A stretch of 64,000 nucleotides of DNA from Candidatus Gastranaerophilales bacterium (GTDB taxonomy: Bacteria > Cyanobacteriota > Vampirovibrionia > Gastranaerophilales > Gastranaerophilaceae), in the NCBI GenBank assembly GCA_947626225.1, contig CANQRH010000002.1, positions 186,001 through 250,000 on the forward strand, in the 5' to 3' direction. The notes beneath the pieces were generated by a model that ran no database searches, was not told the origin of the DNA, and saw nothing but the letters and a program-made list of their open reading frames with translations. The position numbers and the translations under genes were made by a program. The number at the start of each line of letters is the position of its first letter. Within the stretch, counting starts at the first letter, position 1. Shown here piece after piece: positions 1-64,000 of this stretch.

Positions 1-455
1 CAGTCTAATACGTTTAATTTCGCGGTTTTACTGCTTATTTTTGCCGTACTTGCAAACAAGCTGAACCTTTCGGACAGGATTGAAAGTTTAAGAACCGCCA
101 TAGCCAATACCGTAAACAACGCAAAAGCAGAGCAGACAAGTGCGGATAAACGATTAAAAGATGCAAAAAAATCCGTAAAAAATCTTTCGGAAGAACTCAA
201 TAAAAGGCACAACGATGCATTAACAAAAGCTCAAACATTAACGGATAAAATACTTCAAAACACGGATGAGCAGATAAAAATGCTTGATAAAAACTTCCGC
301 CGTTCCGTTGAAGCACAGGAAAAAACGGTATCCGCAAAGCTTAGTGACGAAACTTTTCAATCGGCTATTGAACTTGCAAAACAAAAAGTTATAAAAATGC
401 TTGAAGAAAATCCCGAACTGCACAACAAGTTTATAGATGAAAGTATAGGTGCATT

Positions 456-459
<4 letters not shown>
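1..459 (+). CDS. atpF: ATP synthase F0 subunit b (5' end outside window)
   Basis: Open from the first base in frame 1 and ending at TGA 457-459, so the N-terminus lies outside the window. The visible part starts with a hydrophobic stretch (VLLLIFAVLANKL), which is the end of the single membrane anchor, followed by about 120 residues of charged Ala/Lys/Glu-rich helix typical of the b-subunit stator stalk. The stop overlaps the atpH start (ATGA), the usual coupling in atp operons. Cyanobacteria carry two related stalk subunits, b and b', and with the start missing I cannot tell which this is. The operon context makes the family assignment firm. Confidence 0.9.
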
Positions 460-2493
<2,034 letters not shown>

Positions 2494-2496
2494 ATC

Positions 2497-3429
2497 ATGG
2501 CAAATTTAAAAGATATAAAAAACAGAATACAAAGCGTAAAAAGTACACAAAAAATTACACGTGCAATGAAAATGGTTGCGGCGGCAAAAGTAAAAAAAGC
2601 CGAAAATACCGTTAAAATGTCACGACCTTTTACACGTGAATTAAATTCAATGTTTAAAAAACTTCTTTCATCGGTCGGCACATACAGCTCTCACAGCCTC
2701 AAAATAAAAAGTGCAATAGACAATTATCCGGAACTTTTGCGGGTAAGCGAAATAAAATCCGTCGGTTTATTGGTTATAACTTCTAATAAAGGGCTTGCCG
2801 GGGCTTACAATGCAAATATAGTCAGAAAAACCGTTCAAATTGTCAATGAATATCAGGCAAAAGGTATTAAAACTCTCTTGTTTATAGTCGGACAAAAAGG
2901 TATTTCCGCATTAAAACGTAAATGTAAAGACTTAAACTGCGAAATCATAAAAACATATCTCAGCATAGCAAATGAACCCACAGGCGAGGGTGCAAAGCTT
3001 ATAATTGAAGATATGGCGGAATATTTCGTATCACACAAGATTGATAAGATTGAAGTTATTACAACACGTTTTAAAAATATGATGAGCTATTTCACGGAGA
3101 GCTGGGAAATTCTTCCTTTGAAAGGATTGAACGATGACTATGAAAGGCTTCATGACAATATTTTGGAACCGGTTATGGAATTTACGCCCGACATGCACCA
3201 CATATTGCAGAAAGTCGTACCTATGTATATGACAAACATTCTGTTTCAGTCGCTTTTGGAGGCACAGGCAAGTGAACTTGCCAGCCGAATGACGGCAATG
3301 TCGGCAGCTTCCAATAATGCGGAAAAGATGCTTTCGGAACTTTCCGTTCAATACAATAAGACAAGACAGTTTGCCATAACACAGGAAATTATTGAAGTCG
3401 TGTCAGGCGCAAATGCACAAATAAGCTAG
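2497..3429 (+). CDS. atpG: ATP synthase F1 subunit gamma
   Basis: A 310-residue gamma subunit, the rotating central shaft. The N-terminal helix has the family pattern MANLKDIKNRIQSVKSTQKI followed by TRAMKMVAAAKV, and the C-terminal helix contains LASRMTAMSAASNNAEKML with QEIIEVVSGANA at the end. The start is 3 bp after the atpA stop. The next gene, rlmH, is on the other strand, so the operon ends here. In cyanobacteria atpB(beta) and atpE(epsilon) lie in a separate operon, and this end matches that arrangement. Confidence 0.97.
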   Translation: MANLKDIKNRIQSVKSTQKITRAMKMVAAAKVKKAENTVKMSRPFTRELNSMFKKLLSSVGTYSSHSLKIKSAIDNYPELLRVSEIKSVGLLVITSNKGLAGAYNANIVRKTVQIVNEYQAKGIKTLLFIVGQKGISALKRKCKDLNCEIIKTYLSIANEPTGEGAKLIIEDMAEYFVSHKIDKIEVITTRFKNMMSYFTESWEILPLKGLNDDYERLHDNILEPVMEFTPDMHHILQKVVPMYMTNILFQSLLEAQASELASRMTAMSAASNNAEKMLSELSVQYNKTRQFAITQEIIEVVSGANAQIS

Positions 3430-3430
3430 T

Positions 3431-3901
3431 TTATTTGTGATATGTTTCATGTTTTATAATCTTAAATGCACGGTAAATTTGCTCAATAAGCATTAATCTT
3501 GCAAATTGATGCAAAAATGTCATTTTTGAAAAACTCAGCTTAAAATCCGCTCTTTCCGATACAACGGAAGATATTCCGCATGATGAGCCGATAACAAAAA
3601 CCAATTCCGAAATCCCGTCATTCGTAAGCATTTCGATTTTTTGCGCGAATTCCTCGGACGATAGAATTTTACCGCCTATTTCAAGCGTAATTACATAAGC
3701 CTGAGGTTTTATAAAAGACAGCACTTTATCGCCTTCCTCTTTCAAAGCCCTTTGAACAAGATGTTCGTCCTTAATTTCAACAGCCGGTAATTCTACGATT
3801 TCAACGGATGCATAAGGTGTCAAACGCTTCATAAACTCATCAATACCGTCTTTTAAATATTTTTCCTTCAGTTTTCCCGTTGCAATAATTTTTATATTCA
3901 T
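3431..3901 (-). CDS. rlmH: 23S rRNA pseudouridine-1915 N3-methyltransferase RlmH
   Basis: A 156-residue SPOUT methyltransferase that modifies pseudouridine 1915 in helix 69 of 23S rRNA using S-adenosylmethionine. The C-terminal signature is well preserved: LSFSKMTFLHQFARLMLIEQ followed by IYRAF and the terminal YHK. The glycine loop of the cofactor knot reads FVIGSSCGI where many homologues have IGG. The start overlaps the end of the upstream channel gene by 4 bp, suggesting co-transcription. It converges on atpG with only 1 bp between the stops. Confidence 0.95.
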   Translation of the reverse strand: MNIKIIATGKLKEKYLKDGIDEFMKRLTPYASVEIVELPAVEIKDEHLVQRALKEEGDKVLSFIKPQAYVITLEIGGKILSSEEFAQKIEMLTNDGISELVFVIGSSCGISSVVSERADFKLSFSKMTFLHQFARLMLIEQIYRAFKIIKHETYHK

Positions 3902-4749
3902 TGTTTTGCCGTATAAATTGTCGTTGACGGGAATGCAAATTCAATTCCTTCTTGTGTAAATCTTTGGAGAATTTCAAAGTAAATACTGCTTTTAATTTTT
4001 ACATAAGCATCATAAGCCTTTGTTTTTGCATAAGCCAAAAGCCTTATATTTATTGAGCTGTCCGCCAATTCGTCTATAAATACCGTCATATCCTTGTGCA
4101 TATCGGAGCGTTCCGACACCAATTCTTTTATGATATCCATGGCACGTTCAAGCTTTTCGGATTGGGTGGAGTAAGTAACCGTGAAAGTTAAATCAATTCT
4201 GCGTTTATTAGCTTCGGAAATATTGGCAATAACGCTGTCAGCCATTTTGTCATTGGGAATAGTAACCAAATAATTGTCCAGTGTCCTTATCTTTGTGGAA
4301 CGAAGATTTATATTTTCAACAGTTCCCTCGGTACCGTTAACTTTTATATAATCACCGATTTTATAGACTTTATCCGTTAAAATTGCAAAAGTTCCGAAAA
4401 TTGAAGCGATAGTTTGCTGTGCAGCAAACCCGACAGCCAAACCGGTAATTCCAAAACCCGCAATCAATGAAGTCAGGGAATATCCCTGACTTTGCAGAAA
4501 TGATGCCGCAATAACAAAAACAATTATAAATTTTATAATACGGTTGAGAATAATCAAAACATTATGCATAGGTGCTAAATTAGCATTATGGCGGAACTTC
4601 ATATAAAGTTTTTTCATAAAAATATCGGTGAGCTTGAACAGTACCGCAATAATTATGAAATTTATAATCACACCCAGCACAAGACTAAGCTTAAATGCCG
4701 AAAACACTTTATCAAACCTGTCTATATTTGAAAGTAATTGTTCTAACAT
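3898..4749 (-). CDS. Small-conductance mechanosensitive channel (MscS family)
   Basis: A 283-residue membrane protein with three N-terminal hydrophobic segments (about residues 20-40, 68-88 and 92-112) and a soluble C-terminal domain. The pore-lining helix is Gly/Ala-rich (LIAGFGITGLAVGFAAQQ), followed by the typical beta-domain stretch DYIKVNGTEGTVENINLRST and the motif VTIPNDKMADSVIANIS. MscS channels open under membrane tension and release osmolytes on hypo-osmotic shock. Length is close to E. coli MscS. It lies immediately upstream of rlmH with a 4-bp overlap. Confidence 0.93.
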   Translation of the reverse strand: MLEQLLSNIDRFDKVFSAFKLSLVLGVIINFIIIAVLFKLTDIFMKKLYMKFRHNANLAPMHNVLIILNRIIKFIIVFVIAASFLQSQGYSLTSLIAGFGITGLAVGFAAQQTIASIFGTFAILTDKVYKIGDYIKVNGTEGTVENINLRSTKIRTLDNYLVTIPNDKMADSVIANISEANKRRIDLTFTVTYSTQSEKLERAMDIIKELVSERSDMHKDMTVFIDELADSSINIRLLAYAKTKAYDAYVKIKSSIYFEILQRFTQEGIEFAFPSTTIYTAKQ

Positions 4750-4907
4750 ATGATAATCCTCTTAGCGGATTATATCACAATTATGCGGAAAAATACAAAT
4801 TATAATCAGCTGATATTGTTAATATATTTTTTTATGCACAACTGCTGTTACCAAATAACTTGCAGGGATAAAATTACGTGTTAATATAATTTCGGGAGAT
4901 GAAATTT

Positions 4908-5834
4908 ATGAATTATACTAAAGAAGATTACCTCAAAATGTATGATAAGCCTTTATCAGAGCTTATAGAAATATCAAGTAAAATTACTGCGGAAAATTTT
5001 GATAATACGGTTGAAGCCTGCAGTATTTTGAGCGCCAAAACCGGTGCTTGTCAGGAAAATTGCAAATACTGTTCGCAAAGCAGCCACAACCATGCAGAAA
5101 TCACATGTCATCCGCTTCTTGATGTCGAAACGGTTAAACAAGCCGCATTAAGCGCTAAAGAAAACGGTGCAACCCGTTTTTGTATAGTTACATCAGGCAG
5201 AGTACCGACTGACAAAGATTTTGAAAAAATTCTTGAAATGATTAAAGCCGTAGCATCAATAGACGGGCTTCACTGTTGTGCATCATTAGGTTTGCTTTCG
5301 GAAGAACAGGTTAAAAAAATAAAAGAAGCCGGAGTTGAAAGATATAATCACAATATCAATACTTCCGAAAATTATCACAAATTTATCTGTTCTACGCACA
5401 ATTTTTCAGACCGAGTAAACACCGTAAAAATGATTCAGAAATACGGAATGGAAGCATGCTGCGGAGTTATAATCGGCATGGGAGAGACAAGAGAAGACAG
5501 GATTGACATGGCTTTATCATTAAAAGAACTCAATCCTAAAACGGTTCCGATAAACTTTTTAAACCCGATTAAAGGAACTCCGCTTGAAGGTTATGAAGAT
5601 AAAATTGATGAAGAAGAAATACTCAAAACAATTTGTATTTTCAGAATAATATTACCAAAAGCACTTTTAAGATATGCCGGCGGAAGAACTACGCGTTTAA
5701 GCGAATATAACCAGAAATTAGGCATAAAAGCGGGAATAAATTCACTTCTTGTAGGAAATTATCTCACAACAACCGGTTCAAATTCCGAAGATGACAAGCA
5801 AATGCTGAAAGAATTAGATCTTGTAATGGGATAA
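4908..5834 (+). CDS. bioB: Biotin synthase
   Basis: A radical-SAM enzyme inserting sulfur into dethiobiotin. The CxxxCxxC cluster motif is at residues 48-55 (ACQENCKYC), and later conserved stretches are present (HNINTSENYH, ACCGVIIGMGE, INFLNPIKGTPLEG, and YAGGRTTRL with the arginine binding the [2Fe-2S] cluster). I chose ATG 4908 because GGGAG at 4894-4898 is correctly spaced from it. An in-frame ATG at 4899 abuts that site. No other biotin gene is in the window. A TATAAT-like element lies near 4882-4887. Confidence 0.96.
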   Translation: MNYTKEDYLKMYDKPLSELIEISSKITAENFDNTVEACSILSAKTGACQENCKYCSQSSHNHAEITCHPLLDVETVKQAALSAKENGATRFCIVTSGRVPTDKDFEKILEMIKAVASIDGLHCCASLGLLSEEQVKKIKEAGVERYNHNINTSENYHKFICSTHNFSDRVNTVKMIQKYGMEACCGVIIGMGETREDRIDMALSLKELNPKTVPINFLNPIKGTPLEGYEDKIDEEEILKTICIFRIILPKALLRYAGGRTTRLSEYNQKLGIKAGINSLLVGNYLTTTGSNSEDDKQMLKELDLVMG

Positions 5835-5860
5835 AAAATAATAATTTCTTTCAATCGAAT

Positions 5861-5952
5861 AACATGAGCAGCAGACAAGAGTGAGAGGCTGTCTTCCGCA
5901 AAAAAAATAAAGACCAATTTTCATTGATCTTTATGGAGCGGAAGACGAGACT
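5861..5952. repeat. Direct repeat carrying a tRNA-Gly 3' end and its terminator, copy 1
   Basis: About 92 bp nearly identical to 6237-6330, with only a handful of differences. On the minus strand it contains the last 19 bases of the tRNA-Gly gene at 6312-6387 including the CCA end (5934-5952), then the same rho-independent terminator hairpin (5901-5932), then the same downstream sequence. The rest of the tRNA is absent, so this is a truncated duplicate and not a tRNA gene. The arrangement resembles attachment-site duplication, but no integrase is nearby. Confidence 0.85.
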
Positions 5953-5958
5953 TGTCTT

Positions 5959-6069
5959 GGATTTGCTCCGTGCTCACAATATTTCGCAATCGCGGCATAG
6001 CCGCTGTATGCTCACTTTGTTCGCTATCCGGATTTGCTCACTTTGTTCGCTCCATCCGTCCGCAAATCC
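5959..6069 (-). repeat. Dispersed repeat related to 55495-55597
   Basis: Read on the minus strand, this stretch shares ordered blocks with 55495-55597 on the plus strand: GATTTGCGGACG, then TCCGGATAGCGAACA, then GTGAGCACGGAGCAAATC at the end. The middle parts differ. Both copies lie just downstream of a tRNA gene. No reading frame is conserved between them, so it appears to be a non-coding repeat family associated with tRNA loci. Confidence 0.65.
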
Positions 6070-6111
6070 GCCGAACTCAAAAAGAAGTTCTCGCCTCTAT
6101 AATCAGCCAAT

Positions 6112-6140
6112 AAAAAAGAGCCACTATGTGACTCTTTTTT
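6112..6140. terminator. Bidirectional terminator-like hairpin
   Basis: AAAAAAGAG and CTCTTTTTT flank a short CAC-TAT-GTG loop stem, with one mismatch. On the minus strand it sits directly after another tRNA-Gly-like end fragment (6145-6161), so it looks like a second tRNA-end-plus-terminator unit with a different hairpin. Confidence 0.6.
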
Positions 6141-6144
6141 ATTA

Positions 6145-6161
6145 GCGGAAGACGAGACTCG
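6145..6161 (-). pseudogene. Fragment of tRNA-Gly 3' end
   Basis: Seventeen bases identical to the T-arm/acceptor end of the intact tRNA-Gly gene (its positions 6316-6332), without the encoded CCA. The sequence on its 5' side does not continue the tRNA. With the copy at 5934-5952 this makes two partial duplicates of the same tRNA end within 380 bp. Confidence 0.65.
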
Positions 6162-6236
6162 CTTGCATCGTAGGCGAGCAACACGAGCCGTACGAGGCAG
6201 GATACCCGGATGGGCAGAACTCCGTTTGCTGCGAAC

Positions 6237-6330
6237 AACATGAGCAGCAAACAAGAGTGAGAGGCTGTCTTCCGTGAAAAAAAAATAAAGACCAATTTTC
6301 ATTGATCTTTATGGAGCGGAAGACGAGACT
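6237..6330. repeat. Direct repeat carrying the tRNA-Gly 3' end and its terminator, copy 2 (intact tRNA)
   Basis: Partner of 5861-5952. Here the repeat continues into the complete tRNA-Gly gene on the minus strand, so this is the parental copy. The two copies bracket 5953-6236, which holds a dispersed repeat, a hairpin and a further tRNA-end fragment but no credible gene. Confidence 0.85.
6277..6310 (-). terminator. Terminator of tRNA-Gly
   Basis: On the minus strand a 10-bp stem (AAAGATCAAT pairing with ATTGGTCTTT, one G-T pair) with a GAAA loop, followed by a run of T. It begins 1 base after the tRNA CCA end. Confidence 0.8.
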
Positions 6331-6387
6331 CGAACTCGCAACAACCTGCTTGGAAGGCAGGGACTCTAGCCATTGAGTTACTTCCGC
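6312..6387 (-). tRNA. tRNA-Gly (anticodon TCC)
   Basis: A 76-base cloverleaf on the minus strand: acceptor GCGGAAG pairing with CTTCCGC, D-arm ACTC/GAGT, anticodon stem CCTGC/GCAGG with loop CTTCCAA (anticodon TCC, reads GGA), and T-arm GCGAG-TTCGAGT-CTCGT. The CCA end is encoded. Its 3' part is duplicated twice further downstream. Confidence 0.95.
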
Positions 6388-6395
6388 ATATTTCC

Positions 6396-6423
6396 AATAT
6401 AATATAAAAAATTTTTTTTGCAA
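6396..6423 (-). promoter_or_regulatory. Probable promoter of tRNA-Gly
   Basis: On the minus strand TTGCAA (6418-6423) and TATATT (6396-6401) are separated by 16 bases. The -10 element ends 9 bases before the tRNA 5' end, as expected for a stable RNA gene. Confidence 0.55.
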
Positions 6424-6530
6424 GTACATCAAGTAATACTTTAGTATTAATTACAAATAATGATAGTGTAAATAAAAAAGCTATTCTGCGGAAGGGTGAA
6501 AACATATAAAAAATAGTTTATCATAATAAT

Positions 6531-6676
6531 GTAAGCTTGTTGTATCCGAGCACTTTTTCGGGGTTGCGATAAGATTTTTTCTTTATCCGGTTCGGTTTAA
6601 AATATGGCAAGCTTATCTCAAAAGCTAAATTTTTTCATACTAAATCATATACGCCTGCCTTTCGGCAGGCTCTTTA
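6531..6676 (+). ncRNA. Candidate structured RNA or leader ending in a terminator
   Basis: No reading frame is evident here. TAAGCTTG (6532-6539) pairs with CAAGCTTA (6608-6615), enclosing CCGA/TCGG and GATAAG/CTTTATC helices, which gives a long rod. A strong terminator follows at 6653-6676. The unit ends about 45 bp before the parvulin start. A rod with internal loops of about 150 bases would suit a 6S-like RNA or an attenuating leader for the parvulin gene. I see no conserved SRP RNA, tmRNA or RNase P motif. Identity is unresolved. Confidence 0.4.
6653..6676 (+). terminator. Rho-independent terminator upstream of the parvulin gene
   Basis: GCCTGCC (6653-6659), loop TTTC, GGCAGGC (6664-6670), then TCTTTATTT. 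A strong 7-bp GC-rich stem on the plus strand. Confidence 0.75.
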
Positions 6677-6719
6677 TTTGCATAAAATTTCATGTTATAT
6701 TGAGTAAGGAGAAAATATT

Positions 6720-7007
6720 ATGACAACAGAAATTAAAGCAAGCCATATTTTGGTAAAAACCGAAGAAGAAGCAAACAAGCTTCTTGAAGAAATTAACGCA
6801 GGCAAATCATTTGAATATCTTGCCCGAGAAGAATCTTTATGTCCGTCTGGTAAAACAGGCGGTGATCTGGGATTTTTCGGACGCGGTATGATGGTTAAGC
6901 CGTTTGAAGATGCCGCATTCGCTCTCAAAGAAATCGGCGAAGTTTCAAAACCTGTTCAAACTCAATTCGGGTGGCATCTTATAAAGCTTACGGGTAAAAA
7001 TGATTAG
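6720..7007 (+). CDS. Parvulin-type peptidyl-prolyl isomerase (PpiC-like)
   Basis: A 95-residue single-domain rotamase without a signal peptide, hence cytoplasmic. Hallmarks are [12 protein letters not shown] at the start, [21 protein letters not shown] in the middle and [11 protein letters not shown] near the end. Size matches E. coli PpiC (93 residues). Ribosome-binding site AAGGAG lies at about 6706-6711. It overlaps the following peptidase gene by 8 bp, so the two are probably co-expressed and may both act on proline-containing peptides. Confidence 0.93.
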
Positions 7008-8493
7008 AAAGTTTATGAAAGAGCAGGGAGTTAATTTCCTGCTCGTAAATTCAACAAACGAATACTTAGACGAATACAGCGAACTAAGAGAAAATTCCCG
7101 ATATAAGCTTACGGGGTTTTCCGGTTCTTCCGGTGATGCTCTTGTAACCCCTGACAGTATTTATCTTTTTGTTGACGGCAGATACCATATTCAGGCCGAT
7201 TTGGAAGTCAATCACGATGTTGTAACAGTCGTAAAACTTCAAACCGGTCAAAGTTTTCTTGATGAAATGATTAAATTAGTACCAAAAAATGAAACTCTTG
7301 GTCTGTTTTCAAAGAAAAATCCCCAAAAACGAGTTGAATATATCGAAAAAAGCTTAAAAATAAAGCTTATAGATAACGATCCTTTTGATGAAAAAATTGA
7401 ATATGACAGTTCAAATATTGTTAATGTCGATGGTATTTCTCCGGATGAGAAGATAAAAAATATCAAAAAAACAATACTTGTTACATCCGATGAAGAAGTT
7501 TCTTATCTTTTTAATTTGCGGGATTTTTCAAAAAACTATTCAAGTAAAGTGAATGCAAAAGCTGTCATCAGCAACGGAAAAGCCGAAATTATAAAAGATT
7601 TGCAATCCTTTATAAAAACATGTAATGAAGATATTTATGCGGACAAATCTTCAATAAATGCATACGACTATAAATTAGTCGGAGAAAAGGCAAAAAACCT
7701 TGACCAAAATCCGATAAAATTAATGAAATCAATAAAAACGGATGCGGAAATCGAACATTACAAAGAAGCTTTTTCAAAGACCGATAAAGCCTTGAAAGCT
7801 GTCAGAGATTATATTTACACAACAGATAACATATCGGAATACGATATTGCGCAAAAGCTGGAATATGAATTCAGGCGTTACGGTGCTAAAAATCTGAGTT
7901 TTAAATCAATTGTCGCAAAAGACAAAAATTCCGCTCTTGCCCATTATTCCAAGTGTTCAGAAAATGAAATAATCAAAGACGGCAGTCTAGTTTTGATTGA
8001 CTGCGGCGCATATTACGAGCAGGGGCTAGCTACTGATATTACAAGAGTTTTTGTAAAAGGAGAACCTTCAAAACTTCACAGACAAGTTTATACTATCGTT
8101 TTAAAAATGTTTTTAAACGCATATAATTCCGAAGAAAAAATCGGATATGATATAGATTCGCTTGCAAGAAAGATTTATGAAGAAAACCGTATTGAAGGAT
8201 TTGAATTTAACCACGGATTAGGACACGGAATAGGTATTAACGTTCATGAATACCCGCCGAATTTGAGCAAAAATGAAATCGCCAAAGTAAAAATTCAGGA
8301 TGGCATGTGCTTTACAATAGAACCCGGACTTTATAATGAAAATCATTTCGGTGTAAGACTTGAAAACTCATGCTATATGAAAGATAATAAAATACATTCT
8401 TTTGTTAAAATGAATTATGAGAAAAAACTCATTGATTATTCTCTGCTGAATAAACAGGAAAAAGAATGGCTAAATGAATTTGAGGTTTTATAG
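7000..8493 (+). CDS. Xaa-Pro aminopeptidase (M24B family)
   Basis: A 497-residue metallopeptidase removing N-terminal residues before proline. The C-terminal pita-bread domain has the expected metal ligands: Asp in [20 protein letters not shown] (two Asp), His in [12 protein letters not shown], Glu in TIEPGLY and Glu in [10 protein letters not shown]. The N-terminal ~230 residues look like creatinase-type domains, starting with the substrate-side stretch [14 protein letters not shown]. It is longer than PepQ-type enzymes (~360 residues) and shorter than eukaryotic aminopeptidase P (~620). It overlaps ppiC by 8 bp and is followed immediately by the SpoU gene. Confidence 0.9.
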
Positions 8494-9240
8494 ATGGAAA
8501 TAACAAGCGTAAATAACGAACTTGTAAAAGAAACCGTAAAACTTCAGCAAAAAAAATATCGTACCGAAAAATTTTTGCTTGAAGGTGAAAAGTGTGTGAA
8601 AGAAGCTTATGATGCGGGGATTGAAATTGTTTACGCTTTTGTTTTGAAGGGGAAAAGCGAAAAATATTCATATCTGGGTAATAAAATAATTTTGACAACC
8701 GAACCCGTATTAAAAAAGATATCCACAACCGATACTCCGCCTGAAATTACGGCTGTCGGAGTTAAAAAAGATTTTACCGTGAAAGATTTGAGTAACGCTA
8801 AAAAAGTTGTACTACTTGAAAATATCAAGGATTTAGGAAACCTCGGTACAATTTTGCGTACGGCATCAGCTTTTAATTCCGACGGAATAATTTTATACGG
8901 AAAGGAGTGTGCCGACATTTATAATCCCAAATGTGTCAGAGCATCCGTCGGAAATTTATGGAAAATTCCGGTAGTTTATATTGATAAATTTGAAGATTTA
9001 CAAAAGAACTTTTCAAGCTTTGAACGTATAGCAACTTTACCGCTTGCAAAAACTAATTTGAGTGATTTGAAAAAAGGAGTAAAACCGCAGCTTGTAATGT
9101 TCGGTTCGGAAGCGGACGGATTATCCGGGGAACTTGTTAATTTTTCCGCAAAACAAGTGAAAATAGAAATGCCGGGTAATGTTGAATCTTTGAATTTGTC
9201 GGTATCAACAGCTATTGTATTGTACAAATTATTTTTATAG
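8494..9240 (+). CDS. SpoU/TrmH-family RNA 2'-O-methyltransferase
   Basis: A 248-residue protein with an N-terminal substrate-binding domain (KYRTEKFLLEGEKCVKEA) and a SPOUT catalytic domain carrying the three family motifs: ENIKDLGNLGTILRTASAF, VMFGSEADGLS and LNLSVSTAIVLYKL. It methylates ribose 2'-OH in rRNA or tRNA. The exact target (RlmB-like is most similar in layout) cannot be set from sequence alone. It starts at the base after the M24 peptidase stop. Confidence 0.9.
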   Translation: MEITSVNNELVKETVKLQQKKYRTEKFLLEGEKCVKEAYDAGIEIVYAFVLKGKSEKYSYLGNKIILTTEPVLKKISTTDTPPEITAVGVKKDFTVKDLSNAKKVVLLENIKDLGNLGTILRTASAFNSDGIILYGKECADIYNPKCVRASVGNLWKIPVVYIDKFEDLQKNFSSFERIATLPLAKTNLSDLKKGVKPQLVMFGSEADGLSGELVNFSAKQVKIEMPGNVESLNLSVSTAIVLYKLFL

Positions 9241-9252
9241 TAAAATGTGTCT

Positions 9253-10626
9253 ATGGATGAAAAAGAAATTTGGAGTAAAGCCAAAGAGGAGTTAGCACAA
9301 ACGGTTCCCACCTACAAAATGTGGATAGAACCGCTGGAAGCCGTATCTTTTGACGGAAATATTCTGACGCTTATAACCGCGCACGCCCTAGCTCCGCAAG
9401 CCATCAAATCCCAGCACAACACCAAGATATTAGAAGCGTTAAAACATTCCGCGGGACAAGACATAAGCTATAATATAATTTTTGACGAAGAATTTGCCGA
9501 ACGATACCGCCGTGAAAAGAAAAAAGAACTCCAAAAAACAAAAAACACCGATAATAGCGATAAAATGCTTGATAATCTCGCCCAAATGCAATCCTCGGCA
9601 AATTTGAATTTAAAATATAAATTTTCAAACTTTGTTGTGGGTGAGAACAATCGTTTTGCACACGCCGCAGCACTCGCCGTGGCACAAAGTCCCGCAAAAA
9701 AATACAACCCTTTATTTATATACGGTGCTTCAGGGCTTGGCAAAACTCACCTTATGCAAGCTATCGGGCATTATATTGTATTTAATAAACCAAAATTGAA
9801 AGTTAAGTACATAAAAACTGAAGAATATTACAACGAATATATAAAAAATCTTCAAACCGGCGGCAATGATAAAACTAACAGAATGGATAAATTCCGTCAA
9901 AAATACCGCAATGTTGATGTACTTTTAATTGACGATATTCAATTCATAGAAAGCAAAACCAGAACAATGGAAGAAATTTTCCATACGTTTGACAGCCTGC
10001 ATAATAACAACAAACAGATTGTAATAACATCAGACAGACTGCCAAAAGATATTCCGACACTTCCTGACAGATTGAGAACGCGTTTTGAAATGGGGCTTAT
10101 GGTGGATATAATGCCTCCGGAATTTGAAACCAGAGTTGCTATTTTGAAAAATCTTGCACAAAATGCAAATGTAAAGACCGATCAAGATGTGCTTGAATAT
10201 ATTGCGGAAAATTTTATTAACAACGTAAGAGAACTTGAAGGCGCTTTCAACAAAGTCAGTGCTTACGCGGACATTGAAAAATCGGATTTAACATTGGCTT
10301 TTGCAAAACGTGTACTTAACTGTGAATCCCGCAAAAGTGAAATCTCCATAGAAGATGTAGCAAAATCCGCGGGAGAATATTTCGGAGTAACCGTAAATGA
10401 TTTTAAAAGCTCGGCAAGAAATCAAAGAGTATCTTCAGCACGCCATATTGCGGTTTACCTTTCAAGAGAGATTACGGGCAGAAGCTTTGAATCCATAGCG
10501 GAATACTTTAATAAAAAACATACAACAATGCTTTATTCATATGACAAAATTAAAAATGATTTGAAGGTAAACAAAAAACTTGAAAACACCGTAAGCGAAA
10601 TAAAAAGGATGATTAACCATGTATGA
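9253..10626 (+). CDS. dnaA: Chromosomal replication initiator protein DnaA
   Basis: About 457 residues, normal for DnaA, with all four domains: N-terminal oligomerisation domain (YKMWIEPLEAVSF), a short linker rich in Lys/Gln, an AAA+ domain with Walker A GASGLGKT (about 158-165) and Walker B VLLIDDIQF, and the C-terminal DNA-binding domain with signature SSARHIAVYLSREITGRSFE and HTTMLYSYDKI. I use ATG 9253; an in-frame GTG at 9247 is the alternative, and neither has a clear ribosome-binding site. It is followed by overlapping ruvA, not dnaN. No DnaA-box cluster is visible around it, so this does not look like oriC. Confidence 0.96.
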   Translation: MDEKEIWSKAKEELAQTVPTYKMWIEPLEAVSFDGNILTLITAHALAPQAIKSQHNTKILEALKHSAGQDISYNIIFDEEFAERYRREKKKELQKTKNTDNSDKMLDNLAQMQSSANLNLKYKFSNFVVGENNRFAHAAALAVAQSPAKKYNPLFIYGASGLGKTHLMQAIGHYIVFNKPKLKVKYIKTEEYYNEYIKNLQTGGNDKTNRMDKFRQKYRNVDVLLIDDIQFIESKTRTMEEIFHTFDSLHNNNKQIVITSDRLPKDIPTLPDRLRTRFEMGLMVDIMPPEFETRVAILKNLAQNANVKTDQDVLEYIAENFINNVRELEGAFNKVSAYADIEKSDLTLAFAKRVLNCESRKSEISIEDVAKSAGEYFGVTVNDFKSSARNQRVSSARHIAVYLSREITGRSFESIAEYFNKKHTTMLYSYDKIKNDLKVNKKLENTVSEIKRMINHV

Positions 10627-11239
10627 TTATATAAAAGGGGAGTTAACCGATAAATCAAACACCGCAAAAGGGACATTTGCAACCGTAGAAACAAACGGTA
10701 TAGGCTATTCTCTTGAAATTACTCCGCGAGATTTTTCACAAATTAAAGAGGGAAATATAAAAATTTATACGGTACTTCTTCATCGTGAAGATAAAATGAG
10801 CCTGTGCGGATTTTTACATAAAGAAGACAGGGATATATTTAATATTCTGACTTCCGTATCGGGAGTAGGTTCAAAAATGGCACTTACTCTGCTGAATGAA
10901 TTTGAATCATCAGAACTTATAGGTTTTGTAATAGACGGCAATTACAAAGAGCTGACGCGTGCAAAAGGCGTAGGCCCTAAACTTGCACAAAAAATTATCC
11001 TTGAGCTTAAAGATAAATTAATGAATTATCAAACAAATGAACCGATAAAACTTGCCCCCGTCTCAAAAGGAATTGATAACAAAGCCGTTGAAGATGCCCA
11101 AACCGTGTTAATTTCATTCGGTTATGAAAGAGATGAAATACAAAACGCTATTTCAAAAGCGGTTATTTTGACAAAAGAAAAAGCTTCCGCGGAAGAAATC
11201 CTAAAAGAAGCTTTAAAAATTTTATCATCTGTAATTTAA
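10619..11239 (+). CDS. ruvA: Holliday junction branch migration protein RuvA
   Basis: A 206-residue RuvA: N-terminal OB-fold (MYDYIKGEL...TNGIGYSLEI), two helix-hairpin-helix motifs (SVSGVGSKMALTLL and AKGVGPKLAQKIILELKDKL), and a C-terminal RuvB-binding helical domain (AQTVLISFGYERDEIQNAI). It tetramerises on four-way DNA junctions and recruits the RuvB motor. The start overlaps the end of dnaA by 8 bp. It converges on the prepilin peptidase gene with only 4 bp between stops. Confidence 0.96.
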   Translation: MYDYIKGELTDKSNTAKGTFATVETNGIGYSLEITPRDFSQIKEGNIKIYTVLLHREDKMSLCGFLHKEDRDIFNILTSVSGVGSKMALTLLNEFESSELIGFVIDGNYKELTRAKGVGPKLAQKIILELKDKLMNYQTNEPIKLAPVSKGIDNKAVEDAQTVLISFGYERDEIQNAISKAVILTKEKASAEEILKEALKILSSVI

Positions 11240-11243
11240 CTTT

Positions 11244-12242
11244 TTATAAAATAAGCATTATCAAAGCCGCAGCCGTTAATGCGGGACCGTAAGGCAGATA
11301 TGTTCCGTTTTCGGGTTTTTCACGCAAACCTTTGAATATAAAAAGGCAGGCAACAATTCCCAAAATAGCCAGAATAAATGCACAAACCGTAAACAGAACG
11401 GCTGAACTTTCGGTTACTATATTTAAATACTGCAGCGTAAAGAATACAACAGCGTATAAAACAAACAGTAAGAATGCTGCAAGCGTTTTCCATTCTTTGT
11501 TGTCAAACAAACCTTTTATAAATACGGGTAAAAATAAGATTACCTGAATAATAACACTTAAAATAAGTACCAAAATAAGAACTCTCCAGCCGAAAACAGC
11601 ACCGAGTCCCGCAGCAATAAGAGTATCACCTTCACCGAAAGCTCTTGTTCCGGCAATAAAGTATCCTAATCTTGCAAAAAGTTCCAAAAGCAAAGCACCG
11701 AGCAGCGCACCGAATATAACGGAAGTTACGGGATTGTTTAAAAGAATTGTCGATGAAAATTCAAACGGAATACCGCTCTTATGCATCTGTATTAATGCAT
11801 TAATTAATGAAAATACCGCATATACAAAACCGGTGCCCATCAAAATAAAGGTATGAAAATCAAATACAACTTTTTCTTTAATATCCGTTCCCGCAATTAC
11901 AATCAGTATTGCTGATATAATCCAGGCAAATAATGTATCAATTGAAATACCGTATTTTGCAAACAAAAGTGTGAATACAATACCGGTTAACAATTCCACA
12001 ATCGGATATTGGATACTGATTTTTTCATTACAGAAAGCACATTTACCGCGTAAAAATAGATAAGAAATAACCGGTATATTGTGCCACCATTTCAACGGAT
12101 GAGAGCATTTCGGACATTTGGATGCCGGAAACACAACGGATTCATTGCTCAGACTTCTCAATATAACGACATTCAAAAAACTGCCGATACAAAGTCCGAT
12201 AACAAACACAAATACTAAAGCTGAAATAATAACGGGTGTCAT
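11244..12242 (-). CDS. Type IV prepilin peptidase / N-methyltransferase (A24 family)
   Basis: A 332-residue polytopic membrane enzyme that cleaves and N-methylates type IV prepilins. The N-terminal cytoplasmic loop has the four zinc cysteines (C43, C46, C68, C71) of the methyltransferase region. Catalytic aspartates are expected at D120 (GTDIKEKVVFDF) and D206 in the FGEGDTL signature. It is longer than E. coli-type enzymes (~225-290) because of extra C-terminal membrane segments. Two pilins (49.4-50.7 kb) and a PilC/GspF protein (37.1-38.3 kb) in this window are plausible partners. Confidence 0.92.
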   Translation of the reverse strand: MTPVIISALVFVFVIGLCIGSFLNVVILRSLSNESVVFPASKCPKCSHPLKWWHNIPVISYLFLRGKCAFCNEKISIQYPIVELLTGIVFTLLFAKYGISIDTLFAWIISAILIVIAGTDIKEKVVFDFHTFILMGTGFVYAVFSLINALIQMHKSGIPFEFSSTILLNNPVTSVIFGALLGALLLELFARLGYFIAGTRAFGEGDTLIAAGLGAVFGWRVLILVLILSVIIQVILFLPVFIKGLFDNKEWKTLAAFLLFVLYAVVFFTLQYLNIVTESSAVLFTVCAFILAILGIVACLFIFKGLREKPENGTYLPYGPALTAAALIMLIL

Positions 12243-12254
12243 CTTTTTCCTCCT

Positions 12255-13034
12255 TTAATCTTTTTTTATCATTTCGTACATTTTACTGAAAGCCTTTTTT
12301 AATCTTCTTGAAACCTGCATTTGCGAGATATTAAGCTTTTCCGAGATTTCTCGCTGGTTCAAATCGTTATAATAACTTAATTCCAATATTTCTTTAAGTT
12401 CGGCGGGAAGTTTTTCAATAGCCTGAGATAACATAATCTTATTTTCATAAGAATTAATAAATTCTTCATAATCTCCTGACGGAATTTTATCAATCAGAAG
12501 CATATCTTCATCATCAAAGGCAGGTATAGCCTGATCCAGAGACAGAGCGGATTTATATTTCTCCGCTTCCAAAACCTCATGAACTTTTTGAACAGAAACA
12601 GATACAAGTTTTGCTATTTGTTCTTCGGAAGGTTCATCCACTCCTTGCTCTTTTAACTGTTTTGAAGCGTTAGTTATTTTAAAAACAAGCTCCTGCAATT
12701 CCCTGGGCGTTTTTATCAGAGAAGCCTTGTCCCTCAGATAGTGTTTAATTTCACCTTTTATAAAATATGAAGCATAGGTTTTAAATCTCGTATTTTTATT
12801 CGGATTAAAAAATTCAATTGCCTTAATAAGTCCGATACAACCCACCTGTATTAAATCTTCATTTGAGTAATTTGCCTGGAACGCAACGGAGCATGCCACT
12901 TTTTTTACAAGCTCCATTCCGTTTTGAACAATATTTATATGAAGCATTCTTTTCTTTTTTACATCGGTACAATTTTTATAAGCAAAAAGAAGTTCATCTA
13001 AATCCTGTGAAGTTTTTTGTCCGCTAACCGTCAA
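12255..13034 (-). CDS. RNA polymerase sigma factor, SigB/SigF-like (group 3)
   Basis: A 259-residue sigma-70 family factor. Region 2 contains DLIQVGCIGLIKAIEFFNPN and FKTYASYFIKGEIKHYLRD, region 3 contains LIKTPRELQELV, and region 4 ends with the helix-turn-helix LNQREISEKLNISQMQVSRR. The RIKTPRE-like region 3 is typical of SigB/SigF/SigG and WhiG relatives. In cyanobacteria SigF-type factors control motility and surface genes, and its position 12 bp upstream of the prepilin peptidase gene fits such a role. No anti-sigma or anti-anti-sigma gene is adjacent. Confidence 0.9.
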   Translation of the reverse strand: MTVSGQKTSQDLDELLFAYKNCTDVKKKRMLHINIVQNGMELVKKVACSVAFQANYSNEDLIQVGCIGLIKAIEFFNPNKNTRFKTYASYFIKGEIKHYLRDKASLIKTPRELQELVFKITNASKQLKEQGVDEPSEEQIAKLVSVSVQKVHEVLEAEKYKSALSLDQAIPAFDDEDMLLIDKIPSGDYEEFINSYENKIMLSQAIEKLPAELKEILELSYYNDLNQREISEKLNISQMQVSRRLKKAFSKMYEMIKKD

Positions 13035-13156
13035 ATCTCTCTCCTATGTATACATATTATACCATAACTATTCGAATTTTTGATAAGGTTAAATTAATTT
13101 AATAATTTAAGTATTTAGAATTTATCTGTGCTAATATACAAAAATGGAGTAGAAAA

Positions 13157-13438
13157 ATGATAACAATAAAAGATGTAGAACACGTAGCAAAACTTGCAAG
13201 ACTTGAATTAACCGAAGAAGAAAAAGAACTTTATACAAAACAATTGGGAGATGTATTAAAGTATGTCGATCAAATGAATGAAGTCGACACTTCAAACGTT
13301 AAACCTATGACACAGGTAATTGATTTTGTAAATGTTATGAGAGAAGACAAAATCGTACAGGAAATCAGTAAAGAAGATTTGATGGCAAATGCACCCGATG
13401 AAGAAAACGGGTTTTTCAAAGTTCCTAAAATTAATTAG
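13157..13438 (+). CDS. gatC: Aspartyl/glutamyl-tRNA amidotransferase subunit C
   Basis: A 93-residue GatC, the small subunit linking GatA and GatB in the enzyme that turns Glu-tRNA-Gln or Asp-tRNA-Asn into the cognate amide. Recognisable by VEHVAKLARLELTEEE at the start, KYVDQMNEVDTSNVKPM in the middle and the ending ENGFFKVPKI. GGAG at 13146-13149 precedes the start. gatA and gatB are not in the window. It is followed after 15 bp by pyrG. Confidence 0.95.
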   Translation: MITIKDVEHVAKLARLELTEEEKELYTKQLGDVLKYVDQMNEVDTSNVKPMTQVIDFVNVMREDKIVQEISKEDLMANAPDEENGFFKVPKIN

Positions 13439-13450
13439 ATTGGGGTATGA

Positions 13451-15052
<1,602 letters not shown>

Positions 15053-15201
15053 TTTCCGCTCTTTTGAGAATACGGCATGGAAGCGGCTTCGCCGCAATTG
15101 TAAATTATTCCTCACAAAAATTTACGTTATGAAACATTTTGAACCATACGGCATGGTTTATGATAAATTAGTTATGTTAAAAGATTATAGGAGATTAATG
15201 A

Positions 15202-15795
15202 ATGTCGGAATATTTGAGCAAAGAAGAGATTAAACAATGGAGAAGCTCACTGGAAAAGATTACTTTGGAAGAGTATGCAGCCAGATTGGGGAAAAAAATT
15301 GAATCCGCAAAACCTACAAATGATTTAATTGATATTGTTCTTAAAGGAAAACCGGTAATTTCAAACGAAAGCGATTATAATAAGACTCATGCGGAAAGAT
15401 TGAGCGCCATAGCAGAAAGAGCTTATGAGCGTGAACAAATTATTGCTCCTACACCTTTTTCCATACACAAACCGGAAGAAAAGACGGTAAAAACAGAAAA
15501 AGTTAAAGCAGAAAAGAAAATTCCGGCTAAAAAAGCTGCTCCCGTTAAGGCAAAACAGCCCGATTTGAGAGAAGAAGTAAGAGTAGTATTTAAAAAAGCT
15601 CTTACGGAAAGAGAACAAAAAGTATTTGACCATTTTGCCGAAAACCGAGGGAAAATAGTTTATGCAAAAGATTTGGCATCACTTTTAGATTTGCCCAGAG
15701 ACTATGTATATAAATATATTAAAAACCTCAGGGCAAAAATAGACGGTGATAAACTTGAAAATGCCGATAAAGGCGGGTTTATCCTAAATATATAA
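15202..15795 (+). CDS. Uncharacterised protein with C-terminal winged-helix-like domain
   Basis: A 197-residue protein I do not recognise. Residues 1-90 are helical and charged. Residues 93-120 form a Lys/Ala/Pro-rich linker (KAEKKIPAKKAAPVKAKQP). Residues 125-197 look like a winged helix: TEREQKVFDHFAENRGKIVY, then KDLASLLDLPRDYVYKYIKN, then a hydrophobic beta-wing ending FILNI, similar in layout to response-regulator output domains. The basic linker and domain suggest DNA binding. ATAGGAGA precedes the start at 15202, and a terminator follows, so it is monocistronic. Confidence 0.75.
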   Translation: MSEYLSKEEIKQWRSSLEKITLEEYAARLGKKIESAKPTNDLIDIVLKGKPVISNESDYNKTHAERLSAIAERAYEREQIIAPTPFSIHKPEEKTVKTEKVKAEKKIPAKKAAPVKAKQPDLREEVRVVFKKALTEREQKVFDHFAENRGKIVYAKDLASLLDLPRDYVYKYIKNLRAKIDGDKLENADKGGFILNI

Positions 15796-15803
15796 TAAAA
15801 AAG

Positions 15804-15828
15804 AAACACCTTTTCAGGTGTTTTTTTA
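15804..15828 (+). terminator. Rho-independent terminator after the winged-helix gene
   Basis: AAACACCT (15804-15811), loop TTTC, AGGTGTTT (15816-15823), then a T run. Starts 8 bases after the stop codon. Confidence 0.85.
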
Positions 15829-15895
15829 TAAGATTGGGTAGTTACAAAAAAATAAATATTATGATAGAATATAATTGTAAGAAGGGGATAATAAC

Positions 15896-16396
15896 ATGAA
15901 TAAATTCAGAAATATAATATTGGCAGTTATAATCGCAGCCGGACTCAGCACTTATGCGGTAACACAGCAAATTCCTTCCAAAGAAGTGACTTTGCCTAAT
16001 CAAACGGTTCAGCAGAGCGTACAAAACGGCTATAACAGCGTAAATCCTTTGGATTTGGTCGCAAGACCTAATTTTTACTTAAACAAATACGTAAAAATAA
16101 GAGCAAAATTTGATAAATTTTCAACACTCGGACTTGATTACAAGCCGGCAATGAGAAGTTCGGAAAAATATATTTCATTTTTGATTCAGCGTCCCGATAT
16201 AGCGGATCATAACATTCCGCTTTCGGAATTGAAGATATTTTTAGACAGAACCAAAGCTGAAAAGTTTATTGATTTAAATTCGGGTGATGTTATAGAATTT
16301 TCGGGAAAAGTTTTTTCAACCGCGCTTGGTGATCCTTGGATGGATGCCGAAAACTTTACCGTAATCAGTGCAAAACCTAAAGCCGAAGAAAAGTAG
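15896..16396 (+). CDS. Exported uncharacterised protein, OB-fold-like
   Basis: A 166-residue protein with a Sec-type signal peptide (NKFRNIILAVIIAAGLSTYA, cleavage probably around residue 22). The mature part has alternating beta-like stretches (VKIRAKFDKFST, SGDVIEFSGKVFSTALGDPW) suggesting a small OB-fold or beta-barrel. It has no lipobox cysteine. AAGGGGATA at 15882-15890 gives a plausible ribosome-binding site. It is 21 bp upstream of the GH57 gene, so they may be co-transcribed. No function can be assigned. Confidence 0.75.
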   Translation: MNKFRNIILAVIIAAGLSTYAVTQQIPSKEVTLPNQTVQQSVQNGYNSVNPLDLVARPNFYLNKYVKIRAKFDKFSTLGLDYKPAMRSSEKYISFLIQRPDIADHNIPLSELKIFLDRTKAEKFIDLNSGDVIEFSGKVFSTALGDPWMDAENFTVISAKPKAEEK

Positions 16397-16417
16397 ATTA
16401 ATCTGCGGAGTTAAGAA

Positions 16418-18901
16418 ATGAGCAATGAAGTATTTTTAACAATTCACGGACACTTTTATCAACCGCCAAGAGAAAATCCATGGCTTGAAGCGATTGAGCT
16501 GCAAGACAGTGCTCTGCCGTTCCATGATTGGAATGAAAGAATTAACAAAGAATGCTACAACCCTAATTCCGTGTCTAAAATTGTTGACAGCAGAAACAAA
16601 ATTCTGGATGTAGTTAACAATTACGAATACATAAGCTACAATTTCGGCCCTACTTTGCTTTCATGGCTTGAGCATTATGCACCGCTTACTTACGAAAGAA
16701 TTATAAAAGCTGATATAGAAAGTATATCGGAGCACAACGGGCATGGAAATGCTATGGCACAGGTTTACAATCACATAATAATGCCTCTTGCCAATGAAAA
16801 TGACAAACGCACACAGGTTATATGGGGGATAAGAGATTTTGAATACCGCTTCGGAAGAAAACCCGAAGGGATGTGGCTTGCAGAAACCGCAGTTGATGAT
16901 GACACGTTAAGAATTTTGCAGGAAAACGGAATTAAATTTACGGTATTATCGCCCTATCAAGCGGATAAATTTAAATCCGAAAAAGATAAGGAATGGACTG
17001 ATGTAAGCTGGGGAAACATTGATCCTGCACGTTCATACAGATATTACATTAAATCAGCACCCGGAAAATATATTGATTTATTCTTTTATGACGGTGCCAT
17101 ATCGCGTTCTGTAGCTTTTGATGAGCTGTTAAAAGACGGTAATAAATTTATTAAACGTCTTAAAGAAGGTGTTTCGGATTGCAGAAATTATCCTCAGCTT
17201 ATCAATATAGCAACTGACGGTGAAAGTTACGGACACCATACAAAATTCGGGGATATGGCGCTTTCTTATGTGTTGAAAATTAAAGCCAAAGATGAAGGTT
17301 TTACAATAACCAATTACGCCGAATACCTTGATAAATACAGAAGCGATTGCGAAGTGGAAATCAAACAAGCTTCAAGTTGGAGCTGTTTCCATGGTGTCGG
17401 CAGATGGAAAGAAGATTGCGGATGTTCAACAGGCGGTCATCCAGGATGGAATCAAAAATGGAGAAAACCGCTTAGAGATGCATTGAATTATCTCAGAGAT
17501 GAGTTGGCGTCTTTATATGAAAAAGAAGGCAAAAAACTGTTTAATAAAGATGTTTGGGAAGTCAGAAATAATTATATAGACGTTATTTTAGACAGAAACG
17601 AAATGAATGTAAAAAAATTCCAACAAAACAACTTTAAACCGGAATTGACCGATGAAGAAAAAGTAAAAGCTATGGAATTACTTGAAATTCAACGTCAATC
17701 GCTTCTGATGTTTACAAGCTGCGGCTGGTTCTTCTCGGAAATATCAGGTATTGAAACCGTGCAGATTATGAAATATGCGGCACGGGCAATGCAATTAGCT
17801 GCCAAATTTTCAAACAAAAATTATGAAGAAAATTTCCTCAATATTCTAAGCGATGCACATAGCAATATAAGTGAATACGGCACGGGCAAAGATATTTACG
17901 AGAAATTTGTAAAACCGTCCGTTGTAACGATTGAACAAATTGCATCACTTTGGGCGCTGACTTCTTTATATCAGGATTTTGACGATGAAGAAAGCGTATA
18001 TTGCTACAATATTATACGAAAAGATTATAAAAAAGTTATAAAAGGTTCATCAACTTTTGTTATAGGGCATATTGAAATTCAATCCAAAGTTACCCTGCAG
18101 AAATCCAACCTTATATTTGCGCTTATGCAATATGCGGGCGGTGATTTTCACTGCGCAATCAAAGAATATTCCGATGATGCGGAATACGGTAAGATAAAAA
18201 ACAATTTGATAAAAGTATTTTTATTAAATCCGCTTACGGAAATTATAAGAGCGTTGGATGAATATTTCGGAAAAGAGTATTTTACTCTCAAAGATATATT
18301 TATTGAAGAAAGAAGAAAGATTTTGCAAATACTGCTCAAAGGTAAACTCGCAAAATTTTCACAAATTTATCAGGATATGTACGATGAAGGCAAAGGCTCA
18401 ATATATCATTTGCAGGGCTTAGGACTGAAAATCCCCGATGAATTTAAGCTTTCGGCAGGATATGCACTCAGCCGTAAGTTTAACGACATTGTTGTACATT
18501 CCGGCGGGTTCTTGGAAGATGATATTATCCAACAGGCATCCGATATAATCTATGAAGCTAAGAAGATAGATATAGAATTGGATAAAACACCTTCAAACAA
18601 CGTTTTTGCAAGAAAAATTCTTCAAAATATAAACAGGCTTGTACACAGTTTTGAAATCCAGCAGGCAGATGTTGTTTTGGAAATTTTCCATAATGCGGAA
18701 AGATTGGAACTTCAAATTGATATTGCGGAAGCACAAAACATATACTTTGCAAAAATATATCATCGTATAGGTGAAATAATTGAGAACAGCGGAACATCCA
18801 ACGAAAAATTTATTGAAATGCTTTTGGATATAGGTGAAAAACTCAATATTAATACCGAATTTTACAGAAGAATGCTTGATAAGGCACTCATTCAAAAGTA
18901 A
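16418..18901 (+). CDS. Glycoside hydrolase family 57 protein with DUF3536 C-terminus
   Basis: An 827-residue protein beginning with the GH57 first motif (TIHGHFYQPPRENPW) and containing SEHNGHGNAMAQVYNHIIMP, EGMWLAETAVD (the region of the catalytic glutamate) and ATDGESYGHH. A Cys-rich stretch near residues 325-350 (WSCFHGVGRWKEDCGCSTGG) and the long helical C-terminal half are characteristic of GH57/DUF3536 proteins found in cyanobacteria and others. GH57 enzymes act on alpha-glucans as amylases, branching enzymes or glucanotransferases; the specificity of this subgroup is unknown to me. It has no signal peptide, so it is likely cytoplasmic. Confidence 0.9.
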   Translation: MSNEVFLTIHGHFYQPPRENPWLEAIELQDSALPFHDWNERINKECYNPNSVSKIVDSRNKILDVVNNYEYISYNFGPTLLSWLEHYAPLTYERIIKADIESISEHNGHGNAMAQVYNHIIMPLANENDKRTQVIWGIRDFEYRFGRKPEGMWLAETAVDDDTLRILQENGIKFTVLSPYQADKFKSEKDKEWTDVSWGNIDPARSYRYYIKSAPGKYIDLFFYDGAISRSVAFDELLKDGNKFIKRLKEGVSDCRNYPQLINIATDGESYGHHTKFGDMALSYVLKIKAKDEGFTITNYAEYLDKYRSDCEVEIKQASSWSCFHGVGRWKEDCGCSTGGHPGWNQKWRKPLRDALNYLRDELASLYEKEGKKLFNKDVWEVRNNYIDVILDRNEMNVKKFQQNNFKPELTDEEKVKAMELLEIQRQSLLMFTSCGWFFSEISGIETVQIMKYAARAMQLAAKFSNKNYEENFLNILSDAHSNISEYGTGKDIYEKFVKPSVVTIEQIASLWALTSLYQDFDDEESVYCYNIIRKDYKKVIKGSSTFVIGHIEIQSKVTLQKSNLIFALMQYAGGDFHCAIKEYSDDAEYGKIKNNLIKVFLLNPLTEIIRALDEYFGKEYFTLKDIFIEERRKILQILLKGKLAKFSQIYQDMYDEGKGSIYHLQGLGLKIPDEFKLSAGYALSRKFNDIVVHSGGFLEDDIIQQASDIIYEAKKIDIELDKTPSNNVFARKILQNINRLVHSFEIQQADVVLEIFHNAERLELQIDIAEAQNIYFAKIYHRIGEIIENSGTSNEKFIEMLLDIGEKLNINTEFYRRMLDKALIQK

Positions 18902-19483
18902 TTACCACAATTCGGAGCCGTATTTTTTGTAAGCATCAATATTTTTCTGAATTTTTTGTTCAACAATATCAATTCTTTTCAGCGATTCGGGACTTTTAGT
19001 TTTCTTACGCAAAAGTTTCAACTCAAGTAATTCTTCTTTTGCACGGCGGATTTTCTGTTTATCTTCTTCTCTGCGCCAAAAAAGCCAGCCTTCAAACCCG
19101 CATCCGGGCGGAACAATAGACCAGGGAGTGGACGGGCAATGTCTGCAAAGTTTTGGTCTGTTTTCATAATTTGAACATTTATTGTCCTCTTGCAAGTATT
19201 TGCAGGTATAAAACGTCAGTTCATCTTCATTGTAGTTTCCGTCCTCTTTTAAAAGCGCAATAATATTATCTACAACACCCGCATCAGCCTTTCGTGCATC
19301 TTCAACAGATTTAAACGGCTCAAAAATTGACAAAAAATCAACGGCAGGTTCATATCCGTTTTCAAACATTTCAAGCAGTTTCGGATACGGAGTGGAAGTT
19401 GTAACCACTTTACAGCATCTGCCGCACATTTTACATAGAGATTGAGGACGCAAATTTAAGTAATTTTCTTCATAACTACTCAT
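18902..19483 (-). CDS. YkgJ-family cysteine-cluster protein
   Basis: A 193-residue protein with the CxxCGxCC signature near the start (CKMCGRCCKVV) and further cysteines in FYTCKYLQEDNKCSNYENRP and LCRHCP, the set thought to bind zinc or an Fe-S cluster in the YkgJ (UPF0153) family. The C-terminal 60 residues are a Lys/Glu-rich helix. Molecular function is unknown for the family. It converges on the GH57 gene with no spacing. Confidence 0.85.
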   Translation of the reverse strand: MSSYEENYLNLRPQSLCKMCGRCCKVVTTSTPYPKLLEMFENGYEPAVDFLSIFEPFKSVEDARKADAGVVDNIIALLKEDGNYNEDELTFYTCKYLQEDNKCSNYENRPKLCRHCPSTPWSIVPPGCGFEGWLFWRREEDKQKIRRAKEELLELKLLRKKTKSPESLKRIDIVEQKIQKNIDAYKKYGSELW

Positions 19484-19595
19484 AGAATAATTATATTCAG
19501 CAAAGATAAAAATAAAAAAATAATTAATATTTCTTAATAAATAAGCAATAATTTTTAAGTAAAATACTTTATTAATATAAATAGGTAGTAGTAGT

Positions 19596-20429
19596 ATGCA
19601 AAATGCAGTAAATCAACAAAATATACAGCAGAAAAATCCGACTGTAAAAACTGTTCCGGCGATATTGGCACAACAGCCGATTCAGTATACTCAAACGCAG
19701 TATGCTCAACAACCAATTCAGCCAAATCAATCAACTGCGCAGAATATTCAAATACCGCAGAACGGACAGAATTTACAGGTTCCGAACTATTCGGGCGTTA
19801 ATATTCAGATATTTAATCCGTCGGTTACTCCTCCGGGTTCAACCGCACCGGTTTATAACGTAAATGCTCCAAACTATGCACAAAATGGCGGATGCTATCC
19901 TTGCGACTATTATACCCAACATTGGGGCGGCGGAAATAAAAGCAGTGAAACATCCGAAAACAAAACTGAAAACAATACAAAAAAGACGGAAAAACGTGAA
20001 ATAGTTCAGTTGACAGATGAATACATAAAAAATCTTGAAAACTATCTTAACAGTCAGGACAAAGAAGTAAGATTAATGGGTGCAAAAGAAGTTGTTGCAC
20101 GACTTGAAGAAGATCATTCAAGAAAAAACGACAAAGCTTTGAATGCATTAATAAATAAAATGCTTCAAGATCCATCAAGTCCCGTAAGAATACTTGCACT
20201 TAGTGCTCTTAGTTCAAGAATAGCCGAAGGTGATGATTTTACGGTATATATTCTTAAACAAATGCAAAATTCACAATCGGGATACGGTCATGATGCACTT
20301 CAAGCATCCGATATTCTCCTCAAAATGGCAGGAAAGACGGTAGAAAAAGAATTTGAAGTAAAAAATACGGAAAAAACAGAAACCAAGACAGAAACAAAAA
20401 CGGAAAGCAAAACGGAATCTAAACAATGA
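19596..20429 (+). CDS. Gln/Asn/Pro-rich protein with HEAT-like repeats
   Basis: A 277-residue protein in three parts. Residues 1-90 are low-complexity Gln/Asn/Pro with repeated QPIQ and ending in VNIQIFNPSV. Residues 130-225 are helical and look like two or three HEAT-type repeats (YLNSQDKEVRLMGAKEVVARL, LQDPSSPVRILALSAL). Residues 245-277 are a Lys/Thr/Glu repeat tail (KTETKTETK). The gene at 25415 has the same design and shares the hydrophobic-x-N-P-S-V motif just before the Cys/Tyr-rich stretch. No signal peptide is seen. The stop overlaps the start of the next gene (ATGA). Function unknown; HEAT repeats suggest a scaffold. Confidence 0.75.
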   Translation: MQNAVNQQNIQQKNPTVKTVPAILAQQPIQYTQTQYAQQPIQPNQSTAQNIQIPQNGQNLQVPNYSGVNIQIFNPSVTPPGSTAPVYNVNAPNYAQNGGCYPCDYYTQHWGGGNKSSETSENKTENNTKKTEKREIVQLTDEYIKNLENYLNSQDKEVRLMGAKEVVARLEEDHSRKNDKALNALINKMLQDPSSPVRILALSALSSRIAEGDDFTVYILKQMQNSQSGYGHDALQASDILLKMAGKTVEKEFEVKNTEKTETKTETKTESKTESKQ

Positions 20430-20896
20430 ACAGAATACTTGCAACAGCAAAAAAGGGAATAGTTAAATATTTACCGAAGGCAGTAGGTGCAGCGGCACTC
20501 GGAATTGTAGCTTACGATGCACATATAATCGGCAAACTTCAATCCGATGTATACGCAAAAAGTAAAGACGCCGATGCTTGTGCAAGAAGTTTCAACAATA
20601 CGCAATATCTTTCGACACCGAGTCAGACAACGGCAAAAATGAAAGATTATGTAAACGAAATTGAAATGGACAGCAATCTGAGACATTTTGTAAACAGTGC
20701 GATAGGATATTTTAAAGGTTTCGGAGAAATGCTTATCGACAGCGTAGTTCCGTTCGGACTCGGGCTTGGCGCATTATTAGGCAAAAACCGTATCGGAAAA
20801 GGAAGTGCAATAGGACTCGGAATTTATGCCGTTATAAAATTATTTAAAGACGTTCTCGGCTTCGGACATTCCAATGATTTAAATAAGAAATTTTAA
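20426..20896 (+). CDS. Uncharacterised small membrane-associated protein
   Basis: A 156-residue protein translationally coupled to the HEAT-like gene by a 4-bp overlap. A Gly/Ala-rich hydrophobic segment lies at about residues 15-32 (LPKAVGAAALGIVAYDAHII) and a second, Gly-rich one at about 103-140 (VPFGLGLGALLGKNRIGKGS and onward). It is probably a two-pass membrane protein with a hydrophilic middle. I do not recognise the family. Coupling suggests it partners with the upstream protein. Confidence 0.7.
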   Translation: MNRILATAKKGIVKYLPKAVGAAALGIVAYDAHIIGKLQSDVYAKSKDADACARSFNNTQYLSTPSQTTAKMKDYVNEIEMDSNLRHFVNSAIGYFKGFGEMLIDSVVPFGLGLGALLGKNRIGKGSAIGLGIYAVIKLFKDVLGFGHSNDLNKKF

Positions 20897-20931
20897 TTTT
20901 TTTATCCTTTAAAATTTTGCATGAAAACTAT

Positions 20932-21471
20932 TTATTTTATCAGCGCCTGAACCTCTTTAAATTTAGGATGTTTTGAGCCTTTAAGCCATTCAAAAAGTAT
21001 AATTTCCACGCAGGAAATTTTAACACCGTTATCCCTCATTGCCTCAATTCCCTGCTTAAATTCATACTTACCACGGCTTGCACATGCATCTTTAACGGCA
21101 TAAACTTCAAAGCCGGCTTCAACAAGCGCACATGCCGTTTGATATACACAAATATGCGTTTCTATACCGAAAATTACTATCTGTTTTCTGCCGTAGGATT
21201 TGATTTTTTCCAAAAAACCTTCTTCCAATAAGGTATTAAAATAAGTTTTTTCAACGATATCAACGTTATCAGGTAAAAAAGCTTTTAACGGTGCAACAGT
21301 GGAGCCGAGTCCTGAAGGGTACTGCTCGGTAACTATTACCGGAATATCCAAAAGTCTTGAAGCATTCGTGATTTTTACGGCACTGTTTACAACCGAATGT
21401 TTATTTAAAGATGCAACGAGCTTTTCCTGAATATCAATAATTAATACTAAACTGTCCTGTGCAGATAACAT
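20932..21471 (-). CDS. Isochorismatase-family cysteine hydrolase
   Basis: A 179-residue single-domain hydrolase. The expected catalytic triad is visible: Asp in VLIIDIQEKL (residue 13), Lys in DIVEKTYFN, and Cys in VIFGIETHICVYQTA, together with the cis-peptide region before the cysteine. The family includes nicotinamidases and isochorismate hydrolases. The motif set here (ETHICVYQTA, DACASR) resembles the YcaC/ISOC1-type branch of unknown substrate. It lies 9 bp downstream of the REC-GGDEF-like gene on the same strand. Confidence 0.87.
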   Translation of the reverse strand: MLSAQDSLVLIIDIQEKLVASLNKHSVVNSAVKITNASRLLDIPVIVTEQYPSGLGSTVAPLKAFLPDNVDIVEKTYFNTLLEEGFLEKIKSYGRKQIVIFGIETHICVYQTACALVEAGFEVYAVKDACASRGKYEFKQGIEAMRDNGVKISCVEIILFEWLKGSKHPKFKEVQALIK

Positions 21472-21480
21472 AATTTTCTC

Positions 21481-22686
21481 CTATATCGTATTTTTAAAAT
21501 CTTTTATAAAGTCCTCAATAATATTTACCAGTTCCCTTTGCGAAACTTTTGTCAAAGGAAGATGTATTTCACGGTTCTCGGGGCTGTTTAACCCTTCATG
21601 GACAATATTTATAATAATTTTTGCAAACCCCGGATAAAGGATAGACAAAGAACTTGTCTGTTTCGGATTAATAAGTTTGAAAAGACACTGTTCCGAAGAT
21701 ACAAACTGTTCAATCTCGGTTTCAAAAAGTTTTTCTTCATAGCTTTTTTGAAGTCTGTAGAACACCGGAGTAATAACTTTTTCAAGTTTTTTGTTAAACA
21801 TTTGCCTGAAAATTTTGTAATTTTTCTCATGTAAATTTTCATCAACAAGCCACTCGTCAAGAGTTTCTTCTTTCCCTTGAGAAAAACAAAATTCAACCTT
21901 TGAAGAATATGCTTCGGAAATTGCTTTTACTGCTTCGCTTTCAATTTTTGAAAATGATTTACCCGATATATCGGTGAATCCCGCACAAATTTCGTTATTG
22001 TAATTTTCTTTTATACGGTTAAATACTGTAACAGCTCCGTTGAAATTCGCACCGCCGAGCAAAACATAAAAGTTAACTCCCTTGCCGAAAGTTACAATAT
22101 CATCAGCTCTCAAAGAGGTTCTTAAAGCTTCCGCCATTGCCTCGACACTGAACATCGGTTTACTTTTCTGTGCAGGTGCTACGGCAAAAAATATTCCTTC
22201 ATCAAGCAAATTATCATCAATATAATTTTCAATAACCTGCTTTGCAAAATTGTACTTATAAATTCCCGTAAGCTCATCAATAACGGAATTTTGCTCCAAA
22301 AGTCTAGAATTTCTGAACCCGGATAATTTTACGGAATTATGTTTGAGATTATTTACTATCCTTAAAACAATTTCAAAATCTTTTGCATCAGGCGATATAA
22401 AATCATCCGCACCCGCATCATAAGCGTCCAGAATTTGTTTTTGAGAATCGGAAATCAAAATTATACAAGATGAAAAATCTTTTCGAAACTCCTTTATTAA
22501 ATCAATTACTTTATCGGATTTATCATGAATTAAAATCAGCTTTGGACGGTAAATTTTTACATTATTAACAGCATTATCAAAATCGGACACAACAGTATTA
22601 TCATCACTTCTTAAAAGTACAAGCTTTTTTTGAAAAGCTTGTGAAAACATTTCATCATCGGATATAAGAATAATACCGCCGTCCAT
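21481..22686 (-). CDS. Receiver-like protein with degenerate GGDEF domain
   Basis: A 401-residue protein. Residues 1-115 resemble a receiver domain (IILISDDEMFSQAF, PKLILIHDKSD, CIILISDSQKQILDAYDAGA, DDFISP), with His-Asp where the phospho-accepting Asp loop would be. Residues 128-275 resemble a GGDEF domain starting DELTGIYKYNFAKQVIE, but the active-site loop reads FGKGVNF, so diguanylate cyclase activity is unlikely. The C-terminal 120 residues match nothing I know. It lies 3 bp downstream of ftsX on the same strand, so a regulatory role near cell division is possible but inferred only from position. Confidence 0.75.
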   Translation of the reverse strand: MDGGIILISDDEMFSQAFQKKLVLLRSDDNTVVSDFDNAVNNVKIYRPKLILIHDKSDKVIDLIKEFRKDFSSCIILISDSQKQILDAYDAGADDFISPDAKDFEIVLRIVNNLKHNSVKLSGFRNSRLLEQNSVIDELTGIYKYNFAKQVIENYIDDNLLDEGIFFAVAPAQKSKPMFSVEAMAEALRTSLRADDIVTFGKGVNFYVLLGGANFNGAVTVFNRIKENYNNEICAGFTDISGKSFSKIESEAVKAISEAYSSKVEFCFSQGKEETLDEWLVDENLHEKNYKIFRQMFNKKLEKVITPVFYRLQKSYEEKLFETEIEQFVSSEQCLFKLINPKQTSSLSILYPGFAKIIINIVHEGLNSPENREIHLPLTKVSQRELVNIIEDFIKDFKNTI

Positions 22687-22689
22687 ATT

Positions 22690-23598
22690 TTACACCTGCA
22701 AATGTTTCTTTATGCAAAGGAAACTTCCGCCGGCACCGAACAGAATTGCCATAGCAAACATAATAGTGATAACAAGAGTCTGTGCATACACCGGAGCGGG
22801 AACCATAAAGAATTGATGCATGTGAGTCAATCCGTTTTGTACAAAATTTAACGGAATCAACGCAAGCACAGCTCCGGAAAATCCGTAAAACGCTCCCTGC
22901 ATAATGAGCGGAAATCTTATATACCAGTTTGAAACGCCCATAAGACGCATGATTTCAATTTCTTCTTTCCTCGACTGGATAACAAGCTGAATTGTATTAT
23001 TGATAATGGTAATCGTCAAAATTCCCATAATAATAACTACAAATATCGTTATCATATTTACAACATGATTCAGCGCCTCAATCTTCTTTGCCAAATCCTG
23101 AGCGTAACTCATATCTTCAACCGAATTAAGCTGTTTTATATTATTAAATACCTGCTCGATATTTTCCGGCTTATCAACCTTGACATGCAGTGTATCCGGC
23201 AAAGGATTATCAATATCCGGCAAATCCATTTCCCGTTTAAGATTTATCCAGGAAGTATTTTTCGGAATAATATTAACATTTTCCACATGTTCAAACTCTT
23301 TAACGCGTTTTTTAACTAAATTAGCATCTGAGTTTTCCTTTAAATATACCGATATTTCAAGTACATTTCCGAGTTCATGAGCAAAAGACGAAATCGAAAG
23401 AGCAGAGCGGAAAAATGACGCAAAAATAGTCAAAATTGCAGCCATTGTAGTTATAATAATAAGATTTACAATTCCCGTCCTGTAAACATCAAGAATTGTC
23501 TCCTTTGTAAGCCGGTATAAAATTCTCAACTCACAAAGCCAGTCTTTCGGTATATGTTTTTTTACTTTTTTCTTTAAAATTGCCTTTGAACTATTCAT
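22690..23598 (-). CDS. ftsX: Cell division protein FtsX
   Basis: A 302-residue membrane protein of the FtsEX complex, which couples ATP hydrolysis to activation of cell-wall hydrolases during division. One membrane helix lies near residues 40-62, then an extracytoplasmic domain (ELGNVLEISVYLKENSDANL, and the region around DNPLPDTLHVKVDKPENI), then three C-terminal helices. The cytoplasmic stretch SRKEEIEIMRLMGVSNWYIR is a family hallmark. The gene start overlaps the ftsE stop by 8 bp. Confidence 0.94.
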   Translation of the reverse strand: MNSSKAILKKKVKKHIPKDWLCELRILYRLTKETILDVYRTGIVNLIIITTMAAILTIFASFFRSALSISSFAHELGNVLEISVYLKENSDANLVKKRVKEFEHVENVNIIPKNTSWINLKREMDLPDIDNPLPDTLHVKVDKPENIEQVFNNIKQLNSVEDMSYAQDLAKKIEALNHVVNMITIFVVIIMGILTITIINNTIQLVIQSRKEEIEIMRLMGVSNWYIRFPLIMQGAFYGFSGAVLALIPLNFVQNGLTHMHQFFMVPAPVYAQTLVITIMFAMAILFGAGGSFLCIKKHLQV

Positions 23599-24268
23599 AC
23601 GTACCTGCTTGTATATCCCTTACAACTTCACCGTTATCAAGTGTTATAACTCTTTTTCTGAAATAATCCACCATAGCATTGTCATGCGTGGACACAATAA
23701 CCGTAATACCGCGCTGATTAATTTGATCCAAAATCTGCATAATTTCCATTGAGTTTTTGGGGTCCAAATTTCCCGTAGGTTCATCAGCAATTAAAAGCGG
23801 AGGACCGTTAACTATAGCTCTTGCAATACCGACTCTTTGCTGTTCACCGCCCGAAAGCTCGGAAGGTGTGGCGTTCATTTTGTCGTAAAGCCCGACAATT
23901 TTCAAAGCTCCGGAAACTCTGGCATTAATTTCTTTTGAGCTTATACCGAGAGTTCTGATAACGTATGCGACATTATCATAGATAGTCTGGTTCTGTAAAA
24001 GCTTGTAATCCTGAAAAACAATTCCCATGCATCTTCTCAAGTTCGGCACTTTATCATTGGGAAGGTTTGCAATATTAATACCTCCGATTGTAACCGTACC
24101 GCTTGTAGGACGTTCTTCGTTATATAAAAGTTTCATCAGGGTGGATTTTCCCGCGCCCGATGCTCCGACAATAAATACAAATTCTCCTGAGAGAATATCC
24201 AAATTGACATTTCTCAATGCATAATTGTCATTCTTATATTTTTTTGTAACCGATCTGAATTGAATCAT
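23591..24268 (-). CDS. ftsE: Cell division ATP-binding protein FtsE
   Basis: A 225-residue ABC ATPase with Walker A GASGAGKST (35-43), Q-loop in VFQDYKLL, signature LSGGEQQRVGIARAI, Walker B LLIADEPTGNLDP and switch His in VSTHD. It is the ATPase of the FtsEX complex at the divisome. It is paired with ftsX by an 8-bp overlap. The transketolase-like gene lies 9 bp upstream on the same strand, so the whole block may be one transcript. Confidence 0.95.
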   Translation of the reverse strand: MIQFRSVTKKYKNDNYALRNVNLDILSGEFVFIVGASGAGKSTLMKLLYNEERPTSGTVTIGGINIANLPNDKVPNLRRCMGIVFQDYKLLQNQTIYDNVAYVIRTLGISSKEINARVSGALKIVGLYDKMNATPSELSGGEQQRVGIARAIVNGPPLLIADEPTGNLDPKNSMEIMQILDQINQRGITVIVSTHDNAMVDYFRKRVITLDNGEVVRDIQAGTYE

Positions 24269-24277
24269 AAATTTTCC

Positions 24278-25240
24278 TTATTTTACCAAACGATATTTAT
24301 CAATATAACGTTTAATACTAACTTCCAGCTTATTTGAACTTAATCCGTAATAATCGAGTAAAAAGTCCCATTTACCGCTTTGCCCGAATGTATCGTTGAT
24401 ACCTATTCTGTGTACGGGAACGGGATAATATTCGGCCAACAGTTCACAAACAGCACTGCCAAGCCCGCCTATAATAGAATGATTTTCAACGGTAATTACA
24501 AATTTTGTTTTCTTTACGCAATCTATAATTGTTCCTCCGTCGAGCGGTTTTACAACGGGAACATGAATTATCTGCATTGAATATCCGGACTTTTTCAAGT
24601 TTTCGCATGCCTCAATAACTTCCGCAAGTGTTTCACCGTTAGAAATTATTGTAACATCCGTACCTTCTTCAATAACATGAGCTTTGCAAAAATCAAATTC
24701 ATAATTTTCATCAAAAATATCACACACGTTTATTCGTGGAATTCTGATATACATAGGACCGTAGTTTTCCGATGCAAATTTGATTACCTGCTCACATTCC
24801 CTGCAATCGGCAGGAACAATAACGGACATGTTCGGAATACTTCTCATAAGTGAAATATCTTCAAGAGCCTGATGACTTGCACCATCTTCACCAACCGTAA
24901 TTCCGCCGTGAGTTCCTACAATTTTTACGTTAAATTCGGGATAACAAACCGAATTTCTTATTTGATCATACGTTCTACCCGTTGCAAACATAGCAAAAGA
25001 AGCCGCAAAAGGTATTTTACCCGCTGAAGCCAGCCCTGCTGCAACTGCAATCATATCCTGCTCGGCAATCCCCGAATTAAAAAACCTGTCGGGGAATTCT
25101 TTTGCAAAAACCGCCGTTTGCGTTGAACAGGACAAATCAGCATCCAAAACAACTATATTCTTGTTTGTTTTTCCGAGCTCAGCCAATGTTTTACCAAAAA
25201 CTGCTCTTATAGATTTTCGTTCGTTCTTATTAATTATCAT
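24278..25240 (-). CDS. Transketolase C-terminal half (split subunit)
   Basis: A 320-residue protein equal to the C-terminal half of transketolase or DXS: a pyrimidine-binding domain with FFNSGIAEQDMIAVAAGLAS (catalytic Glu in the AEQ motif) and FAMFATGRTYDQIRNSVCYP, plus the transketolase C-terminal domain (HVPVVKPLDGGTI, ENHSIIGGLGSAV). ATG 25240 is preferred to an upstream TTG. Split transketolases have a separate N-terminal subunit that binds the diphosphate of TPP; none is encoded next to this gene, so activity would need a partner elsewhere. Confidence 0.9.
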   Translation of the reverse strand: MIINKNERKSIRAVFGKTLAELGKTNKNIVVLDADLSCSTQTAVFAKEFPDRFFNSGIAEQDMIAVAAGLASAGKIPFAASFAMFATGRTYDQIRNSVCYPEFNVKIVGTHGGITVGEDGASHQALEDISLMRSIPNMSVIVPADCRECEQVIKFASENYGPMYIRIPRINVCDIFDENYEFDFCKAHVIEEGTDVTIISNGETLAEVIEACENLKKSGYSMQIIHVPVVKPLDGGTIIDCVKKTKFVITVENHSIIGGLGSAVCELLAEYYPVPVHRIGINDTFGQSGKWDFLLDYYGLSSNKLEVSIKRYIDKYRLVK

Positions 25241-25414
25241 AACGTAGTGTCCAATGACATTATAACACAAACAAGAATTAAACCAAATTGTAACGAAAGG
25301 AGAAAGGTTTGTTAAGAATTATTAAAATTTTAGGGAATTTTAGCAATTTTATTTCTTGAGGAGTATTTAAACAGTAGAATAAAACTATACCATTTTATCG
25401 AAAGGAAGAAATAT

Positions 25415-26452
25415 ATGATTCAAACACCGGTAAATCCTTATATGCAAATGCCCGTACAGGCTCCGAGCTATAATGCTGTAAAGATTGACGTACACAACCC
25501 CTCAGTAAATGCACCATGCCCCCAAGCTCCTGTAGAACTACCCGGACCCGGATATAATACTTATTCATATCCTCAAGCTCAGTTATATTCATATCCGCAG
25601 GCACAGGTTCAACCCTATTATATGCCCTGTCCATGCCCGACAGCACAGACTGTACCGGCAGTACAAAATCCCCAACCGGAAGCACCTTCACCAATTGTGC
25701 AGGCAGTTCCGGTAGTTCAAGCGGTACCGGTAATCCAACAGCAGAATATAAATGCTCCCGCACCGCAGGTAACTGCTCCTGAACCCGTTAAGGAAAACAC
25801 TTCACAAAATGTAAATGTGGAAGTAGTTCCTCCGCAGCAGGTATCACCTCAAGTTGATATAAATTCTTTCATCGCAAAATTAACCAACCCTGATTATGAA
25901 GTTCAGGCAAATGCAATGGAAGAAATTGCAAATATGATTAATACAGAACCCCAAAAAGCAACGGAATTATTGGATGAAAAAATTATTAACACATTAAACA
26001 CAATAATGAACGTTGATTCAAGCAAACTTGAAGGCCCGACTCCTCAGCAGATAGCTGCAAGAGAAAAAATCATGAAAGGCGAACAGGTTTCCGATGAAGA
26101 TAAAAAACTTGCATCAACAATAACACCTATGGAACAAGCAGAAAGAAACAAAAGCTATGCAATGTTTACAACTGCAATAATGCAAAAATTATTCGGCGAA
26201 GAAGTTAAAAAATTAACCAACACAACAGTTCCTCTTACCGAACTTCCCGGAGCGGCAGCAATTGTTGAACAGCTGAAAAATAACCCCAACCCGATGGTAA
26301 GAACTTCAGCTATCGAAGCGCTGAGCTATATCCAACAGCCCGAATATAAACAAGACCTGAATACTTTGTTCTCAATTGCTAAGAACGATCAGGACAAAAA
26401 TGTTCAAGAAGCTGCAGCAGCAGCTCTGAACAAACTTGACCAGCTCAAGTAA
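25415..26452 (+). CDS. Pro/Gln-rich protein with HEAT-like C-terminal domain
   Basis: A 345-residue protein with a low-complexity first half: the motif VKIDVHNPSV at 23-32, then YSYPQAQ repeats, a short Cys stretch (MPCPCP) and repeated VPVVQAVPV. From about residue 150 it becomes helical, with HEAT-like units (LTNPDYEVQANAMEEIANMI and LKNNPNPMVRTSAIEALSYI, then NDQDKNVQEAAAAALNKL). It shares architecture and the NPSV motif with the protein at 19596. AAAGGAAG precedes the start and a terminator follows. There is no signal peptide; a scaffold or surface-associated role is conjecture. Confidence 0.78.
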   Translation: MIQTPVNPYMQMPVQAPSYNAVKIDVHNPSVNAPCPQAPVELPGPGYNTYSYPQAQLYSYPQAQVQPYYMPCPCPTAQTVPAVQNPQPEAPSPIVQAVPVVQAVPVIQQQNINAPAPQVTAPEPVKENTSQNVNVEVVPPQQVSPQVDINSFIAKLTNPDYEVQANAMEEIANMINTEPQKATELLDEKIINTLNTIMNVDSSKLEGPTPQQIAAREKIMKGEQVSDEDKKLASTITPMEQAERNKSYAMFTTAIMQKLFGEEVKKLTNTTVPLTELPGAAAIVEQLKNNPNPMVRTSAIEALSYIQQPEYKQDLNTLFSIAKNDQDKNVQEAAAAALNKLDQLK

Positions 26453-26484
26453 TGCATATAATTTCTTTCTTTTAACTACACAGG

Positions 26485-26508
26485 AAAAGTCCCGAAAGGG
26501 ACTTTTTT
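26485..26508 (+). terminator. Rho-independent terminator after the Pro/Gln-rich HEAT gene
   Basis: AAAAGTCCC, loop GAAA, GGGACTTTTTTT. A strong hairpin with T run about 30 bp after the stop. Confidence 0.88.
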
Positions 26509-26536
26509 TGTACCAAAAATTTCCAAAATGACGGTC

Positions 26537-27322
26537 TTATACCCCGCTTATTTCATGCTGATAAGCCCAGGCGGAATGATTGTGAATACTTTCAACAGCC
26601 TCACATTCAACTTCAAATTCGTCAACATTAGGATAATTTCTAAGCTTTACAACAACATCCCGCAAAACATCTTCCACAAATTTCGGATTATCCCAAGCTT
26701 TTTCGGTAACAAATTTTTCGTCTTCTCTTTTTAAAAGCGGGTATACGGGACAGGAAGCACAATTTTCAATAAGCTCAATTAAATCTTCCAGCCAAATTTG
26801 TTTTGATTCATCATAAGAAATTCTTACGTTAATGAATGCCCTTTGGTTGTGTGCGCCGTTATCGGAGATTTCCTTTGAACAAGGACATAAAGTCGTAACA
26901 GGTACAACCACACCCAAAATAAATTTATAATTTCCGTTTTCAATACGTCCTTCAAACATACACTCATAACTCATCGGTGCCGTCATAGCGGTTACGGGTG
27001 ATTTTTTATCCAAAAAATAAGTAAATTTAAACTCTAATTCTCCGCTTTGTGCATCAAGACTTTTTATAATCTTTTCCAGACAGCCTTTTATATCAACGCC
27101 TAAAAGATTTTTGCTTCGCCATTCCGCAAGAACCTCAACAAATCTTGACATGTGAGTTCCCTTGTAATCCCTCGGCAAAGAAACATTAACCCTTGCTTTA
27201 GCACAAACAACCTGATTTGAACTGTTTTTCCGCTGAATGATTAAAGGCAGTTCCAGATGTTTAATACCGACTTTTTGAATATCAACATTACGATTATCTT
27301 TTAAGTTTTGAATATCTTTCAT
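26537..27322 (-). CDS. folE2: GTP cyclohydrolase I type B (FolE2)
   Basis: A 261-residue enzyme making 7,8-dihydroneopterin triphosphate from GTP for folate or queuosine. Family motifs are present: GTHMSRFVEVL near residue 75, MSYECMFEG, VPVTTLCPCSKEISDNGAHN with the metal-binding Cys, and the C-terminal SIHNHSAWAY. I start at ATG 27322, which has AAAAGGAAT ahead of it and removes a 15-residue extension outside the family. Unlike zinc-dependent FolE, type B enzymes accept other metals. Confidence 0.93.
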   Translation of the reverse strand: MKDIQNLKDNRNVDIQKVGIKHLELPLIIQRKNSSNQVVCAKARVNVSLPRDYKGTHMSRFVEVLAEWRSKNLLGVDIKGCLEKIIKSLDAQSGELEFKFTYFLDKKSPVTAMTAPMSYECMFEGRIENGNYKFILGVVVPVTTLCPCSKEISDNGAHNQRAFINVRISYDESKQIWLEDLIELIENCASCPVYPLLKREDEKFVTEKAWDNPKFVEDVLRDVVVKLRNYPNVDEFEVECEAVESIHNHSAWAYQHEISGV

Positions 27323-27371
27323 AAAATTCCTTTTAATATTTCTTAATAAACCGGCAAAAAATAGCAAATTT

Positions 27372-27450
27372 TTTACATAATCATACTTTATATAAATATA
27401 AAGCTCTCTCTTCTTATTTAAACGGATAGGCCTTGTACATCAAGGTCTTT
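27372..27450 (+). ncRNA. Possible short plus-strand RNA between two minus-strand genes
   Basis: A hairpin GGCCTTG-TACAT-CAAGGTC (about 27428-27446) followed by a long T run terminates only plus-strand transcription, yet both neighbours are on the minus strand. A weak promoter-like pair (TTTACA at 27372, AT-rich TATAAATATA at 27391-27400) lies upstream, so a transcript of about 50 bases is conceivable. Evidence is slight. Confidence 0.25.
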
Positions 27451-27454
27451 TTTT

Positions 27455-27916
27455 TTATTTTGCATCAAGTAATGCTCTTATCCGTAAAAATCTGTCAAGT
27501 TCGTTTCTGAATCTTGCCATATCCTGATAAATTGTATTAGGCATTAAAATTCTGTTGTCGTATTTCGGATCAATTATATATACCGTAGGATAACCGCCTA
27601 TGGCATAATCCTGAGCCAGCTGTTGATTTTCGGGAGTTGCTTCAACATTTATCATTACAAAATTAAAATAATCCTTATAGACATTGCTCAAAACCTTAAA
27701 CTTGGGCATAAATCTTAAACAATACCCGCACCAATCGGCATAAAAAACAGCAAGCACAGGCAGATTTTCAGACATGGCTTTTTCATAAGCTATACCAATA
27801 TGGTAATCGGACGGATGTTTCGGTGCATTTAATGCCGATGCTCCGGCAATTCCCGCGTAAGTTAACAATATTAATCCGGCTAATATCGATAAAGTTATAA
27901 TAATTTTTTTCTTCAT
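27455..27916 (-). CDS. Membrane-anchored or exported thioredoxin-like protein
   Basis: A 153-residue protein with an N-terminal signal or anchor (residues 3-28) and a thioredoxin fold carrying WCGYC (62-66), VFYADWCGYC being typical of the thioredoxin_7/DsbD-C-like group. The cis-proline region is GGYPTVYIIDP. It probably exchanges or isomerises disulfides, or reduces proteins, outside the cytoplasmic membrane. AGAGG precedes the start. It is transcribed alone. Confidence 0.88.
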   Translation of the reverse strand: MKKKIIITLSILAGLILLTYAGIAGASALNAPKHPSDYHIGIAYEKAMSENLPVLAVFYADWCGYCLRFMPKFKVLSNVYKDYFNFVMINVEATPENQQLAQDYAIGGYPTVYIIDPKYDNRILMPNTIYQDMARFRNELDRFLRIRALLDAK

Positions 27917-27998
27917 AAAATACCTCTTTTATAACTATTATACAATAAAAATCACATATTAAAAAATTCATTATTGTTAATAAATCTTAATAATTACT

Positions 27999-28035
27999 TG
28001 AAATTTTATATATTATAGTATATACTAAGTATATA
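27999..28035 (+). promoter_or_regulatory. Promoter with perfect palindrome upstream of the sigma factor gene
   Basis: TTGAAA (27999-28004) and TATACT (28021-28026) are 16 bases apart. The -10 lies inside a perfect inverted repeat TATATACT-A-AGTATATA (28019-28035). A protein bound there would block this promoter, so it is a candidate operator. Confidence 0.45.
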
Positions 28036-28084
28036 TCATAACCGTGTTTATATATATTGTGTTCAACCGGAAGGAGTTTTAGGT

Positions 28085-28987
28085 ATGCAAAACAGTTCGC
28101 TTATTAAGATGAGAGAAACTAACCCTGCAAAAAATGAAATTATTGACGGAGCAAATGACAGTTTACTCTCAAATTACATCCGGGAGATTTCGGATTACAA
28201 ATCACTATCCCCCGCAGAAGAAAAAGAGTTAGCCAAAAGAGCAAAAGAAGGCGACATTCAGGCAAAAAGAGAGTTGATTAAAGCTAATTTACGCCTTGTG
28301 GTAACAATTGCAAAAAAAGCAATTCACATGTCCAATTTACCTATGATTGATTTAATTCAGGAAGGCAATCTCGGGCTTATGGCTGCGGCAGAAAAATTTA
28401 ATTACAAGCTCGGTTATAAATTTGCCACTTATGCAAGCTGGTGGATAAAACAGGCAATGTTTAAGGCAATTTCCGAGCAGTCGCACTGTATGAAAATTCC
28501 CGTATATATTCAGGAAACACTTTCCAAATTTTCAAAAGTAAAACGGGAAATGGAAAGAGAAAGCAATTCATATGTAAAAACAGAAGATGTAGCTAAAAAA
28601 ATGAATTTATCACCGGATAAAATTGACACGTTTTTAAGTGCGTATTCAAAAACAATATCAATAGAAAGCGGACTTGAAAACAACGACGGCAAAGAAATGA
28701 ACATTGCTGACATTATTGAAGATGAAAGAGCTTCTGCAACAGAACAGGCGGAATTTGAAGATTTGAGAAATGATATCTTAAATGTTGTATCTACCTTAAA
28801 AGACCGTGAACAAGAAGTTGTTAAACTCAGATACGGTTTGGAAGACAATACAAGAATGACACTTGAAGAAATCGGAAATATCTACGGAGTAACCAAAGAA
28901 TGTATCCGTCAGACAGAATTGAGAGCATTAAAGAAGATGAGATTCTCCGTGTTAGGTCAGGAGGTACTTGCAGGTTACGTAGGATAG
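28085..28987 (+). CDS. RNA polymerase sigma factor, RpoD/RpoH-like (group 2)
   Basis: A 300-residue sigma-70 factor without region 1.1. Region 1.2/2 has LLSNYIREISDYKSLSPAEE, LIDLIQEGNLGLMAAAEKFN and FATYASWWIKQAM. Region 4 has TLKDREQEVVKLRYGL and TLEEIGNIYGVTKECIRQ. The length and layout match alternative group 2 sigma factors, which are numerous in cyanobacteria. Start follows GGAAGGAG at 28069-28076. A palindrome overlaps the probable promoter and a terminator follows the gene. Confidence 0.9.
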   Translation: MQNSSLIKMRETNPAKNEIIDGANDSLLSNYIREISDYKSLSPAEEKELAKRAKEGDIQAKRELIKANLRLVVTIAKKAIHMSNLPMIDLIQEGNLGLMAAAEKFNYKLGYKFATYASWWIKQAMFKAISEQSHCMKIPVYIQETLSKFSKVKREMERESNSYVKTEDVAKKMNLSPDKIDTFLSAYSKTISIESGLENNDGKEMNIADIIEDERASATEQAEFEDLRNDILNVVSTLKDREQEVVKLRYGLEDNTRMTLEEIGNIYGVTKECIRQTELRALKKMRFSVLGQEVLAGYVG

Positions 28988-29001
28988 ATTAATAAAAAAT
29001 T

Positions 29002-29029
29002 AAATACCGCTTATGCGGTATTTTTTTTA
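29002..29029 (+). terminator. Terminator of the group 2 sigma factor gene
   Basis: AATACCGC, loop TTAT, GCGGTATT and eight T residues. The T run reaches the stop of the convergent transporter gene. Confidence 0.88.
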
Positions 29030-30307
29030 ATTAAACAATACACCTACAATGGCTGCCGACATATAGCATGTCAAAGTCCCGCATATTAATGCTCTGACTC
29101 CGAGTCTTGCGAGGTTTTTACGCTGGTTTGGAGCTAATTCACCGATACCGCCTAATTGAATAGCGACAGAGCCGAGATTTCCGAAACTGCATAAAGCAAA
29201 ACTGGCAATCAAAAAGCTTTTATCGGAAAGCATTTGCGGAAGATTTGTCATATCATAATATGCAACCATTTCGTTAAGGACAAGCTTTGTTCCCATCAAA
29301 CTGCCGACAGTCGAAGCTTCATTAACCGGAACTCCCATAAAGAATGCGAACATTGCAAAAAGTTTGCCCAAAATCAGTTTTAATGAAAGATGATTTAAAT
29401 CAAAACCTGCAAAATTTATATGAAGATATTTAACAATGAGCTGTCCCGCACCGCCCAAAATCCAATCAATCATTGCAACAAGAGCGACAAGGGCAAGTAT
29501 CATGGCTATAACGTTAATAGCAACTTTCATACCTTCGGAAGCGCCTGCCGATATGGCATCAAAAAGGTTTATGTATGGGCGTTTGCGTTTACTGTAAGTA
29601 ATTTTAATATCTTCACCCGTTTCCGTTATATTAGTTTCGGGATAAACTATTTTTGAAATTACCATTGCACCCGGCACAGCCATTACGGATGATGCAAGAA
29701 TATATTGCGCGGGAATTCCCATTCCGATATAAATCGGCATGGTTGCAGCGGAAATACAAGCCATACTGCCGCTCATTGATGCTAAAAGTTCTGAACGTGT
29801 TAATTTAGCAAGATAGGGCCTAATCATTATTTGTGCGGAAATTTGACCGACAAAGGCACTTGCGACATTTGACAGAGCTTCAGCACCGCTTACATGCATG
29901 TGTTTGTTCATAACTTTACCGAAAAGCGGAACAATTCTCTGCATAATTCCGTAATAATACAAAATATTTACCAAAATCATCATAAATATCAACGATGCCA
30001 CAAGCTGTAATGCAAATATTTGCGCGCCCGCACCGAATATTTCACTTGCTTTCGAGCTGTTCATAAGGTATCCGAATACAAACGATGCACCTTCTTTTGC
30101 GAAATCAAGGATTTTTTGGATAAATAATCCGAGATTCAGGAATATTAATCTGCCTAAAGGAACTTTAAAAATAAATACGGCCAAAATAACCTGTAATAAA
30201 AAACCTGTACCGACAGTCTTATAATTTATTGCTTTGCGATTATTTGAGATTAAATACGCGGCGGCAAAAATCAAAACTATTCCCAAAATACCGATAAATC
30301 TTTCCAT
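29027..30307 (-). CDS. Concentrative nucleoside transporter (NupC/CNT family)
   Basis: A 426-residue inner-membrane protein with about ten hydrophobic segments, importing nucleosides with Na+ or H+. Family stretches include SKASEIFGAGAQIFALQ, AEALSNVASAFVGQ, LTRSELLASMSGSMA, GMKVAINVIAMILALVALVA and GVPVNEASTVGSLMGTKLVLNE, and the C-terminal ALCSFGNLGSVAIQLGGIGE. Length is normal. It is transcribed alone and ends at the sigma factor terminator. Confidence 0.94.
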   Translation of the reverse strand: MERFIGILGIVLIFAAAYLISNNRKAINYKTVGTGFLLQVILAVFIFKVPLGRLIFLNLGLFIQKILDFAKEGASFVFGYLMNSSKASEIFGAGAQIFALQLVASLIFMMILVNILYYYGIMQRIVPLFGKVMNKHMHVSGAEALSNVASAFVGQISAQIMIRPYLAKLTRSELLASMSGSMACISAATMPIYIGMGIPAQYILASSVMAVPGAMVISKIVYPETNITETGEDIKITYSKRKRPYINLFDAISAGASEGMKVAINVIAMILALVALVAMIDWILGGAGQLIVKYLHINFAGFDLNHLSLKLILGKLFAMFAFFMGVPVNEASTVGSLMGTKLVLNEMVAYYDMTNLPQMLSDKSFLIASFALCSFGNLGSVAIQLGGIGELAPNQRKNLARLGVRALICGTLTCYMSAAIVGVLFN

Positions 30308-30330
30308 AAATTACCTCTAAAGTAATTATA

Positions 30331-30361
30331 CAAAAAAAGGAGTTAAAATACTCCTTTTTTG
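30331..30361. terminator. Bidirectional terminator between transporter and glycosyltransferase genes
   Basis: AAAAAAAGGAGT, loop of AT bases, ACTCCTTTTTT. On the minus strand it ends the GT5 transcript before the transporter gene. Confidence 0.8.
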
Positions 30362-30378
30362 CCAAAATGTGATAAAAG

Positions 30379-33174
30379 TTAATCTTTAGGAATTTCTTTA
30401 GTAAAATCTTTTATATCAAAACCTAAATCATCAAGATATTCACGCAGTGTACCGCCGACAATATTACCGTCACTGTCTTTTATAACCCAGCTTTGATCAC
30501 CGTCAATGGCATTTCTTATCATTTGGGTATGATTATTGCCCGAATAATAACTGTCAACGGCACGATATACAGCCTTGGTAAAATCATCACTCATAGCTTT
30601 ACGAAATATTTCGGTTTCTTCTTCATTCATAAAATCAGGTAAATTTAAAGATTTTTTAATTTTATCAACCGTACGTTCGGTAAGGAATCCGTTAACGCCG
30701 TCTTTTACGGAATCCACATGCCCGCCGACTCTTGTACAAATGACGGGTGTACCTTTATACAGAGATTCCCATTTAGCACCGTCAGGTTCAAAATAACTCG
30801 GATATAATGTGAAATCAGAGCCGCCTTGTAAAATGTTATTCGGTACATATCCGTCCATGTGTATTATATGCTCACCTTTATTTCCCATTTTTTCCTTTAA
30901 AGCAATAATATATTTTTTTATTCTATCGCCTTCTTCATCCTTTCCGCCAACTATAAATACAGGTTTTTTCTTACCGGGGTATTTGGTTTCCCAATCGGTC
31001 AAAACATTATTCATCACATCTGCGGCAATATCGATACCTTTTTGTTTTACAAACCTTGCGCCCATATTAAACACAATCGTATCATCCAAATCTTCGGGTT
31101 TTACATCTTTAACAGAGGTTGTATCAATATTTAAAATGTTGAATAAGTCACGGTTTTTAGTTTTTTTATATTCAACCATGGAATTCATATAATCAATAAG
31201 TGCCGCTTTATTTTTTTTACGGGCAAGAATAATATGCTCCATAGAATCTTCATGAGTATTTGGAGTAAATTTTCTAAGTGTGAAAATGCCTTTTCTCTTC
31301 AAATCATCAAGAGTATTGTTTATTGCTTTCGAACCTATTGCTTTGAGTTTTTCTATTTTAACCTTAAATTCTTTTGAATCAATTTTTTCAGACAAGATTT
31401 TATTCATTTGAATTTTTTCATCATCCGATAAACCTTGTATATGAGTTAAAGTATCTTTAAATATGGAGAATTTATCACCGTTTAAAGCGGTATTAAAACC
31501 ATTTATACTATTAAGGCTTATTTCATTGACACTTCTGTCCCAACCGTTGCTTCTGCCTTTTAATGTACCGTTATTATATCTTTGGTTCAGAATGTGTGTC
31601 ATTCCGAGACCTCTTGATATATCATGTGAAATTTCATAAGCATAATTAGGAGATACGGGACGCATTATAGTGGAATAACATGCAGCCATATTGGCCAAAT
31701 TTACATTACCGTCAATAGTTAAAGCATTTGCAATCCCTTTTCCGAAACCGGTTTTTGCATACTTGTATATATCATAAGCATATTCACCGAAAAGGGAATT
31801 CAATATATCACCTTTGTGCGCCCAGTCAATTCCCTGATGTTCCAAGTTATGATTGATATTAACTAAATTCATTGTTTTGAACATTTCTGCAGCACTGTTA
31901 TTTAACGTACCAAATGCAGCTTCAACGGGTGCTTTTAAGCGCATCAAGGCAGCTAACGCAGCAGCATGCCAGTCATTTAATATCATAGCCGACGGCGCTT
32001 TTATGTCCGTAATTTTATCAAACAATTTATACTCTGTCATGGAGTTTGGATCAACCAGAAGCTTATTAAATTCATAAGCAAGTTTCGGAAGCAAAGCATA
32101 ACGCTCATTTTCCGATACAACATAAGAATTGTCATAAAGTCCGGATGAAGTAAAATAGTCATCGCATTTAAACATCAATCTCTTATGACCTTGTCTGGGA
32201 TCCCAACCGGTAAATACATCAACATTAAGCAGTTTTGGATGTCCGTCTCTGAAAACTTCGGTTTTAAAGCTGGCAACCAAATCTACAGGCATAGAAAACA
32301 GTTTTGAGGGCTCATTTATATTATAAAGATAAGTATACTTATTGTTTTCAAAAACAAGTTTTGATACTCCGGGAATAAGGCTCATAGGACGAACCACATA
32401 ATTATCAATACCAAGTTTTGTCATGTTTTTAGCCATTTGCACGGGAACTTCTCCGAGTCCTCCGGATTTCTCGGGGATAGATTCGGCTGTAACAGACCAA
32501 ATTGTCGCATTTTTATTCAACATTTTCTTTGCAACGGACTTATTGCCGTTTATAAAATCAGAGGCAACATTTTTTAGGTATGTTTTAACTTCCGTGGGAA
32601 GTTCTTTCGGCTTACCGTCATTGGATAAATTCCTCAAAAGCGGGATGCCGTCAACTACTTCTACGCATCTGCTTATATAATCGGCACTGCTTCTTGCAGC
32701 GGCAATTGAATTTTGTCTGTCAGTCAAGCTGTTAAGCCATTTATCATACCATTCCGATTTCTCGTCAATAAGCGATTGATTTTTTTGGGAATTTTTTAAA
32801 GCTTCTCCTGCATTAGTTATGGCATCATTAACTTTTTTACCTAACTTTGACACATCATCTTTTATCGCGTTAACAGCAGTATTGAAAGTATCGGATATAT
32901 TCATATCAGCTTTTGCTAAATCATCAATTTTATCCGAAAAAGTATTTAATCGCTGATTAAAAGAAGCTTGTAAAGGTTTTCCCATACCGCGGGAGAGCGC
33001 AACGGCAGCAATACCGATGGCGGCAAGAGATGCTGCCGAACTAACGTATACAGCGGTTTTTAATGTTCTATCTTTTTTGTCGGGAAGCGGCTCGGGAGTA
33101 ATATTATTGTTACTCATAAGCCATTTAAAATCATTATTATTAGAGCTAAAATAAACCTTTTGAACCGGACTCAT
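30379..33174 (-). CDS. Membrane-anchored GT5 glycosyltransferase (glycogen/starch synthase-like)
   Basis: A 931-residue protein almost twice the length of glycogen synthase. Residues 40-65 form a hydrophobic segment (VYVSSAASLAAIGIAAVALS), and 70-190 are charged and probably coiled. From about 225 a GT5 fold follows: SVTAESIPEKSGGLGEVPVQ (the KxGGL sugar-nucleotide loop), LNDWHAAALAALMRL, SPNYAYEI, NMGARFVKQKGIDI and YFEPDGAKWESLYKGTPVIC with two Glu at the active site. Long insertions lie between these. It probably transfers glucose into an alpha-glucan at a membrane, but the donor and acceptor are unknown. The N-terminus MSPVQKVYFSSNNNDF is not part of the enzyme family. Confidence 0.8.
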   Translation of the reverse strand: MSPVQKVYFSSNNNDFKWLMSNNNITPEPLPDKKDRTLKTAVYVSSAASLAAIGIAAVALSRGMGKPLQASFNQRLNTFSDKIDDLAKADMNISDTFNTAVNAIKDDVSKLGKKVNDAITNAGEALKNSQKNQSLIDEKSEWYDKWLNSLTDRQNSIAAARSSADYISRCVEVVDGIPLLRNLSNDGKPKELPTEVKTYLKNVASDFINGNKSVAKKMLNKNATIWSVTAESIPEKSGGLGEVPVQMAKNMTKLGIDNYVVRPMSLIPGVSKLVFENNKYTYLYNINEPSKLFSMPVDLVASFKTEVFRDGHPKLLNVDVFTGWDPRQGHKRLMFKCDDYFTSSGLYDNSYVVSENERYALLPKLAYEFNKLLVDPNSMTEYKLFDKITDIKAPSAMILNDWHAAALAALMRLKAPVEAAFGTLNNSAAEMFKTMNLVNINHNLEHQGIDWAHKGDILNSLFGEYAYDIYKYAKTGFGKGIANALTIDGNVNLANMAACYSTIMRPVSPNYAYEISHDISRGLGMTHILNQRYNNGTLKGRSNGWDRSVNEISLNSINGFNTALNGDKFSIFKDTLTHIQGLSDDEKIQMNKILSEKIDSKEFKVKIEKLKAIGSKAINNTLDDLKRKGIFTLRKFTPNTHEDSMEHIILARKKNKAALIDYMNSMVEYKKTKNRDLFNILNIDTTSVKDVKPEDLDDTIVFNMGARFVKQKGIDIAADVMNNVLTDWETKYPGKKKPVFIVGGKDEEGDRIKKYIIALKEKMGNKGEHIIHMDGYVPNNILQGGSDFTLYPSYFEPDGAKWESLYKGTPVICTRVGGHVDSVKDGVNGFLTERTVDKIKKSLNLPDFMNEEETEIFRKAMSDDFTKAVYRAVDSYYSGNNHTQMIRNAIDGDQSWVIKDSDGNIVGGTLREYLDDLGFDIKDFTKEIPKD

Positions 33175-33332
33175 AAATTACCTGTAATAAATATCACGCT
33201 ATTATATAACTTGTAAAGGAAAAATTTTGCCAAAATAAGCAGACGAAATTTACAATTCTTTACACGCTAAAAACTCCTATAAACACAATATTATTCTTTC
33301 ATAAAGGGTTATAATATGTCAAGTATATAAAT

Positions 33333-34211
33333 TTACTTAACAAGAACATCAATCATTTCATAAATAACGGTAAAACGTGAAATTAAATCATCAAAGTTTT
33401 CTGCTTTCAAAAGAGAACGAAACAAAGAGCCAAATTGAAGGAATTTTTTCTGTCTTATTCCTATTGTTAACACATTGCCTTTCAGAGAAAACAGATATCC
33501 CTTTGCGTTATAAACCTCGCCCGATTTTTTAATTACATTCCATAATTCTTCATTTATAATCTGCAAATTACTTTTACACGCAAAAACATACATGAAATCG
33601 TTTAAGTCTTTAATATGCGGGTTAACTTGTCTATACCTGTTATAAACCGCCTCATTTTTTGAAAGCATAATTATATGATTATCAATACTAAACGGCAATT
33701 CCATTTGTATAAGTACGCCTTTAAACAGTACTGTATCTGCGGGGATTATAAATTTTGTATGCGAAACGGTAATATTCACGTTTTTATATATACCGAAATA
33801 GCTTGCAATATCCTCTCTTGATTCAAAAGAGCGGAATAAATTTGAATCAATTACGGATTCAATATCATGATTTTTAGGCCAATTTTTAAAATTTGCAACG
33901 GGTTTTAAAAATTTCGGGAATAAATTTTCGGCAAGATAGGTTCTGTAATCCCTCATTGCAACAATTATTGATATAATTCCTTTAAGAAGCAGAAAATACA
34001 TAAGAAAAAGAATAACAGCGACAACAGCAGGGATGAAAAAATTGTTAACCGAGATATAGACAAATAACAAACACATGCCCAAACCTGCCGCAAAAAAGAA
34101 AAGAGATTTTAGTATTGAAGTAAAAATTATTTTTTTACGTCTGCCCTCTTCCGATTTAAGTTCCGGAAGTATTTCCTCATTAAAGTATTTATAATAAATT
34201 TCTTTGAACAT
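33333..34211 (-). CDS. Membrane protein resembling DUF3137
   Basis: A 292-residue protein with two adjacent hydrophobic segments at about residues 30-50 and 55-82, followed by a soluble domain. The soluble part has the DUF3137-like pattern of an acidic segment (SNLFRSFESREDIASYFG) leading into ADTVLFKGVLIQMELP. The family's function is unknown. The assignment rests on layout and the FKG motif. No partner gene overlaps it; tRNA-Lys lies 38 bp upstream on the same strand. Confidence 0.6.
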   Translation of the reverse strand: MFKEIYYKYFNEEILPELKSEEGRRKKIIFTSILKSLFFFAAGLGMCLLFVYISVNNFFIPAVVAVILFLMYFLLLKGIISIIVAMRDYRTYLAENLFPKFLKPVANFKNWPKNHDIESVIDSNLFRSFESREDIASYFGIYKNVNITVSHTKFIIPADTVLFKGVLIQMELPFSIDNHIIMLSKNEAVYNRYRQVNPHIKDLNDFMYVFACKSNLQIINEELWNVIKKSGEVYNAKGYLFSLKGNVLTIGIRQKKFLQFGSLFRSLLKAENFDDLISRFTVIYEMIDVLVK

Positions 34212-34225
34212 ATTAACCTAAATAA

Positions 34226-34246
34226 AAAACCCCTGCTCGGGGTTTA
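34226..34246 (-). terminator. Terminator of tRNA-Lys
   Basis: On the minus strand AAACCCC, loop GAGCA, GGGGTTTTTTATTT immediately after the tRNA CCA end. Confidence 0.8.
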
Positions 34247-34248
34247 AA

Positions 34249-34324
34249 TGGTGCGCTTGGCGCGATTCGAACGCGCGACCTATCCCTTAAAAGGGGAGTG
34301 CTCTACCTGCTGAGCTACAAGCGC
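34249..34324 (-). tRNA. tRNA-Lys (anticodon TTT)
   Basis: A 76-base cloverleaf on the minus strand: acceptor GCGCTTG/CAAGCGC, D-arm GCTC/GAGC, anticodon loop CTTTTAA (anticodon TTT), T-arm GCGCG-TTCGAAT-CGCGC. The CCA end is encoded. Confidence 0.96.
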
Positions 34325-34394
34325 GAAAGTGCTATTCATTTCGCCAGTGAAATTATACTAACAGGAACAATTTTGAATGTCAATAATTTTGTAT

Positions 34395-34421
34395 AAAAAA
34401 ATCTCCTTTCGGAGATTTTTT
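34395..34421 (-). terminator. Terminator after the double-HTH gene
   Basis: AAAAAATCTCC, loop TTTC (GAAA on the minus strand), GGAGATTTTTT. It touches the stop codon of the gene ending at 34420. Confidence 0.82.
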
Positions 34422-34983
34422 ATTTCAGATTAACATATTTCTTTGCGCAATCAAACATTGAATTTACCAGTGCCGCGTTGGAATATATATTCATTCCGTT
34501 CGATTCAAGCACTTGCTTCATCCGCTTTTCCCACATTGAATAAATATCTTCTTTACTCAAATCAAGAACTTGTGCAATCATCGTCAATTCCTTAAAATCA
34601 ATGGGAATAGGCAGAGTCCCTCTGAGCATATCAACTATATCAATACGTTTTTTGCGCGGGAAAGATTTTAAAAAGTTAATAACCGACATTCCTTTTTCTT
34701 TCATGACATCCTTGAAAAATTCTACGGAATCATCCACAAGAACAGGTTCCTGCGGTATTTTATATTCTTCAAATTCCTCGGGTTCAATTTCCATTACTAC
34801 CGCTATACGTTCAAGTGTTGTAGAACGTGTTGAAAACGGGATGGTATTATCAATCAAATTATATACATAAGAAAGAGTAACCCCTATCATCTCCGCAAAA
34901 TCTTTTTTATGCAGAGAATTCTTATCTAAAAATCGTGCGACTTTTTCCGAACTTTTTTCCTGAATTATAGGTTTATTTTTCAT
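34420..34983 (-). CDS. Probable DNA-binding protein with two XRE-type helix-turn-helix domains
   Basis: A 187-residue protein. Residues 12-75 match the XRE/Cro helix-turn-helix layout (ARFLDKNSLHKKDFAEMIGV, TLSYVYNLIDN, TTLERIAVVMEIEPEEF). A weaker second copy lies at about 88-148 (VMKEKGMSVINFLKSFPRKK, ELTMIAQVLDLSKEDIYSMW). XRE proteins usually repress transcription. It is read divergently from pth with a 120-bp gap that could hold its operator. Target unknown. Confidence 0.75.
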   Translation of the reverse strand: MKNKPIIQEKSSEKVARFLDKNSLHKKDFAEMIGVTLSYVYNLIDNTIPFSTRSTTLERIAVVMEIEPEEFEEYKIPQEPVLVDDSVEFFKDVMKEKGMSVINFLKSFPRKKRIDIVDMLRGTLPIPIDFKELTMIAQVLDLSKEDIYSMWEKRMKQVLESNGMNIYSNAALVNSMFDCAKKYVNLK

Positions 34984-35106
34984 AATTTTATCCTCATTGC
35001 AACTTCAAAATAAATGTATTTTATCATTTTGTTAAGCGAAAGTATGGTAAACAGGTATGCTAATATTTATTTACGTTAAAATAATAAATATAAAGGACAG
35101 ATAAAT

Positions 35107-35652
35107 ATGAAACTTATTGCAGGACTCGGCAACATAGGAGAAAAATACTGCTTTACAAGACATAACGCAGGATTTATGGTTCTTGACAAATGGGCGCTTG
35201 ATGATGGTTTTTCTTTTAAAGAAGAGAAAAAACTGAAATGTTTTATTGCAAAAAATGATGAAATAATATTTATTAAACCGACAACTTTTATGAACTTGTC
35301 GGGAGAAGCAGTCAGAGCGGTAATTGATTATTACAAGATTGATATAAAAGATATTTTAATAGTTTATGATGACCTGTCGCTTGATTTGGGCGTAATAAGA
35401 TTTCGTGCAAGCGGTTCGGACGGCGGACATAACGGAATCAAATCAATTATCACACATTTGGGGACGGATAAATTTGACAGACTCAAAATCGGTATAGGCC
35501 CTCAACCTGCAATACCGTCAGAATATTACGTCCTTCAGAATTTCCCCAAAGAAAATCTTGATACTTTAAAAGAAGTCTTAAAAAAATCAATAGAAGGAAT
35601 AAAATTCTATCTCGTCAGCGGAATGGAAAAAACACAGAATAAGTACAATTGA
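35107..35652 (+). CDS. pth: Peptidyl-tRNA hydrolase
   Basis: A 181-residue enzyme that frees tRNA from prematurely released peptidyl-tRNA. Active-site residues are in LGNIGEKYCFTRHNAGF (Asn 9, His 19), PTTFMNLSGEAV and the IVYDDLSLDLGVIRFRASGS region (catalytic Asp), followed by DGGHNGIKSI. Length is normal. Start follows AAAGGAC at 35092-35098. It is read together with the TPR gene 44 bp downstream. Confidence 0.96.
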   Translation: MKLIAGLGNIGEKYCFTRHNAGFMVLDKWALDDGFSFKEEKKLKCFIAKNDEIIFIKPTTFMNLSGEAVRAVIDYYKIDIKDILIVYDDLSLDLGVIRFRASGSDGGHNGIKSIITHLGTDKFDRLKIGIGPQPAIPSEYYVLQNFPKENLDTLKEVLKKSIEGIKFYLVSGMEKTQNKYN

Positions 35653-35696
35653 TTTAATAATTTTTCAAATATATAATCAGACAAAAGGAGTTAAAA

Positions 35697-37097
35697 ATGA
35701 ATCTTGCAGAACAATATGAAGAAAACGAACAATACACTCAAGCTTATGAAGAATATAAAAAAATGCACGAAAGAAATCCTAAGGATTTAAGCGTTTTAGA
35801 ACGTTTGGGACATCTTGCAAATGTTCTTGATCAAAAAGAAGAAGCCGCACATTTTTATACAAAAATACTTGAAGCGGACGCCACAAATGTTTTGGCTTAC
35901 GAACAGCTTATGGATATTTACGTGACCACCGACAAATACAAATATTACATATACAGAGGAAATCTTCACAGCATTGAACACAAATATGAACATGCAATAA
36001 ATGACTACAAAAAAGCAGTAAATTCCGCTCAAAACGACAACGAAATGATGAGTGCAAGATTTGTCCTCGGAACGCTTTACGAACAGGAAGGAAATAACTT
36101 AAAAGCCATTGATGAATATTTGAAAGTTTCCGATTACGAAAATACTTATGAAGATGTTTACTTAAGACTTGCGAATTTATACCTGAAAGAAGATGCACCC
36201 GCAAGTGCGATTGAAGTTCTCGAGCGTGCGAAAAATAACGGATTTGACACAACGAGAGTAAAAGAATCTCTTGCGGATTTATATTTGAAAAACGGCAATC
36301 CTGAAAAAGCTTTGGAAATAACATCGGATGAATTAACAAAAGTAAAATGCCTGCTTGATACGGGTAAAAAAGACGAAGCAATAAAAAAATTGAATGAACT
36401 TGAAAACGAATATTCACACATAGCACAGTATCATTCCCTAAAAGCTCAATATTACTACATGAACGGAGAATATGAAAAAGCACTTGAAAGTGTTGAAGAA
36501 TTTGACAAAGCTGAAAAAAATTCTCCTCTGACCTATCAAATGCGAGCACTGATATATGAAGAACAAAAAGATGATTACAAAGCTCATATAAACTGGGGCA
36601 GATACAATCTTGTAAGAGGCAACAAAGACATTGCAATAAACGAATTTTTAAATGCATATCAGCTTAATGACAGCGATTTGGATTTGCTCAATACACTTGC
36701 AATGCTCTTGGAAGAATCAGGGGACAGAAATCATGCAATGGAGCTTTATGAAAAGATTTCTTCTCTTGATGAAAACGATAAAAAAGCGCTTCAAAAACTT
36801 GCCGATTTCAGAGAAAGTATAGGCGATTATAAAGCTCAGGCAGATTATTTGTTGAAGCTTTATAAACTGGATAAAAGAAATGCTCTTGTGGTTAAAAAGC
36901 TTGGAGATGCTTTTGAAAAAACAAGAAATAAAGCCGAAGCACTTGAATGTTACGAAAAATTTCTTGAAATAGGCAAAGGCAGTCCGGATTATGACAAAGT
37001 AAAACAAAAGCTTGAAAAGCTCAATAATACGGAAATGAGCGATGATGAAGGATTGCTTGATAAAATTATAGGCTGGTTTAACAAAGATAAAATTTAA
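35697..37097 (+). CDS. Tetratricopeptide-repeat protein
   Basis: A 466-residue protein composed almost wholly of TPR units, at least eight visible: YEENEQYTQAYEEYKKMHER, HSIEHKYEHAINDYKKAVNS, GNNLKAIDEYLKVSD, APASAIEVLERAKNNG, GNPEKALEITSDELT, GEYEKALESVEEFDKAEKNS, GDRNHAMELYEKISSL and KAEALECYEKFLEIGK. It ends with LLDKIIGWFNKDKI. It has no signal peptide or membrane segment. TPR scaffolds mediate protein-protein contacts; its partner is unknown, although the convergent neighbour is a PilC/GspF gene. Confidence 0.88.
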   Translation: MNLAEQYEENEQYTQAYEEYKKMHERNPKDLSVLERLGHLANVLDQKEEAAHFYTKILEADATNVLAYEQLMDIYVTTDKYKYYIYRGNLHSIEHKYEHAINDYKKAVNSAQNDNEMMSARFVLGTLYEQEGNNLKAIDEYLKVSDYENTYEDVYLRLANLYLKEDAPASAIEVLERAKNNGFDTTRVKESLADLYLKNGNPEKALEITSDELTKVKCLLDTGKKDEAIKKLNELENEYSHIAQYHSLKAQYYYMNGEYEKALESVEEFDKAEKNSPLTYQMRALIYEEQKDDYKAHINWGRYNLVRGNKDIAINEFLNAYQLNDSDLDLLNTLAMLLEESGDRNHAMELYEKISSLDENDKKALQKLADFRESIGDYKAQADYLLKLYKLDKRNALVVKKLGDAFEKTRNKAEALECYEKFLEIGKGSPDYDKVKQKLEKLNNTEMSDDEGLLDKIIGWFNKDKI

Positions 37098-38290
37098 AAA
37101 GCCAACGAACCGAGCATTCCTGCATACATTTGATAAAACGCAAGCACTATAAACAAAACTACCGCACCGATAATAACCATAACAGTCGGTTCAAACAGTT
37201 TTGTAAGAGCGGTCAGTGCCATATCTACTTTTTTATCAATCACTGAAGCACAGTCCGCAAACATTTTTCCGAGCATTCCGGACTTTTCACCCGCAGAAAC
37301 AATTGCCAGCATGTCAAAAGGCAAAACATCAGCCTTTTGAAGCGCCTGAGTAATTGATGAACCGTTTTTTACAAGATTGAGTGAATTTGCAACTTTCTTC
37401 TTAATAACAAGATTTTCAACCGTAGCGGATGCAAGCTCCAAAGCTGACATTACGGAGATTCCCGCATCATAAGCAAGATGCATTACGGTTAAAAAGTTTG
37501 AAAGGTTTACACAGCGTACAAAATCCGATACAACGGGAACGGAAATAATAAATTTATCGAGATGTTTTTTAAATTCAACATTCTTCAATGAATTAAGAAA
37601 ATAAAAAACTCCGCCCGCCATTAAAATAATTATCAGCCACCAAAAATTATTAACAAAATTACATATCCCGAAAAGCAGACTTGCAAGCGGCGGTATATCT
37701 CCGCCGTTTGAATCAATAATCCCTTCAAAGGCAGGAAAAACAAATTTTGAAAACAGCAGAAGAACACCAAACATCAAAACAATAAGTACACAAGGATACA
37801 GAGAAGCGTTAATTATTTTGCTTTTAACCGTATCTTGTTTCCTGAGGAGTAAAAGTACTCTTTCAAAAGCCTTTTCAAGCTCTCCCGAATTTTCGCCCGC
37901 TTTGATAAGTCCTGTGTAAACCGCACCGAAAGTATCTTTATAGCGTTCCGTCATTACCTCATGTAAAGATTTACCTTCAAGCAGAGCTTCACGAATATCA
38001 AGAGATATTTTCTTTATTTTAAGATTTTGTGCATTTTCGGCACACGAAGATAAAGCCTCAATAATCGGAATTCCGGCAGACAAAAGCACCTGCAATTCCG
38101 AAGTAAAAAGGATTTTATCTTTTAGTGGTAAAAAAGGCGAATTTTCGCCTGATAAAATTTCAGTGATTTTCACGGGCAGGTAGCCTGCTTCAACAATTTT
38201 TGCTCTGGCATCTCTGGGACTTTCGGCTTCAATCTCGCCTTCCCTGAAATCTTTATTATTCTCCAAAGCTTTATATCTATACCTTGCCAT
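37094..38290 (-). CDS. Type II secretion / type IV pilus inner-membrane protein (GspF/PilC family)
   Basis: A 398-residue protein with two copies of the GspF domain (residues about 65-190 and 268-390) and three membrane helices. Family stretches: FTSELQVLLSAGIPIIEALS, GKSLHEVM, GLIKAGENSGELEKAFERV, and in the second copy FLTVMHLAYDAGISVMSALE and ML-AIVSAGEKSGMLGKMF, with the last helix TVMVIIGAVVLFIVLAFY. It forms the platform for pilus or pseudopilus assembly. Assembly ATPases are not in the window. Confidence 0.93.
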   Translation of the reverse strand: MARYRYKALENNKDFREGEIEAESPRDARAKIVEAGYLPVKITEILSGENSPFLPLKDKILFTSELQVLLSAGIPIIEALSSCAENAQNLKIKKISLDIREALLEGKSLHEVMTERYKDTFGAVYTGLIKAGENSGELEKAFERVLLLLRKQDTVKSKIINASLYPCVLIVLMFGVLLLFSKFVFPAFEGIIDSNGGDIPPLASLLFGICNFVNNFWWLIIILMAGGVFYFLNSLKNVEFKKHLDKFIISVPVVSDFVRCVNLSNFLTVMHLAYDAGISVMSALELASATVENLVIKKKVANSLNLVKNGSSITQALQKADVLPFDMLAIVSAGEKSGMLGKMFADCASVIDKKVDMALTALTKLFEPTVMVIIGAVVLFIVLAFYQMYAGMLGSLAF

Positions 38291-38366
38291 AAATATACTT
38301 TATATTATTTTTCCGTATTTTTCAAGATTTTATGCTATAATTACGGCAAAAAAGGAGAAAATTATA

Positions 38367-40088
38367 ATGAGGGACTTTGAATTTAATCTGACAATTGATG
38401 AACTTGAAAAACGCACGGATAAAGAATATTTAATAACAAAAAAGATGCTTGAGCCTGATGCTCCGGAATATTTAGGGCTTGAACAGGGAGATAAAGATGC
38501 ACTTAAGCATCTTGTAAAAGCCGCCTATATTCTCGAAAAAATTAATATGCAGCTTGACTGTCATCACAATTTGGAATTTAAAGCATTCCTTGAAAGGCAA
38601 AAAGGCAACAAACAGGCAGATTTAACCAAGATACTCTTTGATGCGCAAAAAGGTATTAACGCAATTGATACAATGTCACAAAAAATTAATCTTGCCAAGG
38701 GAATTAAAGAATTTCCGGGGAAAGGTGTTTATCCGGAAGATTTGTCCAAAGAAGAATTTCACGGTATTTTAACAAAAATGATTAATGAAGGTAAGATTAA
38801 CGAAGTGAAAAAAATTCTCACCCAGCGTTCCGTTGTTGAACGAAACGGAGAGGAACTCAAGGGAATTGATTATATTGACAAATTTAAAGATGATTTTTCA
38901 AAAATGGCGGATGAACTTGAAAAAGCCGCCAAAACATCCACAAATTCCGACTTCAACGAATATTTAAATTTACAGGCAAAAGCATTGAGAACCCCCGATC
39001 CGATGCTTGATGCATACGCAGATAAGAAATGGGCGTCATTACAGGATACTCCGCTTGAATTTACAATAACACGTGAAAACTATGAAGATGAAATGACGGG
39101 CACAATTGTTGAAAACGAATCGCTTATGAAACTTTTGGAAAAACACGGTATAACACCGATTCCTAAAGATTTTCTCGGCGGCAGAGTGGGAATCGTTAAT
39201 AAAAAAGGGACGGAAGCAATTACCGAAATAAAAAAATATCTTCCCACTTTGGCTAAAAATATGCCTTATGCCGATGAATATGAGCAAAACATCAGTCCCG
39301 ATAAGAGTACAAAACAAACTATGGCAGATGTTGATTTAGTTGCAGTAACCGGTGATGTCGGAAGCTACAGGGGCGGAATTACACTAGCAGAAAACCTCCC
39401 CAATGATGACAAACTCTCCTTAACTATCGGAGGCGGAAGAAGAAATGTTTATCACAGACAAATTCGTTTTATCAGCGATAAAGAAAAACTTCAAAAAAGA
39501 CTTGATGAAATATTAGATAAAGAACAGCATAAATATTATCTTGATGAAGCAGACCACTGGTTTACAATCGGACATGAAAACGCACATTCTCTCGGGCCGA
39601 AAAAAGCATGCGAATCTTTGGGCAAATACCGCAACATTATAGAGGAAAACAAGGCGGATATGGGTGCATTAGCGTTCGTAGATCTTTTGACAGAACTCGG
39701 AATGTATAATGAAGAACAGAGAAAACAAATTATTGTTACCACAATTGCCGATAACTTCCTTAAATCCAAACCCGAATTATCGCAGGCACACAGAGTCAGA
39801 ACCGTAATGCAGAATAATTTCTTTTCACAACGCGGTGCCTACACAATTACGGACGGTAAAATTCACGTTAATATAGATAAAGTCGTCCCGATTGCAAAAG
39901 AAATGCTTTCTCAAATTATACGTATTCAAATAGAAGGCGACTTTGCAAAAGCGGAAAAATACGTTACGGATAACTTTGTGTGGACGGACAATATGGAACT
40001 TATTGCCCAAAAACTCAGAAAAGTAAACAAAACTTTAAACGGCAGAGTTGAATCGAAGCTCGCGGATGAGCTTTTAAAACAGATCTAA
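38367..40088 (+). CDS. M49-like zinc metallopeptidase (dipeptidyl peptidase III-related)
   Basis: A 573-residue protein without a signal peptide. The metal site reads HENAHSLGP (403-411, HExxH form) followed by EENKADMGAL (426-435), the same order and spacing as in the branch of dipeptidyl peptidase III relatives with HExxH, such as the C-terminal domain of plant NUDX3-type proteins. Classical DPP III has HExxGH. Upstream, GDVGSYRGGITLAENLPNDD and downstream SQRGAYTI fit the same fold. It probably cleaves oligopeptides, but substrate is unknown. AAAGGAG precedes the start. Confidence 0.78.
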   Translation: MRDFEFNLTIDELEKRTDKEYLITKKMLEPDAPEYLGLEQGDKDALKHLVKAAYILEKINMQLDCHHNLEFKAFLERQKGNKQADLTKILFDAQKGINAIDTMSQKINLAKGIKEFPGKGVYPEDLSKEEFHGILTKMINEGKINEVKKILTQRSVVERNGEELKGIDYIDKFKDDFSKMADELEKAAKTSTNSDFNEYLNLQAKALRTPDPMLDAYADKKWASLQDTPLEFTITRENYEDEMTGTIVENESLMKLLEKHGITPIPKDFLGGRVGIVNKKGTEAITEIKKYLPTLAKNMPYADEYEQNISPDKSTKQTMADVDLVAVTGDVGSYRGGITLAENLPNDDKLSLTIGGGRRNVYHRQIRFISDKEKLQKRLDEILDKEQHKYYLDEADHWFTIGHENAHSLGPKKACESLGKYRNIIEENKADMGALAFVDLLTELGMYNEEQRKQIIVTTIADNFLKSKPELSQAHRVRTVMQNNFFSQRGAYTITDGKIHVNIDKVVPIAKEMLSQIIRIQIEGDFAKAEKYVTDNFVWTDNMELIAQKLRKVNKTLNGRVESKLADELLKQI

Positions 40089-40448
40089 AATTGCCGGTGC
40101 AAAAAGCAGAATGCCTATAACGACAGCTATAACGGAAGTAAGCATAACCGCTCCTGCCGATATGTCTTTTGCCATGCCGACTAATCTTGAATATCTGTTA
40201 TGAAAAACTGCATCCAGAGAAAATTCTATTGCCGAATTTATCATCTCGGAGACAATCACAAATCCGACTGTTAAAAGTAAAATACACATCTTTTCCGCAT
40301 CAAAATCCAGTACAAATGCAAAAGCAATTACAGCCATCGCAATTATAAAATGCACCCGAATATTAACTTCCGATTTCAGAACAAGACGCATCCCTTTTCT
40401 TGCGTTTTTAAAAGTATTGCTAAATCCTTGTTGTTTAAACTTTGACAT
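40074..40448 (-). CDS. Diacylglycerol/undecaprenol kinase (DgkA family)
   Basis: A 124-residue membrane enzyme with three helices and the family signature VSEMINSAIEFSLDAV, plus FKNARKGMRLVLKSEVNIRVH at the start and KDISAGAVMLTSVIAV near the end. Gram-positive homologues phosphorylate undecaprenol, which carries wall precursors. I start at ATG 40448 rather than 63 bp upstream, since the family begins there. It overlaps ybeY by 14 bp; the dgkA-ybeY-HD order is common in bacteria. Its end overlaps the convergent M49 gene by 15 bp. Confidence 0.93.
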   Translation of the reverse strand: MSKFKQQGFSNTFKNARKGMRLVLKSEVNIRVHFIIAMAVIAFAFVLDFDAEKMCILLLTVGFVIVSEMINSAIEFSLDAVFHNRYSRLVGMAKDISAGAVMLTSVIAVVIGILLFAPAILDLF

Positions 40449-40926
40449 ATTCCAGAGCCTTCTTTTGTAAATCCGTAACAAAATTATAATCTTCTTCCGT
40501 TTGATGGTCAAATCCCAACAGATGTAAAATTCCGTGGCTGATTAAAAAAGTGAGTTGATATTCCTTTGTAACACCTTTTTTATGTGCTTCTTCAACAGTT
40601 TTATCAAGAGCAATTATAATTTCCCCCAGATTAATTTCTCCGTCAAGAATAAATTTTTCTTCACTGTCTGCAAAAATTGCAAAAGTAATGATATCTGCGG
40701 GATAATCTTTATTTCGGTATTCCCTGTTTATCTCATGAGTTTTTTCGCTATCACAGTAAAGAATATCAAAAGATAAAGTATCAAAATCAAAGTCGGAAAG
40801 ACAGGATTGAGATAAAATTTGCGTTAAGTAAAATTTAAGAATTTTCCTTGCTCTTATAATAAATTCTTTTTCATCAAACTTCCAACCGTCATAAATATTC
40901 TCAGTGAAAATATTAATTTTCGGCAT
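40435..40926 (-). CDS. ybeY: Endoribonuclease YbeY (16S rRNA maturation factor)
   Basis: A 163-residue protein with the zinc-site signature HGILHLLGFDH and upstream NREYRNKDYPADIITF typical of YbeY, which takes part in 16S rRNA 3'-end maturation and ribosome quality control. ATG 40926 is chosen because GAGG lies 7 bases before it; upstream ATGs at 40938 and 40980 extend beyond the family. It overlaps the HD-domain gene by 14 bp. Confidence 0.93.
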   Translation of the reverse strand: MPKINIFTENIYDGWKFDEKEFIIRARKILKFYLTQILSQSCLSDFDFDTLSFDILYCDSEKTHEINREYRNKDYPADIITFAIFADSEEKFILDGEINLGEIIIALDKTVEEAHKKGVTKEYQLTFLISHGILHLLGFDHQTEEDYNFVTDLQKKALEYVKV

Positions 40927-43099
40927 TTTTATCCTCATTACCGTTTTCAAGTTGTTTAATTTTATTTTCCAAATCGGCATCCAAAAGAGGCATATTAATT
41001 TTATCTTTTTGAACTTCTTCGGGTAAATCCTGATATTTTATACGGTTATGCTGCATACCGCGCAGTATTCTTGAAAATGCCGAAGCTATCTTTTTAAGAT
41101 CTTTCAAAGTCAAAGGACTGTCAGAAAGTTGAGAATCGTTTAACCTTTCAAGAATAATTTTATCAATCATAGCTTCAATTTCTTCCGGAGTGGGATTTTT
41201 CAATGACCTTACAGCGGATTCAACCGCATCCGCAAGCATCAAAATAGCCGTTTCTTTCATGTTCGGTTTGGGACCGGTATAACGGAATTGTTCTTCTTTT
41301 ACGTTGTCAAGACCTTCTTCTTTAACCGCCTGATTATAGAAATAGCTAGCAAGCCCTTCCCCGTGATGCTGTAATATAAAGTTTTGAATTACCGGAGGAA
41401 GTCCGTATTCTTTTGCATATTCAATACCGTCTTTGGTGTGAGAGGTAATAATCATTTTACTTATACGCGGAGTAAAGTTGTTGTGCGGATTTTCAATCAT
41501 AAAATATGATTGATTTTCAACAAAGAATTGAGGGCGTTTTAATTTTCCAACATCATGATACAGCGCCCCAACCCGCGCAAGAATAGGATCGGCACCTATT
41601 GCTTCAGCTGCCGCTTCACAAAGATTAGCCACCATCAAGCTGTGGTGATAAGTTCCGGGTGCATACATTTGCAAACGTTTTAAAAGTTTTTTGTTATGAT
41701 CGCCGAGTTCCGCAAGACCGTATGGAGTGGTAATTTTAAACGCACTTTCAAACATCGGCAGTGAACCCGATGCAATTATGGAACTCACAATCCCGTTTAT
41801 AAAAATATAAGCGCAGTCTTTTATAACCAAAACATTACTTACATCAATCAAACATTTCTCAAGAGTATAAATACTCAAGACAATAATAACACCTGCAAAA
41901 CCTATGTAAAATCCGGTCTTTATAACATCAGCTCTTTCGGCATATCTTATCTGGGACATTGCAATAGCGGCAATCAAACTCAAAAGTAAAAAAGCGGACA
42001 AATACTGAACATTATACTGAACCCCGATTGCCATGACACAAAGCATTATTACAGAGGCAACAAATGCAATTCTCGGTTTTGAAAATACCGACATAAGAAT
42101 AATAAACGCAGGTACGGGCAAAACATAAGGAGAAAATCCCGTCGGGATTACAACACCTATAAATGCCAAAAGAAGCGTTAAAAATATACAAACCAAAAGG
42201 TATCTGGGCTGTAAATAATCTTTTTCAAAATACTTCATGTAGCTCAAAAACAGCAAAGTACCGATAAATACAAGAATATAAATTGCAATTAAACCTTGCC
42301 AATTGAGTTCATAAACATTATATCCGGCTTGTCTTAAAGCATCTCTTTTGAGCCTTGTAACCGGTTCGCCTTCAAATAAGATTTTATCGCCTTTTTGGAA
42401 TACAACTTCATAAGGTTTTACGGAATTTTGTGCATTTTTTCTGGCAATTTCCGTTGCAAATTCATCTATAACCAGATTAGGTACAATAACCTGCTCAAGC
42501 ATTGCGGAAATAACGGAAACTTGTCTTTTTGAAACGTTTGCAACAAGATTTTCGGTAATAATTCTTGTAATATCTTCTTTTTCAAAATCTCTTTCCGAAA
42601 TACCTTTATTTAAAATATTGGCAAGCGTTAACGAAGATTTATCAAAAACTTCACGCAGGCTTGCTTCATCGGTTTTTAATAGAAAATTGATAACAAACTC
42701 CTGATTATGACTTCCCGAAAAATCAAACAATATGGATATTTCTTCTCTTTTTACGGCTTCGGGAGCATCCTTTTTACGAATTTGAATAACAGACGATTGA
42801 AGCGTTCTCAGGTTGTTTTTTATAAAATCATCCTCGGCCGGAGCAAGAACGGGTTCAACTTTTTGGGCAACTTCTTTTCTGAGCTGTTCCGTACGCTTTA
42901 CATCTTCTACAATCAGAGTTTTTTGAGCAATTATATCTCTCTTACTGATTCCGCCTTCTATAATGTTTTGAAAAAAGAAGTTTTGGGAAGCAATAACAGC
43001 CGTCATTATCAGAGTGTAAATAAAAAAAGCAAAAGCCTTGCGGACCTGCTCGGAAGTGAAAAATTCTTTTGACTTCGCCATAAATTCGGTTTTTATCAT
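40913..43099 (-). CDS. Seven-transmembrane HD-domain phosphohydrolase (PgpH-type, c-di-AMP hydrolase)
   Basis: A 728-residue protein. An N-terminal membrane helix (residues 24-45) is followed by a large extracytoplasmic domain (50-270), then seven membrane helices (about 275-465) and a cytoplasmic HD domain with TYHHSLMVANLCEAAAEAIG, YHDVGK near 515 and HTKDGIEYAKEYGLP. This is the 7TMR-HD layout of PgpH, which degrades cyclic di-AMP in Listeria. A diadenylate cyclase is encoded at 46738-47670. ybeY and dgkA follow in overlapping frames. An in-frame ATG at 43081 (MAKSKEFF) is an alternative start. Confidence 0.9.
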   Translation of the reverse strand: MIKTEFMAKSKEFFTSEQVRKAFAFFIYTLIMTAVIASQNFFFQNIIEGGISKRDIIAQKTLIVEDVKRTEQLRKEVAQKVEPVLAPAEDDFIKNNLRTLQSSVIQIRKKDAPEAVKREEISILFDFSGSHNQEFVINFLLKTDEASLREVFDKSSLTLANILNKGISERDFEKEDITRIITENLVANVSKRQVSVISAMLEQVIVPNLVIDEFATEIARKNAQNSVKPYEVVFQKGDKILFEGEPVTRLKRDALRQAGYNVYELNWQGLIAIYILVFIGTLLFLSYMKYFEKDYLQPRYLLVCIFLTLLLAFIGVVIPTGFSPYVLPVPAFIILMSVFSKPRIAFVASVIMLCVMAIGVQYNVQYLSAFLLLSLIAAIAMSQIRYAERADVIKTGFYIGFAGVIIVLSIYTLEKCLIDVSNVLVIKDCAYIFINGIVSSIIASGSLPMFESAFKITTPYGLAELGDHNKKLLKRLQMYAPGTYHHSLMVANLCEAAAEAIGADPILARVGALYHDVGKLKRPQFFVENQSYFMIENPHNNFTPRISKMIITSHTKDGIEYAKEYGLPPVIQNFILQHHGEGLASYFYNQAVKEEGLDNVKEEQFRYTGPKPNMKETAILMLADAVESAVRSLKNPTPEEIEAMIDKIILERLNDSQLSDSPLTLKDLKKIASAFSRILRGMQHNRIKYQDLPEEVQKDKINMPLLDADLENKIKQLENGNEDKNAEN

Positions 43100-43291
43100 A
43101 TAAAATTCCTATATTTATTATTTTATATATTATAACTTCCTAAAAATATTTCAAGTATTGTAAAATGCTGTGAAAAATTAACGGATTTTTAACATAGACA
43201 TAAAAAAAATTTTTGTGTTATGATAAAACTCCAGGGGTTAACAGAATAATGGGAGTACAGAACAAAAATATTGTTCATAAAACTTAATATT

Positions 43292-43308
43292 TTGCTAAAA
43301 ATTAGCAA
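43292..43308 (+). promoter_or_regulatory. Hairpin in the leader of the 43354-45455 gene pair
   Basis: Perfect inverted repeat TTGCTAA-AAA-TTAGCAA followed by an AT-rich stretch with several T residues, 46 bp before the start codon. A promoter-like TTGTGT...TATGAT and paired ACTCC/GGAGT lie further upstream (43215-43258), so the transcript would have a leader of roughly 120 bases. It could be a weak attenuator or an operator. Confidence 0.35.
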
Positions 43309-43353
43309 TTTTTATTTTGTCTAAGCGTCTATATATATGGAAGGTTTGTAGTA

Positions 43354-44760
43354 ATGAAAATACAAAAGGTGGAACAAAGTTATAATACTGTGCAAAATGC
43401 CGCACATGCAACAAGTTTTAAGGGCGTAAATTTAGGCAGTCAAATTACCGAATTGCTTCCCAACAAAAAAGCTATCAGTATGTTGAGCAAATTTAAGAAA
43501 TTTAACGGAGAAGGCGGAGGTATATTGATTAATTCAATCGGTACCGGTGCAATTGCTCCGTTATTTATTGCGTTCAACCCGCTTGTAAAAGCACCTAAAG
43601 ATGCGACTCCCGAACAGAAAAAAGACGTAGAAAATACGAAAAAATATACGGCAATGCGCCAGCCGATTTCCGCAGTACTTGCAATATTAATCCAGTTCGG
43701 CCTGCAAAAACCTATGGATATCGCTCTTGATTCTCTGTTTAACAATCCTAATGTAGCTAAACATTTATGGCTGTCATTAGATCAGAGTGCATTGAACAAT
43801 GACGGATATGTTGAAAGAAAAATTGCAAAAGAAATGAATAAAGAAAAATCTCATTTCAAAGACAAAAAAGCATATAAAGAAGAACTTCAAAAACGAGTTG
43901 CAGCATACAAGGAAGAACAATTAAATAAGGTAATTAAAAACCTTAAAGACAATAAACAAATCAAAATAGGTTCTCGTATAGTAGAAAATAAAGAACTTGC
44001 ACGAGTAATAAACAAACAAATTGACAGTTATCTTGAAGATGCAAGAAGCTTCCTTCAGGATGAAAAAGGTATTCTTTTCTATAAAGACAGAGCCGAAATT
44101 CTTATGAATAATGAAGAAGAATTAAAGAGAATTCTGACTAATCTTCCGTCAGATGAAAAAGCTCTTGACAGTTATTTGAAAAAACAGCTTGCCAATACAA
44201 AAAACACTGATGTAAAAACAATTCTTCAGGAAATAATTGATTACCCGAGTAAAGAATTGAGAGAAAGCAGATGCGCAAGGACTCTCCAAAGATGTGATAC
44301 AATTCGAAAAGCTTGCGGCGGAACATACAATTCGGAAAAATATGTTCAGAGCATGCTTGATGATAATTCCTATTTGAGAAAATTCATATTAAAATTGGAA
44401 GACTGCAAAGTTAAAAATCTTGACGCTGCTGACTTGAACACCGTAAAAAAACAAATTAAAAATGTAATTGAAGCATGTTCATACAGCTCTGATAATGTAA
44501 GAGCAGACAGAATATTTAAAAATGCATTTACATTCCTGACCGACAAAAATCAATTATCAAACAAAATACATAAAGATATCGCAAAATGCTACAAAACAGT
44601 AATAGGCAACAGGTACAAAGGCTTTAACCAGCTTGCAAAAATTGTAATCGGAGCTCTTATTACGGTTCCTGTCACATGTACGGCATTAAACTGGGTATAT
44701 CCGAGATTTATGGATATATTCTTCCCGAAACTCTCCGGTAAAAAAGGAGGTGACAAATAA
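43354..44760 (+). CDS. Uncharacterised helical protein with N-terminal TSFKG tag
   Basis: A 468-residue protein of no family known to me. The first 30 residues are polar and contain ATSFKGVNLG. A Gly-rich hydrophobic segment is at about 55-75 (ILINSIGTGAIAPLFIAF), another weakly hydrophobic one at about 103-118. Residues 140-410 are charged and mainly helical. A final membrane helix is at about 430-455 (AKIVIGALITVPVTCTALNW). The stop overlaps the next start (TAATG), so the two products are made together and probably interact. It is preceded by a structured leader. Confidence 0.72.
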   Translation: MKIQKVEQSYNTVQNAAHATSFKGVNLGSQITELLPNKKAISMLSKFKKFNGEGGGILINSIGTGAIAPLFIAFNPLVKAPKDATPEQKKDVENTKKYTAMRQPISAVLAILIQFGLQKPMDIALDSLFNNPNVAKHLWLSLDQSALNNDGYVERKIAKEMNKEKSHFKDKKAYKEELQKRVAAYKEEQLNKVIKNLKDNKQIKIGSRIVENKELARVINKQIDSYLEDARSFLQDEKGILFYKDRAEILMNNEEELKRILTNLPSDEKALDSYLKKQLANTKNTDVKTILQEIIDYPSKELRESRCARTLQRCDTIRKACGGTYNSEKYVQSMLDDNSYLRKFILKLEDCKVKNLDAADLNTVKKQIKNVIEACSYSSDNVRADRIFKNAFTFLTDKNQLSNKIHKDIAKCYKTVIGNRYKGFNQLAKIVIGALITVPVTCTALNWVYPRFMDIFFPKLSGKKGGDK

Positions 44761-45455
44761 TGACAATAACCTCTGTAGGAGCAAAAGCCCTTGGCGCAGT
44801 AACAAATTTTAAACCGCTTCAGAAAGCTTGTAATTATTTTGAAAAAGAACCGGCCAGAGCTTTAGCAATGACAACAATTGCATCTTGTTTAACTAAAGAT
44901 GCCATCGGATGTTATATGTACGTAGAGCAAAGTCTCCATAACGAAAAAATACCGGAAGATAAGAGAAAATTCGTTGCGGCTCTTGACCTTACAAACGGTA
45001 TATTAAATATATTCACCCAGATTATCTGCTTCTTTGCAATGAGAAAAATTAACCAGTCATTATTCCCGAAATTATTCAAAAAATCATTTGATAAAAAAGG
45101 AAACGTATTAAAAACAATCACAACTCAAATCCGTATGAATCAGAAAAAAGCGGGACAAAAGGTTGACAGAAAACTTACAATCAAAAAAGAATATGACAAA
45201 ATAAGAAAAACATGTTACGACTGCTTCTCATTTGTTACGGAACTTGCAGCAGCGACTATATTTGCAAAACGTGTCATCGTACCGTTCTTAGCAACACCGC
45301 TTGCCGAAAAAGTTAAAAACAAAATGAATAAAAAAGAGGCAGAAGAAACAGAAATTAAACAGGAAACAAAACCTCAGGAAAAACCTCTAAACGAGATAAA
45401 GCCTCAAGAAACCGAAGCAACGCAAACGAAACTTCTTGATAAATACAAAAAATAA
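44760..45455 (+). CDS. Uncharacterised membrane protein coupled to the TSFKG gene
   Basis: A 231-residue protein whose ATG shares a base with the upstream stop and has GGAGGTGA just before it inside the upstream gene. Hydrophobic segments lie at about 38-55 (ALAMTTIASCLTKDAIGCYM), 78-100 (LTNGILNIFTQIICFFAM) and 160-180 (FVTELAAATIFAKRVIVPFL). The C-terminus is a Lys/Glu/Pro/Gln tail with repeated KPQE. No family recognised. Forms a two-gene unit ended by the terminator at 45454. Confidence 0.72.
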   Translation: MTITSVGAKALGAVTNFKPLQKACNYFEKEPARALAMTTIASCLTKDAIGCYMYVEQSLHNEKIPEDKRKFVAALDLTNGILNIFTQIICFFAMRKINQSLFPKLFKKSFDKKGNVLKTITTQIRMNQKKAGQKVDRKLTIKKEYDKIRKTCYDCFSFVTELAAATIFAKRVIVPFLATPLAEKVKNKMNKKEAEETEIKQETKPQEKPLNEIKPQETEATQTKLLDKYKK

Positions 45456-45480
45456 ACCGCCCGAGCGGTTTATTTTTTTT
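45454..45480 (+). terminator. Terminator of the 43354-45455 unit
   Basis: AAACCGC, loop CCGA, GCGGTTT, then ATTTTTTTT. It overlaps the stop codon, and its T run reaches the end of the convergent gene. Confidence 0.85.
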
Positions 45481-45827
45481 TAAAACGGTTTTGTCTGATT
45501 TAGTTTAAGCCTGAGTTCTCTGAATCTTGATATATCTTCCTGAGCTTTACCGGATTCTCTGAACACAGCCTGTGATGCCGGATGCACCATCAAGACATAA
45601 TCCATGTGAATTTCAAGAAAATTATATTTTCTCGGAGACTGGTTTGAATTTCTCGGATATATTTCAGCATTTGTAACAGCCAAGAAACGGCGTTCTTTAT
45701 CATTTAATAAATCCGTAAGTTCTCTGTTTGTATTTGTATATTTAGAAACATGCACCACACCTTTTATGTCGTGATCCGCAGTTAATATGCATACTTCTAT
45801 GGGTACGGTATCAATATTTTTAGCCAT
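45480..45827 (-). CDS. Conserved-looking small cytoplasmic protein of unknown function
   Basis: A 115-residue protein without signal or membrane segment. It begins with two beta-like stretches (VPIEVCILTADHDIKGVVHV), then KYTNTNRELTDLLNDKERRF followed by AVTNAEIYP, and a C-terminal HMDYVLMVHPAS with a helical tail. The pattern resembles a small beta-barrel, but I cannot name a family. GAGGATAA precedes the start. It converges on the preceding terminator. Confidence 0.7.
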   Translation of the reverse strand: MAKNIDTVPIEVCILTADHDIKGVVHVSKYTNTNRELTDLLNDKERRFLAVTNAEIYPRNSNQSPRKYNFLEIHMDYVLMVHPASQAVFRESGKAQEDISRFRELRLKLNQTKPF

Positions 45828-45881
45828 GTTATTTATCCTCTTTATAAATCATACATTATTTTCGGCAGGTTGTCCATAATG

Positions 45882-46760
45882 TTAAATTTTGTCAATACTG
45901 CCTTTTGTTCTTCCGCCGTATGCTTCATGCACATCAACTATTGAAATAAAAGCATGCGGATCAATAACTTTAATAATCTCTTTCATCCTTGCAAGTTCAA
46001 GTCTTGAAACTACACAATATATAATAGTTTTTTCGGTGCCTGAATAAGCTCCGGTACCGGTAAGATAAGTAACGCCCAAATCAAGTTTTTCCAAAAGTTC
46101 CTGACCTATTTCATGCGCCTTATCACTAATAACCCTGATTGATTTAGCGGAATTAAGCCCTTCAAGTACAATATCTATAACTCTGTATGCAATAAAATAT
46201 GTTAAAACGGCGTACATTGCTTTATTCCAGCCGAATACAAGCCCGGATGCCGCATAAATAAAAATGTTAAAGGCCATTATAATTTCGCCCACCGTATAAC
46301 CGAACTTTTTTGATAATACAAGCGACATAATCTCCGTTCCGTCAAGAGAGCCGCCATGTTTCAAAACTATACCGACACCGGTGCCGAGAATTATACCTCC
46401 GAAAACCGTGGCTAAAAGTAAATCACTGTTTGCCGGAACATGAAAAGCGGTGAACAGATTAACAAAAAGCGCCAGCATTCCGATAGCATAGAAGGTTTGT
46501 ATAACAAATCTTTTTCCGATTTTGTTAAATGCCAATAGGAAAAACGGGATATTAATAATAAAAATCAATAAGCCGAGATTAATTTTGGTTAAATAACTTA
46601 AAATGATTGAAACACCGACAATGCCGCCATCGATAATATTATTGGGAACAAGAAAAACTTCAAGAGCAAAAGCGGCAACAAAAGGACCGAGGGTCAGAAA
46701 AAAAATCTTTTTCAAAAATTCTTTAAATAATTCCGTTTTAGTTAAGCTTTTCTCCGGCAT
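45882..46760 (-). CDS. YitT-family membrane protein (DUF161/DUF2179)
   Basis: A 292-residue protein with five or six N-terminal membrane helices and the YitT hallmarks FLVPNNIIDGGIVGVSIILS and GIVLKHGGSLDGTEIMSLVL, followed by a cytoplasmic DUF2179 domain (GVTYLTGTGAYSGTEKTIIY, DPHAFISIVDVHEAYGG). Transport substrate is unknown for the family. ATG 46760 has AGGA before it and is preferred to an ATG 27 bp upstream. It overlaps the end of cdaA by about 23 bp, so the two genes are probably co-expressed. Confidence 0.9.
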   Translation of the reverse strand: MPEKSLTKTELFKEFLKKIFFLTLGPFVAAFALEVFLVPNNIIDGGIVGVSIILSYLTKINLGLLIFIINIPFFLLAFNKIGKRFVIQTFYAIGMLALFVNLFTAFHVPANSDLLLATVFGGIILGTGVGIVLKHGGSLDGTEIMSLVLSKKFGYTVGEIIMAFNIFIYAASGLVFGWNKAMYAVLTYFIAYRVIDIVLEGLNSAKSIRVISDKAHEIGQELLEKLDLGVTYLTGTGAYSGTEKTIIYCVVSRLELARMKEIIKVIDPHAFISIVDVHEAYGGRTKGSIDKI

Positions 46761-47670
46761 AATTTTTTCCTGTGTTATCTTTTGCACTTTTTTTAATTGT
46801 CATAAAATTATTAATTTTAAAAATAGTTGTCTGATTGTCTTCCGCTAAATCTTTATAACCCAGAATTTTTTCAAGATCGGATTTAAGAGTAACCAAATCA
46901 TCGTATTTTTTGAGATTACCGTCAAGAGCAATAGAAACATCACCGGTTTCTTCGGAAACTACAAGGCAGGCAGCATCGCTTGTTTCCGTCATACCGATTG
47001 CGGCTCTGTGGCGTGTTCCGTATTTCCAGCTGAGTTTAGGATCTTCCGTCAGCGGTAAAAGCACCCCCGCAGAGATTATTTTGTCACCGTTTATAACAAC
47101 CGCACCGTCATGAAGCGGAGTATTTGTATGGAATATTGTTAACAGCAATTCCGTTGACAAATCGGCATTAAGTTTTGTTCCCACATCGTAATACGTATTA
47201 CGTAAATCGCTTTGGAAAACTATTAAAGCACCCGTTCTTGATTTTGAAAGATATTTTACACTTTCAATCAATTCTTTTACGACATCAATTTTTCTGTCTT
47301 TATGTTTTGAGTTATCGGAAGAAAAAATTCTTGAAATAATATCAACCTGCCCCAAAAAGCCTAAAAATCTTCTTAATTCAGGCTGGAATATAACTATCAA
47401 ACTCAATGAAACAAGAGTAACGATAGACTTCAAAAACATACCTATAATTTTTAAATCCACCCTGTACAGAATTTCGCTGAAAAACCATACGCAAACAAGG
47501 ATTAAAAGACCTTTAACAAATTTTTCCGAAGAAGTATTTTTTATAAACCTGTGGTAAACAAATAAAATAAGACACGCTAAAAAGAATATTTGCGCAAAAT
47601 CCATCCAGTTAAATGCGATATCAAGAGTACCAAAATATTTAGTTATGTATGCAAAAATATCGTTATTCAT
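46738..47670 (-). CDS. cdaA: Diadenylate cyclase CdaA (DAC family)
   Basis: A 310-residue membrane-bound enzyme making cyclic di-AMP from two ATP. Three N-terminal helices occupy about residues 18-100, followed by the DAC domain with the catalytic motifs DGA (LHDGAVVI, near residue 188) and RHR (GTRHRAAIGMTE, near 218). The signal controls potassium and osmolyte transport and wall homeostasis in other bacteria. Its start overlaps lysA by 8 bp and its end overlaps the YitT gene. A PgpH-type hydrolase for the same nucleotide lies 3.6 kb away. No CdaR regulator gene is adjacent. Confidence 0.95.
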   Translation of the reverse strand: MNNDIFAYITKYFGTLDIAFNWMDFAQIFFLACLILFVYHRFIKNTSSEKFVKGLLILVCVWFFSEILYRVDLKIIGMFLKSIVTLVSLSLIVIFQPELRRFLGFLGQVDIISRIFSSDNSKHKDRKIDVVKELIESVKYLSKSRTGALIVFQSDLRNTYYDVGTKLNADLSTELLLTIFHTNTPLHDGAVVINGDKIISAGVLLPLTEDPKLSWKYGTRHRAAIGMTETSDAACLVVSEETGDVSIALDGNLKKYDDLVTLKSDLEKILGYKDLAEDNQTTIFKINNFMTIKKSAKDNTGKNYAGEKLN

Positions 47671-48994
47671 CTTTTAACCTGCCGGGAATTAAATCGTGAG
47701 AAATTATATCGTCTAAAGTTTCTCTCTTTACTATAATATCAGATTGTGAATTATTTACAAGTACCATAGCCGATTTTGGCACTCTGTTGTAATTTGAAGC
47801 CATAGAATAGTTATATGCGCCCGTATTATAGACACAAAGGATATCGCCTTCCTCAATTTCGGGTAAATTAATATCTTTAATTAAAATATCACCCGATTCA
47901 CAATACCTTCCGGCAATCGTAACTTTATTAACCGCATTTGAGTCAGGTTTGTTTGCTAATTGTGCGCTGTAACAAGCCTGATACAGCGACGGTCTCGGAT
48001 TATCAGCCATTCCGCCGTCTATGGCATAATACAGCGTACCGTCAGGAACTTTTTTGGAACTGCCTATTGTATAAAGTGTAACACCCGCACACGAAATAAT
48101 GCTTCTGCCCGGCTCAATATACAAATAAGGACTTTTAACTTTATATTTGTCAACACATTCCAAAAGTTTATTTATAATAAGTTCAGCAATATCATATATT
48201 GAAGGCGGGTTATCATCATTTGTATATTTAACTCCGAGTCCGCCCCCTATATTAATTTCATCAAGCTCAAGACCGTATTTTTTCTTTACATGCGCAATCT
48301 CTTTTATTAATATTTCGATTTCATCGGGAAAAATTGAGGTTTCAAAAATTTGAGAACCGACATGGGCATGAAACCCGTGCAGTCTTATATTTGAATATCG
48401 TTCGGTTATAAGTTCGACAGCTTCGTCAATTTGAGATAAATCAAATCCGAATTTTGAATCAAGATAGCCGGTTTGAATATATTCATGCGTATGGCATTCA
48501 ATCCCCGGAGTAATTCTTAACAGGATATCGACATTGATATTATATGATTTCGCAATCTCGTTAAGCAGGGATAATTCAAAAAAATTATCGACGGAAATTC
48601 TTCCGACACCGAGCTTTATAGCGAGGGACAATTCATCAAAAGACTTGTTATTGCCGTTAAAAATAACTTTTGACATATCGGCACCCGATTTATAAACCGT
48701 ATACAATTCTCCCGCCGATACAACATCAAAGCCAAAACCTTCATCCGATATAATTTTAGAAACCGCGAGATTGCATAACGCTTTTGATGCATACATCATA
48801 TTTATCTTGGAATAAGATTTAAAAGCTTTTTTATAATCATTGCAAACTGCTCTGATTGTTTCTTCATCCAAAACATATAAAGGTGTATCATATTTTTGTA
48901 CAAGCTCAATTAAATCAATACCGCCGATTTCCAGATGTCCCGAATCATTTATTCGGGTGCTTATCGGTTTTAATGATTGATTTGCGCTGTTCAT
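47663..48994 (-). CDS. lysA: Diaminopimelate decarboxylase
   Basis: A 443-residue PLP enzyme for the last step of lysine synthesis. The PLP lysine is K71 in MMYASKALCNLAV. Further motifs are GFHAHVGSQIFE, INIGGGLGVKYT, YIEPGRSIISCAG and the active-site Cys in AGRYCESGDIL. Length is normal. The upstream 175 bp show no lysine riboswitch, and no clear ribosome-binding site is visible. cdaA overlaps its end by 8 bp. Confidence 0.96.
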   Translation of the reverse strand: MNSANQSLKPISTRINDSGHLEIGGIDLIELVQKYDTPLYVLDEETIRAVCNDYKKAFKSYSKINMMYASKALCNLAVSKIISDEGFGFDVVSAGELYTVYKSGADMSKVIFNGNNKSFDELSLAIKLGVGRISVDNFFELSLLNEIAKSYNINVDILLRITPGIECHTHEYIQTGYLDSKFGFDLSQIDEAVELITERYSNIRLHGFHAHVGSQIFETSIFPDEIEILIKEIAHVKKKYGLELDEINIGGGLGVKYTNDDNPPSIYDIAELIINKLLECVDKYKVKSPYLYIEPGRSIISCAGVTLYTIGSSKKVPDGTLYYAIDGGMADNPRPSLYQACYSAQLANKPDSNAVNKVTIAGRYCESGDILIKDINLPEIEEGDILCVYNTGAYNYSMASNYNRVPKSAMVLVNNSQSDIIVKRETLDDIISHDLIPGRLKDE

Positions 48995-49120
48995 ATGTAA
49001 AGAATAACATATATTCAGACAAATTGAAATAGTTAAAACAGAGTAATTTAAAAAAAATATTATTATCCATCAAACAAATGATTTTGTTAAGATAAGTTAA
49101 AAATTTCAAATTAAATAATG

Positions 49121-49126
49121 TATAAT
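49121..49126 (+). promoter_or_regulatory. Probable -10 element of the small gene at 49171
   Basis: A consensus TATAAT 45 bp before the start codon, with a weak TTAAAA at the expected -35 distance (49097-49102). A GAGG ribosome-binding site follows at about 49161. Confidence 0.5.
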
Positions 49127-49170
49127 AGTGACAAAGATAAAAAAATAATTAAACATTTATTGAGGTAAGT

Positions 49171-49392
49171 ATGGCAGGTATTGTAAGTTTATTATCACAA
49201 ATGTTTGTACCGGCACCGATAACGGTGAAAAGTACGTCAACAAATCCTTACGGCAACAATCCGTTTGTAAATTACAACGGCAACAGTTTGAACAATTATG
49301 CCAAAAACTCACCCGTAAGAGGCGGTTATTTTGCCGGATATTATAACGGGAAGCAAAATATTGTAGGGCAAAGATTATTTATAGAAATATAA
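49171..49392 (+). CDS. Small Asn/Gly/Tyr-rich protein of unknown function
   Basis: A 73-residue protein with a consensus -10, a GAGG ribosome-binding site and a strong terminator directly after its stop, so it is very likely a real monocistronic gene. The first 20 residues are hydrophobic and end in Pro (VSLLSQMFVPAPITV). The middle is Asn/Ser/Tyr-rich (NPYGNNPFVNYNGNSLNNYA). The end is GGYFAGYYNGKQNIVGQR. I see no known domain. It may be a secreted or surface peptide, but no cleavage site is clear. Confidence 0.7.
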   Translation: MAGIVSLLSQMFVPAPITVKSTSTNPYGNNPFVNYNGNSLNNYAKNSPVRGGYFAGYYNGKQNIVGQRLFIEI

Positions 49393-49418
49393 AAAAAGCG
49401 GGAATCCCGCTTTTTTTT
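49391..49418. terminator. Bidirectional terminator
   Basis: AAAAAAAGCGGG, loop AAT, CCCGCTTTTTTTT. It serves the small gene on the plus strand and the pilin gene ending at 49422 on the minus strand. Confidence 0.88.
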
Positions 49419-49421
49419 ATT

Positions 49422-50054
49422 TTAATATTTCATTGTCCAATTATCTTCTATTAAAGCCTTATAACACCCTTCACCCGTTGCTTTTGTTGTACAAGTACTT
49501 GCTTCTCCTATAGGTTCGGGAGCTGCATTATTGTTAACGGAGAATTGGAACAAATCTCTCCCTGCGGCGTTAGGATTACTTATCCCGTTAAGGTCAACCG
49601 TTACCGATAAACTGTCAGTACCTTTTGTAACACAAACGACTGAACCGTCAGCAAGTTTGTAAGCAGTTGCAGAGCAAATGTTTGCTGAGGTCTTAGTTTC
49701 AGAACCGCTCAATGCTCTGTATTGCGGGGCAAAACAACCGGAACTTCCCGAAGCACATTTCATAATAACTTTAAATTTAGTCTCGATAAAATTTGCCAAT
49801 CCATCCGTAACGGAACTACCATTGGGTAGCGTGCCAGTAAAAATGCTGGTACCTTTTAATGACGTTGCGCCTTCTTCGGTTATAAACATATCAACATTAC
49901 TTGAAAATTCATTCGTAACCTTTTTAAATTTGGTAGACATTGCTTTTTTTTGATAGTTAGCAACAAGAACGGGAGTTGTAAGCGCAGCCACAACACCAAT
50001 AATACCTATAGTAATAAGCACTTCCGCCAATGTAAATGCAATAAATTTTTTCAT
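49422..50054 (-). CDS. Type IV pilin-like protein (second of tandem pair)
   Basis: A 210-residue protein beginning MKKFIAFTLAEVLITIGIIG, a prepilin leader followed by the class III-type hydrophobic helix; cleavage is expected before Phe in A-FTLAEV with Glu at +5. ATG 50054 is set by GGATAC 8 bases before it. The globular part has paired cysteines (CASGSSGC, ICSAT, VVCV, STCTTKATGEGC) and ends WTMKY. The adjacent gene encodes a paralogue with the same C-terminal pattern. It likely needs the prepilin peptidase at 11244. Confidence 0.85.
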   Translation of the reverse strand: MKKFIAFTLAEVLITIGIIGVVAALTTPVLVANYQKKAMSTKFKKVTNEFSSNVDMFITEEGATSLKGTSIFTGTLPNGSSVTDGLANFIETKFKVIMKCASGSSGCFAPQYRALSGSETKTSANICSATAYKLADGSVVCVTKGTDSLSVTVDLNGISNPNAAGRDLFQFSVNNNAAPEPIGEASTCTTKATGEGCYKALIEDNWTMKY

Positions 50055-50068
50055 ATTGTATCCTTTCA

Positions 50069-50674
50069 TTAATACTCCATTCTCCATCTGTCATCTATAA
50101 TACGGTTTAAACATCCTGCTCCGAAATATGAATTTGTGCATTCCGAAGAAGCGGCTGTTTCACCGATAGTAAAATCTTTTGCGACCTGTATATGAAACAT
50201 ATCTCTGCCTCCGAGATTGGGATCCTGAGGACCGTTAACATCAACATAGATATCGGCGGGAACTTTAGGAATAACGCATAAAGCATAACCGCCTTTAATT
50301 ATGGCACTGTAACCGTCCGTACAAGAAAAATCCGAGGCATCCGATTTTGAAATTGCTCTGTATGATTTTGCAAAACAAGGCTGAGCAGTAGCACCGCATT
50401 CACTGTTGATAAGATAATGCTTTTTTACAAAGTCTTCCGCACTGCCGGCTTTTCCCAAAGATGTCTTGCTTAAATCATGGTGATAATACCCGTCGGAAGC
50501 AATTAATGTAACATTATGCTCCAAATCATGAAAAGCTTTTTTAAATGTGGAAAGCATTGATTCATTACTGTATCTGCTTACAACATTCGGAAGCGTTAAC
50601 ATTGCAATGATACCGATAACAACGATTGTGATTAAAACTTCCGCAAGAGTAAATCCGTTTAATATTTTTTTCAT
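50069..50674 (-). CDS. Type IV pilin-like protein (first of tandem pair)
   Basis: A 201-residue protein beginning MKKILNGFTLAEVLITIVVI, with leader cleavage expected at G-FTLAEV and Glu at +5. GGGGA upstream of 50674 marks the start. The globular domain again carries cysteine pairs (ECGATAQPC, FSCTDG, ECTNSYFGAGC) and ends in WRMEY. It precedes the second pilin gene by 14 bp on the same strand. The shared GC-x(8)-W-x-M-x-Y ending suggests a conserved C-terminal disulfide loop and strand. Confidence 0.85.
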   Translation of the reverse strand: MKKILNGFTLAEVLITIVVIGIIAMLTLPNVVSRYSNESMLSTFKKAFHDLEHNVTLIASDGYYHHDLSKTSLGKAGSAEDFVKKHYLINSECGATAQPCFAKSYRAISKSDASDFSCTDGYSAIIKGGYALCVIPKVPADIYVDVNGPQDPNLGGRDMFHIQVAKDFTIGETAASSECTNSYFGAGCLNRIIDDRWRMEY

Positions 50675-50724
50675 ACTAAAAATCCCCATAGATGTTATTA
50701 TAAACTTTTTTGTAAAATTGTCAA

Positions 50725-52599
50725 TTAAAACTCATGCCTTTCAAGCATAACCATAAGTACGGAAATATCGGCGGGTTTTACGCCGCCTATGCGGGATGCT
50801 TGAGCGAGAGTTTTGGGACGAATTTTAGATAGCTTATCTTTTGTTTCCGTTGAAATATGGTCAATTTTCGAATAATCAATATCATCGGGAATTTTAAATT
50901 TTTCAAGTTTTCCTGCCTGTTCAACCTGAAACTCCTGTCGTTTCAGATATCCGTCGTATTTAATAAGAATTTCCGCCTGTTCCGTTACATCAAACGGCAA
51001 ATTCAATTCGGCAGTTTCATTATCAAGTTGTTTTAAAACATCGTAACTGATATCAGGGCGTTTTAAAAGTTCCATAGCTCTGATACCTCTGTCAAGATGC
51101 ATTCCGTATTTCGCAAGAACAGAGTTTACGCTTTCGGAGGAAGAAATTTTCAAATTTTTTAGTCTTTCGGTTTCTTTTTTTATTGCTTCCTGCTTATCAT
51201 TAAAGAGTTTAAACCTTTCATCATCAATCAAACCAAACTTTCTGCCCGTCGGAGTTAATCTTGTATCGGCGTTATCCTGTCTTAAAAGAAGCCTGTATTC
51301 CGAGCGTGAAGTCAGCATTCTGTAGGGTTCATCAATATCTTTTGTAACCAAATCATCAATTAAAGTGCCGATATAAGAAGAACTTCTTGAAAGCTCAAGC
51401 ATTTCCGAGTTATTAATATAGTTAAATGCGTTAATACCTGCAACAAGTCCCTGTGCCGCAGCTTCCTCATATCCGCTTGTGCCGTTTATCTGCCCCGCAA
51501 AGAATAAACCTTCAACATTTTTTGACATGAGCGAATGTTTTGTCTGAACCGCAGGAACGTAATCGTATTCAACCGCATAAGCCGGTTTAATAACATGTGC
51601 TTTTTCCAGTCCGGGCAAGGTTCTGAGCATCTTAACCTGAACATCGGCCGGCAGACTGCTTGAAAAACCTTGAATATAAACTTCATAAGTCCCTAACCCT
51701 TCCGGCTCTATAAAAATATGGTGGGAAGGGTTTTGGCTGAATCTTACAATTTTATCTTCAATAGACGGGCAGTAACGAGGTCCTGTACCTTTTATAAGTC
51801 CTTGATACATTGGTGATTTATCGAGATTTGCTTTTATAATTTCATGCGTTTTTGCATTTGTTCTTGTAAGATAGCAAGGATACTGCAACCTTACGGGACG
51901 GTTCGGCTTAAACGAATAAAAATGTAAAAGTTCATCACCGCGCTGAATATCCATACATGAATAATCAATTGTGCGTTTATCAACTCTCGGCGGAGTGCCT
52001 GTTTTTAATTTTTTAACCGTAATTCCATGTTTAATCAATGACTCGGAAAGCCCGTATGCCGGTTTTTCGCCTAATCTGCCCGCACTGTATGATTGCAGTC
52101 CGACAAAAATTCTTCCGTTAAGTGAAGTTCCCGTAGTCAGGACAATTGAACGTGCTTTATATTCGATACCGTATTCGTCAACGGCACCGCAAATACGTCC
52201 GTCTTTTACTATCAAATCCGTAATGCATGCCTGCCGCAGATAAATATTTTCACAGCTTTCAATAATATTACGCATATAATCCATATATTCGCGTTTATCG
52301 GATTGAGCGCGCAAAGCACGAACCGCAGGGCCTTTTGAGGAATTAAGCATCTTCATCTGGATATAAGTTGCATCCGCAGCTTCTCCCATAACACCGCCTA
52401 ATGCATCAATTTCTCTGACCAGAGTGGATTTTGCGGGACCTCCTATTGCGGGATTGCAAGGCATTAAAGCAATGTTATTTACATCAAGCGTAGACAAAAG
52501 CACCTTTGCACCGAGTCTTGCACAGGATATTGCGGCTTCGCATCCGGCATGTCCGGCACCGACAACTATAATATCGTACTCGTTATTCAAATAGTCCAT
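50725..52599 (-). CDS. mnmG: tRNA uridine-34 5-carboxymethylaminomethyl synthesis protein MnmG
   Basis: A 624-residue FAD enzyme that with MnmE modifies the wobble uridine of several tRNAs. The FAD motif [10 protein letters not shown] is at residues 14-23. Other hallmarks: [69 protein letters not shown] and the C-terminal helical domain with [17 protein letters not shown]. Length is normal. It lies upstream of the pilin pair on the same strand with a 50-bp gap. Confidence 0.97.
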
Positions 52600-52666
52600 A
52601 CAAAAATTATATTATAAAATAAATTAATACGGGAAATGAATTTTATGTTTGTAATATAATATTTTT

Positions 52667-54034
52667 ATGATGAATGTTCAAAACATAATCGACAGAATAC
52701 GTGAAATTATCGACGATGAAACAACGGAACAGCTCAAAGAAGAACTAAACAGCTATCACGTTGCGGATTTGGCCGATATTTTTCAGGAGCTTAAAACGGA
52801 AGAAAGGCTTCAGTGTTTTAAACTGCTTGATTTGGAAAAAGCTGCCGATTTAATGGAATATTTACCTCCGCAGATGCAGGTGGAACTTTTAAGTGATATT
52901 GATGAAAATCTTGCATCACAAATTCTTACCCAATTACCTCACGATGCAGCCGCAGACGTTTTGGGGGATATGGAAGAAGATGAAAGTGAAACTTATCTTG
53001 ACAGGCTTCCGCATAAATTCTCGGAAGAAGTAAGAGAACTTTTAACATATAACGAGGATACCGCAGGCGGAATTATGAACCCCGCAGTGCTTACGGTTAA
53101 TTCCGATATGAGCGTGCAGGATGTCTTAAACCACATAAGGATTAAAGCCGAAAAAGATAATATGGAGCTTTATTATGTTTATGTGACCGATAAACAAAAT
53201 CATCTTATGGGAGTTGTTTCACTCAGAAAACTTTTAACCTCTCCTATTAATCAAAAAGTTGAAGATATAATGATTTCGGATATCGTTAAGCTTCATGTCG
53301 ACGATTTCAGCGACTATATAATCGACGAATTTATGAAATATCAGTACAATGCTTTGCCGGTTGTGGATTTATATAACAGGCTCAAAGGAATGATTACATG
53401 GGATGACGTTCATGATTTGTTTGAAGAAGAAACCACCGAAGAAATTTATCAATCTTCAGGTATTTCAACTGAGATTGTAGACGAAGACGAAATTTTGTCG
53501 GGTAATATTCTCAACGCCATCAGAGCGAGAACCCCGTGGCTTTTCATAACTTTAATCGGTGAATTTATAGCCGTAAACGTAGGGCATCATTTTGATCATA
53601 CGCTTAATGCACTTCCGATAATCGCGATATTTATGCCTTTGCTTGCAGGATTGGGCGGAAATATCGGGACTCAAAGTATTACATTAATGGTCAGAGGTCT
53701 TTCGACCGGACAGGTATCACTAAGCTCGGCATTGCATTATATGTTAAGGGAAACCTGCATCGGACTTGTAATAGGTGCGATATTCGGCGTTCTTGTAACT
53801 GCGGTAACATGGGGCTGGCAGCATAATATGGAACTCGGAGTAATCGTAGGTCTTGCAATGACCATAAACATGACTATGGCAACCGTTATCGGAACATTTA
53901 CGCCTTTTGCGCTAAAAGCAATGAAGGTTGATCCCGCAGTCGCATCAGGACCGGTAATTGCAACAACAATTGATGTCCTCGGACTTGCAATATATTTTAC
54001 ACTTGTATCAACATACTTAATTAAGGTTATATAA
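52667..54034 (+). CDS. mgtE: Magnesium transporter MgtE
   Basis: A 455-residue Mg2+ channel. The acidic N-terminal domain (LADIFQELKTEERLQCFKLL, repeated ADLMEYLPPQMQVELL and ILTQLPHDAAADVLGDME) is followed by YNEDTAGGIMNPAVLTV and two CBS domains (about 135-255), which sense Mg2+, then five membrane helices with GLGGNIGTQSITLMVRGLST and PVIATTIDVLGLAIYF. It is followed after 2 bp by the LCP gene. Confidence 0.95.
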   Translation: MMNVQNIIDRIREIIDDETTEQLKEELNSYHVADLADIFQELKTEERLQCFKLLDLEKAADLMEYLPPQMQVELLSDIDENLASQILTQLPHDAAADVLGDMEEDESETYLDRLPHKFSEEVRELLTYNEDTAGGIMNPAVLTVNSDMSVQDVLNHIRIKAEKDNMELYYVYVTDKQNHLMGVVSLRKLLTSPINQKVEDIMISDIVKLHVDDFSDYIIDEFMKYQYNALPVVDLYNRLKGMITWDDVHDLFEEETTEEIYQSSGISTEIVDEDEILSGNILNAIRARTPWLFITLIGEFIAVNVGHHFDHTLNALPIIAIFMPLLAGLGGNIGTQSITLMVRGLSTGQVSLSSALHYMLRETCIGLVIGAIFGVLVTAVTWGWQHNMELGVIVGLAMTINMTMATVIGTFTPFALKAMKVDPAVASGPVIATTIDVLGLAIYFTLVSTYLIKVI

Positions 54035-54036
54035 AT

Positions 54037-55350
54037 ATGAACAACAAATTAAGAAACAAATACAGCGAATATAAATTCGTTAAAAACATAAAACAAAACA
54101 GAGAAGAAGATTCATCCTTCACAAGAATGCTGTTTTGTATGGTTATAGTTTTTGCGGCTATATTGCTCGGTATCTTTTTATTATCGGATAATGAAGATTT
54201 TTTACGTAAGAAGTTTGGTGAAGAATCCGTAATTACGCAAATATTTGAGAAACTGACATTAAGCAGAGACAGAAAAGAAAAGGCGGATTTCACACTGCCG
54301 TTTGGTCCGAGACGCCGCAATATATTATTTCTCGGAGTAGATGCAAGTGAAAATCCGAAAGATCCGTGGACCGCAACGAGAACCGATACAATAATTCTTA
54401 TTAATATAGATCCCAAAACAAAATCCGTCAACGCAATCTCCATACCGCGGGACAGCAAAGTATACCTTCCCGGCAACAGAGGCGTAAATAAAATTAATGC
54501 CGCACATGCAATAGGCGGAATTGATATGACAAAGCGAACCGTTGAAGATACATTGGGCGTTCGAATTGACAGATATATTATGGTAAATGACAATGCGGTG
54601 AAAGAAATTGTTGATGCAATGGGCGGATTGGATATTTATATTGAAAAGCCTATGCATTATAACGATTATTCCGCAAAATTACATATTAATTTCAACAAGG
54701 GAGACCATCATCTTAACGGTCAGCAAGCCGTAGAGTATTTACGTTTCAGGCATGACGTACTGGGTGATATCGGAAGAACACAGCGTCAGCAATGGCTTTT
54801 AAGAAGTTTGATAGATCAAATTAAAAAGCCGTCGACAATAACAAAAATACCCGATATAATTTCGATTGCCAAGAAAAATATCAAAACCGATATGTCGTTT
54901 TATGAACTGTCACAGTATGCGGCGCTTGCAAAAAACATAGATATGGATAAGACGGAAATAGCAATTTTGCCGGGAGCACCGAATCAGAAAGGATATATAA
55001 GCTATTGGATTTTGGATCCGGAAAAAACACAGGAAGTAATAAATCGTCTTATTTACCGCGATAAAGAATACATCGGGGATGATGCAAAGATTACCGCAGG
55101 ACTGATGGCTTCCGATGCTGAAAAGAAAAAGGCAATGGAAAATGCTTTGACAGCTGCGGGAATTGAAGTTAAATGCACGGGAGAATTGTCAAGAGCACAT
55201 TCGCAGTTTATAGCTCATTCAAAGAAAATTACAAATGAGTATTACAACAAATTAAGAAAAAGCAATGAACAGTTTGAAAGCTTGCAGTTTGTATATGATC
55301 CGGTGAATTATTACTGCGGAGAAGCGGATTTTACAATAATAATGAATTAG
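54037..55350 (+). CDS. LytR-CpsA-Psr (LCP) family protein with LytR_C domain
   Basis: A 437-residue protein with one N-terminal membrane helix (about 30-50), the LCP catalytic domain and a C-terminal LytR_C region. LCP motifs: ILFLGVDASE, RTDTIILINIDP, AISIPRDSKVYLPG with the catalytic Arg-Asp pair, INAAHAIGG and EYLRFRHDVLGDIGRTQRQQ. LCP enzymes attach glycopolymers to peptidoglycan or proteins outside the membrane. The last base of its stop TAG is the first base of tRNA-Arg. It is probably co-transcribed with mgtE. Confidence 0.92.
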   Translation: MNNKLRNKYSEYKFVKNIKQNREEDSSFTRMLFCMVIVFAAILLGIFLLSDNEDFLRKKFGEESVITQIFEKLTLSRDRKEKADFTLPFGPRRRNILFLGVDASENPKDPWTATRTDTIILINIDPKTKSVNAISIPRDSKVYLPGNRGVNKINAAHAIGGIDMTKRTVEDTLGVRIDRYIMVNDNAVKEIVDAMGGLDIYIEKPMHYNDYSAKLHINFNKGDHHLNGQQAVEYLRFRHDVLGDIGRTQRQQWLLRSLIDQIKKPSTITKIPDIISIAKKNIKTDMSFYELSQYAALAKNIDMDKTEIAILPGAPNQKGYISYWILDPEKTQEVINRLIYRDKEYIGDDAKITAGLMASDAEKKKAMENALTAAGIEVKCTGELSRAHSQFIAHSKKITNEYYNKLRKSNEQFESLQFVYDPVNYYCGEADFTIIMN

Positions 55351-55423
55351 TGCTTGTAGCTCAGCCGGATAGAGCGTTTCCCTCCGAAGGAAAAGGTCGT
55401 GCGTTCGAATCGCATCAAGCACA
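55350..55423 (+). tRNA. tRNA-Arg (anticodon CCG)
   Basis: A 74-base cloverleaf: acceptor GTGCTTG/CAAGCAC, D-arm GCTC/GAGC, anticodon stem TTTCC/GGAAA with loop CTCCGAA (anticodon CCG), T-arm GTGCG-TTCGAAT-CGCAT. No CCA is encoded. It starts on the last base of the LCP stop codon, so it may be processed from an mRNA read-through or have a promoter inside that gene. Confidence 0.94.
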
Positions 55424-55458
55424 AATAAAATCATAGCATAAGCTATGATTTTATTTGT
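55421..55458 (+). terminator. Perfect 17-bp inverted repeat after tRNA-Arg
   Basis: Two perfectly complementary 17-base arms (55421-55437 and 55442-55458) around ATAA. The left arm includes the last three bases of the tRNA. There is no long T run after it, but the right arm itself is T-rich, so it probably terminates the tRNA transcript. Confidence 0.65.
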
Positions 55459-55494
55459 AATTGACAGCAGATGATAAAGCCTTTTGCGTTCGGA

Positions 55495-55597
55495 AGATTT
55501 GCGGACGAACGGAGTGAAACGAGTCCGGATAGCGAACAGATTGAGTTTACTGGCCGCTGGGCTCAAGAGCGAAACTCTGTGAGCACGGAGCAAATCT
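55495..55597 (+). repeat. Dispersed repeat related to 5959-6069
   Basis: Shares ordered blocks with the inverted copy at 5959-6069: GATTTGCGGACG, TCCGGATAGCGAACA and GTGAGCACGGAGCAAATC. Short CGGAGTGAAACGAG-type units recur inside. It lies 70 bp after tRNA-Arg, and the other copy lies after tRNA-Gly. Non-coding. Confidence 0.65.
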
Positions 55598-55681
55598 GAG
55601 AAAAATGATTTGCGGACACAAGATTTGCATTCAAAAGGTTTGCAAAGTATAATAACAAAAATTTTATGCTATATTAAGCCT

Positions 55682-56362
55682 ATGGAAAACCAATTTTCAA
55701 GAACTGAAATGTTAATCGGCAATGCGGGTTTAAAAAAACTTGCTCAATCGCATATTGCCGTTTTCGGCATAGGAGGAGTGGGCGGATATGCGGTTGAAGC
55801 GCTCGTAAGATGCGGAATAGGCTCAATAGATTTAATTGATAACGACAGAGTAAGTGAAACCAATTTAAACCGCCAAATCTATGCATTGCACAGCACAATC
55901 GGAAAATATAAAGTTGATGCGGCAAAAGACAGAATTTTAGATATTAATCCAAATATAAAAATTAATATTTATAAAACATTTTTTTCTCCCGAAACCTCAT
56001 CAGAATTTGAATTCAGCAAATATGACTACGTAATTGATGCGATAGACAATGTTACGGGAAAAATTGAGATAATCGAACGGGCGGCAAAAGCCAAAGTTCC
56101 GGTAATATCTTCCATGGGTGCCGGAAACAAAATGCATCCCGAGATGTTTGAAGTTGAAGATATTTACAAGACATCAGTCTGCCCGCTTGCAAAAGTAATG
56201 AGACATGAATTAAAAGCACGCAATATAAAAGGGTTAAAAGTAGTTTATTCCAAAGAAGCTCCGATAAAAACCGGGAAAAGGTATCCCGCAAGCAATTCAT
56301 ACGTTCCGTCATCGGCAGGATTGCTGATTGCATCGGAAGTAATCAAAGATTTGATTTCGTGA
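55682..56362 (+). CDS. tcdA: ThiF/E1-like protein, probable tRNA threonylcarbamoyladenosine dehydratase
   Basis: A 226-residue adenylating enzyme with the ATP motif GIGGVGGYAVEAL (about 29-41), LIDNDRVSETNLNRQIYALH and DAIDNVTGKIEIIE. The short form, the CPLAKVMRHELKARNI segment and the PASNSYVPSSAGLLIASEVI ending match TcdA/CsdL, which cyclises t6A37 in tRNA. ATG 55682 begins the family's conserved region; an in-frame start 72 bp upstream falls in repeat-like sequence. It lies between two tRNA genes. Confidence 0.88.
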   Translation: MENQFSRTEMLIGNAGLKKLAQSHIAVFGIGGVGGYAVEALVRCGIGSIDLIDNDRVSETNLNRQIYALHSTIGKYKVDAAKDRILDINPNIKINIYKTFFSPETSSEFEFSKYDYVIDAIDNVTGKIEIIERAAKAKVPVISSMGAGNKMHPEMFEVEDIYKTSVCPLAKVMRHELKARNIKGLKVVYSKEAPIKTGKRYPASNSYVPSSAGLLIASEVIKDLIS

Positions 56363-56376
56363 TATAATAAATTTAC

Positions 56377-56450
56377 GGCCTCGTAGCTCAGCAGGATAGA
56401 GCAGCGGTTTCCTAAACCGAAGATCGCGCGTTCGAATCGCGCCGGGGCCG
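56377..56450 (+). tRNA. tRNA-Arg (anticodon CCT)
   Basis: A 74-base cloverleaf: acceptor GGCCTCG/CGGGGCC, D-arm GCTC/GAGC, anticodon loop TTCCTAA (anticodon CCT, reads AGG), T-arm GCGCG-TTCGAAT-CGCGC. No CCA is encoded, and a run of six T follows directly. TATAAT at 56363-56368 is a probable -10 element. The outermost anticodon-stem pair is a G-A mismatch. Confidence 0.93.
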
Positions 56451-56478
56451 TTTTTTACATTACCTGATAATTTTTTTC

Positions 56479-57780
56479 TCAGAAAATTATAACCCCGATT
56501 AATGCAAATATAATTAGTGCAGTATTATAATGCAAAAATGTCGGGATACATGTGTCTTTTATATGATTATGCTGTCCGTCAGCGTTCAATCCTGCGGTAG
56601 GTCCCAATGTTGTACCGGATGCGGGAGAACCGGCATCACCGAGCGCGGCTGCGGCTGCAAATACAACAATCGCTTCCATGGGATTAAATCCCAGATTTAT
56701 AAATACCGGAACAAACAAAACCGCCAAAATCGGAATAGTTCCGAAAGATGTACCTATACCGATTGTAATAACAAGTCCCGCCAGAAGCATTAAAAATGAT
56801 GCCAAAAGTTTTGAGCCTGCCATAAAAGGAATTAATCCGGTAATAAATACTTCGACAGCACCTGTTGATTTCAGAACTCCGGCAAAACCGGCAGCAACAA
56901 GCATTACAAATGCGACATAGCCCATAAGCCCTATGCCTTCGTTAATTAAAGTATCCATTTTTTCAGGATCAATAGCACGAGTACCGAATATTATTGTAAG
57001 CCCGATTAAAGCTCCGAGAGGTAAAGATTTGGTTATTAATTGAACGGCAAGAGTGGCGATTGCCGCAAAAAGTGTAATATAGTGGCTTCCGGTAAATCTT
57101 AAAGAACGTCGTCTTTCTGCTCTTATCGGAATATCTTCATAATCTCTCGGTTTCCCGTAAGACACAAATACAGCCCATAAAAGTCCGGCAAGCAATCCGA
57201 TGCCTAAAATCCAGACTGATTTCCAGATATCATCTACACTTACCTGCATACCGTTAACAGTCAAATTATCCGCAAGCAATCTTTGAAATATAAGTCCAAA
57301 TCCGGCAGGAAAAACTATATATGGTGCAACCAATCCGAATGCCAATGCACATGCGGCAGAGCGCCTGTCAAGTTTCAATTTATTCATCAGTCCGAGCAAA
57401 GGCGGGATTATAACAGGTATAAATGCGATATGCACTGGAATAATATTTTGCGAAGCACATGCCAGCAAAGTAAGGATTAAAAGCAAAATAACTTTTTTAT
57501 TCTTTATAAGAAGTGCAATACGCTTAGCAAGCACATCGGCAAGCCCGGTATGTGCCATAGCAGCCGCAAAAGTTCCGAGAAGAATGTAACTTAATGCTGT
57601 TTCGCTGTTTTGTCCCATACCATTTATAAACACATCCATAATCTGCCCCGCATGCATACCGGAAATTTTTCCCGCAAAAACGGCACAAACAATCAGAGCA
57701 AGCAAAACATTAACTCTGCAAAGGCAGAGGACACAAAGCAGTACAACAGATACAATAACGGGATTTATAATCAATTCCAT
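56479..57780 (-). CDS. Na+/H+ antiporter or amino-acid permease (NhaC/YuiF family)
   Basis: A 433-residue membrane protein with about eleven hydrophobic segments. Family stretches: GMGQNSETALSYILLGTFAA, NIIPVHIAFIPVIIPPLLGL, GLVAPYIVFPAGFGLIFQ, GIGTSFGTIPILAVLFVPVF and DAGSPASGTTLGPTAGLN. YuiF-type members have been linked to histidine uptake, so the substrate could be an ion or an amino acid. It follows thyX after 3 bp on the same strand. Confidence 0.85.
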   Translation of the reverse strand: MELIINPVIVSVVLLCVLCLCRVNVLLALIVCAVFAGKISGMHAGQIMDVFINGMGQNSETALSYILLGTFAAAMAHTGLADVLAKRIALLIKNKKVILLLILTLLACASQNIIPVHIAFIPVIIPPLLGLMNKLKLDRRSAACALAFGLVAPYIVFPAGFGLIFQRLLADNLTVNGMQVSVDDIWKSVWILGIGLLAGLLWAVFVSYGKPRDYEDIPIRAERRRSLRFTGSHYITLFAAIATLAVQLITKSLPLGALIGLTIIFGTRAIDPEKMDTLINEGIGLMGYVAFVMLVAAGFAGVLKSTGAVEVFITGLIPFMAGSKLLASFLMLLAGLVITIGIGTSFGTIPILAVLFVPVFINLGFNPMEAIVVFAAAAALGDAGSPASGTTLGPTAGLNADGQHNHIKDTCIPTFLHYNTALIIFALIGVIIF

Positions 57781-57783
57781 AGA

Positions 57784-58473
57784 TTATACCCTTTGCGGAC
57801 GTCTGCCGCAGGATTTGTCCTCATCACAAAAGCCCAGTCTGTCACATTTAGGTACCAGATAAGGTTTCAGCCACGGTTCTTCTTTAATAAGTTCATCGCA
57901 CATCATCTTAACCAAAGTTCTTATTTCATATTGAGCTCTGGTGCAAAGTCTTAAATTAGCAACATGAATAAGTTCTCTTAAATTCATGCTTACAACAAGC
58001 GAACTTGCCGCAGCGTTTGGCAGAACAAATCTGGCATCCTCGGCAGGAATTCCCGCTTCAACAAATTCCTGATACTGTGATGCAATTTTTGACATAAAAT
58101 CTTTAAATTTTGCTTTCAGTTCGGGATTTTTTTCAATAGTAGGCGGGATAATATAATCAAATTCGCCTTTTTCTTTAACGTATCTTTGAGATTTTTGGGA
58201 AAAAGACATATGTCTGTGTCGTACAAGCTGATGCGTACATGCTCTTGAAACATTAGATACGGCAAATGAAACCTGAATATGTTCAATAGTTGAATAATGT
58301 CCGGATGAAATAACGCGTTCAATAAGTTTAAGCATTTTTTCTTCATCATCGGTACTGTTATAAATATTAATGGGATAATCCGCACTATAGCAGGTTCTGC
58401 AGGCGGTGTAAACTGTTTTCAACATATTTTGCGGTTTTGAAATAAGATTTACGACAGGTTTGTTATTTTCCAT
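57784..58473 (-). CDS. thyX: Flavin-dependent thymidylate synthase
   Basis: A 229-residue enzyme making dTMP from dUMP with FAD and methylenetetrahydrofolate. The ThyX signature RHRxxSxxxxSxRY is at residues 85-98 (RHRHMSFSQKSQRY). SGHYSTIEHIQVSF and the C-terminal RTLVKMMCDEL are also typical. GAGGAGAG precedes the start. A hairpin lies just upstream of the ribosome-binding site. No thyA is in the window. Confidence 0.96.
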   Translation of the reverse strand: MENNKPVVNLISKPQNMLKTVYTACRTCYSADYPINIYNSTDDEEKMLKLIERVISSGHYSTIEHIQVSFAVSNVSRACTHQLVRHRHMSFSQKSQRYVKEKGEFDYIIPPTIEKNPELKAKFKDFMSKIASQYQEFVEAGIPAEDARFVLPNAAASSLVVSMNLRELIHVANLRLCTRAQYEIRTLVKMMCDELIKEEPWLKPYLVPKCDRLGFCDEDKSCGRRPQRV

Positions 58474-58494
58474 ACTCTCTCCTCATCAAGAAGA

Positions 58495-58526
58495 ATTATA
58501 CCACCTATCATCATAGGTGGCATAAT
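58495..58526 (-). promoter_or_regulatory. Hairpin in the thyX leader
   Basis: Inverted repeat CCACCTAT-CATC-ATAGGTGG extended by ATTAT/ATAAT with one mismatch, ending about 10 bases before the thyX GAGGAG site. No T run follows on the minus strand, so it is not a terminator. It may affect translation or be a copy of a mobile palindrome. Confidence 0.4.
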
Positions 58527-58634
58527 GTAAAGTTTTATTAGAAAATGATATCTGCCGGCAAGCAGGTTGGGATTTCTATGGAGACAATTAAGCAAAAATG
58601 CAGAGGGGTGGAATGACAATTGTTCCACCCGGTT

Positions 58635-58680
58635 TACTAATATTTTGATATTGTCGGATTAGTAAATCCGACCTACAGAC
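58635..58680. repeat. 46-bp perfect direct repeat, copy 1
   Basis: Identical over 46 bp to 58850-58895. Contains an 8-bp inverted repeat GTCGGATT-AGTA-AATCCGAC. Lies in the 469-bp spacer 58474-58942, which contains no credible gene. Confidence 0.9.
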
Positions 58681-58759
58681 TATGGAGACTGAAATAAACT
58701 CAGCATGACAGAACTTTCGTCTCCTTGTTATTCATTTTTGTCTGAATTAAACCACCACG

Positions 58760-58805
58760 TGTCATCCTGAACCCACCCTATGTCATCCTGAACTTGTTTC
58801 AGGAT
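58760..58805. repeat. GTCATCCTGAAC repeats with palindrome
   Basis: GTCATCCTGAAC occurs twice, the second continuing as ATCCTGAA-CTTG-TTTCAGGAT, a palindromic sequence of the type found dispersed in many bacterial genomes. Confidence 0.7.
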
Positions 58806-58849
58806 CTTTTAAAGAAAGTAGGATGGAATAATTGTCATTCCGCCTATCC

Positions 58850-58895
58850 TACTAATATTTTGATATTGTCGGATTAGTAAATCCGACCTACAGAC
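58850..58895. repeat. 46-bp perfect direct repeat, copy 2
   Basis: Identical to 58635-58680. Flanked by a shared CTTTTAAAGAAAG and TAGGATGG, so the spacer is a mosaic of short repeats. Confidence 0.9.
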
Positions 58896-58942
58896 CTTTT
58901 AAAGAAAGAATGTAGGATGGGCATACATGCCCAACTTACAGG

Positions 58943-61228
58943 CTAATCAACATCAACAGGTTCACGCATAATTTTTTCTATTGCTTCTCTCGCGGTAAAA
59001 GCAAGTGCTTCCGGGACATTTTCAATTGTTGTAAACTGCCTTAAAACATCAACTACACGTTTAAAAGAGCGAACAATATCTCCTTCACCCATATCGACCT
59101 GCTCGGTAATTGTTTCCCATTCGGCACCTTCAACCCAAAGCTCAATAAGTGAACTGAAATACGGGTTTATATACATTGGAGAATCAACATTGTGACGGCT
59201 TTGAACTTTTTCAATTTTTCGTCTTATATTGCGGATAAGATTTAATGTTTTGCGAACTGTTTGCGACATCGGAAGATAGGGAATATCAATTCGCAAATCT
59301 TCGGTAGTAACGGCACAAATTACTGCTGCCAGCTGAGAGGGCGTAAGATTATCAAGCACGTTAGAAAATATAATTTCAGCAAGAAAAAGCTCGTTTTCAG
59401 AGCGGATTTGAGAAGTTGTAATCCCGCAATCAGTCGGATAATCATTGTGCAAATAACCGAAATCAATTAAAACAGCCCTGTGCGATAAAAATTTATTCCA
59501 GAAAATATCTTTTTGACGCTCCATTTCTTTTTTCAGCTTTGCCTGTCTGATATCAATTCTTGCAAGCACTTCGAGATTTTTGGCATGCTTTTTATATCTG
59601 TTGCAGTTATCACAAGGATAAGAATGAAGCTGTTCAAGCAAGGCCTTGTTTGAATCCTTGAATGCCAAAACTTCGGCAGAAAGCGGACGTTTTTTACTCT
59701 GTTCCTGTTTACATATTTTTTTATAAGTCTGCCTGTTTTGGACATACAAATGACGAAGCTTATCATATTTCAAAAATTCTTCATCCGAAATTTTATGAAC
59801 ACAGGCAAAAGCTCGTTCTTCCCGTTCGCGCTCATTTATTTCATACTGCTTCAAAAGCGGTTGAAGCCGTGTACCCGATGAGAAATATCCGAAACTTTTT
59901 AATATGAGTTCTTTTGCTTCATCAAGCGAAAAGCGCTGTAAGAGATTTAAAACCATTGAATACGAAGGAGAAAATCTGCTTTCTAAGGGATTTGCATCAC
60001 TCAACACGAGTTCCGCGACTTCTTCTGGCGACTGAAATTGGGTGCCGACAATAGTAACATATCCGATTTCGTCCATACCGCGCCTGCCGGCTCTGCCGGA
60101 CATCTGTAAAAATTCACTTGCAGTAAGCATTCTGTGACCGCTGTCGGTGCGTTTGCTTGCAGAGCTGATTACAGTAGAACGTGCAGGCATATTTATTCCG
60201 GCGGCGAGAGTTTCAGTCGCAAAAACAACTTTTATCAAACCTTTTTGAAAAAGTTTTTCAACAAGATTTTTCCATGCCGGAAGAAGTCCTGCATGGTGCG
60301 ATGCAACTCCGCATAATAAATATTCGATATGTTTATTGTTATAAAGATGCGAATTTTCCGCTATATATTCGTCTATAAATTGCTGTATCCGTGCCCTTTC
60401 ACCTTTTGTAATCAAATCAAGCGATGCACATTTTTCCATCTGTTCATCACATTTTTTACGGGAAAAGGTAAAATAAATCGCCGGCAGCATGTCATTTGCC
60501 TGCAGGTTTCTGATAACATCTTTCACATAAGATTTTTTATTTTGGAATTTTCTGCCGTACAAACGTTTTTCGGGTTTTATTTTATTGTTAAGCTGACCGC
60601 TCGGAGTGAGCAAGGGTAATAATTTTGCGGGCTGAGAGCTGTCAAAGTAATAAAACCTCAAAGGTACGGGACGAAAGTCAGTATCAACGAGTTCCGTTTT
60701 TGAATGTACGGTGTTTATCCAATCGGTAAGCTCTCTTGCATTGGCAACCGTAGCCGAAAGAGCAATAATTTGAACGTTAGTCGGGCAGTAAATAATACTT
60801 TCTTCCCAGACGGTTCCGCGCTGTTCATCATTCATGTAGTGAACTTCATCAAGTACAACGTATTTAACGTCTTTCATATTGTCCGTAACAGAGCCGAAAT
60901 TTGTCCCGTAAAGCATATTTCTGAAAACTTCGGTTGTCATAACAACAATTTGCCCGTTTCGGTTTATTGAGGTGTCGCCCGTCAAAAGTCCGACTTTATC
61001 CTGACCGTATTTTTCACCGAAATCATAATACTTTTGATTAGATAAAGCTTTCAACGGTGTAGTGTAAAATATTCTCTTTCCTTCTTCCAGAGCCCTGTGT
61101 ATGGCATGCTGAGCGATAACCGTTTTGCCCGCACCTGTCGGTGCGCATACGACAACGCTTTTGCCGTTGTTTATATGTTCGCAGGCATCTTTTTGAAAAT
61201 CATCCAGCTCAAACGGAAATGTATACAT
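58943..61228 (-). CDS. DEVH-box RNA helicase, Ski2/Mtr4-like
   Basis: A 761-residue superfamily 2 helicase. Walker A APTGAGKT is at 29-36 and the DEVH box at 127-130 (VVLDEVHYMND). Other motifs are TTPLKALSNQK, ALSATVANARELTDWI, FATETLAAGINMPARS and QMSGRAGRRGMDEIGY. A Cys-containing region (CDNCNRYKKH) lies near 550, and a DSHCT-type C-terminal domain ends with WVEGAEWETITEQVDMGEGD and IVRSFKRVVDVLRQ. Eukaryotic relatives feed RNA to the exosome; cyanobacteria and plastids encode similar proteins. A role in RNA turnover or rRNA processing is likely. Confidence 0.92.
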   Translation of the reverse strand: MYTFPFELDDFQKDACEHINNGKSVVVCAPTGAGKTVIAQHAIHRALEEGKRIFYTTPLKALSNQKYYDFGEKYGQDKVGLLTGDTSINRNGQIVVMTTEVFRNMLYGTNFGSVTDNMKDVKYVVLDEVHYMNDEQRGTVWEESIIYCPTNVQIIALSATVANARELTDWINTVHSKTELVDTDFRPVPLRFYYFDSSQPAKLLPLLTPSGQLNNKIKPEKRLYGRKFQNKKSYVKDVIRNLQANDMLPAIYFTFSRKKCDEQMEKCASLDLITKGERARIQQFIDEYIAENSHLYNNKHIEYLLCGVASHHAGLLPAWKNLVEKLFQKGLIKVVFATETLAAGINMPARSTVISSASKRTDSGHRMLTASEFLQMSGRAGRRGMDEIGYVTIVGTQFQSPEEVAELVLSDANPLESRFSPSYSMVLNLLQRFSLDEAKELILKSFGYFSSGTRLQPLLKQYEINEREREERAFACVHKISDEEFLKYDKLRHLYVQNRQTYKKICKQEQSKKRPLSAEVLAFKDSNKALLEQLHSYPCDNCNRYKKHAKNLEVLARIDIRQAKLKKEMERQKDIFWNKFLSHRAVLIDFGYLHNDYPTDCGITTSQIRSENELFLAEIIFSNVLDNLTPSQLAAVICAVTTEDLRIDIPYLPMSQTVRKTLNLIRNIRRKIEKVQSRHNVDSPMYINPYFSSLIELWVEGAEWETITEQVDMGEGDIVRSFKRVVDVLRQFTTIENVPEALAFTAREAIEKIMREPVDVD

Positions 61229-61265
61229 AACTTTATTATGACTTAAAAATCAAGTCATGTAAAAT

Positions 61266-61286
61266 TTTGTTACACAATGTAGCAAA
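61266..61286 (+). promoter_or_regulatory. Shared palindrome, site 1
   Basis: TTTGTTAC-ACAAT-GTAGCAAA: 8-base arms that are complementary except for one position, 75 bp before the start at 61362. The surrounding TCATGTAAAATTTTG and AAAAAATATTT also match the other sites. TTGTTA inside it could be a -35 element, so it may be an operator. Confidence 0.6.
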
Positions 61287-61361
61287 AAATATTTTGTGCA
61301 TTTTTAGTATAAATATCCGAGAAAGTATATGAAAAATAATTTATGAAAAAGGAGAAAAATT

Positions 61362-61922
61362 ATGAAAATAACAATGAATTGTAATTGTCCTCAAAAACCA
61401 TATACATCCCCATCTTTTGGGAGATTTGTATTTTATCAGGGGATTCCGGAACTTATTGCCAGAGGTAACTATTTCAAAGGAGATTGCCCAAATATGGGTT
61501 TAACCCCAAGTCTTTATGAACAAAAAATGAAAACTTTAATGGATATAATTGAAAAGGAAAAATCAAATCCTGTTGTGACCGAAATTCGATCCAATCCCGG
61601 AGGATATACGCTTTCAGCTGTTTCTTTTATATCCAGAGGAGACAGTTCCGACATTAAACGTTTTACTTTTGATTCTGCAAAAGAAGATATATGTGATTTT
61701 CTCAGAAATGTATCAGAAGAAATTCGTTATATGGTCAAATATGCTGACGATTCAAACCGCAGCACATCATTCGGCTTTTTAAAGTTGAAAGATATTTATA
61801 CGCAAAAATTAAAGGACGTTATTAACAGCCCGTCAACTAAAAATGAACCCGATAGTTTTCAAGAAAAATGCTATAAAAAATTATATCAAATTCTGAATGA
61901 TAACCCTGATTTTTTCAAATAA
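61362..61922 (+). CDS. NCNCP-tagged small protein, long form 1
   Basis: A 186-residue protein. It starts MKITMNCNCPQKPYTSPSFG, the tag shared with its neighbours. The remainder is a compact alpha/beta-looking domain: LYEQKMKTLMDIIEKEKSNP, a strand-like GGYTLSAVSFISRGDSS, ICDFLRNVSEEIRYMVKYAD and a C-terminal helix QEKCYKKLYQIL. The next protein (61964) is a diverged paralogue with the same order of elements. No signal peptide, no membrane segment and no family I know. AAGGAG precedes the start, and palindrome site 1 lies upstream. Confidence 0.75.
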   Translation: MKITMNCNCPQKPYTSPSFGRFVFYQGIPELIARGNYFKGDCPNMGLTPSLYEQKMKTLMDIIEKEKSNPVVTEIRSNPGGYTLSAVSFISRGDSSDIKRFTFDSAKEDICDFLRNVSEEIRYMVKYADDSNRSTSFGFLKLKDIYTQKLKDVINSPSTKNEPDSFQEKCYKKLYQILNDNPDFFK

Positions 61923-61963
61923 AAATGTGTAAAATAACTCATAACAATTAAAGGAAAAAAATT

Positions 61964-62509
61964 ATGAAAGTAACAATGAATTGTAATTGCCCGTCCAAAC
62001 CTTGTGCATCCCCGACATTTGGGGCATTCCTTATACAACCTGAACTGATGAAAGATATTGCAAACGGTCATTTTTTCAAATATCCTTACGATCGTTTTTC
62101 GCCGAGAATTTATGAAAAGAAAATGTGGACTTTATTCCATATAATCAATTCAGACAAATTAAATCCGGTTATAAACCGTATAAGCTACGATAAAAACAAG
62201 TCCATACAAGCCGAGTGCTTTTTTATTCGTTCAAACGGTACAGATAATGTAAAATACATTTTTGACAGTGATAAATTTGAGATATGTGAATTTTTCAAAT
62301 TTATATCGGATGAAACACGCTATACGCACAGATTCGGTGACGACCCAACCCGCACTTTGGCGTCAGCTTTTGATGATTTGAAAAAAATCTATTTGAAAAA
62401 ATTTGATGAAGTAACCAACAGATTATCAACTGCCGAGCAAATAGAAAACTTTAAGCAGACATGCCATAAAAGGTTACAACACCTTATTATAGGTAACTAC
62501 GATGAATGA
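61964..62509 (+). CDS. NCNCP-tagged small protein, long form 2
   Basis: A 181-residue paralogue of the preceding protein, beginning MKVTMNCNCPSKPCASPTFG. Shared elements include YEKKMWTLFHIINSDKLNPV, VKYIFDSDKFEICEFFKFIS, DETRY and the C-terminal FKQTCHKRLQHL. Overall identity is low outside the first 20 residues, judged by eye at roughly one third. It follows after 41 bp with its own AAAGGA site and no palindrome, so it is probably transcribed with the first. A terminator follows. Confidence 0.75.
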   Translation: MKVTMNCNCPSKPCASPTFGAFLIQPELMKDIANGHFFKYPYDRFSPRIYEKKMWTLFHIINSDKLNPVINRISYDKNKSIQAECFFIRSNGTDNVKYIFDSDKFEICEFFKFISDETRYTHRFGDDPTRTLASAFDDLKKIYLKKFDEVTNRLSTAEQIENFKQTCHKRLQHLIIGNYDE

Positions 62510-62541
62510 CAGTCGTGTATTAATTCTAAAATCAGTACAAT

Positions 62542-62569
62542 AAAAAAGAGCCTTTAAAAGGCTCTTTTT
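62542..62569 (+). terminator. Terminator after the two long-form genes
   Basis: AAAAAAGAGCCTTT paired with AAAGGCTCTTTTT, a long stem with T run, separating the long-form genes from the short-form genes. Confidence 0.88.
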
Positions 62570-62697
62570 ATATCTTGGCAAATCCCGTGTATTTTCTTAA
62601 AACTTCAGAGATTATAATTGTTTGGCTTGTGCGATGTTTTCAACTATCGCCGCAAAAAAGTTCTGCCATACTTAACCGAAATAAAGACTTGTAAAAT

Positions 62698-62718
62698 TTT
62701 GTTACACTATGTAGCAAA
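62698..62718 (+). promoter_or_regulatory. Shared palindrome, site 2
   Basis: TTTGTTAC-ACTAT-GTAGCAAA, 43 bp before the start at 62762. Arms identical to sites 1 and 3; only the 5-base spacer differs. Confidence 0.6.
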
Positions 62719-62761
62719 GAAGATATTTAGGGGTTTTAATAAATGAGAAAGGAAAAACAAT

Positions 62762-63148
62762 ATGAAGACAAACTTAAATTGCAACTGCCCGAAACCGCAA
62801 TTCGGTATGGCAATACACTACTCAAACAATAGTGTTCAACGTGTAATCAAGTCCAGAATCAAATCTTTAAACGATATTGATAAATTAAACGACATATTAA
62901 AAAAGCAAAAAGAAAACTTGAAAGTTGATATAAGTCTTTTTGCCAACGAAAAAACAGGTAAACTGAGCGCTGATGTTTATACGACAAACTACACCATGAG
63001 CAAATTTTATAAAAGCTATTCGGAAAATTTCTTCAACAGATTATTTAACAACAGTCCCGTGAAGTTTATTGAAAAAATGGCAAATATCGCAGATAAACAA
63101 GAAAGTAAGATAAAAAACGAAGAAATCTTAAATAAGATAATTTTCTAA
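62762..63148 (+). CDS. NCNCP-tagged small protein, short form 1
   Basis: A 128-residue protein starting MKTNLNCNCPKPQFGMAIH. The body is predicted mostly helical with a strand pair: KSLNDIDKLNDILKKQKENL, then VDISLFANEKTGKLSADVY, then YSENFFNRLF and a C-terminal helix FIEKMANIADKQESKI. About two thirds of positions match the next gene. The tag resembles the long forms but the body does not align. No signal peptide or membrane segment. GAAAGGA precedes the start. Confidence 0.75.
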   Translation: MKTNLNCNCPKPQFGMAIHYSNNSVQRVIKSRIKSLNDIDKLNDILKKQKENLKVDISLFANEKTGKLSADVYTTNYTMSKFYKSYSENFFNRLFNNSPVKFIEKMANIADKQESKIKNEEILNKIIF

Positions 63149-63245
63149 AAACCTCGGGGATAACGATTGCCGTCAGCTTGCTGATAGTTTTAAACTATCG
63201 TCGCAAAGGTTTTGCAAACCTGAACGAAATCAAATCATGTAAAAT

Positions 63246-63266
63246 TTTGTTACACTAAGTAGCAAA
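63246..63266 (+). promoter_or_regulatory. Shared palindrome, site 3
   Basis: TTTGTTAC-ACTAA-GTAGCAAA, 43 bp before the start at 63310, in the same context as site 2. Confidence 0.6.
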
Positions 63267-63309
63267 AAAGATATTTAGAGGTTTTAATAAATGAGAAAGG
63301 GAAACCAAT

Positions 63310-63696
63310 ATGAAGACAAATTTAAATTGTAACTGCCCGAAACCGCAATTCGGTATGGCAATACACGTAGGCGATAATAATGTTAAAAGTGTACTCAAAT
63401 CCAGAGTAAAATCTTTAAAGGATGTTGAAAAAATAAACGATATATTTCAAAAGCAAAAAGGAAACTCTAAAGTTGACATAAGTCTTTTTGCAAACGACAA
63501 AACAGGTAAACTGAGCGCTAATGTTTATGCAAAAGAATACTCTGACACCGGTTTTTATAAAAACTATTCGGAAAATTTTTTCAGCATATTATTTAGAAGT
63601 CCCGTTAAGTTTATTGAAAAATTAGCAAAAGTTGCAGATAAAGAAGAAGCAAAAATCTTAAAAAAAGAAGAAATTGTAAATAAGCTGAATTTCTAA
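63310..63696 (+). CDS. NCNCP-tagged small protein, short form 2
   Basis: A 128-residue paralogue of the gene at 62762, identical over the first 19 residues (MKTNLNCNCPKPQFGMAIH) and in VDISLFAN and SPVKFIEK blocks. Substitutions cluster in the surface-like helices, and two small gaps compensate in length, so both copies look intact and under constraint. Start site AAAGGG. It is followed after 24 bp by a further related gene. Confidence 0.75.
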   Translation: MKTNLNCNCPKPQFGMAIHVGDNNVKSVLKSRVKSLKDVEKINDIFQKQKGNSKVDISLFANDKTGKLSANVYAKEYSDTGFYKNYSENFFSILFRSPVKFIEKLAKVADKEEAKILKKEEIVNKLNF

Positions 63697-63720
63697 TAAG
63701 CAAATACGAGGTAAATTTTC

Positions 63721-64000
63721 ATGAACGTAAATTTTAACGGCAATTATGCTAACCCTAAAACAACACCGTCATTCGGTGCTATTAATATATCTGAAACTGC
63801 AAGACGTGTGCTTAAAAAATCATTATCAACCGAACAGATAAATGATTTGCAAAATATTATTAAAAAATGCAATGAAAATAAATTCGTTGATATTTATATA
63901 TCATCCGAGACAAATGAGAAATCATTACATGCAGCCATAGGGCCGGCATTAGATATCGGTGACCATATTCGCAGAAGTTTATCAAGCATTCCTAAATCCT
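63721..64000 (+). CDS. Related small protein, 3' end outside window
   Basis: Starts at ATG 63721 after GAGGTAAA and stays open to the window edge (93 codons visible). Begins MNVNFNGNYANPKTTPSFGA, where the cysteines of the NCNCP tag are replaced by Gly and Tyr but the Pro-x-Phe-Gly part is kept. The body resembles the short forms: RRVLKKSLSTEQINDLQNII, then FVDIYISSETNEKSLHAAIG. It has no palindrome of its own and probably shares the transcript of the preceding gene. Confidence 0.7.
   Translation, partial: MNVNFNGNYANPKTTPSFGAINISETARRVLKKSLSTEQINDLQNIIKKCNENKFVDIYISSETNEKSLHAAIGPALDIGDHIRRSLSSIPKS

Follow-up and report, generated by a model that had tools for sequence, protein, structure and literature searches.

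The SPI-2 effectors of Salmonella possess common N-terminal translocation segments of about 140 residues (the WEK[IM]xxFF group), one segment being found on different protein bodies. More broadly, the N-termini of type III effectors are enriched in Ser, Thr and Pro and depleted in Leu and acidic residues (PMC2669295); these signals are a matter of composition and have no common motif. Early flagellar substrates (Salmonella FlgD and others) carry a hydrophobic N-terminal signal in residues 3–7 together with a gate recognition motif (GRM) of the form FxxxPhi, and in Salmonella rod and hook subunits at least 19, usually 30, residues lie between the two (PMC8983047). Partial flagellar gene sets have already been noted in genomes of the Gastranaerophilales (PMC5877343), the gut cyanobacterial lineage to which the DNA studied here belongs.

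The window, i.e. the whole stretch of 64,000 nucleotides that was analysed, derives from a 95%-complete genome of 1.59 Mb in 12 contigs and ends within a row of five genes (61362–64140), each opening with a polar tag that terminates in Phe-Gly (Table 1). The initial annotation had described five adjacent tagged genes, four with NCNCP and the fifth free of Cys, and the reading frames were confirmed by an ORF check of the window. Each gene is preceded by a Shine-Dalgarno-like sequence, and the last continues past the window edge to a whole length of 139 aa (L005:2722–3141). A degenerate DNA pattern for NCNCP produced four matches in the entire 1.59-Mb genome, all of them in the cluster, and none with a reversed control. 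The cluster is flanked by a Ski2-like helicase gene on one side and serS on the other, and its proteins returned no significant family from Pfam and NCBIfam.

A 22-bp dyad, TTTTGTTACACAATGTAGCAAA (form TTTTGTTACAC-N-ATGTAGCAAA), was located 5' of genes 1, 3 and 4, the first genes of three transcription units in the cluster. The window contains three copies where 0.02 are expected, and no copy was detected elsewhere among the 498 kb sampled of this genome. The dyad is also positioned 5' of cluster homologues in two related genomes (G138 and G014; L027, L028). It probably serves the cluster as an operator or promoter element, and a recent duplication of the leader could account in part for its repetition.

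Table 1. Tagged genes, dyad copies and flanking gene in the window (window coordinates)
Feature	Position	Strand	Length	Tag or sequence	Tag position	Remarks
Ski2-like helicase gene	58943..61228	−				flanks the cluster
Tagged gene 1	61362..61922	+	186 aa	MKITMNCNCPQKPYTSPSFG	61362–61421	
Tagged gene 2	61964..62509	+	181 aa	MKVTMNCNCPSKPCASPTFG	61964–62023	39% identity with gene 1
Tagged gene 3	62762..63148	+	128 aa	MKTNLNCNCPKPQFG	62762–62806	belongs to family-wide group, FG invariant
Tagged gene 4	63310..63696	+	128 aa	MKTNLNCNCPKPQFG	63310–63354	69% identity with gene 3
Tagged gene 5	63721..64000 in window, to 64140 beyond	+		MNVNFNGNYANPKTTPSFG	63721–63777	tag without Cys
Dyad copy	61265..61286	.				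5' of genes 1-2
Dyad copy	62697..62718	.				5' of gene 3
Dyad copy	63245..63266	.				5' of genes 4-5; 1 mismatch
Fifth profile-passing protein of genome sample	43354..44760	+	468 aa	MKIQKVEQSYNTVQNAAHATSFKG		unrelated body; FKG tag

Homologues of the 128-aa protein were present in 32 of 146 family genomes, and its alignment model matched 72 of 240 genomes of the class, the matches listed being all within the family; the alignment is invariant only at the tag's F and G. Significant scores for the 181/186-aa pair were confined to the window's genome. Structure prediction, as recommended by the initial annotation, gave a compact body for the 128-aa protein (AlphaFold, mean pLDDT 82.6, element order E-H-H-E-E-E-H) with a disordered tag (residues 1–7 at pLDDT<50); the low-confidence model of the 181-aa protein (mean pLDDT 58) has the same element order and two extra C-terminal helices. 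Profile comparison of the 181/186-aa pair with the 128-aa family gave 89% when the tag was included and, on the bodies alone, a score of 25.6 (probability 25%) versus a maximum of 18.4 in 100 column shuffles. Because the body-only score exceeds the shuffles and the element orders of the models match, the 181/186-aa and 128/139-aa bodies are most likely remote relatives sharing one alpha/beta fold, and the cluster a single diverged family. Where the initial annotation had left a choice between unrelated and strongly diverged bodies, strong divergence was upheld; unrelated bodies inside the cluster were dropped in favour of remote homology, and are to be found elsewhere.

Structural neighbours of the 128-aa body were weak (Foldseek best E 5e-3, TM about 0.4), and a fold search of viral models gave none with E under 0.001. 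Several HPF/YfiA/PSRP1 chains were among the best structural matches (VIA Z 4–6.2; values below 8 may reflect a widespread arrangement). The modelled body has the strand/helix order of the HPF/YfiA ribosome-hibernation fold, but the match is weak (Z at most 6.2, TM about 0.4) and the 128-aa protein has no match to the HPF Pfam domain; this weak likeness in topology is not taken as function.

The tag was followed to other bodies through partial matches over the first 20–50 alignment positions and then by means of tag patterns. After tags had been stripped, bodies from the family genomes formed 54 BLAST clusters, 44 of which have a strict tag start and are mutually without BLAST similarity. Domains behind the tag comprise GNAT, HNH, 5'-nucleotidase with metallophosphatase, CheR, AAA, zeta toxin and alpha-amylase, two or three tagged proteins (L107, L171, L201) are kinase-like by eye, and linker length differs widely. 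The effector, toxin or antigen likeness raised by the initial annotation finds some echo in the GNAT, zeta toxin, HNH and kinase-like domains, but it is not established, and CheR, AAA and alpha-amylase do not force it.

A loose regular expression (F-x-[GA] near N-termini) revealed no clear enrichment in the window's genome (6.0% versus 3–9% in internal windows), and a stricter profile with internal-methionine and outgroup controls was therefore built, its training set being free of sequences from the tested genomes. Genes were taken as the longest non-overlapping ORFs, with no trained gene finder, and about 31% of the window's genome was sampled. Of 1323 genes from five family genomes, this held-out profile recognised a tagged N-terminus in 23 (13/371 in G043, 5/499 in the window's genome, 0/175 in G006), compared with none among the 427 genes of two control genomes, including an AT-rich one (GC 0.32), and none at 5261 internal methionines overall, or at the 2123 in the window's genome. 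The fifth profile-passing protein in the sample of the window's genome (Table 1) has no significant Pfam family. Matches to the FGM pattern were in frame and open in 71/99 cases within the family versus 4/18 outside it (p = 1e-4), while a looser F-K DNA pattern separated family from outgroups weakly (52/146 versus 15/72, p = 0.03). In public genomes, a degenerate tag pattern matched Candidatus Scatousia, Candidatus Gastranaerophilales and several MAGs; a few further matches were unrelated or frame-shifted on translation.

These searches bear on whether the tag is simply how the members of a single ordinary domain family begin, its occurrence elsewhere being coincidental. The five cluster genes do make one such diverged family, by score and by element order, but the 44 body clusters, the variable linker length and the empty control genomes render this explanation quite improbable. 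The check proposed in the initial annotation, to look for further bodies bearing the tag, thus succeeded and contradicted a single-family origin, and the annotation's view of a conserved N-terminus on different bodies as a targeting or docking device, not a catalytic one, was supported by the same 44 clusters.

Two adjoining genes at 43354–45455 encode proteins with hydrophobic stretches, the first of which has a good FKG tag, and RP-containing membrane proteins resembling this pair were seen in related genomes (L053, L055). Separately, a 931-aa glycogen/starch-synthase-like protein (30379–33174) has a polar N-terminus and, after it, a hydrophobic stretch.

In general form, the tag reads M-[KQ]-[IV]-polar-[NSTQ]-F-[GK]-[GAM], the polar linker being rich in N/Q/S/T/P and nearly free of acidic residues. 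I or V occupied residue 3 in 61 of 63 FGM tags, I/V/L were also frequent at residue 6, and the Phe was mostly found at residues 8–22, with a few cases at 26–42. Linkers differed from the proteome in D+E (1.7% versus 12.5%), in N/Q/S/T/P (61% versus 24.5%; S 14.6 versus 6.2%, T 9.7 versus 5.3%, P 7.6 versus 3.2%) and in L (3.6 versus 8.9%), AT-rich DNA accounting for part of the N/Q richness. Hydrophobic residues alternate after the Phe (F+4 45% and F+6 43% versus F+5 23% and F+7 14%), the F+4 value, taken over the 44 clusters, being a mild enrichment over the roughly 30% expected from proteome composition.

Codons 2–6 of the tag are A-rich, as would suit a signal that lies in the nucleotide sequence at the translation starts of AT-rich genes, not in the peptide. 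However, the AT-rich control genome yielded no profile matches, the distance of the motif from the start varies, and so do the third bases of the codons for Phe and Gly (TTT 40 and TTC 23; GGT 26, GGA 22, GGG 9 and GGC 6 in the 63 FGM tags), which leaves this explanation scarcely credible. Since those third bases vary, selection on the tag, as judged from codon usage, is at the peptide level.

Roles in metal binding, lipidation or oxidation, which the initial annotation had considered for the paired Cys, fared less well. The pair is missing in most homologues, with Asn, Ser, Thr or Gln in its place outside near relatives, and tag linkers contain 8 Cys in 587 residues. With NCNCP confined to near relatives and the pair gone in other genera, these roles were ruled out as the general function of the tag. 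The accompanying statement that there is no signal peptide stood: neither a Sec/Tat signal nor a lipobox was apparent in the five cluster tags, which have no hydrophobic core and whose Cys is not conserved in homologues.

Set against the described systems, the tag resembles type III effector signals in being N-terminal, disordered, rich in Ser/Thr/Pro and other polar residues but short of Leu and acidic ones, and attached to unrelated bodies, in genomes that also encode an export gate; it differs from them in having a motif, I/V at residue 3 plus F-[GK]-[GAM], across genera, and in that its export is putative. Like early flagellar substrates it has small non-polar residues at positions 3–7, a polar disordered linker and a Phe after which position +4 is often hydrophobic, the enrichment there being mild, but its linker is mostly about 5–20 residues, below the 19–30 of Salmonella, and the rod proteins of the window's genome have no F-[GK] tag. 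As in the SPI-2 effectors, one N-terminal segment stands on different bodies, although the tag measures about 10–25 residues and is unrelated to theirs in sequence. The tag probably acts as a signal for either sorting or docking.

Genes for the apparatus that might read it are widespread. FlhA was identified in 96 of 97 family genomes (83/83 complete ones), in canonical form in roughly 40 and in divergent form in nearly all; as it is almost universal, its co-occurrence with the tag cannot discriminate. Flagellin was present in 41/97 family genomes and was not found in the g1 genomes sampled, including that of the window. The latter genome contains FliE, FliF, FliH, FlhA, FliN and two FlgE/F/G-type rod proteins according to Pfam, and FliO/P/Q/R and FlgB/C by sequence.

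Its export apparatus and rod genes are situated at L198:6010–11930, L023:4323–7850 and L009:875–3121, the FlhA being of the divergent class. Many family genomes also encode proteins of about 490 aa that match only the C-terminal half of FHIPEP (FlhA) and have a different N-terminal part (L199:7497–8960; L200:12567–14027) and may represent a soluble FlhA-C-like receptor. No more than about 7 kb and 1.3 kb, respectively, separate a kinase-like gene (L201:753–1754) and a small tagged gene (L201:15215–15649) of G063 from the fliPQR-flhB-flhA operon.

UshA-type 5'-nucleotidases were found in all 60 of 60 family genomes. In all 30 family loci that were read (L222–L251) a Sec-like signal is missing and the protein opens with a short polar extension, several of these proteins carrying an F-G/K/S motif, whereas a hydrophobic Sec-like signal is present at 15 of 24 loci from outside the family. 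As these enzymes are usually exported, their lack of a Sec-like signal and the presence of the motif in some favour another export route.

Such a route might also be type I, type VI or another contractile system in place of the flagellar-type apparatus, and the evidence for a sorting signal fits this equally. Known type I signals are C-terminal, however, type VI cargo usually rides on VgrG, PAAR or Hcp parts, and VirB4-type T4SS was found in 0/97 family genomes, so that a Sec-independent route of this sort appears improbable.

Export through a flagellar-type type III apparatus is the best single reading because of the polar disordered linker, I/V at residue 3, the ubiquity of FlhA, the lack of VirB4 and the UshA-type enzymes without a Sec signal; we advance it tentatively, at somewhat less than even chances, with secretion deduced from sequence. 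The tag would be a short disordered N-terminal sorting signal used throughout the family, read by the flagellar-type export gate (FlhA-FliPQR), and tagged proteins would leave the cell Sec-independently via a filament-less basal body, with 61362–64140 then encoding a set of small alpha/beta cargos that is diversifying and controlled by the dyad. More doubtful is the broader possibility that the basal body, whose filament is absent in many genomes, became a general exporter with a transferable tag, for perhaps tens of unrelated cargos per genome, e.g. enzymes, kinase-like proteins and small orphan proteins. Against export by this apparatus speak the linker, shorter than Salmonella rod/hook subunits require, the mild enrichment of FxxxPhi, the untagged rod proteins, and those tagged proteins that have a cytosolic look (CheR, AAA) or contain hydrophobic stretches.

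The latter proteins, namely CheR, AAA ATPases and alpha-amylase-type enzymes, and those with hydrophobic stretches (window 43354, L177, L216:4645), would be expected if the disordered N-terminus bound a cytoplasmic or membrane scaffold and recruited enzymes and small adaptors with no export at all. The alternating hydrophobics after the Phe, like a strand able to add to a partner, and the FG invariant in the 128-aa family are consistent with such intracellular docking, but the UshA-type enzymes point to another export route, and we regard docking, the main rival, as somewhat less likely than flagellar-type export.

Export by the flagellar-type apparatus, if true, would give the partial flagellar gene sets of these genomes (PMC5877343) a use, and with a type III-type signal whose motif can be read from sequence, it would become possible to test how the export gate recognises it. 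We found in open papers no published description of the tag and no relevant work on type III secretion in Melainabacteria, and the tag looks like a so far undescribed protein address label. Little is known of how Gastranaerophilales, which are widespread gut bacteria, deal with their host and neighbours; a sorting tag shared by the family, if true, would allow their exported or co-localised proteins to be listed straight from sequence.
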